Assembly (NCBI GenBank): GCA_027014155.1
Contig: JALWEG010000066.1
Coordinates: 1-38,538, forward strand
Direction of reading: 5' to 3'
Source of the DNA: Aquificaceae bacterium
GTDB taxonomy: Bacteria; Aquificota; Aquificia; Aquificales; Aquificaceae
DNA: 38,538 nt
Shown here: positions 1 through 38,538 of the stretch, piece by piece
Position numbering within the stretch: the first letter of the stretch is position 1
Layout: every line of letters starts with the position of its first letter
Program-made: the position numbers and the translations under genes
The notes under the pieces: generated by a model
The model's input: only the letters and a program-made list of their open reading frames with translations
The model's database searches: none
What the model was told of the DNA's origin: nothing

Positions 1-1
1 A

Positions 2-613
2 TATAATCCAGTAGATACCGGATGTAAATGCTCAAATTGCCGAAAGAATGAGAAGTTTACTTTTATAAACGTTGGAAGATTTTATGCTCAGAAGAATCAT
101 AAGCTTCTTATAGAGGCTTTTAAGAAAGCCAACTTGGATGCCCAACTTTGGCTCATAGGGGAAGGTCCACTCAAAGGTGAGCTACAAGCTTTAGTTAGCA
201 ATTTAGGATTGAAGGGTAAGGTTAAATTCTTGGGAAATCAAAGAGATGTGTTTAGTTTTTTGTGCAAATCTCACTGTTTTGTCCTAAGTAGCACGTACGA
301 GGGATTACCAAATTCGGTATTGGAAGCTTTATCATGCGGATTACCAGTTATCTCTACCGATTGTAAGAGTGGTCCACGAGAGATATTAGCTCCTGATACA
401 AATTTTGAGAAACAGATAACAGATAGTATAGAGTACTCAAAGTATGGAATATTGGTTCCTGTTGGGAATCCAAACTTATTGGCACGTGCGATGAATAGGA
501 TATATGAAAGCAAACATCTGCTTAAGCATTATGAAAATGTTGCGAAAGAAAGAGCTAAAGATTTTGAAAGTAGCAGGATAATAGAACAATATATTGAGGT
601 TATAGAGGAGTAA
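2..613 (+). CDS. GT4-family glycosyltransferase, C-terminal part (cut by window start)
   Basis: The reading frame is open from base 2 with no start codon, so the N-terminal Rossmann half lies outside the window. What remains is the UDP-sugar-binding C-terminal domain of a GT-B retaining glycosyltransferase. It includes an INVGRF strand near nt 60-80, LIGEGP near 150, and the EGLPNSVLEALSCGLPVI segment starting at nt 299, whose E-x7-E spacing is the GT4 nucleotide-sugar signature. An unusual Cys cluster (CKCSNC, nt 23-40) precedes the domain. By family it should add a sugar from a nucleotide donor to a lipid-linked glycan at the cytoplasmic membrane face; donor and acceptor cannot be read from the sequence. 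It heads a same-strand polysaccharide cluster, and its base composition is AT-rich compared with genes from asnB onwards. Confidence 0.88.
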   Translation, partial: YNPVDTGCKCSNCRKNEKFTFINVGRFYAQKNHKLLIEAFKKANLDAQLWLIGEGPLKGELQALVSNLGLKGKVKFLGNQRDVFSFLCKSHCFVLSSTYEGLPNSVLEALSCGLPVISTDCKSGPREILAPDTNFEKQITDSIEYSKYGILVPVGNPNLLARAMNRIYESKHLLKHYENVAKERAKDFESSRIIEQYIEVIEE

Positions 614-615
614 AA

Positions 616-1785
616 TTGGTTTGGTTATTGACCTTTGATTTAATCACCTTGTATTTAATATTAGTTCTTATATTGAAGCAAAGAGTAATAAGCAGTATTT
701 TGCTTGTTAAACTCGGTATAACTTTATTTGTAGTTCCGTTAATAATAGATTTATATTACGCCAAACATGGAGGTGTTGATGAATATTCGTACGTATTAAT
801 GGCTAAAAATCATTTACTTTCCGAAGATATTCCTAAATTGCAATTGGGTTTTTCTTATGGAAGCAGAAACTTTGAGATTATAAATGCTTATATATTGACA
901 ATAGCCAGGCCTTTTTTATGCAATAGTTCCTTTTTTGACACACTCCTATTCTTAAGAATTTTCCATTCGCTATTGGGAGCAATAGCAATTGTACTGCTTT
1001 GGGGTGTTTTAAAAAGACTTCCTTATATAAACAGAACACCAACACAAATGTTAATTGTATTTATTATATTATCCGCGCCTGTACTATTTTGGACTTCTAT
1101 AGGTTTAAAAGAGGCCATAACTGTTTTATATATATCATATTTTTTTTATATCCTTTCCTTAGCAATGAGAAAGGAACACGGCATATATTCTTATTTGCCT
1201 GTACATTTGCTCCTTTTTTCTGTAATATCGGTATATGTAGTTTTAGTTCGTCCGTGGATTCCGGCGATTACATTCGTAGCTCTTTCTCTGTATACTCTTC
1301 TAAGTAAAAGGGTATTGATGTTTATCTTATCCGTAGCGATAATGTTTCTTTCCATTAAATTGATGGGTAAAAATATAACGCAGCTTATAAACATTCCATC
1401 ATATATACATGAGGTCACTACCGGAGAAGATAAGAGTTTTCCATTTCTCGTGTTTCAAGGGTTTATAAAGCTAATTCAACCATTACCTTGGGAGGTAAGT
1501 AACATATTTCAAGCTGCCAAGACATTATATGCGGCGATTATGTTGATCACTGTTCTTAGAATAACCAGTTTAAATCCAAGGAAAATAATAAAATCTATAA
1601 GAGAATTATGGAACTATCCGTTGTTTGGAACTGCTTTTATTTATACAATTGTTTGGTTTTCCACTATAGGAGCCACGGTATCCCATAATGCCGGATTGTA
1701 TATACGCGAGTTCTCCCAGGCGGTTCCGGGAGTATTGATAGCTACTTTATATATAGCTGACAATATCAGAAGCAAAACATCATAA
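616..1785 (+). CDS. Multi-pass membrane protein, possible polysaccharide polymerase or GT-C-like protein
   Basis: A 389-residue hydrophobic protein with roughly nine to ten predicted membrane segments. A large hydrophilic loop follows the second segment, near residues 50-85, and carries a GGVDEYSY motif. I do not recognise the family. Membrane topology and position among glycosyltransferases suggest a Wzy-type polymerase or a lipid-linked-sugar GT-C enzyme, which have acidic residues in a first large loop; this is inference. The TTG start at 616 is chosen because a GAGGAG Shine-Dalgarno (605-610) lies 5 nt upstream and the previous stop is at 611-613. The gene is strongly AT-rich, with poly-A/T runs and many ATA/TTA codons, unlike asnB downstream, which points to separate acquisition. 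Confidence 0.75.
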   Translation: MVWLLTFDLITLYLILVLILKQRVISSILLVKLGITLFVVPLIIDLYYAKHGGVDEYSYVLMAKNHLLSEDIPKLQLGFSYGSRNFEIINAYILTIARPFLCNSSFFDTLLFLRIFHSLLGAIAIVLLWGVLKRLPYINRTPTQMLIVFIILSAPVLFWTSIGLKEAITVLYISYFFYILSLAMRKEHGIYSYLPVHLLLFSVISVYVVLVRPWIPAITFVALSLYTLLSKRVLMFILSVAIMFLSIKLMGKNITQLINIPSYIHEVTTGEDKSFPFLVFQGFIKLIQPLPWEVSNIFQAAKTLYAAIMLITVLRITSLNPRKIIKSIRELWNYPLFGTAFIYTIVWFSTIGATVSHNAGLYIREFSQAVPGVLIATLYIADNIRSKTS

Positions 1786-1798
1786 AGCTGGTAGTGTT

Positions 1799-3730
1799 AT
1801 GTGCAGAATAAATGGTGTTTGGTATGTTCAAAAGGGTTTCAAAAACTCCTTCCACGGTTTAGCTGCTTCCATGAGGGACTCTCTATCCCACGGAGGTCCA
1901 GACGACGCGGGTATGTTTGTGGATTCCAAAGCCGGCGTCGCTTTAGGGCATAGGAGGCTGTCCATACTTGACCTTTCCGAAAAGGGAAGACAGCCTATGG
2001 AATTTGAGAACTTGGTGATAACTTACAACGGGGAGGTTTACAACTATAGAGATATAAGAAGAGAGCTTGAGGCGTGTGGATACACCTTTGTCTCAAACAC
2101 GGATACGGAAGTAGTGCTTAAGGCTTTTCACAAGTGGGGGAAGGAAGCGGTTCATAGATTTCGCGGTATGTTTGCCTTTGCCTTGTGGGACAAGGAAAGA
2201 AGGGAACTGCTTTTGTGCAGGGATAGAGTGGGGGTAAAGCCTCTCTTTTGGTATTACAGAGACGGTATATTTATGTTTGCCTCAGAGCTTAAGGCTTTCT
2301 TTGAATACGAGGACTTCGCCTTAGACATAGACCGCAAGGCTGTGGCTCAGCTTCTCCAATACGGATACATAACGGCTCCAAAGTCAATATTTAGCTACGT
2401 TAGGAAGGTAAAACCCGGGCACTTCCTTACCGTAAGCTCTTCCGGAGAGATAAAGGAAGAGAGGTACTGGGACGTTTACGAGCACTTAAGCGTAGATAAG
2501 CGGGAGTATTCGGTTGATGAGCTTGAGGAGAGGTTGAAAGAAAGCTTTAAGTTGAGAATGGTCTCCGATGTTCCCGTAGGGGTATTCCTAAGCGGCGGTA
2601 TAGATTCAAGCTTGGTGAGCGCAATTATCCAATCGGAATCCTCAAAGCCGATAAAAACCTTTACCATAGGCTTTGAAGATGAAGAGTACGATGAGGCCAA
2701 GTGGGCTAAGCTAATTGCCAAGCACCTCGGAACGGAGCACCATGAACTCTACTGCACGGAGAAGGAGCTGTTTGAAATAGTTCCGAAGCTTTCTTACATA
2801 TACGATGAGCCTTTCGGAGACAGCTCCGGAATACCCACCTACTTGGTGTCTCAGCTCGCAAGGCGGAGCGTTAAGGTTGTTCTATCCGGTGATGGCGGAG
2901 ATGAAATATTCGGGGGATACGTCAAGTACATGATTACCCAAAACGCGTTCGGCAAGCTCAAGGTCATACACCCACTTTTGAGAAGAGCCGTTAAGGGAAC
3001 GGTTGAGCTTTTGGGAAGGGAGAGGTTCGCGGAACTCATGAGCAGAGTTCCGTATTTGAAAAGTAGGTACAAGAATCTGAAAACCAAGGTTCACAAGTTT
3101 ATAAACGTCTTTGATTCGGAAGATGAAATAGAGTTTTTCGTGAGGGCCGGGCAGTTCGTGCCTGATAAGGAAATAGCTAAGTTAGTTAATATAAACTCAG
3201 CAAGGGAGATTATAAATGACTATTACACTTTCCACGGTAGTGTTCCAAAGAGTAAGCTTATCTCTTTGCTGGGAGCGATAGACATAAAGACCTACCTGCC
3301 TGACGATATACTCGTTAAGGTGGACAGAGCCTCTATGAGCGTGGCTCTTGAAGCGAGAGAGCCTTTCTTAGACCAGAGTCTAATATCCTTCGGTTTGAGT
3401 CTTCCTGACTCTCTGAAGGTGAAAGACGGTAAAGGCAAATACCTGCTCAGGGAGGTCTTATACAAATACGTTCCCCGAGAGATTGTGGACAGACCCAAAC
3501 AGGGATTCGGTATTCCCGTAGAGAAGTGGTTAAGGGGAGCGTTGAGGGAGCACCTTTTAGATATGCTTGAGGACAGGCTCTTTACGGATTCCATGGATTT
3601 GAACTACAAGGTATATCGTAGGTTTGTTAGTGGCTTTCTCGCATCAGACGGAAACGTAAGTCCCCACTTTGTGTGGAATCTTTACTCCCTTTGGTTGTGG
3701 TATAAAAGGTGGATACAAAAAGAAGTGTAG
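1799..3730 (+). CDS. asnB: Asparagine synthase-type glutamine amidotransferase
   Basis: A 643-residue glutamine-dependent asparagine synthetase (class B). The N-terminal Ntn-hydrolase domain starts MCRING, with Cys2 as the glutaminase nucleophile after Met removal; GHRRLSI and YNGEVYNY follow in the typical order. The C-terminal synthetase domain has the ATP-pyrophosphatase P-loop SGGIDSS at residues 265-271 and the SGDGGDE and REPFLD motifs. The canonical reaction is aspartate + glutamine + ATP to asparagine. Members inside polysaccharide clusters have been proposed to amidate uronic acids or other sugar carboxylates, and this copy sits between glycosyltransferases, so a sugar substrate is possible. 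Its last 22 nt overlap the next gene. The usual third residue Gly (MCGI) is Arg here, a small departure near the active site. Confidence 0.92.
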   Translation: MCRINGVWYVQKGFKNSFHGLAASMRDSLSHGGPDDAGMFVDSKAGVALGHRRLSILDLSEKGRQPMEFENLVITYNGEVYNYRDIRRELEACGYTFVSNTDTEVVLKAFHKWGKEAVHRFRGMFAFALWDKERRELLLCRDRVGVKPLFWYYRDGIFMFASELKAFFEYEDFALDIDRKAVAQLLQYGYITAPKSIFSYVRKVKPGHFLTVSSSGEIKEERYWDVYEHLSVDKREYSVDELEERLKESFKLRMVSDVPVGVFLSGGIDSSLVSAIIQSESSKPIKTFTIGFEDEEYDEAKWAKLIAKHLGTEHHELYCTEKELFEIVPKLSYIYDEPFGDSSGIPTYLVSQLARRSVKVVLSGDGGDEIFGGYVKYMITQNAFGKLKVIHPLLRRAVKGTVELLGRERFAELMSRVPYLKSRYKNLKTKVHKFINVFDSEDEIEFFVRAGQFVPDKEIAKLVNINSAREIINDYYTFHGSVPKSKLISLLGAIDIKTYLPDDILVKVDRASMSVALEAREPFLDQSLISFGLSLPDSLKVKDGKGKYLLREVLYKYVPREIVDRPKQGFGIPVEKWLRGALREHLLDMLEDRLFTDSMDLNYKVYRRFVSGFLASDGNVSPHFVWNLYSLWLWYKRWIQKEV

Positions 3731-4851
3731 CCTTTCTGTCCCACATAGATATGAATCTTTACCTGTTCAGACTACCGATAATGAAGGCTCTATCGGAAAT
3801 GGGTTGGCAGGTTTACGCGATTGTTCCGGAGGGAGATTACTGTCGCAAGCTTGAGGAAGAGGGCATTACGGTTGTTAACTACCCCATAGATAGAAAGTCT
3901 CTCAACCCTTTCAAAGAAATTAGAAGCGTTCTGGAGATAGCGAAGGTTTTGAAAAGGGTAAAGCCAGATATACTTCACACCTTCACGGCAAAACCCAACA
4001 TATACGGTGTGCTGGCCGGAAGGCTCGCAAAGGTTCCCTTCATCGTGAATACAATAACCGGTCTTGGCTCCTTTTTTATAGAGGACTCCCTCAAGGCGAA
4101 GCTTGTGCGTAAGATGATACTGAGTATGTACAGGCTTACCCTAAGGAGAGCAAACTTTGTTGTGTTCCAGAACCGGGACGACTACAACTACTTTCTGAAA
4201 ATTGGTTTGGTGGACAAAGGAAGAGCTACCGTCATAAGAGGTTCCGGTATAGATACAGACCTATGGAAGCCTGCAAAGAGAAGCAAAAACAATGGGGTTG
4301 TCAGAGTTATAACCGTCGGAAGACTGCTTAAACATAAAGGAATTCATGAGTTTTTAGAGGTAGCTTCCAAACTCAAAAAGATTTACGGAGATAAAGTTGA
4401 ATTTACGGTAGTAGGAAGTCCAGATGAGGGTAATCCCTACTCAATAGATATTAGATATTTGGATAGTTTTAAAGAAAAAGGTGTTATAAAACATATAGAC
4501 TGGCTTAATCCCGAAGAGCTTAAAAGGCTAATGTCCAACTCTGACGTATTCGTGCTTCTCTCCTATAGGGAAGGACTCCCCAGGACCGGTATAGAGGCTC
4601 TCTCCCTCGGCCTTCCGTTGGTGGTTTCCGATACGGTAGGATGCAGGGAAGTGGTTGAAGAAGGTCAAAACGGATATCTTGTTGATGTAAGAAATACGGA
4701 CTCTATAGCAAACAAGTTGAGTATCCTGATAGAGGATAGAGCGTTGAGAGAAAAAATGGGAGCATATTCAAGGAAGATTGCAGTAAAAGAGTACGATGTT
4801 AAAAAGGTAATTGAGAAGTATATAGAGATATACAACCGTGCTGTTGGTTAA
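3709..4851 (+). CDS. GT4-family glycosyltransferase
   Basis: A 380-residue GT-B glycosyltransferase. The N-terminal acceptor domain begins VAFLSHIDMNLYLFRLPIMK and contains the PDILHTFTAKPNIYG segment typical of the WcaA/PelF/TuaC-like GT4 group. The donor domain has VITVGRLLKHKG and the EGLPRTGIEALSLGLPLV motif with the conserved E-x7-E. The start is GTG at 3709, overlapping asnB by 22 nt, so expression is probably translationally coupled. It should transfer a sugar to an undecaprenyl-linked intermediate in the cytoplasm. The SFFIEDSLKAKLVRKM segment and the upstream NTITGLG motif resemble enzymes that act on the first, phosphoglycosyl transferase-primed sugar. Donor sugar unknown. Confidence 0.9.
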   Translation: MDTKRSVAFLSHIDMNLYLFRLPIMKALSEMGWQVYAIVPEGDYCRKLEEEGITVVNYPIDRKSLNPFKEIRSVLEIAKVLKRVKPDILHTFTAKPNIYGVLAGRLAKVPFIVNTITGLGSFFIEDSLKAKLVRKMILSMYRLTLRRANFVVFQNRDDYNYFLKIGLVDKGRATVIRGSGIDTDLWKPAKRSKNNGVVRVITVGRLLKHKGIHEFLEVASKLKKIYGDKVEFTVVGSPDEGNPYSIDIRYLDSFKEKGVIKHIDWLNPEELKRLMSNSDVFVLLSYREGLPRTGIEALSLGLPLVVSDTVGCREVVEEGQNGYLVDVRNTDSIANKLSILIEDRALREKMGAYSRKIAVKEYDVKKVIEKYIEIYNRAVG

Positions 4852-5431
4852 TCCAAATCAGGAAGCCATACTCCGACAAGTCGCTCACCTGCATAAAAAA
4901 TACATAGATAGGGGTTTCTTGAGCAAGCTGGGGGAGGACTTCCTTTACTGCCTGTATAAAGCTATTTCTCTATCAGATGAAGCCATCCTTGTGGTGTACA
5001 TTGAAGGAGGGAGTAGTGTAAAGGGTTTTGTGGCAGGAGCTAAAAGTGTCAAAGGACTTAAGAAAAGAATGTTGGCTCTGTGTAAGTTCAAATTAATTAA
5101 GGTTATACCTAAGCTTATGAGCTTGGAGCGTATAAAGAGGTTTTTAGAAACCAGTAGATATGTGTCAAGCGACCTTGAGGGTTTACCGACGGCCGAACTT
5201 TTGAGCATCGCGGTGGTTCAGGAGATGAGGGGACGAGGTATTTCTCAGATTCTCTATAAGGAACTGTGCAAACAGTTTAGGGCTCTTGGAGTTGACTCCT
5301 TCAAAATAGTAGCAGGGAAGAGTTTAAGGGCCGCGCAGCGCTTCTACGAGAAGATGGGAGCCAAAGCCGTAGGCAGCATAGAGCTTCACAAAGGGGAGGT
5401 ATCAAAGGTTTATATACAGAGTCTTAAATGA
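4838..5431 (+). CDS. GNAT-family N-acetyltransferase
   Basis: A 197-residue GCN5-related acetyltransferase. The acetyl-CoA pyrophosphate loop (motif A) is visible as QEMRGRG at residues 128-134, preceded by the LLSIAVV beta strand and followed by a C-terminal FYEKMGAK motif B helix-turn. The start is GTG at 4838, 14 nt inside the previous gene; the stop overlaps the next gene's ATG as ATGA. Directly before two PLP aminotransferases and upstream of a PglF-like dehydratase, the likely role is N-acetylation of a UDP-linked 4-amino sugar, as PseH and WecD do in other pathways. PglD-type pathways use a left-handed beta-helix acetyltransferase instead, so this would be a GNAT substitution. Substrate is inferred from context only. 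Confidence 0.82.
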   Translation: MLLVNPNQEAILRQVAHLHKKYIDRGFLSKLGEDFLYCLYKAISLSDEAILVVYIEGGSSVKGFVAGAKSVKGLKKRMLALCKFKLIKVIPKLMSLERIKRFLETSRYVSSDLEGLPTAELLSIAVVQEMRGRGISQILYKELCKQFRALGVDSFKIVAGKSLRAAQRFYEKMGAKAVGSIELHKGEVSKVYIQSLK

Positions 5432-6618
5432 GCTATGTACGCGCTTACAGGAGAATTTTAGAAAAATACCTGAACGTAGAGAGCGTATCACTTTTCTGGA
5501 AAGGGAGGGTAGCGCTCTACGCAATTCTCAAAGCCTTGGGGATAGGCGAAGGCGACGAGGTAATCCTGCCAGCCTTTACCTGCGTTGTAGTTCCCAATGC
5601 ACTCATATATTTGGGTGCGAAGCCTATTTATGTGGACGTAAATCCCCAGACCTTTAACATGGACGTTGGGAAGATAGAGGAGAAGATAACTCCGAGAACT
5701 AAGGTTATCCTGGCTCAAAACACCTTTGGGTTGTCCTCAGATTTAGACGAGATTAGAGAGGTGGCAGACAGGCACGGGTTGTGGGTGGTTGAGGACTGCG
5801 CTCACGGCTTTGGCGGAACTTACAAAGGGCGCAAGAGTGGAACGGTTGCAGACGCGGCCTTCTTCTCCACGCAGTGGAACAAGCCCTTTTCTACGGGACT
5901 GGGAGGGATAGCCGTTGCCAAAGATGCCGAACTTGCTCAAAGGCTGAAAGAGTTGGAAAGGCGAGCGGTAAAGCCATCAAGGAAAGAGGAGCTTACGTTG
6001 AGGGTTCTGTTGAGTGTCCGAGAGAAGGTTGTCTCTTCCGATACCTACTGGCTCGCCTTAAAGACCTACAGGTTTTTAAGTCAGAAGAATATAATTATCG
6101 GTTCATCGCAGGGATACGAGCTTGAGAGACCGGTAATGCCGGAGGATTTCTTAAAAGGGTTTACACAGACGCAGGCTAAAAAGGGTTTGGAATACTTCCA
6201 GAAGGTGGACGGTGAGTATAGGATAGACATGATAACCCGGCATAGGAAGAGGGTCGCCGACCATTATAAAGAGATGCTTGCCGAGTTTGGCTTTGAACCA
6301 CCTTACGAGCCGGATTACGCTGAGCATACATATTTGAGATTTCCCCTTTTGGTGAAGGATAGAAGAAAGTTTTTCCACTTAGCCGAGAAGGAAAAGATTG
6401 AACTTGGGGATTGGTTTATATCGCCCATACACCCGGTGCAAAGGAGCTTTGAGCTGTGGAGCTACAGCTACGGAGAAAATCCTACGGCGGAGTTTGCCTC
6501 GGAGCACATAGTCAATCTGCCTACACACGAGAAGGTAGGAGATAGGGAGATGGAGAGGATTTACAGCTTTCTGAAGAGGAATAAAGACGAGATAATAGGT
6601 TGCAGGGTGCCGGTATGA
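5428..6618 (+). CDS. DegT/DnrJ/EryC1/StrS-family PLP aminotransferase (first of two)
   Basis: A 396-residue fold-type I sugar aminotransferase-like protein. The motifs GDEVILPAFTCVVVPNAL, a VEDCAHGFGG aspartate segment that contacts the PLP pyridine nitrogen, and Lys152 in FFSTQWNKPFSTGLGG (the Schiff-base lysine) are all in the expected order. Compared with standard sugar aminotransferases, the region after the lysine (about residues 170-260) is longer and rich in Arg/Lys. The segment YLRFPLLVKDR then resumes the family pattern. The start ATG overlaps the preceding stop by 4 nt. Such proteins aminate a nucleotide-linked ketosugar using glutamate, or occasionally act as PLP-dependent dehydratases. 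It is divergent from its neighbour, so the two probably act on different intermediates. Confidence 0.88.
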   Translation: MSYVRAYRRILEKYLNVESVSLFWKGRVALYAILKALGIGEGDEVILPAFTCVVVPNALIYLGAKPIYVDVNPQTFNMDVGKIEEKITPRTKVILAQNTFGLSSDLDEIREVADRHGLWVVEDCAHGFGGTYKGRKSGTVADAAFFSTQWNKPFSTGLGGIAVAKDAELAQRLKELERRAVKPSRKEELTLRVLLSVREKVVSSDTYWLALKTYRFLSQKNIIIGSSQGYELERPVMPEDFLKGFTQTQAKKGLEYFQKVDGEYRIDMITRHRKRVADHYKEMLAEFGFEPPYEPDYAEHTYLRFPLLVKDRRKFFHLAEKEKIELGDWFISPIHPVQRSFELWSYSYGENPTAEFASEHIVNLPTHEKVGDREMERIYSFLKRNKDEIIGCRVPV

Positions 6619-7766
6619 GGATACCCTTCCACAGACCTTACATAACCGAAGAGGAGATAAACGGTGTGGTGGAGTGTTTGAGAAATGGCTGGCTAACTAT
6701 GGGGGAGAAGACCTTGGAGTTTGAGGATAGATTTAAGAATTACATAGGTAGCAAGCATGCTGTGGCCGTCAGTTCCTGCACCGCCGCCCTGCACCTATCT
6801 TTGGTGGTTATGGGTGTAAAGGAAGGCGATGAGGTTATCGTTCCTACGACCACCTTCGTTGCAACCGCCGAGGTTGTTAACTACTTAGGTGCCAAGCCGG
6901 TTCTGGTAGACGTGGAGATAGATACCCATCTGATAGATGTGGAGAAGGTAGAGGAGAAGGTTACCGATAGGACGAAGGCTATAATGCCCGTCCACTTCTC
7001 CGGACAGCCGGCCGATATGGACGAGATACTTGATATAGCCAGAAGACATAACCTTTACGTTATTGAAGACGCTGCTCACGCTTTACCTTCCTGGTATAAG
7101 GGGAGAAAGGTCGGGACTATAGGAGATATTACAGCCTTTAGCTTTTATGCTACCAAGACGCTCGCAACCGGTGAAGGGGGAATGGCAACGACCGAGAACG
7201 ACGAGTGGGCAGACAGACTGAGGATTTTGCGGCTTCACGGCATAAGCAAAGACGCGTGGAAAAGATACTCAAAAGAAGGAAGTTGGGAATACGATGTTAT
7301 GGAGAACGGCTTTAAGTACAACACCACCGATATAAATGCCTCTATGGGACTCGCACAGCTAAGAAAGCTTGAGGATATGTGGGAAAAGAGAAAAGCGATA
7401 GCCCGTACCTACAGTGAGGCTTTTGCAGGTTTGGACACTGTGGTGCCTTACAAGGTGAAGGAGGATAGGGTCTCCTCGTGGCATCTCTATCCGCTGAGGC
7501 TGAACCTCTCTGCATTGAGGATAGACAGGGATACCTTTATAAAGACCCTCGGCGGTAAAGGAATAGGCACAAGTGTCCACTTTATACCTCTTTACAGGTT
7601 CAAGTATTACAGGGAAAGGTTCGGGTATAGTGCAGAGGACTTTCCCAACAGCGAGTGGGTCTTCAAGAGAGTTGTATCTCTTCCCATATATCCTTCAATG
7701 ACCGAAGAAGAGCTAAGCTACGTGGTGGAGGTAGTTTACGATACACTGAGAAGATATAAAAGATAA
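6615..7766 (+). CDS. DegT/DnrJ/EryC1/StrS-family sugar aminotransferase (second of two)
   Basis: A 383-residue aminotransferase matching the PglE/ArnB/PseC pattern closely. It opens IPFHRPYITEEEI, has GWLTMGEKTLEFE, VSSCTAALHLSL, VEDAAHALPSWYKG and the PLP lysine K181 in SFYATKTLATGEGG. The C-terminal half contains FKYNTTDINASMGLAQL and SVHFIPLYRF. The reaction is transfer of the glutamate amino group to C4 of a UDP-4-keto-6-deoxy sugar. I chose ATG 6615, which forms an ATGA overlap with the previous stop, over an in-frame TTG at 6600 that adds five residues not part of the family fold. With the PglF-like dehydratase two genes downstream this completes the dehydratase-aminotransferase pair for a UDP-4-amino-4,6-dideoxy sugar. 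Confidence 0.92.
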   Translation: MRIPFHRPYITEEEINGVVECLRNGWLTMGEKTLEFEDRFKNYIGSKHAVAVSSCTAALHLSLVVMGVKEGDEVIVPTTTFVATAEVVNYLGAKPVLVDVEIDTHLIDVEKVEEKVTDRTKAIMPVHFSGQPADMDEILDIARRHNLYVIEDAAHALPSWYKGRKVGTIGDITAFSFYATKTLATGEGGMATTENDEWADRLRILRLHGISKDAWKRYSKEGSWEYDVMENGFKYNTTDINASMGLAQLRKLEDMWEKRKAIARTYSEAFAGLDTVVPYKVKEDRVSSWHLYPLRLNLSALRIDRDTFIKTLGGKGIGTSVHFIPLYRFKYYRERFGYSAEDFPNSEWVFKRVVSLPIYPSMTEEELSYVVEVVYDTLRRYKR

Positions 7767-8386
7767 TGGAGAACTTTTACAAAAGCTACGGGAAGAGGAT
7801 AATGGATTTGCTGCTTTCTTCTGTAGGACTGGCCGCTACATCGCCCCTTTTCCTGCTCGTAGCTCTTGCGATAAAGAGAGAGGATGGAGGCAGCGTATTC
7901 TTCAAACAGGAAAGGGTCGGCAAAGGGTGGAGGACATTTAAAGTCTGGAAGTTCAGAACGATGGTAGAGAACGCGGAACGTCTGGGACTTAAGATAACCG
8001 CCGGTGAGGACCCGCGGATAACGAAGGTAGGTAGATTCCTGAGAAGGTATAAGATAGATGAGCTTCCCCAGCTCATAAACGTCGTAAAGGGAGAGATGAG
8101 CCTTGTAGGTCCCAGACCGGAGGTGTTTGAGTACGCCAGCAGGTATAAGGAGGATTACGATTACATACTCAAGGTAAAGCCGGGGATAACGGACTTCGCG
8201 GCTTTAGAGTTTATAGACGAGGAGGAAATGCTAAAGGATGCGGAGAACCCAGAAGAGTATTATATAAATCACATACTGCCCAAGAAGATAGAGCTTTACA
8301 AGGAATACATAAAAAGGCAGAGCTTTCTCACAGACGTGGGTATATTGCTGAGGACCTTTACGAGGATAGTTCGCAGAGATGCTTAG
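7766..8386 (+). CDS. PglC/WbaP-type monotopic phosphoglycosyl transferase
   Basis: A 206-residue bacterial sugar transferase, the minimal PglC size without the WcaJ/WbaP N-terminal membrane domain. The re-entrant membrane helix is near residues 8-30 (MDLLLSSVGLAATSPLFLLV), followed by FKQERVGKGWRTFKVWKFRTM. The catalytic Asp-Glu dyad is D98-E99 in YKIDELPQLINV, and the SLVGPRPE motif follows. It transfers a phospho-sugar from a UDP-sugar to undecaprenyl phosphate, the first membrane step of glycan assembly. Its ATG overlaps the previous TAA by 1 nt (TAATG), and it overlaps the next gene by 8 nt. Placement between PglE-like and PglF-like genes suggests that it uses the acetamido-deoxy sugar made by its neighbours. 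Confidence 0.93.
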   Translation: MENFYKSYGKRIMDLLLSSVGLAATSPLFLLVALAIKREDGGSVFFKQERVGKGWRTFKVWKFRTMVENAERLGLKITAGEDPRITKVGRFLRRYKIDELPQLINVVKGEMSLVGPRPEVFEYASRYKEDYDYILKVKPGITDFAALEFIDEEEMLKDAENPEEYYINHILPKKIELYKEYIKRQSFLTDVGILLRTFTRIVRRDA

Positions 8387-10217
8387 GTCGCTACTGAAGC
8401 CAACGAAGAAAAAAAGGCTTTTGTTCTTCCTACTCATTGACTCGCTGATTTTTATAGTCAGTCTCTACCTGGCGATACTTTTCAGATTTGACTTCGGATT
8501 TCCGGAGGATTACTCGGTAGCCTTTCGCGCGTGGCTGGTAGCCCTTCTCTTGGCAAAGTTGCTTATTTTGTGGCTGGTGGGTGCGTACAGAGTTAACTGG
8601 AGGTTTATAGGAATTAAAGACCTTTTCAAGGTAGTTGTGTCCCTGTCCGCCATCGCTTTTGTAGCCTTTGTGTTCAATCTATACTTTCAGAGAATCGGCG
8701 CGATTTATTCCCTACCAAAGAGTGTGATATTGATGGACTACCTCATATCCGCTCTGCTCGTATCCTTCTTCAGGATTTCCAAAAGGGTCTATCTTGAAGT
8801 TCTCCAGGGACAAAGAAACGGCAAGAGGGTGCTAATTCTGGGAGCCGGAAACACGGGAGAGAGGATAGCGAGGGAACTGCTATCAAGGCAGGATTACCTG
8901 CCGGTGTGTTTCTTGGACGACGATGAGCTTAAGGTGGGAACCAGCATTCACGGGATTCCCGTTTTTGGAAAGCTGTCGGATTTGGAAAAGGCGGTAAGAG
9001 AGTGCGGGATAGAGGGGGTAATCATAGCCATACCTTCCTTGAGCCACAGGGAAGTTAGGGAAATCTTTGAAAGCCTCGCGGGTATGGGGGTGAAGGACAT
9101 TAAGATAGTTCCACCGATTGAAAAGATGCCTTCGGAAGCACTCTCGGTCAAGGATTTAAAGAGCCTGTCTATAGAAGACCTGCTCTCAAGGGAGGTAGTG
9201 AAGATAGAAGAGAGCGATGTCCTTGAGTTTCTACGGGACAAGGTGATACTGGTCAGCGGTGCCGGTGGTTCTATAGGTTCGGAACTGGTGAGGCAACTCA
9301 TGAGCTTTTCCCCCAAAGAGATTATAGCCCTTGAGATAGACGAGACGGAACTGTTTAACCTTGAGCAGGAACTAAAGGGAAAGTTGAGCTACACAAAACT
9401 AAAACCTGTGGTCGCGGACGTCAGGGACAGGGAGAAGTTGGAGAGGGTGTTCAAAGAGACCAATCCTAACATAGTGTTCCACGCTGCGGCTTACAAGCAC
9501 GTTCCGCTCATGGAGTTCTTCCCTGAAGAAGCCATAAAAACGAACGTTATCGGCACATACAACATGGCAACTCTCTCCGAGCGCTACGGCGTTGAGAAGT
9601 TTATCAATATATCAACGGACAAGGCGGTCAAACCCAAGAGCGTCATGGGAATGAGCAAAAGGCTCGCGGAACTGCTGTGCCTCTCCATGAACGGCAACGG
9701 CTCTACGAAGTTTATATCCGTCAGGTTCGGCAACGTTCTCGGGAGCAGGGGGAGCGTCATACCCATCTTTATAGAGCAGATAAGGAAAGGAGGACCCGTG
9801 ACCATAACCCACCCTGATATGGAGAGGTTCTTTATGACCATATCCGAGGCCGTCCTGCTCGTCATACAGGCGGCGGCTATGGGAGAAGGCGGGGAGATTT
9901 TCGTGCTGGACATGGGAGAGCCGGTAAAGATTCTAAAGCTCGCGGAGGAGCTTATAAGGCTTCAAGGTCTTGAGCCTTACAGGGATATAGAGATAGTTTT
10001 TACAGGACTCCGACCCGGTGAGAAGCTCTCAGAAGAGCTGGTGTCCGATACAGAAAAGCTGAGCAGGACAAAGCACCCGAAGATATTTAGGGTTCTGGTT
10101 GGCAGTTCCGGAGTAGAGAACGACAGGCTCATAGGTATGGTAAGAGAGTTGCTCAGCGGTGATGGAGAATATATAAAAGAGAACCTTAAAAGGTTGTTGG
10201 GGGGACTTGACCCTTAA
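8379..10217 (+). CDS. PglF/CapD-type membrane nucleoside-diphosphate-sugar 4,6-dehydratase
   Basis: A 612-residue protein with four N-terminal membrane helices (about residues 10-130), a first Rossmann domain (VLILGAGNTGERIA near residue 151) and a C-terminal extended SDR domain (VSGAGGSIGSELVRQL near residue 290). The active site reads STDKAVKPKSVMGMSK. T413, D414, K415 and M423 have exactly the spacing of Thr395, Asp396, Lys397 and Met405 in Campylobacter PglF, where Met replaces the usual catalytic Tyr. This supports UDP-GlcNAc 4,6-dehydratase activity giving the 4-keto-6-deoxy sugar for the upstream aminotransferase. It is the last gene of the plus-strand cluster and overlaps the convergent ftsY by 4 nt. 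Confidence 0.93.
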   Translation: MLRSLLKPTKKKRLLFFLLIDSLIFIVSLYLAILFRFDFGFPEDYSVAFRAWLVALLLAKLLILWLVGAYRVNWRFIGIKDLFKVVVSLSAIAFVAFVFNLYFQRIGAIYSLPKSVILMDYLISALLVSFFRISKRVYLEVLQGQRNGKRVLILGAGNTGERIARELLSRQDYLPVCFLDDDELKVGTSIHGIPVFGKLSDLEKAVRECGIEGVIIAIPSLSHREVREIFESLAGMGVKDIKIVPPIEKMPSEALSVKDLKSLSIEDLLSREVVKIEESDVLEFLRDKVILVSGAGGSIGSELVRQLMSFSPKEIIALEIDETELFNLEQELKGKLSYTKLKPVVADVRDREKLERVFKETNPNIVFHAAAYKHVPLMEFFPEEAIKTNVIGTYNMATLSERYGVEKFINISTDKAVKPKSVMGMSKRLAELLCLSMNGNGSTKFISVRFGNVLGSRGSVIPIFIEQIRKGGPVTITHPDMERFFMTISEAVLLVIQAAAMGEGGEIFVLDMGEPVKILKLAEELIRLQGLEPYRDIEIVFTGLRPGEKLSEELVSDTEKLSRTKHPKIFRVLVGSSGVENDRLIGMVRELLSGDGEYIKENLKRLLGGLDP

Positions 10218-11599
10218 CCCACCAGTGCTTCCACGTACTCCTTAACCCTAAAGTCCTGCAGGTCTTCTACGCTCTCGCCTACGCCTACCAGCTTTATGGG
10301 GATTTTGAGTTCCCTGCATATAGGGACTAAGGCACCGCCTTTGGCGGTTCCATCCAGCTTGGTTATCACTATACCCGTTATATCCACCGCCTCTTTGAAC
10401 ACCTTTGCTTGAGATATGGCGTTCTGACCTATCGTAGCGTCCAGAACTAAAAGCGTTTCCGTAGGCTCTTCGGGAAGGAGCTTCTGCACGACCTTCTTTA
10501 TCTTTCTAAGCTCGTTTATGAGTGGCTCTTTGGTGTGGAGCCTGCCCGCGGTATCTATTAGAACAGTATCGTAGCCTTCCTTTATAGCTCTGTCCACGGT
10601 TTCGTAGACCACCGAAGCCGGATCCGCACCCTCGTGTTTCTTCACTATATCGGCTCCGCTCCTTTCTGCCCACACCTCAAGTTGCTCAATGGCCGCGGCT
10701 CTGAAGGTATCCGCCGCTCCCAAGATAACCTTTTTGCCTTCTCTCGTGAACTTGTAGGCGAGCTTACCTATGGTGGTGGTCTTGCCCGAGCCGTTCACCC
10801 CTAAGAAGAGCAAGACTACCGGATGTTCCTTCTGAGGCACTTCCAACTCTGAAGAGCAACCCTTTAGAAGCTCCTCTATCTTTTCCTTAGTTATATCCCT
10901 GAGAGCTTCCGAACTCTTGAGGTTCTTCCTTATAGCTTCCTTTCTCAGCTCTTCAACGAGGTTTACCGCGGTTTTAACGCCCAAATCCGCTCTAACGAAC
11001 AGCTCTTCCAGCTCATCAAAAAGCTCGTCGTCTATCTTCCTACCCCTGAAGACTATTCCGAACTCTATGGCTTCCCTCGTCTTTTTCAGCCCCTTGCGGA
11101 ACTTATCAAGAAGGCTCTCCTTTTTATCTTCCTTTACCAACCCCAGCTCTTTCTTTATCTCAAGAATCCTTTCCTCTACCTTTTCCCTTTCAGAAGGCGG
11201 TGCTATCTTTAAGGCTCTCTCAAGAAGTTCCAGAGCCTTCTCTTTGTCCCCCAGACCCTTTACTATCTGCCCGGCTCTAAAAAGGCTCTCAAAGTCCCCT
11301 ACCTTGAGATACTCCTCGTAGGCGTCCCTGAGCCTTCCCACCCTTTCAAATACCAAGGCTCTCTCTTTTGCAGTTCCCAAGCCTTTGCCGTACTTCTCTA
11401 TCAGCCTGTAAGCCTGAAGGTAGTTTTCCTCCTCAAGGTAAAGCTCAAAGAGAACCTTCCTCAAGTCCTCCTCGTGTTCGTAGTTCTCAAGAATCTTTTT
11501 AGCCTTTTCCTTTTTTCCCTGACGTATGAGTTCTAAGATGGCGCTCTTGTCCCCTTTCTTGGCTCTTTTTTCTACGTCGGATTTCTTAAAGAACAGCAT
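10214..11599 (-). CDS. ftsY: Signal recognition particle receptor FtsY with helical-repeat N-terminal extension
   Basis: FtsY is the GTPase receptor that docks SRP-ribosome complexes at the membrane. With ATG 11599 the protein has 461 residues. About residues 1-150 look like TPR-type helical repeats (RLIEKYGKG, GRLRDAYEEYLKVGDFE, DKEKALELLERALKIAP) instead of the acidic A domain of E. coli FtsY. The N domain covers about 160-250 and the G domain about 260-461, with P-loop GVNGSGKT at 267-274, DTFRAAA, DTAGR and TKLDGTAKGG. An in-frame GTG at 11647 would add 16 unlikely residues. The start lies 5 nt after the stop of the 26-codon ORF and has no clear Shine-Dalgarno. A TATAAT at 11612-11617 could give it its own promoter. 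Confidence 0.95.
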   Translation of the reverse strand: MLFFKKSDVEKRAKKGDKSAILELIRQGKKEKAKKILENYEHEEDLRKVLFELYLEEENYLQAYRLIEKYGKGLGTAKERALVFERVGRLRDAYEEYLKVGDFESLFRAGQIVKGLGDKEKALELLERALKIAPPSEREKVEERILEIKKELGLVKEDKKESLLDKFRKGLKKTREAIEFGIVFRGRKIDDELFDELEELFVRADLGVKTAVNLVEELRKEAIRKNLKSSEALRDITKEKIEELLKGCSSELEVPQKEHPVVLLFLGVNGSGKTTTIGKLAYKFTREGKKVILGAADTFRAAAIEQLEVWAERSGADIVKKHEGADPASVVYETVDRAIKEGYDTVLIDTAGRLHTKEPLINELRKIKKVVQKLLPEEPTETLLVLDATIGQNAISQAKVFKEAVDITGIVITKLDGTAKGGALVPICRELKIPIKLVGVGESVEDLQDFRVKEYVEALVG

Positions 11600-11604
11600 G
11601 GCCG

Positions 11605-11685
11605 TTAAAAGATTATAAGGTATACGGCTACCGCCATGCCCACACACAGGGCGCAGGCTATAAGGAACCTTACAAGCTTCTCCAT
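11605..11685 (-). CDS. Candidate 26-residue single-span membrane peptide between proS and ftsY
   Basis: A 26-codon ORF starts with ATG at 11685, sharing the last A of the proS stop (TAATG), and ends with TAA at 11605, 5 nt before the ftsY ATG. The peptide starts MEKLVRF and continues as one hydrophobic helix (LIACALCVGMAVAVYLIIF), long enough to span a membrane with a positively charged cytoplasmic start. It fills the gap between the two genes almost exactly, and the TAATG junction would allow translational coupling to proS. I know of no named family. It could be a real small membrane protein, perhaps tied to the SRP receptor, or a translated coupling ORF for ftsY. No Shine-Dalgarno beyond the coupling is obvious. 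Confidence 0.5.
   Translation of the reverse strand: MEKLVRFLIACALCVGMAVAVYLIIF
11612..11617 (-). promoter_or_regulatory. Possible ftsY -10 element
   Basis: The minus strand reads TATAAT 12 nt before the ftsY ATG, inside the 26-codon ORF. A transcript starting about 6-7 nt downstream would have a leader of only about 5 nt. No convincing -35 was found, so this is a motif-level call. Confidence 0.3.
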
Positions 11686-13397
11686 TACTGCTTGTCCTTG
11701 TTTATAAGCTCCTTCACCCTGTCAATGGACTCCTCTAAGGGAAGGTCCCACCTCTCACCGCTCAGGCGGTTTTGAATCTCTACTTTACCCTCTTTTACCT
11801 TCCTGCCTACCACTATGCGGTAAGGGATACCCACGAGGTCTGCATCGGCAAACTTGGAGCCGGCGCTCTCCTCTCTGTCGTCGTAAAGCGTATCTATCCC
11901 CTTTTCCGTAGCCTCAAGGTAGAGCTTCTCGGAGACCTGAGCCTGTTCTTGGTCGGACACGTTCAGGCAGGTAATCAGCAGCTCAAAGGGAGCCACCGGC
12001 ACGGGCCACTTTATACCCTTATCGTCGTGATACTGCTCAACGAGGGCGGATATTATCCGTGAGACACCTATGCCGTAGCAACCCATGATTATGGGCTTTT
12101 CCTTGCCGTCCCTGTCGGTGAAGTATGCCTTCATAGGCTCGGAATACCTCGTTCCCAGGAGGAATATGTGTCCCAGCTCAAGTCCCTTTTCCACCCTTAG
12201 GGGACTCTGGCACTTGGGACAGGCATCACCCTCTTCAACCTGAGACAGGTCTGCGAACTTGCCGTAGGTGAAGTCCCTCTCTGGGTTTGCGTTTATGTAG
12301 TGCCAGTCCGGTTCGTTGAGAGCTACCACGAGGTTTTTTACCCCGAACAGGCTGTTGTCCCAAAGAACTTCAACGCCTTCGGGCAGGTTGAATATGCCTA
12401 TAAACCCCTTCTTGGTTCCCAGCAGGCTCTCAACCTCCTCGTCGGTCGCCAAGCGGAAGTTCTCCGTTCCCAAGAGGGCTTCCAGCTTGTTCTCGTCTAT
12501 CTCCCTGTCTCCCCTTATCAGCACCAGAAGCGGCTTTTTGCCTTCTACCATGTAGAGTACGGACTTCAGAATCTTGCTCGCGGGGACATTAAGGAAATCC
12601 GAGAGTTCCTTTATCGTTTCCACTCCGGGCGTGGAGACCTTTTGCAGCGGCTTTTCCTCCTCCTGTTGGATCTGAGGTTTGGGAAGATTTATTATCTCCG
12701 CGTTTGCGGCGTAGCCGCAGCTTTCACAGTAGCCTACCTTCGCCTCTCCGTAATCGGTCAGAGCTATGAATTCGTGGGACTGAGAGCCGCCTATCTGTCC
12801 CACGCTCGCCTCCGCTATTATCACCTTCAGCCTGAGCTTTTTGAAAATCCTGTCGTAGGCGAACTTCATGCTCTCGTAGGAGAGCATGGCGGACATCTCG
12901 TCGGCATCAAAGGAGTATGCGTCCTTCATTATGAACTCCCTTCCCCTTATGAGTCCGAAGCGCGGTCTCTTCTCGTCCCTGAACTTCACCTGTATTTGAT
13001 ACAGAATCACCGGCAGCTGCCGGTAGGATTTTATAACTCTCCGAACTAAATCCGTTATCTCCTCCTCGTGTGTAGGTCCCAGGCAGTACTCCCTACCCTT
13101 TCGGTCTTTGAGTTTAAAGAGTTCACTTCCGTAGGAATCCCACCTACCCGTTTCCTTCCAAAGCTCCGCCGGATTTAGAACGCTCAAGAGAAGCTCCTGT
13201 GCACCGCTTCTGTCCATCTCCTTCCTTATGATTTCTTCCACCTTCCTGAGAACCTTAAAGCCGGCGGGTGTGAACTCGTAAACCCCGGCAGAGACCTGCT
13301 TTATGAATCCACCCTTCAGCAGGTATTTGTGGGATACCGCCTCAACCTCCGCCGGCTCCTCTTTCTCCGTGTATAGAAAGTACCTGCTCCAACGCAT
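11685..13397 (-). CDS. proS: Prolyl-tRNA synthetase, bacterial type with editing domain
   Basis: Charges tRNA-Pro with proline. The 570-residue length is that of bacterial-type ProRS. The class II motifs are visible: motif 1 region FTPAGFKVLRKVEEIIRKEMDRSG, motif 2 region VKFRDEKRPRFGLIRGREFIMKDAYSFD, and motif 3 in GCYGIGVSRI. Between motifs 2 and 3 lies the roughly 180-residue INS editing insertion (about 220-400, with SDFLNVPASKILKS and FLLGTRYSEPM at its end), which clears mischarged Ala-tRNA-Pro. The C-terminal anticodon-binding domain carries TLYDDREESAGSKFADADLVGIPYR. The start ATG at 13397 sits 6 nt after a TAAAAT hexamer. Downstream, the stop is fused to the ATG of a 26-codon ORF leading into ftsY. 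Confidence 0.97.
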   Translation of the reverse strand: MRWSRYFLYTEKEEPAEVEAVSHKYLLKGGFIKQVSAGVYEFTPAGFKVLRKVEEIIRKEMDRSGAQELLLSVLNPAELWKETGRWDSYGSELFKLKDRKGREYCLGPTHEEEITDLVRRVIKSYRQLPVILYQIQVKFRDEKRPRFGLIRGREFIMKDAYSFDADEMSAMLSYESMKFAYDRIFKKLRLKVIIAEASVGQIGGSQSHEFIALTDYGEAKVGYCESCGYAANAEIINLPKPQIQQEEEKPLQKVSTPGVETIKELSDFLNVPASKILKSVLYMVEGKKPLLVLIRGDREIDENKLEALLGTENFRLATDEEVESLLGTKKGFIGIFNLPEGVEVLWDNSLFGVKNLVVALNEPDWHYINANPERDFTYGKFADLSQVEEGDACPKCQSPLRVEKGLELGHIFLLGTRYSEPMKAYFTDRDGKEKPIIMGCYGIGVSRIISALVEQYHDDKGIKWPVPVAPFELLITCLNVSDQEQAQVSEKLYLEATEKGIDTLYDDREESAGSKFADADLVGIPYRIVVGRKVKEGKVEIQNRLSGERWDLPLEESIDRVKELINKDKQ

Positions 13398-13403
13398 GGG
13401 GAT

Positions 13404-13409
13404 ATTTTA
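13404..13409 (-). promoter_or_regulatory. Putative proS -10 element, 6 nt before the start codon
   Basis: TAAAAT on the minus strand, separated from the proS ATG by 6 nt (ATCCCC). A transcript starting 6-7 nt downstream of the hexamer would begin at or within 1 nt of the ATG. An AGGACT with 17-nt spacing is a weak -35. No Shine-Dalgarno is present. Confidence 0.4.
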
Positions 13410-13512
13410 ACTAAATCCGTACCCTAAGTCCTCTCTTGCGGGAAGGGACGGTACATGTCAGAAAATTTAGAAAGGAAGCGTTATTTAATTTTATACTTTG
13501 GGAGGTGGCACC

Positions 13513-14178
13513 ATGGCTGTGGTACCGGTTGAGAAGCTCCACGACGAGCTGTTTGAGGAGCTGATTTTCAACGACGATTTTCCGGGCGAAGGCAACCGCC
13601 TGGAAGTGCCTTACAGGGACGTGGCTAAGATAATGGACAAGGTCAAGGAGAGAGCCGAGAGGGACGGGGAGTTCGCCATTAGGCTTGCGGAAGGCCCTCT
13701 CTCTATGGCTTTCAAGATAATGATGATTTGGTTCAAGAGTGTAGAGGAGAGAGATGAGGAGAGAGTCAAGGAGCTGGTTCCCAGGAAGTACTGGAAGTAT
13801 TTAGACAAGGAGTACGGAGTGTTCGTTTACAACATTCCCACCAAGGAAGAGAAGGAAGAAATGCTTAAAGAGATAGAAAACGAACCTGTTTACGACAGAA
13901 TCTCCTCCATAGGATTCTGGGTTTTTGACCCGGACGAGTTCGGAGAACCTCAAGTGCTTGAGGTGATAAACAACCGCCTCTACATCAACGGCAGATTCGC
14001 CGCCAAGCCGGTGGTGGAAAAGGAGTGGACTTCAAACATCAAGCACCTAAGATACTGCATGTCGGAAGAGGATAAGAAGGATTGGAATGAAATCAAGGAG
14101 CTGATAGACTTCTACGAGCCTATAATAGTGATTTTTGACGAGATTGAGGAGGGACTCTTCAAGTTGAAGCTGGGTTGA
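13513..14178 (+). CDS. Acidic protein of unknown function
   Basis: A 221-residue soluble protein that I do not recognise. The start is ATG 13513, with GGAGGT 6 nt upstream; an in-frame TTG at 13498 would place the Shine-Dalgarno inside the gene. The protein is very acidic, with many Glu/Asp-rich helices alternating with Lys/Arg (EERDEERVKELV, PTKEEKEEMLKEIENE). It has one short hydrophobic stretch (LSMAFKIMMIWF, near residue 70) but no signal peptide or clear membrane helix. The C-terminal part (VLEVINNRLYINGRFAAKP, YEPIIVIFDEIEEGLFKLKLG) looks like a beta-rich small domain. It is a single-gene unit whose last 20 nt overlap convergent ribF. A TATACT at 13492-13497 is close upstream but too near the Shine-Dalgarno to be a certain promoter. 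Confidence 0.75.
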   Translation: MAVVPVEKLHDELFEELIFNDDFPGEGNRLEVPYRDVAKIMDKVKERAERDGEFAIRLAEGPLSMAFKIMMIWFKSVEERDEERVKELVPRKYWKYLDKEYGVFVYNIPTKEEKEEMLKEIENEPVYDRISSIGFWVFDPDEFGEPQVLEVINNRLYINGRFAAKPVVEKEWTSNIKHLRYCMSEEDKKDWNEIKELIDFYEPIIVIFDEIEEGLFKLKLG

Positions 14179-15118
14179 GATACCTTTTTGCCAGCTCTAT
14201 GTCCCTCTTTATCTGCTGAACCAGATGCTGAGGACTCTCAAAGCGCAGCTCCGGTCTTATGAACTCCACGAACTCTACCTTTACTTTCTTACCCCGTATA
14301 TCCTCGTTAAAGTCAAAGATGTGAACCTCCAGAACCTTACCCTTTCCGCCGAAGGTAGGCCTCGTTCCGTAGTTGGCTATTCCCCCATATCTGCCGTCAA
14401 CCATCACCGCATAGACACCCTTCCTGAGACACAGGTTATCCGTTCCCTTAAGGTTAGCGGTGGGAAAGCCTATCTTTGAGCCTCTGCCATCGCCGCTTAT
14501 CACTTGCCTCTTTACGAAGTACCTCCTGCCCAAGAACTGCTCGGCGTCCCTTACTCTACCTTCGCTCAGGAGCCGCCTAAGAAGGGTGCTGCTGACCACG
14601 TGCCCCTCTATCTGAAAGGGAGATACATAACCCACCTCAAAGCCGACCCGCTGTCCTATCTCCCTCGCCAGCTCTATCTCTCCCTCCCTTTTGTGTCCGA
14701 ATCTCCAGTCGTAGCCTACCAGAAGATACTTGCACCTAAGTCTATTGTGGAGTATGTCAATCAGGAAGTCTCTGGCGGGAATTTTAGAAAACCTCTCGTC
14801 AAACCTTATGAAGGAGAAGTAATCTATACCCTCCCTTTCCACCAGCTCTATCTTCTCGTCCACGTCCGAGAGTTCGCAGGCAAGCAGGTGAGGAGCCAAG
14901 ACCTTTAAGGGGTGCGGACAGAAGGTAAGCAGGAGGCTTCTCAGACCCCTGCGCTCGGCTTCTTCCTTCAGAGTATCCACGAGGTATTTATGTCCCAGAT
15001 GGAAGCCGTCAAAGTTTCCTACGGTTATGGCAGTGTCCTTGTCCAAATGGCTCAATGCCTGCAAATCCTCTTTTAGAGGACACTCTTCCTCTCCCAGTCT
15101 AAGAAAGAAGGTTTTCAT
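14159..15118 (-). CDS. ribF: Bifunctional riboflavin kinase / FAD synthetase
   Basis: A 319-residue RibF that converts riboflavin to FMN and then FAD. The N-terminal FAD synthetase (nucleotidyltransferase) domain shows ITVGNFDGFHLGHKYLVD with the HxGH motif and LLTFCPHPLKVL. About residue 170 starts the link to the riboflavin kinase domain (VSSTLLRRLLSEG), with GDGRGSKIGFPTANL as the kinase ATP/flavin motif and VEFVEFIRPELRF near the end. It abuts thiE exactly (stop of thiE at 15119-15121, ATG of ribF at 15116-15118), so the two cofactor genes form one minus-strand operon. No FMN riboswitch-like sequence is present. Its 3' end overlaps the convergent unknown gene by 20 nt. Confidence 0.95.
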   Translation of the reverse strand: MKTFFLRLGEEECPLKEDLQALSHLDKDTAITVGNFDGFHLGHKYLVDTLKEEAERRGLRSLLLTFCPHPLKVLAPHLLACELSDVDEKIELVEREGIDYFSFIRFDERFSKIPARDFLIDILHNRLRCKYLLVGYDWRFGHKREGEIELAREIGQRVGFEVGYVSPFQIEGHVVSSTLLRRLLSEGRVRDAEQFLGRRYFVKRQVISGDGRGSKIGFPTANLKGTDNLCLRKGVYAVMVDGRYGGIANYGTRPTFGGKGKVLEVHIFDFNEDIRGKKVKVEFVEFIRPELRFESPQHLVQQIKRDIELAKRYLNPAST

Positions 15119-15769
15119 CTAAGTTAACTTGCCGGCAAGGAGCAGTTGCCTTACCGTGTCCTTGTAAGCTCTGACGAAAGCCTCTGCGGCAGACCTTACG
15201 TTCTCAAAGCCCAGTATCCCCGATACGGTAGCTATATTCCTCGCCCCGGCCTTTATGACCTCCGGAACCCTATACTGCATTATCCCGCCTATGGCCACGA
15301 CCGGCTTTTGGGAGCGCTTAACGGCTTCCGAGAGAGCTTCCAGACCTACCAGCACGAACTTTTCCTTTGTGGAGGTGGGATACACGGAACCGAAACCTAT
15401 GTAGTCCACCGGCAACCGGTTTACCTTATCTATCTCCTCAAGGCTGTTTACCGAGTAGCCAACGAACATCTTGTCGCCCACAATCTCCTTAACCACCTCC
15501 GGTGGTAGGTCTTCTTTACCTACATGAACTCCGTCCGCCTCAACCGCCAAGGCCAAATCCACTCTATCGTTTACCACGAGGTCTGCCCCGTAGCGGCGGG
15601 TAAGCTCCCTGAGCTGAACCAGCTCTTCATACATCTCCCTCGTGGTCTTGTCTTTAAATCTATACTGAATCGCCGTAACTCCCCCCTGAAGAGCCTGCTC
15701 CAGGGTAGGAATCAGCTCTCTATCCTTAAAGTACCTATCGTCGGTTATCAGATAAACGCTGAGGTTCAT
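15119..15769 (-). CDS. thiE: Thiamine-phosphate synthase
   Basis: A 216-residue TIM-barrel enzyme joining HMP-pyrophosphate and thiazole phosphate to make thiamine phosphate. Family motifs are present: YLITDDRYF at the first strand, VTAIQYRFKDK (the usual QLR/Q-RxK phosphate-binding segment), DLVVNDRVDLALAVEADGVHVGKEDLP, VGYSVNSLEEI, DYIGFGSVYPTSTK and PVVAIGGI. A strong AAGGAGGAGTT Shine-Dalgarno precedes ATG 15769. The gene is followed without a gap by ribF. No TPP riboswitch (THI box) can be seen in the 21 nt between thiE and the upstream tRNA gene. Co-transcription with tRNA-Ser just upstream on the same strand is possible. Confidence 0.95.
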   Translation of the reverse strand: MNLSVYLITDDRYFKDRELIPTLEQALQGGVTAIQYRFKDKTTREMYEELVQLRELTRRYGADLVVNDRVDLALAVEADGVHVGKEDLPPEVVKEIVGDKMFVGYSVNSLEEIDKVNRLPVDYIGFGSVYPTSTKEKFVLVGLEALSEAVKRSQKPVVAIGGIMQYRVPEVIKAGARNIATVSGILGFENVRSAAEAFVRAYKDTVRQLLLAGKLT

Positions 15770-15790
15770 GAACTCCTCCTTGAGATGGTG

Positions 15791-15883
15791 TGGCGGAGAG
15801 GGTGGGATTCGAACCCACGGAGCGGGAGTGACCCGCTCAACTCCTTAGCAGGGAGCCGCCTTCGGCCGCTCGGCCACCTCTCC
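15791..15883 (-). tRNA. tRNA-Ser (GCT anticodon)
   Basis: The minus strand folds as a 93-nt class II tRNA. The acceptor stem GGAGAGG pairs with CCTCTCC, the discriminator is G and CCA is encoded (15791-15793). The D arm holds GGCCGAGCGGCCGAAGG, the anticodon loop is CTGCTAA with anticodon GCT reading AGC/AGU, a long variable arm is present as expected for Ser, and the T arm has GTTCGAATC. Unlike the Ala and Lys tRNAs further on, its CCA is genome-encoded. A TATAAT at 15901-15906 lies 17 nt upstream. Confidence 0.96.
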
Positions 15884-15896
15884 TGCCATCAGAGTT

Positions 15897-15908
15897 TAAA
15901 ATTATACC
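15897..15908. promoter_or_regulatory. Shared divergent -10 region for tRNA-Ser (-) and the LptG-like gene (+)
   Basis: TAAAATTATACC on the plus strand contains a perfect minus-strand TATAAT (15906 to 15901) for tRNA-Ser. It also offers plus-strand candidates TAAAAT (15897-15902) and TATACC (15903-15908), which lie 10 and 4 nt before the LptG-like ATG. No clear -35 on either side. Confidence 0.4.
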
Positions 15909-15912
15909 ACCA

Positions 15913-16986
15913 ATGAGACTTTTCAGCCTCTACTCCCTCTTGGGGGTCCTGAGACTCTTCCTGCTGATAAACGCCGTGGTCATATCCATATCGTTGATGT
16001 ACTCGGTGATAGACTTTCTCCTCAGCTTTAAAGTAAAGAGTTTTTCCTTAGCTCTCAGATACGGCTTCTTCGTAGCCTCTATAAGCTTCTATACCCTAAG
16101 TCCCTTAGCTTTAGCCCTGAGCGTGATTATCTTCCTCAGAAGGTTGGTGCAGAGAAAGTTAGACCTCGTATTCTACACGGCCGGTATGTCGCCTCTCAGA
16201 TTCGCCGCGGTTCCGGTGATTCTATCTATTGCGCTCTCATGCGTAAATCTCGCTCTCAGCGATAGCTTCTACCCGTGGCTGGTCAAGAACGTGTGGACCA
16301 TAGAGAAGAGCTACAAGAAGAAGCAAGAGGTAGGCGTTCTGATAAGGGACTTCTGGTTCATAAAGGAGGAAGAAGGCTCGGCTCTTTACACCTACATAGG
16401 AAGCTTAGATGTAGGTAGCGGCAGGTTTTCCAACCTGTTTCTGCTACAGACCGACGGGGAGCAGGAAATTCAAAAGGTGGTAAGGTGTGAGATAGGGGTG
16501 TGGAGAGAGAACAGGATAGAGGTTCTCTCCGGAACGGAGTACGACTTCCTGCGGGGAAGGTTTAAGGAGGGGATTCACGGAGAGACCATAAAAGTCCCAA
16601 TACACATAAGGGACGTGTCGCTCTTTGCAGAAAAGGTAGAGCATGTGTCCATGTCCGCTCTCGTGCACCTTTACCTCTTGGGTTCAAGGGTAGGCTTTGA
16701 CACAAACCCCTATTTGGGAGAGATTCTTTACAGGGTAGGTATGTCCCTCTTTGCCTTCTTCCTTATGGTGCCGGTCGTTCGCTCTGTTCTGGGCAGGAGA
16801 AGTTTAAGGGCCGGCGTTATGGCCTTCCTGGGCAACTCTACCGCTCTCTGGCTGATGGTGTCGCTACTGGACGTCCTCCCCTCAAAGGTGGGAGTGTCCC
16901 CCAAGCCGGTGGTTGTCCTCTACCTTCTGTACTTTCTATACACACTAAAAGGCGTTCACTATCTCCACAAAGGATTCAGGTTTTAG
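15913..16986 (+). CDS. LptF/LptG-family (YjgP/YjgQ) lipopolysaccharide export permease
   Basis: A 357-residue inner-membrane protein with the LptF/G layout: about three helices in the N-terminal third (RLFLLINAVVISISLMYS; FFVASISFYTLSPLALALSV; a third around residues 95-112), a periplasmic beta-jellyroll-like middle (about 120-260) and three C-terminal helices. The segment LVQRKLDLVFYTAGMSPLRF corresponds to the conserved coupling-helix region where LptB contacts the permease, with the typical Gly-Met/Val-Ser. In LPS exporters one LptF and one LptG pair with the ATPase LptB; no partner is in this window. The start has a -10-like hexamer immediately upstream and no Shine-Dalgarno. The 3' end overlaps convergent tpiA by 42 nt. 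Whether it is LptF or LptG cannot be told. Confidence 0.85.
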   Translation: MRLFSLYSLLGVLRLFLLINAVVISISLMYSVIDFLLSFKVKSFSLALRYGFFVASISFYTLSPLALALSVIIFLRRLVQRKLDLVFYTAGMSPLRFAAVPVILSIALSCVNLALSDSFYPWLVKNVWTIEKSYKKKQEVGVLIRDFWFIKEEEGSALYTYIGSLDVGSGRFSNLFLLQTDGEQEIQKVVRCEIGVWRENRIEVLSGTEYDFLRGRFKEGIHGETIKVPIHIRDVSLFAEKVEHVSMSALVHLYLLGSRVGFDTNPYLGEILYRVGMSLFAFFLMVPVVRSVLGRRSLRAGVMAFLGNSTALWLMVSLLDVLPSKVGVSPKPVVVLYLLYFLYTLKGVHYLHKGFRF

Positions 16987-17685
16987 ACTCGCTCCGCCCA
17001 CCAGGAAGCCGTTTATCTCTCTGTGCTTGGTGAAGTTCTGAGCGTTATCGGGCTTTACGCTGCCCCCGTAAAGGATTCTAAACCCGATTTCCCCTTCGGG
17101 ATTTACGGTTTTGAGCAGGTCCCTTATAAATCTGTGAACTGCCACGGCGTCTTGAGGCGTTGCGGGGACACCGGTCCCTATAGCCCAAACGGGTTCGTAG
17201 GCTATATCTATGTTGTCCGTGTATTCTTCTATACCCGATAAGGCAAGCCTTATCTGATTCTCTATGACCTTAAAGGTGATTCCGGCCTCTCTCTCTTCCA
17301 ATGTCTCGCCTACGCACAATATAGGCCTCAGGCCTTCCTCAAGGCAGGCCACAAGCTTCCTATTTATCATCTCATCGCTCTCACCGAAGAGGTGCCTGCG
17401 CTCCGAGTGTCCCACTATCACGTAAGAGCAGCCCAACTCCTTCAGAAACTTGAGGGAAATCTCTCCCGTAAAGGCTCCCTCCTTTTCGTAATGGCAGTTC
17501 TGGGCACCCAGCTTTATATCGGAACCGGCTAAAAGCTCATGGGCTACGCTCAGCGAGGTAAAGGGAGGACACAGAAGCACCTCTCTATCCTCTCCGGGCT
17601 GATAGATTTCCAGAAACCTCTTTATGTACTCCTCGGTCTCCTTGGGTGTCTTGTGCATCTTCCAGTTGGCAGCTATCAGGCTCAT
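16945..17685 (-). CDS. tpiA: Triosephosphate isomerase
   Basis: A 246-residue TIM-barrel enzyme interconverting dihydroxyacetone phosphate and glyceraldehyde-3-phosphate. It starts MSLIAANWKMHK, with the catalytic Asn-Lys pair in ANWKM. The catalytic His lies in VIVGHSERRHLFGE and the catalytic Glu in IAYEPVWAIGTG, and the phosphate-gripping ILYGGSVKPDNA is intact. The start is ATG 17685; the frame stays open further upstream to 17883, but that part overlaps mutL and does not match the family. TATAAT lies 9 nt before the ATG in a region shared with the divergent mutL. The 3' end overlaps the LptG-like gene by 42 nt, tail to tail. Confidence 0.97.
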   Translation of the reverse strand: MSLIAANWKMHKTPKETEEYIKRFLEIYQPGEDREVLLCPPFTSLSVAHELLAGSDIKLGAQNCHYEKEGAFTGEISLKFLKELGCSYVIVGHSERRHLFGESDEMINRKLVACLEEGLRPILCVGETLEEREAGITFKVIENQIRLALSGIEEYTDNIDIAYEPVWAIGTGVPATPQDAVAVHRFIRDLLKTVNPEGEIGFRILYGGSVKPDNAQNFTKHREINGFLVGGASLKPESFVEIVNAF

Positions 17686-17690
17686 AGTGC

Positions 17691-17702
17691 TTAAATTATA
17701 TC
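17691..17702. promoter_or_regulatory. Overlapping divergent -10 elements between tpiA and mutL
   Basis: The whole tpiA-mutL gap is 22 nt. It contains a perfect minus-strand TATAAT (17700 to 17695), 9 nt before the tpiA ATG, and plus-strand candidates TAAATT (17692-17697) and TATATC (17697-17702), 10 and 5 nt before the mutL ATG. Both mRNAs would have leaders of at most a few nucleotides. No Shine-Dalgarno on either side. Confidence 0.45.
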
Positions 17703-17707
17703 CGATT

Positions 17708-19003
17708 ATGTTCGTTAAGGTTCTTCCCCCAGAGGTGGTCAGCAAGATATCCGCCGGAGAGGTGGTAGAGAGTCCTACGGACGTGGTCAAGGAGTTGGTA
17801 GAAAACTCCCTTGACGCCAAGGCCACCGAGGTGGTGGTTGAGATATCAAAGGGTGGCAAGAGATACGTAAAGGTTAGAGACAACGGGACCGGGATACATC
17901 CTCAGGACATAGAGAAGGTCATTCTCCGCAACGCCACCAGTAAGCTGGAAGATGAAAAGCAGCTCTACGGTATAAGCTCTTACGGCTTTAGGGGAGAGGC
18001 TCTGTACGCCATATCCTCGGTCAGTCTTATGAGGCTCAAGTCCCGCTTTTTCCAGGAAGACACCGGCTACGAGCTGATATGCGAGGCGGGTAATGTAAGA
18101 GAGAAGAGGGAAGTGGGTATGTCCGTGGGAACGAGCGTTGAGGTACACGAGCTTTTCTTCAACATGCCCGCGAGAAGAAGGTTCCTAAGAAAAGCAGACA
18201 CGGAAAAGAGAGGTATAAAGAGGCTCCTCTTGAGCTACGCCTTGAGCAATCCCGGGGTCGGGTTCACCCTAATTTCCGAGGGTAGGGTGCTCCTTGAGCT
18301 GAAGTCCGAAGACTACGAGGAGAGAATCGGAAGCCTTTTCGGAGAAGGCTTTGAGCTTTTAGAAGGGGAGGAATCGGGAATAAGGGTGAGAGCCTATGTC
18401 CGCAGAAACGAGCAAAAGTCTGAGAGCTTTATCTTTGTAAACTCAAGGCCCGTGTTTAACAGAAACCTGAAAGAATTCATCAGGAAGCTCTTGGGCTACA
18501 AAACCTTGAGTATCCTTTATATAGAGATGCCTCCCTTTATGGTAGAGCAGAACGTCCACCCCAAAAAGCACGAGGTAAGGTTCGTCAAAGAGAGGAAGGT
18601 GCTGGAGGTAATCAGGAAAGCTCTGACGGAGAAAGGGGATAACCTGCTATACTCCGACTTCCTTTCCCAGGAGCCTCCCCGCTACGGAGAAGAGGTAGAG
18701 GTGGTGGGTCAGCTCATGGACGCGTTGGTGGTCGTTAGGATAGGAGAATACCTATACTTCTTTGACCAGCACCTTCTATCGGAGAGGATAAACTACGAGC
18801 GACTTCCACAAAGGGAAGAGGGTGCTCAGATAGCCTGCAGGAGTGCCATCAAGAAGGGCGAGCCGCTGGAAACCCATCAGATACTTGAGATGGTTAAAGA
18901 GTGGAGAAAGCTTCGGAACCCCCACGTCTGTCCCCACGGAAGACCCATATACTACAGGATACACATGAGTGAGATACTTTCTAAGATAGACAGGAACCTG
19001 TGA
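17708..19003 (+). CDS. mutL: DNA mismatch repair protein MutL, short endonuclease-type
   Basis: MutL couples MutS mismatch recognition to strand incision. The N-terminal GHKL ATPase is typical: GEVVESPTDVVKELVENSLDA, VRDNGTGI, TSKL and FRGEALYAISSVS. ATG 17708 is the natural start (MFVKVLPPEVVSKISAGEVV). At 431 residues it is much shorter than E. coli MutL (615). The C-terminal domain keeps the metal-dependent nicking-endonuclease signature DQHxxxExxxxE (D353, Q354, H355, E359, E364; the usual Ala is Leu), ACRSAIKKGEP, and CPHGRP from Cys408. This marks an endonuclease-proficient MutL as in organisms without MutH, with the linker reduced to almost nothing. It is divergent from tpiA with a 22-nt gap. 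Confidence 0.96.
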   Translation: MFVKVLPPEVVSKISAGEVVESPTDVVKELVENSLDAKATEVVVEISKGGKRYVKVRDNGTGIHPQDIEKVILRNATSKLEDEKQLYGISSYGFRGEALYAISSVSLMRLKSRFFQEDTGYELICEAGNVREKREVGMSVGTSVEVHELFFNMPARRRFLRKADTEKRGIKRLLLSYALSNPGVGFTLISEGRVLLELKSEDYEERIGSLFGEGFELLEGEESGIRVRAYVRRNEQKSESFIFVNSRPVFNRNLKEFIRKLLGYKTLSILYIEMPPFMVEQNVHPKKHEVRFVKERKVLEVIRKALTEKGDNLLYSDFLSQEPPRYGEEVEVVGQLMDALVVVRIGEYLYFFDQHLLSERINYERLPQREEGAQIACRSAIKKGEPLETHQILEMVKEWRKLRNPHVCPHGRPIYYRIHMSEILSKIDRNL

Positions 19004-19050
19004 GGGTAAAATTATATTTCTCTCAGAAGTGATTCCAAGGGAGTGGAAGA

Positions 19051-20352
19051 TTGGAGAATTTGGTGATACTGGGCGCCCAGTGGGGCGACGAGGGTAAAGG
19101 TAAGATAGTGGACCTGCTTTCGGAGCACTTTCCCGTCAGCGTTAGGTATCAGGGTGGTAGCAACGCCGGCCACACGGTCATAGTTAAAGACCGGAAGTTC
19201 GTACTTCACCTGCTACCCACGGGGATACTCCATGCAGATGTAGTCGGTGTAATAGCTCAAGGTATGGTTCTTGACCTTGAGGTTCTGGACTCGGAGATAG
19301 AAAGCCTCAGAGAGAAAGGCGTAGAGGTAAAGGACAGGTTGCTTATAAGCGATAGAACCCATCTGGTTCTCCCCTACCACAAACTCTTAGACAGGCTCTT
19401 TGAGAAGAAAGGGAGCATAGGGACGACCTTAAGAGGTATAGGACCCGCCTACATGTTCAAGCACGGCAGGAGGGGCATAAGGGTGTCCGACCTTGAGGAC
19501 GGGGAGCTGTTTAAGGAAAAGCTGAGGGACAACCTCTCTTTCGCAAAAGAGATATGCGAGAAGGTTTACCGTGAGTCCTTTGAACTTAACGCTGACAGCA
19601 TATACGAAAAGAGCATGCGGATTTATGAAAAGATAAGGCATGCGATAACCGACGTGTCCCGCTACCTAATGGACAGAGCTGAAGGTATACTCTTTGAAGG
19701 TGCTCAGGGCACACTACTGGACATAGATATGGGAACTTACCCCTTCGTGACCTCCTCCAATTCCTCGGCCCTTGGCCTGTCCAACGGCACCGGGCTCTCT
19801 CCCAAGTTCTTCAAAAATTCCTACTTCTTAGGCGTGGCCAAGGCCTACACCACGAGGGTCGGAGAGGGACCCTTCCCCACGGAACTGGAAGGTGAAGAGG
19901 GAGATAACCTCAGGGAATTGGGTGGAGAGTTCGGTTCCACCACCGGCAGACCAAGGAGGTGCGGCTGGTTAGACCTCGTGGCCCTGAAGTATTCCGTAGA
20001 GGTCAACGGCTTTGACGGCCTTATCATGACCAAGCTTGACGTGTTGGACGGCTTTGAGGAGGTAAAGGTCTGCGTAGCCTACGACATAGACGGAGAGAAG
20101 ACCACCTCATTCCCGGCCTCATTGGACAGGCTGAGCAGGGCCAAGCCGGTTTACGAGGTGCTAAAGGGGTGGAAGGACAGCACTAAGAGCTTAAAGAGCA
20201 AAGAGCGGCTGCCTAAGGGAGCGCTGGACTTTATAAGGTTCGTGGAGGACTACACCTCGCGGGAGGTGGTTATGCTGTCCACGGGTCCCAAGAGGGACGA
20301 ATACGCATGGCTTACAGAGATTCCCTTGAAGATAAGCTCAAGCTTTACGTAA
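19051..20352 (+). CDS. purA: Adenylosuccinate synthetase
   Basis: A 433-residue GTP-dependent enzyme making adenylosuccinate from IMP and aspartate in AMP synthesis. The start is TTG 19051 (MENLVILGAQWGDEGKGK) with AAGGGAG about 8 nt upstream. Motifs present are the GAQWGDEGKGKI P-loop-like segment, GGSNAGHT, GIGPAYMFKHGRRGIRV, FEGAQGTLLDIDMGTYPFVTSS, the FGSTTGRPRRCGWLD IMP-binding segment and TKLDVLDG. The upstream gap (19004-19050) holds TAAAAT (19007-19012) and TATATT (19013-19018) as possible -10 elements. The last 46 nt of the gene overlap the next coding frame, a long same-strand overlap. Confidence 0.96.
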   Translation: MENLVILGAQWGDEGKGKIVDLLSEHFPVSVRYQGGSNAGHTVIVKDRKFVLHLLPTGILHADVVGVIAQGMVLDLEVLDSEIESLREKGVEVKDRLLISDRTHLVLPYHKLLDRLFEKKGSIGTTLRGIGPAYMFKHGRRGIRVSDLEDGELFKEKLRDNLSFAKEICEKVYRESFELNADSIYEKSMRIYEKIRHAITDVSRYLMDRAEGILFEGAQGTLLDIDMGTYPFVTSSNSSALGLSNGTGLSPKFFKNSYFLGVAKAYTTRVGEGPFPTELEGEEGDNLRELGGEFGSTTGRPRRCGWLDLVALKYSVEVNGFDGLIMTKLDVLDGFEEVKVCVAYDIDGEKTTSFPASLDRLSRAKPVYEVLKGWKDSTKSLKSKERLPKGALDFIRFVEDYTSREVVMLSTGPKRDEYAWLTEIPLKISSSFT

Positions 20353-20756
20353 AGAGGGCGACCCATCTAAATAGAGCTTTTATATTCGTCGCATCGCTCT
20401 TTTACCTGATATGCCTTCTGAGCTACAGCTTCTTCAGCATGCCCGTAAGTCCCAAGCTGAGCCTGTACATGTACGCCTTTATAATCCTGTCCGGGGTCTT
20501 CGGCTACGGGGTTGCCTTCTTTGTAAAGAGAAAGATGTTTCCCGTAAACCCTCACAGAGACCCCTACTGGAGCTATACGGCAACCAGGAGGTACTTTTGG
20601 AGCTTCGTCGTGCTCAGCTTTCCCTTCTTTATGAGCTTTATCTTTTACATATTTGCTGGACATCTTTCCTCCCTGACTCTGGGTTTCATAATAACCGTGC
20701 TGGGGCTGGTGCTCTTCAGACCTGATGAAGGGGATTTAAGTGGTAGCACCCCTTAG
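20307..20756 (+). CDS. Small four-helix membrane protein of unknown function
   Basis: A 149-residue protein with a basic N-terminus (about 25 residues) and four predicted membrane helices: FIFVASLFYLICLLSYSFF, YMYAFIILSGVFGYGVAFFV, FVVLSFPFFMSFIFYIFAG and LTLGFIITVLGLVLF. A short aromatic loop between the second and third (NPHRDPYWSYTATRRYFW) is the most distinctive element. I do not recognise the family. The ATG at 20307 is 46 nt inside purA in another frame. A start further downstream would remove the basic N-terminus, but the next Met is inside the membrane part, so 20307 is kept. Co-transcription with purA is likely; no functional link can be inferred. Confidence 0.65.
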   Translation: MAYRDSLEDKLKLYVKRATHLNRAFIFVASLFYLICLLSYSFFSMPVSPKLSLYMYAFIILSGVFGYGVAFFVKRKMFPVNPHRDPYWSYTATRRYFWSFVVLSFPFFMSFIFYIFAGHLSSLTLGFIITVLGLVLFRPDEGDLSGSTP

Positions 20757-20814
20757 CGATGGCCATCAATTTAGCTCGTTAGAGAGAAACCCTTAACCTA
20801 TTCTGGAAGCTCGC

Positions 20815-21246
20815 TCACTTGGGTCTAACCTTTGAAGGTGGTGGCGGAACAGGTGGGAGCTTTCCTTTCCTTGAATCGGCCTTGATGTACTTGAGGCTCA
20901 CCCGCCTCTCTCTGCCTTTGGCCTGCAGGAGAACCTCGCCGCCTTCTATCTTTACTACTTTAAAGCCTTGCCAAAGGTCCCCTTCCTTTACAACCTTAAA
21001 CCGTCCGCTGACCTCCTCGTAAACGAGCAGATACCTCTTATCACCCTTCTTGATAAAGCCTCCCACCTTTATCTCGGTAGGGAAACGGACCTCTTGCCCT
21101 TTCTGAGGACTTGAACCGTTTGCAGCTTCGGACTTCTCGGGAATGTAAGTCCTATCTTTGGAAAAGGGATTGAATTTGAGAATCTCGTCAACCACACCGG
21201 AGAAGGATAAAGATGCCAAAGCAAGCCAGAGAAGCACCGGAGCCAT
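20815..21246 (-). CDS. Secreted PilP/GspC-like protein (putative pilus or secretion assembly)
   Basis: A 143-residue protein with an N-terminal signal sequence ([17 protein letters not shown]), a polar linker, then a small beta domain from about residue 55 to 125 (IKVGGFIKKGDKRYLLVYEE, FKVVKEGDLWQGFKVVKIEGGEVLLQAKGRERRVSL). That alternation, a strand, a GD turn, then an xVxxIxxxxVxLxxxGxxxxL pattern, is the homology-region fold shared by PilP of type IV pili and GspC of type II secretion. The tail is proline-rich (LPPVPPPPSKVRPK). The assignment rests on pattern only, but the divergent neighbour 14 nt away encodes a pseudopilin, which supports it. TATAAT lies 9 nt before its ATG. Confidence 0.6.
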   Translation of the reverse strand: MAPVLLWLALASLSFSGVVDEILKFNPFSKDRTYIPEKSEAANGSSPQKGQEVRFPTEIKVGGFIKKGDKRYLLVYEEVSGRFKVVKEGDLWQGFKVVKIEGGEVLLQAKGRERRVSLKYIKADSRKGKLPPVPPPPSKVRPK

Positions 21247-21248
21247 AG

Positions 21249-21261
21249 TAGGATAATTATA
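21249..21261. promoter_or_regulatory. Shared -10 region between the PilP-like gene (-) and the pseudopilin gene (+)
   Basis: The 14-nt gap holds the palindrome ATAATTAT. Read on the minus strand it gives TATAAT (21261 to 21256), 9 nt before the PilP-like ATG. On the plus strand TAGGAT (21249-21254) fits TANNNT, 6 nt before the pseudopilin ATG. Neither gene has room for a normal leader. Confidence 0.35.
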
Positions 21262-21743
21262 TGTCCTCCAGAGGATTTACACTCATGGAGCTTTTGATAG
21301 CCACCCTCTTGAGCCTTTTCGTAATCCTCATGTTGAGCTACGGATACCGTATCTCCTCGGAGGTTTTGCAAAAGGTTATGGTAAAGAAGAGGGAAAACTC
21401 CTTTGAGAAGCTGTGCACTCTGATGCAGGAGCAGCTCTTGGGCTACGAAGAGCTCAAGCTCCGCAAGGAGAGGGACAGAGTTGCACTATCTTACATAACG
21501 CCAAAAGCTCAAACTCTAAAGAGTCCCTATGCCAAAGTAGAGATAAGGGTTGAGAGAGGAGGAGTTTTTTATGTAGAAAAACCCCCTTACGGGGGTAAGG
21601 AGAAGTACAGAAGGGAGGTCTTAAAGGGCTGGATGTCCATAGACAAAGAGGGCAGGTTTCTGATTCTCTACTTTAAAGGGAAGAGGTGCTACGTGGAAAC
21701 GCTGCCAAGAACGAGGAGCAGAATCTTCTGGAAAGGTTGGTAG
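21261..21743 (+). CDS. Type II secretion / type IV pilus pseudopilin
   Basis: A 160-residue protein with a class III prepilin signal. A short basic leader MSSRG is followed by FTLMELLIATLLSLFVILML, so the prepilin peptidase would cut after Gly5. Glu at +5 of the mature form, needed for pilin assembly, is present. The hydrophobic helix covers about residues 6-25 and a globular C-terminal domain follows (VEIRVERGGVFYVEKPPYGGK, FLILYFKGKRCYVETLP). Size and a basic tail fit a GspJ/PilW-like minor pseudopilin. It is divergent from a PilP/GspC-like gene and is followed, with no gap, by a Wzt-like ATPase. The main secretion or pilus machinery is not in this window. Confidence 0.8.
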   Translation: MSSRGFTLMELLIATLLSLFVILMLSYGYRISSEVLQKVMVKKRENSFEKLCTLMQEQLLGYEELKLRKERDRVALSYITPKAQTLKSPYAKVEIRVERGGVFYVEKPPYGGKEKYRREVLKGWMSIDKEGRFLILYFKGKRCYVETLPRTRSRIFWKGW

Positions 21744-22898
21744 ATGCAGGAGGTCGTAAAGGTAAACGGGCTGAGCAAGGTTTACAAGGTCTATAAGAAA
21801 CCCTTAGACAGGCTCAAGGAGATAATCCTTAAAAGGGAGTATGCCACCAAAAAGGTGGCCCTTGACGGGGTGAGCTTCAGCATAGAGAGGGGAGAGGCCT
21901 TTGGGATAGTAGGGGAGAACGGCGCGGGCAAGAGCACGCTCCTGTCCATACTCGCCGGGATACTGCCCCCAACTTCCGGCAGCGTGGAGGTGAGAGGTAA
22001 GGTTTGTGGAATTTTAGAGCTGGGCGCGGGCTTTCACCCCGAGCTTACGGGTATAGAGAACATCTACAGCTACTCTACCCTCTACGGCCTTTCCAAGAGA
22101 GAGGTGGACCAGAACCTTGAGTTTATAAAGGAGTTCTCGGAGCTGGGAGATGCACTGCAGCAACCTATAAGAACCTACTCAACGGGAATGGTGGTAAGGC
22201 TGGCTTTCTCTACCATAATCTCCATAAATCCGGACGTGTTCATAATAGACGAAGCCCTCTCGGTGGGAGATTCCCACTTCCAGAACAAGAGCTTTAAGAG
22301 GATAATGGAGTTCATCGCCCAAGGCGGGACCGTAATCTTCACGACCCACAACCTCTATCAGATTACGGGTATATGCAAGAGGGCCATGTGGCTTAAAGAT
22401 GGACAAATTCAAGCCTTAGGCTCCTCAACGGAGGTAGTCAAGGAGTACGAGGACTACATGAGACAGAAAGACGTGAAGGAGGGAAGTCCGGGTTTTGATA
22501 GGGAAAGCTCAAAGGAGATTTACATATCCAGAATGGAGACTTCCCACAAGGTAATTGTCCCCGGAGAGGACTTTTACGTGGACTTCAGCGTTTACTCCCA
22601 GAAAGAGGCGGAGGTGGTCCTAACCTTGGCCTTCAGGAGAAATGATAACGAGTGGATAGCTTCCATGTCCTCAAGGGAGCTGGGCAAGGAGATAGTCCTG
22701 AAGAAGGGAGAGAACCGATTCAGATACGAGGTTCCCGGGTTCCCAATTCTTCACGGTTCTTACTTCGTCCATATATACCTGTTGAACGAAGAGGGGGTAA
22801 TAGCCTTAGACGAGAAGATACTCCCTCTGGAAGTGGTCAAGAGGAGCTTTATGGACTTCGGGGTCTTTAAGGTAAACGCGAACTTAAGGGCTCTATGA
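21744..22898 (+). CDS. Wzt-like ABC transporter ATP-binding protein for polysaccharide export
   Basis: A 384-residue ABC ATPase of the KpsT/Wzt group. Walker A is GENGAGKST, the signature is YSTGM (the degenerate form normal in Wzt/TagH), Walker B is VFIIDEALSVGD, and FTTHNLYQI supplies the switch His. About residues 245-384 form an extra beta-rich domain (ISRMETSHKVIVPGEDFYVDF, GSYFVHIYLLNEEG), matching the C-terminal carbohydrate-binding domain by which Wzt recognises the cap of the exported O-polysaccharide. The ATG directly follows the pseudopilin stop (TAGATG). A Wzm permease partner is missing here and must be elsewhere. Its 3' end overlaps convergent rdgB by 32 nt. Confidence 0.9.
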   Translation: MQEVVKVNGLSKVYKVYKKPLDRLKEIILKREYATKKVALDGVSFSIERGEAFGIVGENGAGKSTLLSILAGILPPTSGSVEVRGKVCGILELGAGFHPELTGIENIYSYSTLYGLSKREVDQNLEFIKEFSELGDALQQPIRTYSTGMVVRLAFSTIISINPDVFIIDEALSVGDSHFQNKSFKRIMEFIAQGGTVIFTTHNLYQITGICKRAMWLKDGQIQALGSSTEVVKEYEDYMRQKDVKEGSPGFDRESSKEIYISRMETSHKVIVPGEDFYVDFSVYSQKEAEVVLTLAFRRNDNEWIASMSSRELGKEIVLKKGENRFRYEVPGFPILHGSYFVHIYLLNEEGVIALDEKILPLEVVKRSFMDFGVFKVNANLRAL

Positions 22899-23487
22899 GG
22901 CTTGCGAGCCTTCTTAGTGCCCTTCCTCTGTGGGAGAGCTTATCCTTTTCCTCAGGTTCAAGTTCGGCCATACTTCTATCCATACCTGACGGTTTAAAGA
23001 TAGGGTCGTAGCCAAAGCCCTTCTCTCCCCTCTTTTCTTTGAGTATCTCTCCCTCGCACTCACCCTGAGCCATCAGGCCTTTATCTTCCCAGTAAAGAAC
23101 CACAAAGGCCACGAACTTTGCTCGCCTGTTTTCCTCGCCTTCCATCAACCTGAGCACCTTTCTGATGTTGGCTTCGGACTCTGTAGGTTCAGGGCTCTCT
23201 CTGCCTCCAATCTCCAAGCTGTAAAAGCGGCTGGAGTAAACGCCGGGGTAGCCTCCGAGAGCCTCTATCACCAGACCCGAATCGTCGGCCAGCGAGGGCA
23301 GTCCGAACTCCTCGTAATAGGCTTTTGCCTTCAGATAAGCGTTTTCAAGGAACGTTTCCCCGGTCTCTTCCACCTCAAGCTTGTGGGGTGGCTTAACCAC
23401 CTCAAAACCCAAGGGAGCAAGTATTCTGACAATTTCCTTCAGCTTGCCCTTGTTGGTGGTAGCCACCAAGAGTTTCACTTTTTCCAT
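22867..23487 (-). CDS. rdgB: XTP/dITP pyrophosphatase (RdgB/HAM1)
   Basis: A 206-residue house-cleaning enzyme that hydrolyses deaminated purine triphosphates (dITP, XTP) to monophosphates. The family signature is clear: LLVATTNKGKLKEI at the N-terminus, TFLENAYLKAKAYYEEFGLPSLADDSGLVIEALGGYPGVYSSRF in the middle, GEILKEKRGEKGFGYDPIF and a C-terminal LSHRGRAL. It is the last gene of a three-gene minus-strand operon, overlapping the NYN nuclease gene by 13 nt. Its 3' end overlaps the convergent Wzt-like gene by 32 nt. Confidence 0.95.
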   Translation of the reverse strand: MEKVKLLVATTNKGKLKEIVRILAPLGFEVVKPPHKLEVEETGETFLENAYLKAKAYYEEFGLPSLADDSGLVIEALGGYPGVYSSRFYSLEIGGRESPEPTESEANIRKVLRLMEGEENRRAKFVAFVVLYWEDKGLMAQGECEGEILKEKRGEKGFGYDPIFKPSGMDRSMAELEPEEKDKLSHRGRALRRLASLIEPLSSRLP

Positions 23488-24071
23488 AGACTCTTTATCT
23501 TAGCCCAGAAACCTGTCTCTTCGTAGATTGCAGGCTTGTCCTCGTACACAAACCTGTCCAAGTAATCGTCCAAGAGTATAAACCTATCGCAGGCCTTTCT
23601 AAGCTTGAAGGAGCTTGTCTTCTTGAAGGTAGCGTTCTCCACCCTCTTGCCTATGCTTTGCACCTCCTCAACCGTGTAAAGAAAATCACTGTCGCCGCTG
23701 ACCAGCATAGCGGTATCGTAGGCATCTTTGTAAGCTAGACTGAGCATATCCGTGGCCAACATTATGTCTATCTCCTTCTCTATAAACTCTCCCGAGGGTA
23801 GCTTTCTAAGGTGGGCCACCTTCACCTTTATGCCCGACAGGGAAAGCTCATCAAGAAACTTCTTCTGCCTGACGAGACTCTCCCACTCCGGGGAACCCTT
23901 ACGCACGTCCCTGTCTTGGGGCATACCTGTGTAGAAGTAAGCCCTCAGGAGCTTCCTGTTCTCCTTGAGGAAGTCCACCAGCTTAGAGTAGTCTATCTTT
24001 ATGTTCAGGTAGCGTATCCCATGAAATAGGTTGGAGCCGTCTATGAAAATGGTAAGACGCTCATCGTTCAT
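23475..24071 (-). CDS. NYN-domain (LabA/DUF88-type) PIN-like ribonuclease
   Basis: A 198-residue NYN-domain protein. The acidic active site expected for PIN-like nucleases is complete: D11 in IFIDGSNLF, D102 and D108 in EIDIMLATDML, and D127/D129 in VSGDSDF. The central part (VKVAHLRKLPSGEFIEKEID) is the typical LabA-like arrangement. A C-terminal extension of about 45 residues (YEDKPAIYEETGFWAKIKSLWKK) is basic and may bind RNA or ribosomes. The ATG overlaps the stop of the upstream eRF1-like gene by 4 nt (ATGA), and the 3' end overlaps rdgB, so all three are co-translated. NYN proteins are known or predicted RNases; the target here is unknown. Confidence 0.85.
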   Translation of the reverse strand: MNDERLTIFIDGSNLFHGIRYLNIKIDYSKLVDFLKENRKLLRAYFYTGMPQDRDVRKGSPEWESLVRQKKFLDELSLSGIKVKVAHLRKLPSGEFIEKEIDIMLATDMLSLAYKDAYDTAMLVSGDSDFLYTVEEVQSIGKRVENATFKKTSSFKLRKACDRFILLDDYLDRFVYEDKPAIYEETGFWAKIKSLWKK

Positions 24072-25291
24072 ACCTTGAACCTTAGGATAGCCGACATTCC
24101 CTCTATGCTCTTTTGAACCTCGGGGTCTATCACGACTTCAACCTTAGCCCTCTGCTCAAGAGCCTCTTCCATGACCTCGTCCACTACGTCAGACACGGGA
24201 AGGGCGCTTTCTCCTTCCAGCGGACACTCCGGCTCCAACGTAGGTAGGTGGCTCTCCGGGCATAGGTAGCCCTCTCTCTCGTAATCCTCGGCCACCAGCA
24301 AGGTTCTGATATTTCCATAGGCAAGCACCTGAAGGACCTTCTCCACACCCTTGACGGCAAGTCCCTTGCCCTCCAGCTCTTCCAGCTCCCTGTAGAGCTG
24401 CCTCTCTTCCTCTCTGTCCTTTTCCTTTAGAAGATCCAGCACCTTCTCTCTAACCTGTGCCGGCGTTGCCTCTTTGGGATTTATGTTTATGTATCCTATC
24501 AATCTGTCCCTCAGGTAAGAGTGCAGGTGATTCTCTATATCTCTCAGCCCCTCTTCCACGAAGCCTCCCACCACCAACTTATCAAACTTCCTCTCCTTCC
24601 AGTCCTCAAATAGAGCGTCGGAGGCAAGCTTGAGAATGGCGTGCCACTCGGACTTTATCCTCATGTTGAACCTGTATTCACCGAAGGAGTGCTGAATCAT
24701 GTTAGGAGAGGCCTTCCTTGAGGGCATGCTGACCTTGAAGGTTCCCTGAGCACCTTTGAGAGCCCTTCCACCGCTGTGGAACTTATGGGCTCTGGTATGC
24801 AAAGGCTGAAACATGTCTATAGTCTCCTCTATGCTCTCTATACCCATTATGAAGTAGCGGGCGTGCCTCCTGTCCACGAGGAGAACCGCCACACTGCCGA
24901 ACTCCTCATCTATGGCCGCCACCTCTCTTATGAGTGGGTCGGGTGCAACCATGAGCCTGTTTCTGTAAACGTAAGGAAGCTTTATGACCTCAAACATTCC
25001 CTTGGCCGAGCAGGAGAACACCGCCACTCCCCTGCAGGATTCCAGATTCTTCGGCTCGGAGAGAAATCTCTCTATTCGCTCAAAGTCTTCGTTTACCGAG
25101 CCAAGCACCTCCTTGCTCAAGCTCCTCTTGGCAAGGTCGGCTTTCTCCTCTTTAACCATGTCCTTGTAGAGTATCAAGAACTTACCGCCTTGCCTGTCTT
25201 CAGGCTCCAGCTTCAAGTATAGATTGCTTACCATATAGCCCTCGGCTTTGAATTCGGAAAGTCTTTGCACCGCTTCAAGTAAACTGCCCAT
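24068..25291 (-). CDS. Bacterial archaeo-eukaryotic release factor (eRF1/Pelota-like) family protein
   Basis: About 407 residues resembling the bacterial aeRF1-like (baeRF) families. The middle has FSCSAKGMFEVIKLPYVYRNRLMV, then AVLLVDRRHARYFIMG, the eRF1 domain-2-like strand, then an SGGRALKGAQG loop (residues 173-183) near where eRF1 carries its GGQ. The segment KFDKLVVGGFVEEGL follows. The C-terminal third (GVEKVLQVLAYGNIRTLLVAEDY) matches eRF1 domain 3, ending in a Cys/His stretch (CPESH, ECPLE) like a degraded zinc ribbon. ATG 25291 is chosen for the GAGGAG 6 nt upstream; ATG 25309 gives six more residues without a Shine-Dalgarno. Family members include ribosome-binding hibernation or rescue factors such as Balon. 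The true GGQ is absent, so peptide release is not expected. Confidence 0.7.
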   Translation of the reverse strand: MGSLLEAVQRLSEFKAEGYMVSNLYLKLEPEDRQGGKFLILYKDMVKEEKADLAKRSLSKEVLGSVNEDFERIERFLSEPKNLESCRGVAVFSCSAKGMFEVIKLPYVYRNRLMVAPDPLIREVAAIDEEFGSVAVLLVDRRHARYFIMGIESIEETIDMFQPLHTRAHKFHSGGRALKGAQGTFKVSMPSRKASPNMIQHSFGEYRFNMRIKSEWHAILKLASDALFEDWKERKFDKLVVGGFVEEGLRDIENHLHSYLRDRLIGYININPKEATPAQVREKVLDLLKEKDREEERQLYRELEELEGKGLAVKGVEKVLQVLAYGNIRTLLVAEDYEREGYLCPESHLPTLEPECPLEGESALPVSDVVDEVMEEALEQRAKVEVVIDPEVQKSIEGMSAILRFKV

Positions 25292-25346
25292 CTTCATCTC
25301 CTCTGACATTTTTATTACCAATTCTATTTTAACCCTCCAAAAGGAC

Positions 25347-25375
25347 TTGACATTTAGTAAACTCACGTTTACATT
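25347..25375 (+). promoter_or_regulatory. Cytochrome c gene promoter, TTGACA-17-TACATT
   Basis: TTGACA at 25347-25352 and TACATT at 25370-25375 are 17 nt apart. The cytochrome ATG is 7 nt after the -10, so the expected transcription start falls at 25382-25383, the ATG itself. There is no Shine-Dalgarno. Confidence 0.65.
25357..25372. promoter_or_regulatory. Perfect inverted repeat inside the cytochrome c promoter
   Basis: GTAAAC, four bases, GTTTAC: a perfect dyad located between -35 and -10 and overlapping the -10. Position suggests an operator at which a dimeric repressor would block RNA polymerase. It does not match the FNR (TTGAT-N4-ATCAA) or CRP consensus. The regulator is unknown. Confidence 0.5.
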
Positions 25376-25382
25376 AGAAAAT

Positions 25383-25868
25383 ATGAATATATTAAAACTC
25401 TTATTGATATTGATAAACGTGGCAGTAGGGGTATCTCTCGGGGTGGAGAAGTGGGAGATTGCAAGGGGTTATGAGATTTACAAAAATAATTGCTCCGTTT
25501 GCCACTTGGAGAGCATATCCCTGAAGGACTTCCTCCGGGCGCGAATGCACGTTTTAAAGGGGGAAAAGCCGGACATAGACGCTCCACCCATGAATCTGGT
25601 ATCTGCCAAGATAAAACAGTTCTACTCGCGGGAGCTGGAGTTCGTGGAGTTCGTCAAAGACTACATAACCCACCCGTCCAAAGACAAAGGAGTGTGCAAC
25701 AAGGCGGCTTACAGCTTCTTTGGAACCATGCCCCCCATAGGAGAGGGTATGTCCGAAGAGGAGAAGGAGCTTGTAGCCAAGTGGATGTATTACAACTTTG
25801 AGGGTATATGGCTGGATATATTCCTCAAGGTGAAGCAGCTGGAAGAGGCATTGCACTCAAAAAAGTAG
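25383..25868 (+). CDS. Periplasmic monoheme cytochrome c
   Basis: A 161-residue secreted c-type cytochrome. The N-terminal signal sequence (MNILKLLLILINVAVGVSLG) is followed by a heme-binding CSVCH, with Cys37, Cys40 and His41 as proximal ligand. A Met in GTMPPIGEGM near residue 118 is the likely distal ligand, and the flanking SEEEKELVAKWMYY helix is typical of class I cytochromes. The region between (about 45-105) is longer than in minimal cytochromes. By location it would shuttle electrons in the periplasm; its partner cannot be inferred. The frame stays open upstream to 25248, but the signal peptide fixes ATG 25383. It has its own promoter with a dyad, and ends 1 nt from convergent upp. 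Confidence 0.85.
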   Translation: MNILKLLLILINVAVGVSLGVEKWEIARGYEIYKNNCSVCHLESISLKDFLRARMHVLKGEKPDIDAPPMNLVSAKIKQFYSRELEFVEFVKDYITHPSKDKGVCNKAAYSFFGTMPPIGEGMSEEEKELVAKWMYYNFEGIWLDIFLKVKQLEEALHSKK

Positions 25869-25869
25869 C

Positions 25870-26484
25870 TCAGGAGTAAAGCCTATCTCCCATATCTCCC
25901 AAGCCCGGAACTATAAAGCCTTGGTTATTCAGGCCTTTATCTATCTTCACGACGCGTATTTCGTGTTCTGGATGCCTGCTTTCAATCCTTTTTATACCCT
26001 CAGGTGCGGCGATTACGTGTAGGCTCGTGGTCCGCAAGGGTTTATGGGGCAAAATCTCTTTCAGAGCGAGCTCCAGTGTGCCACCGGTGGCGAGCATCGG
26101 GTCAAGGATTATCACCCACCTCCCATGAACCGAAGGCATACGGCTGTAGTACACCTTTGCCTCAAGGCTTTCCTCGTCCCTCTTCATGGCCAAAAAGCCG
26201 GAGGGTGCACCGGGTAAGGCTCTTGAAGCTCCCTCAAGCATGGGCACACCCGCTCTGAGTATCGGCACCAGGAGGAACCTTTCTTCCTCAAGAAAGCCGA
26301 ACCTGCCTTTACCCAGCCAAGTGTTTATTTCTTTCTCAAAGAGGGCTTCCCTTTCTAATAGCTGGACTACCATGAAGAAGGCCATCTGAGACAGGATTTC
26401 TCTGATTTCCTCCCTCGGAGTTTCACTCTTTCTGAGCAGGTTTAGCTTGTGAATTAAAAGGGAGTTCTTTATCTCTACCGCCAC
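25870..26484 (-). CDS. upp: Uracil phosphoribosyltransferase
   Basis: A 204-residue salvage enzyme converting uracil and PRPP to UMP. Typical segments are VPILRAGVPMLEGASRALP, KVYYSRMP, the PRPP-binding loop VIILDPMLATGGT and the C-terminal uracil-binding FIVPGLGDMGDRLYS. The start is GTG 26484, only 10 nt after the 3' end of tRNA-Lys, with no evident Shine-Dalgarno. No separate promoter is apparent, so it is probably read from the tRNA-Ala/tRNA-Lys promoter and released by tRNA processing. Its stop lies 1 nt from the convergent cytochrome stop. Confidence 0.94.
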   Translation of the reverse strand: MAVEIKNSLLIHKLNLLRKSETPREEIREILSQMAFFMVVQLLEREALFEKEINTWLGKGRFGFLEEERFLLVPILRAGVPMLEGASRALPGAPSGFLAMKRDEESLEAKVYYSRMPSVHGRWVIILDPMLATGGTLELALKEILPHKPLRTTSLHVIAAPEGIKRIESRHPEHEIRVVKIDKGLNNQGFIVPGLGDMGDRLYS

Positions 26485-26494
26485 CTATTGAGTA

Positions 26495-26567
26495 TGAGCC
26501 GGGCGGGACTCGAACCCGCGACCAACGGCTTAAAAGGCCGCTGCTCTACCGACTGAGCTACCGGCTC
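26495..26567 (-). tRNA. tRNA-Lys (TTT anticodon)
   Basis: A 73-nt minus-strand cloverleaf. The acceptor GAGCCGG pairs with CCGGCTC, the discriminator is A and no CCA is encoded. The D arm is GCTCAGTCGGTAGAGC, the anticodon loop CTTTTAA gives TTT (Lys), and the T arm has GGGTTCGAGTCCC. It lies 19 nt downstream of tRNA-Ala on the same strand and 10 nt upstream of upp. Confidence 0.96.
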
Positions 26568-26586
26568 TCGCTCGTGCGACCCCTAA

Positions 26587-26659
26587 TGGAGCCGACGGGA
26601 CTTGAACCCGTGACCTCCGACATGCCATATCGGCGCTCTCCCAGCTGAGCTACGGCCCC
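26587..26659 (-). tRNA. tRNA-Ala (GGC anticodon)
   Basis: A 73-nt minus-strand cloverleaf. The acceptor GGGGCCG pairs with CGGCTCC (one G-U), the discriminator is A and no CCA is encoded. The D arm is GCTCAGCTGGGAGAGC, the anticodon loop ATGGCAT gives GGC (Ala, GCC/GCU), and the T arm has GGGTTCAAGTCCC. It is first in a tRNA-Ala, tRNA-Lys, upp unit. Confidence 0.96.
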
Positions 26660-26676
26660 GAGCTTGAGAGTATTAA

Positions 26677-26705
26677 ATTTTATACCATAAAGCCCAAAAG
26701 TGCAA
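26677..26705 (-). promoter_or_regulatory. Promoter of the tRNA-Ala/tRNA-Lys/upp unit, TTGCAC-17-TAAAAT
   Basis: On the minus strand TTGCAC (26705 to 26700) and TAAAAT (26682 to 26677) are 17 nt apart. The -10 ends 17 nt before the first base of tRNA-Ala. An adjacent TATAAA is an alternative -10 with suboptimal spacing. Confidence 0.55.
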
Positions 26706-26741
26706 ATTCCGTTGGAAAAGCCCAAACCTGAACCCGTTATA

Positions 26742-26757
26742 TTAACTGATGTTCAGT
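26742..26757. promoter_or_regulatory. Inverted repeat upstream of the groES promoter
   Basis: TTAACTGA and TCAGT flank a 3-nt spacer, giving a perfect ACTGA/TCAGT dyad (26745-26757). It lies about 45 nt upstream of the groES -35 and does not resemble CIRCE. It could be an operator or chance; the flanking sequence is AT-rich. Confidence 0.2.
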
Positions 26758-26802
26758 AAAGTTATCTTAGCTTATATCACTCAGATTTTTTATCAAAAAC
26801 AC

Positions 26803-26831
26803 TTGACAAAGGGTGGGTAGGTTAATATAAT
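26803..26831 (+). promoter_or_regulatory. Consensus sigma-70 promoter of groES-groEL
   Basis: TTGACA (26803-26808), a 17-nt spacer and TATAAT (26826-26831): a perfect match to the housekeeping consensus. An AT-rich stretch (26787-26800) directly upstream could act as an UP element. The predicted start near 26838 leaves a leader of about 44 nt with a strong AAGGAGGT Shine-Dalgarno. No CIRCE element is present, so strong constitutive expression is expected. Confidence 0.88.
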
Positions 26832-26881
26832 TTTACTCTGGAAATAACGGAAAACCTAAAAACCATCAAGGAGGTAGGAAG

Positions 26882-28859
<1,978 letters not shown>

Positions 28860-28863
28860 TCAA

Positions 28864-28890
28864 AAGGGGGCGTTAGCCCCCTTCTCTATT
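28864..28890 (+). terminator. Intrinsic terminator of groES-groEL
   Basis: AAGGGGGC and GCCCCCTT form an 8-bp stem around a GTTA tetraloop (28864-28883), followed by a T-rich tail (CTCTATTTT). It is the only strong intrinsic terminator seen in this window. Confidence 0.9.
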
Positions 28891-28909
28891 TTATCCTTCC
28901 TGTGAACCT

Positions 28910-28929
28910 CTCCTTCCTTACGGAAGGAG
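28910..28929. repeat. Right-end hairpin, CTCCTTCC/GGAAGGAG
   Basis: A perfect 8-bp stem with a TTAC loop (plus strand), 1 nt inside the GTGAACC end motif. Its 16-nt core recurs at 29246-29261 with one difference. Confidence 0.7.
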
Positions 28930-29245
28930 CTTCCGGTAGAGATTACTCCCACCCGGAAGATCCGCATGGGGATTCCTGCTTCAACGAGAGATGGCTAACA
29001 CCCTCCTCTGAGAGTATCCCGCCAGAGCTCTCTCCACAAGCGTTAGTTCGGGTCGCTCCGACCCTACCACCCGTCAGGTGGGTGAACCCTAAATCCTTTT
29101 GTTTCTAATCTACTACAAACCTTTTACCACTCAGGTGGAGGCTGGCATCACACCCCTTTAGCTCTCCACCTGCGCAAATTATTTTAGCTCTTCACTCCGC
29201 TACATGCAATCCCAGAACGCCCTTGCGGGCGACGCACTGCACAAC

Positions 29246-29261
29246 CCTCCCTTACGGAAGG
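29246..29261. repeat. Left-end copy of the CCTnCCTTACGGAAGG hairpin segment
   Basis: CCTCCCTTACGGAAGG, 15 of 16 bases identical to 28912-28927 and in the same orientation. Folds through CCCTT/AAGGG. It lies just past the rfbD stop codon. Confidence 0.65.
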
Positions 29262-29265
29262 GGAC

Positions 29266-30120
29266 TTAGGGCGTAAATTTAGTTAAAAATTCCCTTAATG
29301 CTTCCTTCCAGTGTCTCAACCTTATCCCTTTAACGCTTATCAGGGGAGTCCAGCGGGGAATCTGGGCCTTTCTCGGAAACTCAGAGCTGGATACGGGTTT
29401 TACACGAGCCTTTACGCCCGCCAACCTGAATATCTCAAGGGCGAACTCGTACCACGAACAGTACCCTCCGTTGGTAATGTGGTAGGTTCCGAAGGGTCTT
29501 CTTTTGAGAACTAAGTTCCATATCTCTTTTGCCGCATCTACGGTGTAGGTGGGAGACATAAATACGTCGTCCACTATCCTCAAGTCCTCACCTTCCTTTG
29601 CCTTCTTGAGTATGTTGAGAACGAAGTTGCCTCCCTTACTCTTTGAACCTTTCTTTCCGTAAAGGCTTGCGACCCTGACTATGTAGTGCTCCCTCAGGTA
29701 GTTCCTCACCATAAGCTCTCCCGCATACTTGGAAATCCCATAGACGTTTATGGGGTTGGGCGTGTCCTCTTCGGTGTACGGTTCCCTTAGCTCGGCCTTT
29801 TTTCCATCAAACACGTAATCGGTGCTTATGTGAAGTAGAACCGAGCCAAACTTCCTGCAGACATCTACCAGGTTTTTCACCCCGGCCAAGTTAACCTCAA
29901 AGGCCCTTAGCGGAAATTCCTCACAGGAATCCGTTTTGTGAAAGGCTGCGGTGTTGATAACCACTTCCGGCTTGAGGTTGTGTAGAACTCTTTTCACATT
30001 TTGGAGGTCGGCTATCTCTATATCCTCGTGGGTTAGGCCTATAACTTTAACACCTTCGGGTGTAAGCTTGAGAATCTCGCTTCCCAGCTGTCCGCCGGCT
30101 CCTATGACTACCACTCTCAT
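29266..30120 (-). CDS. rfbD: dTDP-4-dehydrorhamnose reductase
   Basis: A 284-residue extended SDR that reduces dTDP-4-keto-L-rhamnose to dTDP-L-rhamnose. The nucleotide-binding GAGGQLGSEIL is at the N-terminus. VVINTAAFHKTDSCEEFPLRAFEVNLAG, HISTDYVFDG and the catalytic Tyr-Lys in VYGISKYAGE are all present, and the C-terminal SSSEFPRKAQIPRW is typical of RfbD. The start is ATG 30120, overlapping the preceding stop by 4 nt; the frame stays open further upstream, into the neighbouring gene. It is last in the operon. Its stop (29266-29268) lies only a few bases from the left hairpin of the omega-RNA-like element. Confidence 0.94.
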   Translation of the reverse strand: MRVVVIGAGGQLGSEILKLTPEGVKVIGLTHEDIEIADLQNVKRVLHNLKPEVVINTAAFHKTDSCEEFPLRAFEVNLAGVKNLVDVCRKFGSVLLHISTDYVFDGKKAELREPYTEEDTPNPINVYGISKYAGELMVRNYLREHYIVRVASLYGKKGSKSKGGNFVLNILKKAKEGEDLRIVDDVFMSPTYTVDAAKEIWNLVLKRRPFGTYHITNGGYCSWYEFALEIFRLAGVKARVKPVSSSEFPRKAQIPRWTPLISVKGIRLRHWKEALREFLTKFTP

Positions 30121-31103
30121 ATCTGTATACCCTTCTCCAAGAGACGCTTGTACCACTCTACAGTTATGGTGGTAGGGTCTTCGGGGTCAAGCCGTCCTTC
30201 TTTTAGAGCTTTCCAAATCTCAACGGCACCCTCTTCGGGTGTGTAATCGGGAGTGAAACCCAAAACTCTTTTTATCTTCTGGAAGCTAACTCTGTAGCTT
30301 CTATGGTCTGGAAGGCCATACCATTCGTACTTGAACTCTATACCTATGGCCTGAGCTATCCTCTTAGCCAGCTCCATTATTTGACAGTTTTGCTCGTCTG
30401 AGCCTACGTTAAAGATTTGCCCGCTTACCTTTTCCGCTGGAGCTTCCAAACTCATAGATATGGCCTTGGCCGTATCTCTCACATGGACGAAGGGCCTCCA
30501 CTGGGAGCCGTCCCTGAGTATGGGAATCTTGCCCTTTAAGAAAAAACCCCTCACCATTCCGTTTATCGCCAAATCAAATCTCATACGGGGTGAAAGCCCG
30601 TAAACCGTAGCCTGCCTGAGGATTACAACGGTAAACCTATCGTCCTTTAGAGCGAGTATGTCTTCTTCCGCCTTCAAGTTGGCCTTCGCGTAGGTGGTTA
30701 ACGGATTTGTGTCAGATGTCTCATCTACCACGGCGTCTTGGAACCCATACACGCTACAAGAGGAAGGAAGTATATACCTTCTTACTCCCGTAGCTTTAGC
30801 CAAAGACGCGACTCTAAATCTCCCTAAGTGGTTTATCGCCCAAGTTCTTATAGGTTCTATCTCCCCCGAAGGGTCGTTGGAGAGGGCAGCGAGGTCTATA
30901 ACCGCATCTATGTCCTTGAGCAGTGCCGGGTCAAAGGAGCGGATGTCCTCTTGAAGGATTTCTAAACCTTCAGTGTCCGAAGGAAGTTTATCTTTGCCAA
31001 AGAAGAACCTATCCAGCGCCAAGACTTTGTAGCCCTTTGCTAAGAGTTGTCTCGTTAAGACGGAGCCTATGTAGCCTCCCGCACCCGTTATCAAAACTCT
31101 CAT
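30117..31103 (-). CDS. NAD-dependent epimerase/dehydratase-family SDR with altered active site
   Basis: A 328-residue extended SDR. The Rossmann motif GAGGYIGSVL is intact, as are DLAALSNDPSG, the active-site Ser region LPSSCSVYG, and LRQATVYGLSPRMRFDLAINGM and GSQWRPFVHVRDTAKAI further on. The catalytic Tyr138 is followed by Ala-Lys-Ala-Asn, so position 142, normally the Lys of YxxxK, is Asn. Lysines sit at 140 and 144 instead. I recall a related SDR subfamily with YAKCN, so this may be a family trait. It occupies the place where rfbB (dTDP-glucose 4,6-dehydratase) would be expected but does not have RfbB features. Epimerase, reductase or dehydratase activity on a dTDP/UDP-sugar is possible. 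It overlaps both neighbours by 4 nt. Confidence 0.82.
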   Translation of the reverse strand: MRVLITGAGGYIGSVLTRQLLAKGYKVLALDRFFFGKDKLPSDTEGLEILQEDIRSFDPALLKDIDAVIDLAALSNDPSGEIEPIRTWAINHLGRFRVASLAKATGVRRYILPSSCSVYGFQDAVVDETSDTNPLTTYAKANLKAEEDILALKDDRFTVVILRQATVYGLSPRMRFDLAINGMVRGFFLKGKIPILRDGSQWRPFVHVRDTAKAISMSLEAPAEKVSGQIFNVGSDEQNCQIMELAKRIAQAIGIEFKYEWYGLPDHRSYRVSFQKIKRVLGFTPDYTPEEGAVEIWKALKEGRLDPEDPTTITVEWYKRLLEKGIQI

Positions 31104-31669
31104 AAGCTTTTCTCCTCGTAATAAAAGTTGTTCTCACACGTGTCTAAGGTCGGAAGATTTGCGTCCTTCTCCGAAAGGATAGGATTATCCAGAGGCCACT
31201 CTATACCTATGGCCGGGTCGTTCCAGAGCACCCCCCTTTCCAGCTGAGGTGAGTATTCCTTGGTCACCTTGTAGAAAACCTCGCTTCCTTCCTCAAGGGC
31301 AACGAAGCCGTGGGCAAATCCGGGTGGAACCCAAAGGATACTGCCGCCGTCTTCCGATAGCTCAACCGCCACCCACTTACCGTACCAGGGGGAGCCTTTC
31401 CTTATATCCACCGCGACGTCCCAGACCCTTCCCCTTACACATCTGACGAGCTTACCCTGTTCCATAGGCTTGAGCTGATAGTGCAGGCCTCTGAGCACGC
31501 CCTTTCGGGAGCGAGAGTGGTTATCTTGAACAAACTCCGAACTTATACCTGCTCGGACGAAGTCCGACCTCTTGTAGGTCTCCATAAAAAAGCCCCTCTC
31601 GTCGTGAAAAGTCTTAGGCTTGATGAGAATCACGTCGGGTATCTCAAGCCTCTCAAAGCTAAAGGGCAT
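31100..31669 (-). CDS. rfbC: dTDP-4-dehydrorhamnose 3,5-epimerase
   Basis: A 189-residue cupin enzyme that epimerises C3 and C5 of dTDP-4-keto-6-deoxyglucose. Family motifs are KTFHDERGFFMETYKRSDF, QDNHSRSRKGVLRGLHYQ (the catalytic His is in LRGLHYQ), GRVWDVAVDIRKGSPWYGKW, LWVPPGFAHGF and VFYKVTKEYSP with the catalytic Tyr. ATG 31669 is preferred over TTG 31675 because AGGAGG lies 7 nt upstream. Part of the rfbA-rfbC-SDR-rfbD chain, overlapping the next gene by 4 nt. Confidence 0.96.
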   Translation of the reverse strand: MPFSFERLEIPDVILIKPKTFHDERGFFMETYKRSDFVRAGISSEFVQDNHSRSRKGVLRGLHYQLKPMEQGKLVRCVRGRVWDVAVDIRKGSPWYGKWVAVELSEDGGSILWVPPGFAHGFVALEEGSEVFYKVTKEYSPQLERGVLWNDPAIGIEWPLDNPILSEKDANLPTLDTCENNFYYEEKSL

Positions 31670-31671
31670 CT

Positions 31672-32553
31672 TCAAGCCTCCTCTCCGGCTATCTTAAGAA
31701 GGTAATCACCGTAATGGGTTTTCTTCAAGGGTTGAGCCAGTTTAATCAGCTCTTGCCTGCTTATCCAACCCTTATTGAAGGCTATCTCCTCAATACACCC
31801 AATCATCAGGCCGGTTTTCTTCTCTATGGTAGCAACAAACTCACCCGCTTCCAAAAAGCTATCGTGGGTGCCTGCATCAAACCATGCAAAGCCCCTTCCC
31901 AAGAGGTTAACTCTCAAACTGCCTTCTTTCAGGTAAGCTTCGTTAACGGAGGTTATCTCCATCTCACCTCTCTGAGAGGGTTTTACCTCTTTGGCGAACT
32001 TAAAAACCCTTTCGTCGTATATATACAGTCCCACGGCGGCGCAGTTGGACTTGGGCTTTTGCGGCTTCTCCTCTATGGATACCACCCTGCCTTGTCTGTC
32101 AAACTCTATAACGCCGAACCTTGATGGGTCGTTGACGAAGTAGCCGAACACACACCCGCCTCCCCCTTCCTCTATCCACTTTCTCGCTTCCCTCAGCTTT
32201 TCCGGAAGTCCGTGTCCGAAGAATACATTGTCGCCCAGAATCAAACATACCTTGTCTCCATCGGCGAACTCCTCCGCTCTGGCCAGGCCGTCCGCCAGAC
32301 CTTTCGGTTCGGGCTGATGTATGTAATCTATGCTTATACCGAGCGTAGAACCGTTTCCTAAGAGAGCCTTGAACTGTCCCTCGTCTTTGGGATTGACCAC
32401 AATCGCTATCTCCCTGATGTCCATAAGCATGAGGACCGAGAGTGGGTAGTAAATCATAGGTTTGTTATAGACCGGTAATAGGTGCTTGTTTATCACCCCT
32501 GTGGTGGGGTAAAGCCTCGTTCCACTCCCTCCTGCCAGCACTATTCCCTTCAT
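31672..32553 (-). CDS. rfbA: Glucose-1-phosphate thymidylyltransferase
   Basis: A 293-residue nucleotidyltransferase forming dTDP-glucose from dTTP and glucose-1-phosphate. The signature [36 protein letters not shown] is complete, with [38 protein letters not shown] and [19 protein letters not shown] following. It is the first gene of the minus-strand dTDP-sugar operon. A TATACA on the minus strand ends 6 nt before the ATG and overlaps the -10 of the divergent GT2 gene, so a leaderless or almost leaderless start is likely. No Shine-Dalgarno is apparent. Confidence 0.97.
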
Positions 32554-32559
32554 GGTATT

Positions 32560-32567
32560 TGTATAAT
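32560..32567. promoter_or_regulatory. Overlapping divergent -10 elements between rfbA and the GT2 gene
   Basis: The 20-nt gap contains TATAAT on the plus strand (32562-32567), 6 nt before the GT2 ATG, and TATACA on the minus strand (32565 to 32560), 6 nt before the rfbA ATG. The two hexamers overlap by 4 bp. -35 matches are weak on both sides. Confidence 0.5.
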
Positions 32568-32573
32568 TGTAAA

Positions 32574-33455
32574 ATGAGTGGTGGGTGTTTAATAGTTCTT
32601 ATTAATTATAAAAGTGCGGGTTATACGGTATCCTGTCTCAAAAGCCTTGAAAGGATTTCCTACAAAAACTTCGTCGTTTACTTGATAGACAACAACTCGG
32701 GAAAGGAGGATATAAAAGAGCTGAGTAGATACTTAGAAACGAGTCCTCTGAGGGTAGAGCTGGTGCTTAACTCCGAGAACGTGGGTTTCGCCAAGGCGGC
32801 CAATATGGGTATGAGGCACGCGATAAAGGAAGGCTTTGATTACGTGCTCCTACTCAATAACGACACTTTTGTAGAACCCGACTTTCTGGAAAAGTTGATA
32901 GAGACGGCCGAGTCTGAAGAGAGAGTAGGTATAGTCTCCGGAAAGGTTCTTTTCAGGGACGGGCGGAGGATATTCTCTTTGGGCGGGAGCATATCCTTTC
33001 TTAGGAACATAGGACATCTTCACTACTACAGGAGACCCGTGCACGAGGCCTCTCATATTGAGAGGGATTTTTACTGCACCTTCGTCAGCGGTTGCCTTAT
33101 GCTTATAAAGGTAGAACTCCTGAAGGACGTAGGACTTCTTGACGAGGACTTCTTTATGTATATTGAGGACGTTGATTTCTGCTACAGGGCACTGAAAAGA
33201 GACTGGAAGATAAAAGTCAATCCAAAGGCCGTAATTTACCATGCCGAGGGAGCCTCTTCCACTTCCGAGTTTGCCGCCTACTGGGCAAGCCTGAACAGGC
33301 TCAGGTTCTTGCATAAAAACTTTAAGGGGTTAGATAGAGCACTGAAGGTCTTCGCCTACATGCTCACAAGACCGCTTTACTACCTTAGGATAAGAGACTT
33401 GAAGGTAATCAAAGCCGACATTAAAGGGGCGGTTGATTTCTACAGGAGTGTGTAA
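32574..33455 (+). CDS. GT2-family glycosyltransferase, probably a rhamnosyltransferase
   Basis: A 293-residue GT-A inverting glycosyltransferase. The N-terminus [24 protein letters not shown] and YLIDNNSGK mark the nucleotide-binding half; [13 protein letters not shown] holds the metal-binding acidic motif. Further on, [41 protein letters not shown] is the WbbL/RfbN-type acceptor region. Next to dTDP-rhamnose genes, dTDP-L-rhamnose is the likely donor. ATG 32574 is chosen; TTG 32559 would sit before the -10 element. The gene is followed by murE after 7 nt. Confidence 0.9.
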
Positions 33456-33462
33456 GGTTCCT

Positions 33463-34887
33463 ATGCGGATACCCGAAGGGTTGAAAGAGCTTTTAAGAAG
33501 TGCACGGGGTTTGAGTTTCAACTCAAAAGAGGTTGAAGAGGGATACATCTTCTTTGCCATAAAGGGCAGCTCCTTGGACGGGCACGACTTTGTTGAAGAG
33601 GCGGTAAAGAGAGGTGCCTCCGCGGTGGTGGTAGAGAAGGAGGTGAACCTTCCGAAGGAAGTTCCCCTTTTCAGGGTTGAAGACACCAGAAAGGCCTTAG
33701 GCCTATGTGCAGATGAGTTCTTTAAATCCCCCTCGAAGGAGCTTAAGGTGGTTGGAATCACCGGAACCAACGGAAAGACTACAACCGCCTGCATACTGGA
33801 GGCGGTCATAAACTCCTCCAAAGGGAGAGTATGCGGCCTCGTAGGAACCCTTGAGTACAGGCTGGGAGATTCCGTATTGGGAAAGGGCAGAACTACACCC
33901 GACGCAATCACATGGCACAGAAGCCTTAGGTTGTTTTCGGACTACGGCGCCGGCTGGGTTGCAGCGGAAGTCTCTTCCCACGCCCTTGACCAGCACAGGG
34001 TCTTTGGCACACGTTTCCACGGAGCCATATTTACCAACCTGACCCAAGACCACTTGGATTATCACGCGGATATGGAAGACTACTTTGCGGCTAAGAAGAG
34101 GCTCTTTATCGATTACGAGAGTGAGATAAAGGTGGTGAACACCGACGACACTTACGGAGCACGGCTCGCACGGGAGCTGGGAAAGGAGGCTATAACCTAC
34201 GGCAAGAGAGGAAGCTTTAAGATAGTGGAATTTAACACCTCTTTGGAAGGCTCCCTCCTTGGGCTTGAATACGAGGGCAAGCTCTTGAGCTTTAAAACCT
34301 CCCTGGTAGGGGAGTTTCAGGCCTACAACTTAGCGGCGGCCATCGCCTATCTGCTGAGCGCGGGTTTTGACGAGTCGGATATAAAGAGAGGGATAGAAAA
34401 CTTGAAGGTTCCAGGTAGATTTGAGACCTACCGCAGGGGGGAAGTCGCCGTTGTTATAGATTACGCCCACACACCCGACGCCATGGAGAACGTCTTAAAA
34501 ACGGCCAAGAGACTCGCTCGCGGCAGGGTCATAGCGGTTTTCGGAGCGGGAGGAAACAGGGATAGGAGTAAAAGGGCGTTGATGGGCAGGACGGCGGAGT
34601 CTCTTGCAGACCTTATTATCATAACCTCGGATAACCCGAGATGGGAAAAGCCCGAGGAGATAGCCGAGGACATATTGGGTGGTATAAGGGACAGGAGCCG
34701 CGTTCTCATGGAATTGGACAGAAGTAAAGCCATAAAGGAGGCGGTAAGTAGAGCCACAAAGGGGGACATAGTCCTCATAATGGGCAAAGGACACGAGGAT
34801 TACCAGGAGATAAAGGGAATAAAATACCCTTTTAGCGACAGAGAGGTGGTTCTAAACATCTTGTCTGGAGGTAGAAATGCCCTGTGA
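33463..34887 (+). CDS. murE: UDP-N-acetylmuramoyl-tripeptide synthetase, meso-diaminopimelate-adding type
   Basis: A 474-residue cytoplasmic peptidoglycan ligase that adds the third residue to UDP-MurNAc-L-Ala-D-Glu. The ATP loop is VGITGTNGKTTTACILEAV; substrate motifs TTPDAITWHRSLRLF, EVSSHALDQHRV, TNLTQDHLDYH, PGRFETY and VIDYAHTPDAMENVL follow. DNPRWEKPEEI carries the DNPR signature that selects meso-diaminopimelate over lysine, so the organism should have Gram-negative-type peptidoglycan. ATG 33463 is 7 nt after the GT2 stop; the longer frame starting within the GT2 gene (33433) is less likely. Its end overlaps the next ATG by 11 nt. Confidence 0.96.
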   Translation: MRIPEGLKELLRSARGLSFNSKEVEEGYIFFAIKGSSLDGHDFVEEAVKRGASAVVVEKEVNLPKEVPLFRVEDTRKALGLCADEFFKSPSKELKVVGITGTNGKTTTACILEAVINSSKGRVCGLVGTLEYRLGDSVLGKGRTTPDAITWHRSLRLFSDYGAGWVAAEVSSHALDQHRVFGTRFHGAIFTNLTQDHLDYHADMEDYFAAKKRLFIDYESEIKVVNTDDTYGARLARELGKEAITYGKRGSFKIVEFNTSLEGSLLGLEYEGKLLSFKTSLVGEFQAYNLAAAIAYLLSAGFDESDIKRGIENLKVPGRFETYRRGEVAVVIDYAHTPDAMENVLKTAKRLARGRVIAVFGAGGNRDRSKRALMGRTAESLADLIIITSDNPRWEKPEEIAEDILGGIRDRSRVLMELDRSKAIKEAVSRATKGDIVLIMGKGHEDYQEIKGIKYPFSDREVVLNILSGGRNAL

Positions 34888-35140
34888 TTTTGAAAGCCTA
34901 TACTACGCCGTCAAGCAAGAGTTGTTGGACATATTCAAGGAATCGGAGAGACCCGTACCCCGGGTGAAGCTGAGGGACATGAAGTCCACGAGACTCTGTG
35001 GGATGGCGGACCTTGCCAAGGTAATGCTCTACCTTGAAGGGCTGGGTGTGGTTCACCTCGTCAACAAGGAGGAGCACTTCCAAAACTGGGAGGCGGACAT
35101 ACTGGCTCAAGTTCTTGACGTTTTGTTTGAGCAAATTTGA
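34877..35140 (+). CDS. Small conserved-looking protein of unknown function
   Basis: An 87-residue acidic, soluble protein starting at ATG 34877, 11 nt inside murE, with GGAGGT 7 nt upstream. The helical pattern (YYAVKQELLDIFKESERPVPRVKLRDMKS, MADLAKVMLYLEGLGVVHLVNKEEHF) resembles a small winged-helix fold, but no DNA-binding signature is clear. I do not recognise it. Coupling to murE implies co-expression only. Its stop lies 1 nt from the stop of convergent uvrA. Confidence 0.65.
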   Translation: MPCDFESLYYAVKQELLDIFKESERPVPRVKLRDMKSTRLCGMADLAKVMLYLEGLGVVHLVNKEEHFQNWEADILAQVLDVLFEQI

Positions 35141-35141
35141 A

Positions 35142-37931
35142 TTAAACACTAACTTTACTTTTGCTAAGGTATTTTTTCAGGAAATGGCCCGTATAGGACG
35201 AGGGTGTTTGTGCCACCTGCTCAGGGGTTCCCGCCACCACTACCCTGCCACCCTTATCTCCGCCTTCGGGGCCCAGGTCTATTATCCAGTCGGCACACTT
35301 TATAACGTCCAGGTTGTGCTCTATAACCACCACGGTGTTGCCCTTATCCACCAAGCGCTGAAGGACGGCTATGAGCTTCTTAACGTCGTCCATGTGGAGT
35401 CCCGTGGTAGGCTCGTCAAGCAGGTAGAGGGTTTTCCCCGTGTCCCTCTTGGAAAGCTCACGTGCCAGCTTTATCCTCTGAGCTTCTCCTCCAGAGAGGG
35501 TGGGAGCCGGCTGTCCTAACCTTATATATCCCAATCCCACGTCCTTTAGCAACTCAAGCTTTCTCTTCAGGGAGGGTATGTTCTCAAAGAACTCGTAGGC
35601 CTCGTCAACGGTCATATCCAGAACTTGCGATATGTTTTTGCCTTTGTATAGAACGTCAAGGGTTTCCCTGTTGTAGCGTGCTCCCTTACAGACGTCGCAG
35701 GTTATATACACGGGTGGAAGGAAGTGCATCTCAACCTTAATTACACCCTCTCCTTGACAGGCCTCGCACCTTCCACCCTTAACGTTGAAGGAGAATCTGC
35801 CGGGCTTGTATCCCCTCGCCTTTGCCTCCGGCGTAGAGGCGAACAGGTCTCTTATGATGTCAAAGAGCTTTGTGTAGGTGGCCGGGTTGCTTCTGGGCGT
35901 CCTGCCTATGGGGGACTGGTCTATGTTTATCACCTTATCTATGTGCTCCGTGCCCTCCATGGCTCTCAGGTTATCAAACTCCTCTAAGGAATCGTTTAGG
36001 TAAGCCTTCAGGTTCTTGTATAGCACCTCATAGACCAGGGTGGACTTTCCGCTTCCGGAAACGCCCGTTATGCATACCAGCAGTCCCAGAGGAATTTCCA
36101 CGTCTATACCCTTTAGGTTGTGCTCCTTTGCCCCCAAGAGCTTGAGGCTTTTGCCTTTCGGTGCCCTTCTCTGCGATGGCACCTCTATGGACATTCGTCC
36201 CGAAAGGTAGGCTCCGGTCAGGGAACCCTTACAGGTCTTTATATCCTCCAGACTCCCTGTGGCTACCACGTAGCCCCCGTTCTTGCCCGCTCCGGGACCC
36301 AGCTCCACTATGTAATCGGCCGATTCTATCGTTTCCGGGTCGTGCTCTACCACTATGACCGTGTTGCCTATGTCCCTCAGCTCTTTCAGTGTATTTATCA
36401 ACTTGTTGGTATCCCTGGGGTGCAGACCTATGGAGGGCTCATCAAGCACGTAAAGCACCCCTGTGAGCTTGGAACCCACTTGGGTGGCGAGCCTTATCCT
36501 CTGCATCTCACCTCCCGAGAGAGTGGTCGCGCTCCTTGATAGGGAGAGGTACTCAAGCCCTACGTCTCTCAAGAACCCCAACCTTTGGGAAATCTCTTTA
36601 AGAAGTCTTTCCCCTATTAAAAGCTCCTTTTCCGAGAGAAGTTCCGGCAGGGAGCTGAAGAACTCTATCGCAGCGTTTATGGGCATCTGAACCACTTCCC
36701 AGATGTTCTTGCCTCCGAGCTTGACCGCGAGAGCTTCGTTCCTCAGACGGGAGCCTCTGCACTCAGGACAGGCTCTCTCCCTTATGAACTCACCTATAAG
36801 CTCCTTTATCTTCTCAGACTCTTCTTCCATATACCTGCGCTCTAAATGTCTTAGAAGTCCCTCAAACTCAAAACCGTCCCCTACACCGGTGCCGTGCAGA
36901 AGGATTCTCTTAGCTCGCTCCGGTAGATTCAAGAAGCGGGTGTAGGGGTCTATACCCAGCTTCTTCAGGACGTTCCTTATGGGAAACTTCAGATAGGAGA
37001 AGTATCCCGAGTCTGTAATCCTGAAAGCCGACAGAGCGGGTTCGTTCTTGTCTATGAGAAGGTGCGGGTCTATCTCCCACCTGACCCCCAACCCCTTGCA
37101 TGCGGGACATGCTCCGTAAGGCGAATTAAAGGAAAACAGGCGGGGAGAGAGCTCCGGGATAGTAAAGCCGTGCTCCGGACACACCAGTCTCTCGCTAAAA
37201 AGCTCTTCCTCAAGTCTCTCGGCGTCTTCTATCTTTACAAGCCCTTTGGCAAGCTCCAAGGCTTTCTCAACAGCGGTAAGCAGCCTCGGTCTTTCCTCCT
37301 GTGTGAGGGTGAACCGGTCTATTACCACGTCTATGTCGTGCTTTTTGTTCTTCTCAAGGGGCGGCACCTCCACGACCCTCTTTATCTGGCCGTCCACCTT
37401 GACGCGGGTAAAGCCCATTCTGTCTATGTCCCTTATGAGGTTTCTAAACTCTCCCTTTTTACCCCTGACGACGGGTGCCAGAACCATAATCTTTTTGCCT
37501 TCATAAGCACTAAACACCTTCTCCAATATCTCGTGAGCGGACAGCCCCTCCAACACCCTGTCGCATACGGGACAGTAAGGCTTACCCACGTTTGCCCATA
37601 AAACTCTGAGGTAATCGTAGATTTCCGTAACGGTCCCCACGGTGGAACGGGGATTCTTAGAGGTGGTCTTCTGGTCTATGGCTATTGCGGGAGACAGTCC
37701 TTCAATGACATCCACGTCGGGTTTTTCCATCACGCCCAAGAACTGTCTCGCGTAAGAGGAGAGGGACTCTACGTATCTTCTCTGTCCATCGGCGTATATG
37801 GTATCAAAGGCCAGAGAGGACTTCCCGGAACCGGAAGGCCCCGTTATTACCACCAGCCTGTTCTTGGGAATCTCCAGGTCTATGTTTTTGAGGTTGTGCT
37901 GCCTTGCCCCCTTTATGACTATCCTATCCAT
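35142..37931 (-). CDS. uvrA: UvrABC excinuclease subunit A
   Basis: A 929-residue damage-recognition ATPase of nucleotide excision repair. It has two ABC modules. The first has Walker [21 protein letters not shown] and signature [14 protein letters not shown]; the second has [10 protein letters not shown] and [14 protein letters not shown]. The Cys pairs for zinc are [22 protein letters not shown] and the C-terminal CEACQGEG with CDVCKG. The UvrB-binding region and the DxPxxGLH motifs ([22 protein letters not shown]) are intact. Length is typical. On the minus strand TAAAAT (37949 to 37944) ends 12 nt before the ATG and could be its -10; no Shine-Dalgarno is visible. Confidence 0.98.
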
Positions 37932-37943
37932 CGGAGCATTTTG

Positions 37944-37949
37944 ATTTTA
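37944..37949 (-). promoter_or_regulatory. Possible uvrA -10 element
   Basis: TAAAAT on the minus strand, 12 nt before the uvrA ATG, implying a leader of about 5 nt. No SOS (LexA) box is recognisable next to it. Motif-level call. Confidence 0.3.
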
Positions 37950-38137
37950 GCCTATTTTCAGGAAGTTGCAACCTCTCTAGTCCACGATAGCTGCTCTTTC
38001 TGCCAATTCCTTTTCCAAGAAAGCAATCCTTACGCAATCCACCTCAAGCAACTCCGAAAACTAAGACCGGTAAGTACTCCTGTAAGCAATTCCTCTCTTA
38101 GGAAGCTCCTTTTAAAGCCTTCTTCCAAGGTATTATT
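37950..38137. other. Intergenic stretch without a supportable gene
   Basis: This forms most of the 334-nt gap between uvrA and the ribbon-helix-helix gene. Neither strand has a convincing coding frame. A minus-strand frame open from 38060 to 37977 encodes a protein-like 27-residue string ending ELAERAAIVD but has no ATG, so it may be a decayed gene end. The rest of the gap (38138-38265) holds palindromes and a promoter, listed separately. Confidence 0.4.
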
Positions 38138-38163
38138 GTTAACATAATTTACATTATGTTAAC
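38138..38163. repeat. 26-nt perfect palindrome, 11-nt arms
   Basis: Arms GTTAACATAAT and ATTATGTTAAC surround a TTAC spacer with no mismatch. It lies about 67 nt upstream of the -35 of the ribbon-helix-helix gene. There is no T-tract, so an operator or paired binding sites is more likely than a terminator. Confidence 0.75.
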
Positions 38164-38173
38164 TAAAAATTTT

Positions 38174-38190
38174 GCACTACATTGTAGTGC
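38174..38190. repeat. 17-nt perfect palindrome, 8-nt arms
   Basis: GCACTACA and TGTAGTGC flank a single central T. It starts 11 nt after the preceding palindrome, about one DNA turn, and has a different sequence, suggesting a second regulator. Confidence 0.7.
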
Positions 38191-38201
38191 GATTCTCCGT
38201 C

Positions 38202-38220
38202 TGTTAATCTTTGGCTAACA
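38202..38220. repeat. Short dyad TGTTA-N9-TAACA
   Basis: Five-base arms 9 nt apart, reusing the TGTTA(A) half-site of the 26-nt palindrome. It ends 9 nt before the -35 of the ribbon-helix-helix gene. Short arms make chance possible. Confidence 0.35.
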
Positions 38221-38229
38221 ACATATTTA

Positions 38230-38258
38230 TTGACTTAGTAATACGAAAATTCTATAAT
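38230..38258 (+). promoter_or_regulatory. Promoter of the ribbon-helix-helix gene, TTGACT-17-TATAAT
   Basis: TTGACT (38230-38235), a 17-nt spacer and a perfect TATAAT (38253-38258). The ATG follows after only 7 nt (38266), so the predicted transcript starts at or beside the start codon. No Shine-Dalgarno is present. Confidence 0.8.
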
Positions 38259-38265
38259 GATAACC

Positions 38266-38538
38266 ATGAAAGAGACCGTATCCATACGCTTGGAGAAGCA
38301 TTTCATAGAGCAGATAGACAGGTTGGCACAGCAGGAGGGAACCTCAAGGACGGAAGTAATAAGGGAGGCCTTGAGGGTTTACTTCAAGACAAAGGAGTCC
38401 GCCGAAGATAGAAGCTTTGTTCCCTTTTCCGAATACAAAAAATTGACCGATGAGGTTATAAAAGGCAAGTACGAGATGGGACAGATGCGCGCCAAGGTGG
38501 AGGCTTTGGAAGAGGAGCGCAGCAAGCTGAGAGAGGAG
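38266..38538 (+). CDS. Ribbon-helix-helix (CopG-type) regulator, cut by window end
   Basis: At least 91 residues; the frame is open at the window end. Residues 1-45 form a ribbon-helix-helix DNA-binding domain: the strand KETVSIRLEKHF, helix EQIDRLAQQEG, then TSRTEVIREALRVYF, where TSRTEVIREAL is the classic second-helix turn. After a short link, residues 60-91 are highly charged (YEMGQMRAKVEALEEERSKLREE) and likely form a coiled coil, longer than in minimal antitoxins. RHH proteins bind short inverted repeats as dimers, and three dyads lie upstream, so autoregulation is plausible. Its partner, perhaps a toxin or another target, is outside the window. Confidence 0.85.
   Translation, partial: MKETVSIRLEKHFIEQIDRLAQQEGTSRTEVIREALRVYFKTKESAEDRSFVPFSEYKKLTDEVIKGKYEMGQMRAKVEALEEERSKLREE

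Follow-up and report, generated by a model that had tools for sequence, protein, structure and literature searches.

A gene encoding a Balon-type protein of the aeRF1 superfamily (gene 1) was found to be paired with a gene encoding a NYN ribonuclease in the 38,538-nt stretch of Aquificaceae DNA analyzed here (contig JALWEG010000066.1, referred to as the window), and NYN directly followed gene 1 in all 45 Aquificaceae carriers, with gaps of -1 to 19 nt. This pairing is more than chance and represents a real partnership at the genome level; a functional partnership is a candidate suggested by the sequences. The most likely explanation, with a probability of roughly 0.5, is that an accessory factor acting at the A site in times of stress is expressed together with mRNA-cutting enzymes, for which we infer ribosome binding, stress timing, nuclease activity, and joint action. 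As part of this explanation, gene 1 would encode a catalytically inert Balon-type protein of an Aquificota subfamily.

Operon organization and gene assignments

Three minus-strand genes with overlaps of 4 and 13 nt had been described in the initial annotation, and this layout was confirmed from the ORF coordinates: gene 1 (24068–25309; 413 aa from the ATG at 25309), the NYN (PIN-like) ribonuclease gene (23475–24071; 198 aa), and the gene for RdgB/HAM1 non-canonical purine NTP pyrophosphatase (22867–23487), which is the third gene of the operon here. The ORF of gene 1 spans 24068–25366, including the stop codon. Its start at 25309 was corrected, and the true start is probably the ATG at 25291 (codon 7 of the original ORF), giving 407 aa, because homologues begin there, GAGGAG lies 6 nt upstream (25298–25303), and residues 1–7 were disordered in the model. 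The ATGA stop/start overlap of gene 1 and NYN (24068–24071, minus strand, 4 nt) likely couples their translation, and NYN and RdgB overlap by 13 nt (23475–23487). A promoter-like site (ATGTCA-16-TAAAAT; 25326–25353, minus strand) is located just 5′ of gene 1, with a divergent site for a cytochrome-c-like gene opposite it; this is weak evidence, as five sites were found in the region and 2.3 were expected from shuffles.

The NYN protein matched PF01936 with 111 bits (cut-off 24.2; E-value of 9.1e-32). D11, N14, D102, D108, D127, and D129 were conserved in the alignment of 59 distinct orthologues, and the full acidic active site that had been claimed for this RNase was thus retained. The search of its sequence against solved structures matched 2qip weakly. 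The protein shares the NYN domain and catalytic aspartates with the NYN/PIN ribonucleases Rae1/YacP, B. fragilis CRISPR NYN, MARF1, and VPA0982; in the available text of PMC11346440, the B. fragilis enzyme requires manganese for its RNase activity, which the D13A substitution abolishes, and ribosome dependence is cited for Rae1 alone; the NYN of the window is a putative RNase. PADLOC matched the protein to HEC-09 (1.1e-17) and a LabA-like NYN model; a role in defence was set aside because NYN is near-universal in Aquificota.

The RdgB assignment was upheld by Ham1p_like (PF01725, 2.1e-61) and by the subfamily and equivalog models TIGR00042 (191.3 bits against a cut-off of 145.35) and PRK14824 (292.3 against 267). 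As RdgB was adjacent to NYN solely in genera g1, g2, g3, and g11, it was ruled out as a conserved partner and is considered an incidental third gene outside the association.

Conservation of the pairing and loss of gene 1

Among 136 Aquificota genomes, NYN (a paralogue counted) was matched in 127 and gene 1 in 51. When the window was compared with nine homologous loci of other genera, two of its 21 close co-directional gene pairs recurred, namely, gene 1–NYN (9/9) and NYN–RdgB (3/9); distant pairs were under-tested in this comparison, as the loci were picked for carrying gene 1. NYN was the only gene 1 neighbour retained in 10 of 10 compared loci, and nearly all other local gene order was scrambled. 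The initial annotation named two findings that would refute it, a predicted structure unlike eRF1 domains 2–3 and a lack of conserved eRF1-like/NYN pairing in related genomes; both were checked and neither refuted it, as the model is aeRF1-like and the pairing is kept in Aquificaceae. None of the six carriers in other Aquificota had NYN adjoining gene 1. Gene 1 was located away from NYN in family f3 (5/5 carriers) and on a Sulfurihydrogenibium contig. Outside the phylum, 31 carriers, defined by a match to family 12 or 10 (11 of 157 genomes in one survey and 29 of 255 in another; the union was 31), showed no adjacency, and a general bacterial pairing of this kind was rejected. NYN was present in 14 of these 31, and the sole carrier with NYN on the gene 1 contig (G178) had a partial match approximately 9.6 kb apart.

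The coupling is one-sided. NYN was kept without an intact gene 1 in seven genomes; remnants of gene 1 were found in three, two of which were in-frame internal deletions, and the ATGA overlap with NYN also followed the remnants in G048 and G014. Gene 1 was thus lost several times while NYN was retained. The NYN tree, with outgroups included, gave 10–11 changes of state, and the number of losses is rough because 23 of its 56 inner branches were drawn open; the gene 1 remnants are firmer evidence. Genus g5 and family f2 carried NYN without gene 1, except for a single copy in G103. The Sulfurihydrogenibium contig has a GC content of 34%, and a RelA/SpoT gene on it has 31%. This speaks against contamination and makes it likelier that gene 1 was transferred by itself, NYN not included, than that the contig is a stray one, although misassembly could account for it.

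These data partly support the proposal in the initial annotation that a ribosome-binding factor and a nuclease form one module: the conserved adjacency and the Balon-like fold speak for it, and the near-universal NYN, the repeated loss of gene 1, the occurrence of gene 1 without a nearby NYN, and the absence of pairs in the 31 carriers outside the phylum speak against it. The best-surviving alternative is that a Balon-type hibernation factor and an unrelated housekeeping NYN RNase share a promoter with no joint mechanism. It would fit the losses of gene 1 without loss of NYN, the wide distribution of NYN with other neighbours elsewhere (phosphoglucomutase in g5 and queuine tRNA-ribosyltransferase in f2), and the metabolic genes RdgB and RibF that come after NYN. 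We consider it somewhat doubtful, as the adjacency survived in every Aquificaceae carrier amid otherwise scrambled gene order and the recurrent neighbours of gene 1, a RelE-fold protein and EpmA, are likewise related to translation.

Structure and family of the gene 1 protein

Gene 1 exceeded the Pfam cut-offs of baeRF_family12 (2.3e-17; 64.3 bits against 27.7), baeRF_family10 (8.5e-12; 46 against 27.1), baeRF_family3 (33.4 against 31.5), and eRF1_3 (5.4e-8; 33.7 against 25.8); families 10 and 12 (PF18854, PF18856) were described by Burroughs and Aravind 2019 (PMC6514570). Using one predicted model per protein (for gene 1, an AF2 model with a pLDDT of 83.9 and a pTM of 0.80), both Foldseek and VIA placed Balon proteins as the best structural matches. 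All six best VIA matches were Balon proteins, led by MSMEG_1130/Balon with Z 24.8 (8v9l; residues 4–411, 367 aligned, 4.8 Å rmsd) and Z 20.7 (8rd8), and eRF1 and Pelota followed at about 14–15 (best rows 6xa1, Z 15.4, and 3oby, Z 14.0). The resemblance to the bacterial aeRF1-like family noted initially therefore extends, in the predicted structure, over all three domains, and the model indicates that gene 1 encodes a complete Balon-type protein within the aeRF1 superfamily.

The N-terminal domain (24899–25288, minus strand; approximately residues 8–137) aligned with 8v9l and the eRF1 N domains 2lgt and 2llx, and by analogy with Balon and eRF1 it may act as a decoding-centre domain. A string check found neither NIKS nor GGQ in the protein, which makes release activity unlikely. 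The loop in place of the GGQ loop (residues 168–209; 24683–24808, minus strand) was disordered in the model with low pLDDT, yet it contained the best-conserved stretch of the protein (mean column entropy of 0.51 for residues 173–189 vs. 1.03–1.35 elsewhere) as well as invariant alignment columns. The C-terminal eRF1 domain 3 (24071–24463, minus strand; approximately residues 283–413) matched 3ir9 (Z 14.6 over 124 residues). It has a small insert (347–372) with invariant cysteines C350 and C362 and predicted short strands at 347–350, 355–357, and 370–372, which may correspond to the C-domain beta-hairpin insertion of Balon.

Gene 1 thus resembles Balon and MSMEG_1130/Rv2629 (8rd8, 8rdv, 8rdw, 8v9j, 8v9k, 8v9l) in the three-domain layout, the absence of NIKS and GGQ, the loop replacing GGQ, and probably the stranded C-domain insert; in the available text of PMC10901736, Balon also lacks both motifs and blocks the A site. 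However, identities were 14–17%, and the scores for the NCBIfam Balon, MSMEG_1130, and Rv2629 models NF052287–NF052289 (52.2/330, 47.5/480, and 26.4/320 bits) were far under the equivalog cut-offs, so the protein was not classed as an orthologue of any of the three. The HP motif of the Balon N domain contacts the decoding centre; the His-Pro dipeptide was absent from residues 1–135 of gene 1, and seven of the 37 aligned relatives have HP at 124–125, which may or may not correspond to the Balon motif. The loop, strongly conserved here, is described as poorly conserved in baeRF families 1, 2, and 6 in the consulted text of PMC6514570. The genomic setting also differs. RaiA/HPF is the most frequent Balon neighbour and no NYN nuclease is among the operon partners named in the available part of PMC10901736, and the main text of PMC6514570, as far as available, reports association with HPF and does not mention NYN. 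RaiA/HPF of the source genome is on another contig.

The Pelota similarity (Z about 14) raises an alternative of rescue and no-go decay, in which stalled ribosomes would be the target of a Pelota/Dom34-type action of gene 1 and their mRNA would be cleaved by NYN. The ribosome-dependent NYN/PIN nuclease Rae1/YacP (PMC11346440, available text) offers a precedent, and the upstream gene in four genomes of genus g9, which encodes an EpmA-like protein (EF-P lysine ligase; one copy over the NCBIfam cut-off), hints at stall biology. We regard this as unlikely, since Balon structures matched clearly better (Z 24.8 vs. 14.0), also in the N domain, and the Smr-domain protein encoded in the source genome could fill such a role. 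In open-licence PMC literature, the best 10 of 105 matches for Pelota/Dom34/no-go decay did not feature NYN, nothing was found joining the NYN domain to the A site or ribosome hibernation to NYN, no relevant paper was retrieved for Aquifex and Balon, and none on Aquifex aeolicus ribosome hibernation was found by titles.

RelE-fold neighbour of gene 1

In 33 of the 51 carriers, the product of the gene immediately 5′ of gene 1 combines a coiled coil and a RelE-fold domain, and such a gene was present somewhere in 47 of 51; three weak matches (G062, G083, and G130) were not counted as this gene. In the source genome it is unlinked to the operon, on another contig. The RelE fold of the C-terminal domain was assigned by a profile match to RelE (E-value of 0.0019) and a predicted model (pLDDT of 87.7) matching HigB1 (Z 9.9) and ribosome-bound RelE (Z 8.8). 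No Pfam toxin model exceeded its cut-off, and Pfam matches of the whole protein were rejected as coiled-coil noise. RelE-type ribosome-dependent mRNA cleavage uses basic catalytic residues; K68, R75, K97, and K99 were invariant in 26 sequences, and in the alignment with RelE, K68 fell on a Lys and R75 on an Arg. The modeled fold is that of RelE/HigB mRNA interferases and Cami1 (8phb), from which the protein differs by the fused long coiled coil and hydrophobic N-terminal segments, with no antitoxin identified.

Gene 1 might itself guard the A site, shielding ribosomes and mRNA from this neighbour as a ribosome-level antitoxin that is lost where the threat weakens. Structures of ribosome-bound RelE exist (4v7j, 4v7k), and the RelE-fold gene is found upstream more often than any other. 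This is quite improbable, as no gene 1 match was found in 13 (some of them drafts) of the 60 genomes that have the RelE-fold gene, and in six of these 13 it lies immediately ahead of NYN, an arrangement that a true antitoxin should forbid; RNA cutting by the modeled domain is also putative.

Proposed mechanism

In the stress-time A-site explanation, the gene 1 protein would probably enter the ribosomal A site under stress, halting elongation and preserving the ribosome. Its N domain would then sit at the decoding centre and its C domain would meet EF-Tu, while the long, conserved loop of the middle domain would come near the peptidyl-transferase centre. Hydrolysis of peptidyl-tRNA by an alternative release factor, suggested by eRF1 domain 3, the eRF1-like middle domain, the unusually high loop conservation, and the glutamine reportedly retained in the also matched baeRF family 10 (PMC6514570, available text), was rejected because GGQ is absent, the invariant G-E precedes the next helix in the aligned family, and the nearby Q206 is not invariant. 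NYN, a putative metal-dependent single-strand RNase translated from the same message through the ATGA overlap, would most likely trim or destroy mRNA simultaneously. In the ancestor, the operon would also have started with the RelE-fold protein, which has a coiled coil, is apparently anchored in the membrane, and probably cuts mRNA in a ribosome-dependent manner. The whole set would provide translation shut-off and mRNA clearance, the Balon-like protein being an accessory that lineages can discard. Counted against this mechanism were the seven genomes with NYN and no intact gene 1, gene 1 copies without a nearby NYN, the lack of pairs in the carriers outside the phylum, the RaiA/HPF gene on another contig, the low NCBIfam scores, and the absent His-Pro dipeptide.

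A more specific version, which we hold to be rather unlikely, is a three-part Aquificaceae shut-off operon for translation. Next to two nucleases, the NYN RNase and a RelE-fold enzyme held on a tether, the Balon-like protein would occupy the A site and would choose per ribosome between a parked, protected A site and exposure to mRNA cutting. If true, hibernation would be linked to mRNA destruction, and the in-frame gene 1 deletions sparing both nuclease genes would mark lineages without the protective arm.

Although Balon homologues occur widely, only a few have been the subject of studies. Here, a likely A-site occupant is stably paired with an RNase and also has a RelE-fold neighbour, so that a connection of ribosome hibernation with mRNA turnover can be tested directly, and the natural in-frame deletions are ready-made comparison lineages. 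The source organism is a heat-loving bacterium; heat-stable proteins should purify well.

A Balon-like gene in operon with a nuclease gene

The three minus-strand genes that the initial annotation placed at 22867-25309 were borne out by the ORF coordinates. Gene 1 (413-aa ORF, 24068-25309 including the stop codon), the NYN nuclease gene (198-aa ORF, 23475-24071), and the RdgB gene (206-aa ORF, 22867-23487) overlap successively by 4 and 13 nt. The ATG at 25291 is the more likely start of gene 1, judging from the sequence, because relatives begin there and GAGGAG lies 6 nt upstream; a weakly supported promoter-like site ending at 25326 is in keeping with this start. GroES/GroEL-like genes, recognized by eye, are located on the opposite strand approximately 1.5 kb from the operon (26882-28859).

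Gene 1 scored above the Pfam cut-offs for baeRF families 12, 10, and 3 and for eRF1 domain 3, in agreement with its proposed membership in the bacterial aeRF1-like group, and far under the cut-offs of the NCBIfam models for Balon, MSMEG_1130, and Rv2629. The suggested structural comparison with eRF1, Pelota, and Balon was performed with a model built from 32 relatives (pLDDT 83.9, pTM 0.80), in which all three aeRF1 domains were present and the Balon type matched best. Balon proteins occupied Foldseek ranks 1, 2, and 4-7 (2.6e-20 to 3.7e-15), with archaeal aRF1 (4af1) at rank 3. VIA-align gave Z 24.8 for MSMEG_1130 (367 residues, 4.8 Å) and 20.7 for Balon, compared with 15.4 and 14.0 for the best eRF1 and Pelota rows, respectively. 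A motif check on the window protein found neither NIKS nor GGQ, and Balon likewise has neither (PMC10901736). The loop at the GGQ position (residues 168-209) was disordered in the model, yet it contains the most conserved stretch of the protein: mean column entropy was 0.51 in residues 173-189, whereas the N domain (1.35), the C domain (1.12), and the remainder of domain 2 (1.03) all had higher values. Burroughs and Aravind (PMC6514570) describe the region of this loop as poorly conserved in baeRF families 1, 2, and 6, which have a broad distribution; the gene 1 subfamily thus differs from them in its strong conservation. The lasso loop at this position in Balon is described as contacting 23S rRNA (PMC10901736). 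The gene 1 protein adds a divergent new member to the baeRF/Balon kind.

The NYN domain of the second gene scored 111 bits (Pfam). Its acidic active site was complete, as noted from the sequence, with D11, N14, D102, D108, D127, and D129 conserved over 59 distinct orthologues. A Bacteroides fragilis NYN protein with matching aspartates is described as a manganese-dependent RNase (PMC11346440), and by analogy the window protein may have RNase activity. The same genome carries a second NYN gene, 42% identical (G000:C44:2177-2659), whose relatives are common in the phylum.

Conservation of the pairing

Gene 1 was present in 51 of 136 genomes of Aquificota, the phylum to which the window's genome belongs. 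In family f1, taken as Aquificaceae because the named relatives of gene 1 carry the labels Aquifex, Hydrogenobacter, Thermocrinis, and Aquificaceae, NYN lay immediately 3' of gene 1 in all 45 carriers, at a spacing of -1 to 19 nt, counting by the adjoining piece one genome with gene 1 in two pieces (G042) and two with NYN cut by a contig end (G016 and G045). The expectation that the pairing would recur in related genomes held for this family but not beyond it: NYN did not adjoin gene 1 in the other six Aquificota carriers (five in family f3, where the two genes were on separate contigs, and G103), nor in any of 31 genomes outside the phylum with baeRF family 12 or 10 matches, 14 of which have NYN. 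As far as sampled, the pairing is an Aquificaceae feature.

In a comparison of 10 loci (the window and nine others), gene 1 and NYN were adjacent in all 10, the RelE-fold gene and gene 1 in six, NYN and RibF (by Pfam) in five, and NYN and RdgB in four; all other close co-directional pairs occurred in at most two.

Upstream partners

The RelE-fold gene (approximately 390 codons) was located 2-65 nt upstream of gene 1 in 33 of the 51 carriers. In its product a long coiled coil is combined with a C-terminal domain, and the sequence also shows hydrophobic segments at the N-terminal end. Of the PDB entries, E. coli RelE was the best match to a profile of the C-terminal domain built from 26 sequences (E 0.0019), and the model of this domain (pLDDT 87.7) retrieved Cami1 (6.0e-4) and RelE (1.2e-3) with Foldseek, and HigB1 (Z 9.9) and ribosome-bound RelE (Z 8.8) with VIA. 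A Z near 9 is moderate for a small domain, but the profile match was obtained independently, and RelE/ParE-type proteins make up the listed rows. No Pfam toxin model scored above its cut-off for this protein. Examples of about 390 aa in Aquificaceae are L046:6809-7960 and the copy in the window's own genome (G000:C2:22964-24160, or L144:5965-7161), which is on another contig and unlinked to gene 1. In four genomes of genus g9 (G052, G053, G054, and G057), a gene for an EpmA-like EF-P lysine ligase lies directly upstream of gene 1; the single copy scanned exceeded the NCBIfam cut-off, and at one locus (L050:6759-7655) it overlaps the gene 1 start by 1 nt. A literature search (open-licence PMC) retrieved no description of gene 1 in operon with NYN or with the RelE-fold coiled-coil protein.

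Proposed function, gene loss, and probable transfer

We infer that the gene 1 protein would act during stress as a non-catalytic A-site factor that binds the ribosome and is co-expressed with mRNA-degrading enzymes, such that translation would be parked while messages are cleaved and cleared in a coordinated manner. The repeated losses of gene 1 speak against an obligate complex, and simple co-expression thereby becomes the main rival. NYN matches (paralogue included) were found in 127 of the 136 genomes. Seven of the f1 genomes examined, most of them drafts, have NYN and no gene 1 match, and in six of these NYN comes next after the RelE-fold gene (gaps of -1 to 100 nt). Remnants of gene 1 were found in three draft genomes (L131:1505-1620, L132:3868-4113, and L128:5290-5350); in two of them an internal in-frame deletion has left the NYN start intact. 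A short ORF in G048 fuses the first ~16 and last ~11 codons and keeps the stop/start overlap with NYN, in G055 ~50 codons from the N-terminal end and ~55 from the C-terminal end share one frame, and G014 retains the last few codons; no clear remnant was found in G012, G019, G035, or G044. In-frame deletion would spare NYN translation. Genomes lacking gene 1 were scattered on the NYN tree, with 10-11 weakly supported changes of state, outgroups included. Given the remnants and this scatter, Aquificaceae probably inherited gene 1 from their common ancestor and lost it on several occasions, in at least two cases through in-frame deletion.

A gene 1 copy without NYN, 85% identical to a g9-type copy, was found on a 3793-base contig (34% GC; L044/L072) of Sulfurihydrogenibium yellowstonense SS-5, which points to a probable transfer between families; a convergent RelA/SpoT gene lies approximately 1 kb away.

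Follow-up and report, generated by a model that had tools for sequence, protein, structure and literature searches.

TnpB is usually studied together with an omega RNA that is encoded in cis. Altae-Tran and colleagues reportedly described, in 2021, stand-alone omega RNAs of IscB/TnpB systems that lie away from a nuclease gene, and suggested that these act in trans; the RNAs considered here differ in lying within whole mobile elements that possess both transposon ends. For TnpB of ISDra2, the guide RNA (reRNA) consists of the 3' end of tnpB and the right end of the element, followed by a guide of about 16 nt taken from the flank, and the TAM is identical with the target of TnpA (PMC8612924, PMC10278001). 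The reRNA of IS607 TnpB, represented by RAGATH-18, has a core CUGUGGAG ... UGAAGCAGGAA motif and a closing stem (PMC11061315). The PATEs of Haloquadratum and Halanaerobium, as far as the available portions of the two accounts describe them, are short, IS605-derived elements present in many copies, with near-terminal palindromes of IS605 type and without inverted terminal repeats, target duplication or a transposase gene; they are defined there by their ends or by fused termini, and a guide RNA is not described in those portions (PMC3119063, PMC7290912).

The element reported here shares with ISDra2 the make-up of the RNA, the flank-derived guide, the identity of TAM and target, and a homologous TnpB, but its RNA stands without tnpB, its TAM is TTTAAC-like instead of TTGAT, and it bears an extra 5' stem and a promoter-like site. 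The core motif and closing stem of RAGATH-18 are likewise present. All the traits just listed for the PATEs of Haloquadratum and Halanaerobium recur in it; compared with those elements, as the same portions present them, it has in addition a complete omega RNA and a conserved 5' module. PATEs and omega RNAs are each known, and their combination, with its own conserved module and in many copies, is a variant that was not found described: a limited search, which is not proof of novelty, yielded no description of omega-RNA-only PATEs in the literature covered.

The element and its insertion site

The window is the whole stretch of DNA that was analysed, 38,538 nucleotides forming contig JALWEG010000066.1 of a heat-loving bacterium of the Aquificales. 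It contains the convergent genes groEL (27219-28859, plus strand) and rfbD (29266-30156, minus strand), both open, and between them, on the minus strand from 29287 to 28902, an element of about 386 bp. The element and its surroundings are made up as follows.

28902-29287, minus: complete non-autonomous IS605-type element, a PATE of family A; left end 29287, right end 28902, boundaries common to 10 or more copies with unrelated flanks
29282-29287, minus: TTTAAC, target site and predicted TAM at the left end; present at the left boundary in almost every copy, with differing flanks before it
29266-29281, minus: final codons of rfbD, which the element provides (KFTP and stop, for a predicted original GRIK and stop); from the computed joint of the flanks
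29245-29263, minus: left-end subterminal hairpin CCCCTTCCGTAAGGGAGGG; from sequence and conservation
28910-28963, minus: two right-end hairpins, a CCGGAAG stem and a CTCCTTCC/GGAAGGAG stem; inverted repeats I1 and I4, with compensatory changes
28902-28908, minus: terminal GGTTCAC, the motif for cleavage at the right end; unchanged in nearly all copies
28886-28901, minus: host-derived guide AGGAAGGATAAAATAG, 16 nt by analogy with ISDra2; differs in every copy directly after GGTTCAC, location as in PMC8612924 and PMC10278001
28864-28883, plus: terminator hairpin of groEL, which follows the guide after a few bases; from a terminator scan

When the genome from which the window comes (1.86 Mb, 67 contigs) was searched with the element stretch, 48 matching pieces were obtained. 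Full copies on contigs C8, C1 and C17 (two on the last) are 91-95% identical to the window element, several others run into contig ends, and some, such as those on C4 and C9, are truncated or decayed. Alignment of the copies revealed sharp common boundaries. On the left nearly all copies have TTTAAC-TAAA (one aligned copy has TTAAAC in place of TTTAAC), and on the right the boundary is GGTTCAC; outside these the sequence is unrelated. Target duplication is absent from this alignment, TTTAAC occurring at the left boundary only and the right flanks being unrelated. The window element has no open reading frame of transposase size, its only coding trace being a 47-codon remnant of tnpB; as in PATEs, the near-terminal palindromes are those of an autonomous IS605 element, and the copies are multiple and dispersed, with shared boundaries. 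This anatomy is that of the IS200/IS605 family, the element having inserted 3' of a short target of fixed sequence that is not duplicated. Since both ends are present, the locus is a whole non-autonomous element and not the fossil element end that a sequence-only reading of this DNA had offered as one possibility; that reading had placed one limit at 28902, exactly the last base of the element, and the other at 29263, 24 bases short of its start. The several percent of divergence among copies gives no indication of very recent movement.

Both neighbours had been taken to be intact housekeeping genes, which is correct to the extent that both are open, but the insertion has replaced the last four residues of RfbD: the joined flanks predict a protein ending in ...EFLTGRIK, whereas the present reading ends in ...EFLTKFTP. 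Because insertion took place 3' of TTTAAC in the last rfbD codons, the guide portion of the omega RNA is copied from the convergent intergenic DNA between rfbD and groEL, and it begins precisely at the element boundary, the identity between copies stopping sharply at GGTTCAC. An empty site was sought in relatives, but in the nearest of these (G001, G014 and G003) groEL does not adjoin rfbD. Apart from the window itself, a search with TTTAAC plus guide, allowing up to three mismatches, gave scattered matches; no empty site was demonstrated among these, and the reversed control gave two matches. In its own genome the guide has no close match besides the window.

The omega RNA and its tnpB-bearing relatives

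The string GTTGAAGCAGGAATCCCC and the terminal GGTTCAC, on which the sequence-only reading had based its assignment to the TnpB omega RNAs, are found on the minus strand where it had placed them, and the strand is strongly structured, as it had also held: the RNA strand folds at -114.4 kcal/mol, against -92.5 +/- 5.4 for shuffled sequences (z = -4.06), and none of 200 shuffles folds as well. Three overlapping features were recognised here.

28969-29090, minus: omega-RNA scaffold core; covariance model R1, 96.3 bits, E 4e-24, the sequence being among the model's 22 training sequences, with helix covariation
28973-29040, minus: RAGATH-18-like segment below the Rfam threshold; 26.3 bits against a gathering score of 44.9, E 0.009
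28949-29089, minus: in-frame remnant of the 3' end of tnpB, TnpB residues 380-426 (47 codons), overlapping the omega RNA; tblastn with a relative's TnpB, 81% identity, E 2e-16

In Rfam, at the gathering thresholds, only tRNAs were matched. The RAGATH-18 match is a distant likeness and not membership. Assignment to that family (Rfam RF03064) was rejected on the score and also on the parents of the element, which carry a Y1 TnpA (PF01797) of IS605 type and not an IS607 serine recombinase; the target, too, is TTTAAC and not AGGAG or GAGGG.

In the consensus fold the GUUC of the terminal GGTTCAC pairs with an upstream GAAC (columns 61-64 with 221-224). In a set of 20 sequences, with and without a linked tnpB, both partners have changed in 11 of 56 pairs. 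When the cores of two families (see below) are aligned, 7 of 21 pairs are changed on both sides; double-change cells number 32, where shuffled controls give 12.0 +/- 2.7, and covariation drops steeply once the partners are slid. In PATEs alone there are 9 such pairs out of 78 and 15 such cells, where shuffling gives 4.4 +/- 1.6. The shuffle controls leave relatedness in, but the slid controls agree in direction.

No tnpB fragment had been seen in any frame by the sequence-only reading, which missed the remnant listed above. Since the omega RNA and the final codons of tnpB overlap, as in ISDra2 (PMC8612924), retention of the RNA also retains this stretch of the gene. The same scaffold and right end lie directly behind tnpB elsewhere, on contigs C50, C55 and C3 of the same genome and in five relatives (G012, G019, G026, G011 and G055), which bears out the earlier view that the locus specifies a TnpB omega RNA but has neither tnpB nor tnpA intact. 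These copies also bear on the suggestion that the locus belongs to another non-coding RNA family, or is a REP-like structured repeat, and only resembles an omega RNA. The failure of every Rfam family to reach its gathering score could be cited for this, but the in-frame TnpB C-terminus, the same sequence directly behind tnpB and the IS605-type ends leave it a negligible probability, and the tnpB-linked copies rule it out.

Autonomous parents of the structure LE-tnpA-tnpB-RE, with the same ends, are present in related Aquificales genomes (G012:C12, G019:C165 and G055:C6). They encode a Y1 TnpA of 134-135 aa (Pfam PF01797, Y1_Tnp E 5e-45) and a TnpB whose length is about 436-461 aa (PF01385/PF07282, OrfB_IS605 E 5e-33). 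With E 5e-55, the latter aligns over residues 15-383 with the TnpB of ISDra2, whose structure is solved (8BF8). Positions 1-72 and 203-386 of the window element align to the left and right ends of the parents in G012 and G019, and positions 1-43 and 198-386 to those of the parent in G055. In the window's own genome, C51 has the left end followed by the first 254 residues of TnpB, without tnpA, and C50, C55 and C3 have 3' halves of TnpB followed by the same right end. No full-length family-A tnpB lies on one contig of this assembly; the gene is divided at contig ends, so that an intact copy is likely to exist, though not assembled. The RuvC motifs GIDLG, FEKLN/FENLN and DRDYN are intact in the family-A TnpBs, and a nuclease-dead TnpB repressor (TldR) was rejected as the partner of the RNA on this ground. 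Family-A TnpA was not found in the assembly, the only two Y1 matches being both about 36% identical to it; one adjoins a TnpB of family C (see below), and a contig end truncates the other. As no cognate TnpA was seen in this assembly, the window copy may now be immobile in this genome. In a relative, a family-A IS605 element (G011:C1:750166-753266) has its tnpA interrupted by another, tnpB-only element.

The PATE-specific module and a proposed use of the guide RNA

Element positions of about 73-202 have no match in the autonomous elements examined (those of G012, G019 and G055), and derivation of the tnpB-less form by simple internal deletion was rejected for this reason. The module recurs in PATEs of six other genomes belonging to two other genera, making three genera in all. 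Two features were noted within it.

29181-29209, minus: promoter-like TTGCAT-N17-TAAAAT; from site score and conserved place
29132-29172, minus: PATE-specific 5' stem CAGGTGGAG...CTCCACCTG; a perfect inverted repeat

In most family-A PATEs, drawn from seven genomes, TTGCA[TC]-N17-TAAAAT has the top score or shares it, with 8 of 12 consensus bases, and stands at a constant position; in two it is weaker (7 of 12). A stricter sigma-70 promoter scan of the groEL-rfbD gap called nothing, so it is conservation that points to a promoter function for this site. Between PATE copies of the same genome, pairwise difference is 3.2% in the 5' stem, 3.2% in the right part of the scaffold and highest, at about 10%, in the linkers that flank the stem.

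It is probable, at roughly six chances in ten, that the element is a guide-RNA PATE derived from an IS605-type parent, and that its RNA is loaded by a TnpB from elsewhere and guides it to the element's own empty site, where cutting would promote retention. On this proposal a transposon of the structure LE-tnpA-tnpB-RE would have been reduced by loss of tnpA and of almost the whole of tnpB, while its ends and the entire omega RNA were retained. The RNA might be transcribed from a promoter of its own or by read-through from rfbD, and family-A TnpB encoded elsewhere (C51, C50, C55 or C3) might bind it in trans. After excision, TnpB and the RNA would cut the empty site TTTAAC-AGGAAGGATAAAATAG, and repair from the sister copy would restore the element; excision and spread would require TnpA in trans. 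Retention by guide- and TAM-directed cutting is modelled here on ISDra2 (PMC8612924) and on gene-drive work (PMC11870625). The cognate tnpB genes elsewhere in the genome make use in trans plausible, and to that extent agree with the sequence-only reading, which had suggested a partner encoded elsewhere; the TnpB-derived repressor that it had named as a candidate is unlikely, given the conserved RuvC residues.

The element might instead be inert, either dead or mobilised purely by TnpA, its omega-RNA sequence being unused as a guide and kept only through overlap with the right end, on which TnpA depends, and the fairly young age of the copies. The absence of cognate TnpA from the assembly, the partial overlap of the scaffold with the right-end hairpins and the truncated or decayed state of the C4 and C9 copies are all in keeping with this. 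The omega core, however, lies well outside the terminal hairpins, and its pairing is kept through compensatory changes in PATEs alone; moreover the 5' stem, for which a TnpA would have no need, ranks with the best-conserved parts and is common to three genera. We regard inertness as rather unlikely. Far less probable is domestication of the window copy as a stand-alone RNA, recruited together with TnpB, or with a repressor derived from it, for gene regulation or defence. Guide RNAs are indeed present in multiple copies alongside TnpB, and TldR repressors offer a precedent (PMC13418256), but the guide comes from the local insertion flank and finds no other close match in the genome, the guides, each taken from a flank, differ from copy to copy, and the cognate TnpBs keep their catalytic residues.

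Distribution and a second family

The R1 model of the core was built from 22 sequences, several of which are among the loci counted here; it gave 34 matches in the window's own genome, of which 30 are strong. Directly upstream of 7 of the 30 strong matches there are at least 125 aligned TnpB residues; the other 23 have none of this extent. The locus had been called an orphan, a description at odds with these approximately 23 tnpB-less omega-RNA loci, among which are members of family A and of a second tnpB-less family. Of family A the genome has about 10 copies, and of the second family about 14. Across the order, the core RNA occurs in 52 of 112 genomes, the window's own genome having by far the most (30) and the next 12.

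The second family, family C (L037-L042 and L134-L155 in the same genome), consists of tnpB-less omega-RNA elements of about 250 bp with the right end GAGGTCAC. Its cognate TnpBs are encoded on C61, C23, C59 and C21, in the first case together with a Y1 TnpA. A TTGAAT-N17-TAAATT site and a 5' stem are located in family C at the place equivalent to that in family A. A wider proposal, which we put forward tentatively and as somewhat less than an even prospect, is that such tnpB-less elements form a self-sustaining class of guide-RNA transposons, with their own promoter, a dedicated 5' stem and retention by TnpB in trans at more than 20 chromosomal sites, so that one TnpB would be served by a dispersed repertoire of guides derived from host flanks; on this view two families of a single genome appear to have arrived at the arrangement. 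The weight of the question lies in the numbers, with tnpB-less loci outnumbering tnpB-linked ones about 23 to 7 in a single genome, and in small elements whose folds and upstream module are conserved across genera. If TnpB is indeed loaded in trans, an omega RNA alone would suffice for RNA-guided retention, and the element would live on the TnpB system as a minimal parasite.

Two further kinds of element were observed. L031 (C24:33020-33239) is a chimera of the two families: family A contributes its left end and its 5' stem, and family C the core together with the right end. A third set of short elements (L043, L044, L045 and L047) has the left end TTTATC and the right end CGGAGAGGTTCAC, and these ends relate to those of a divergent TnpB family, represented by the TnpB loci L021-L023.
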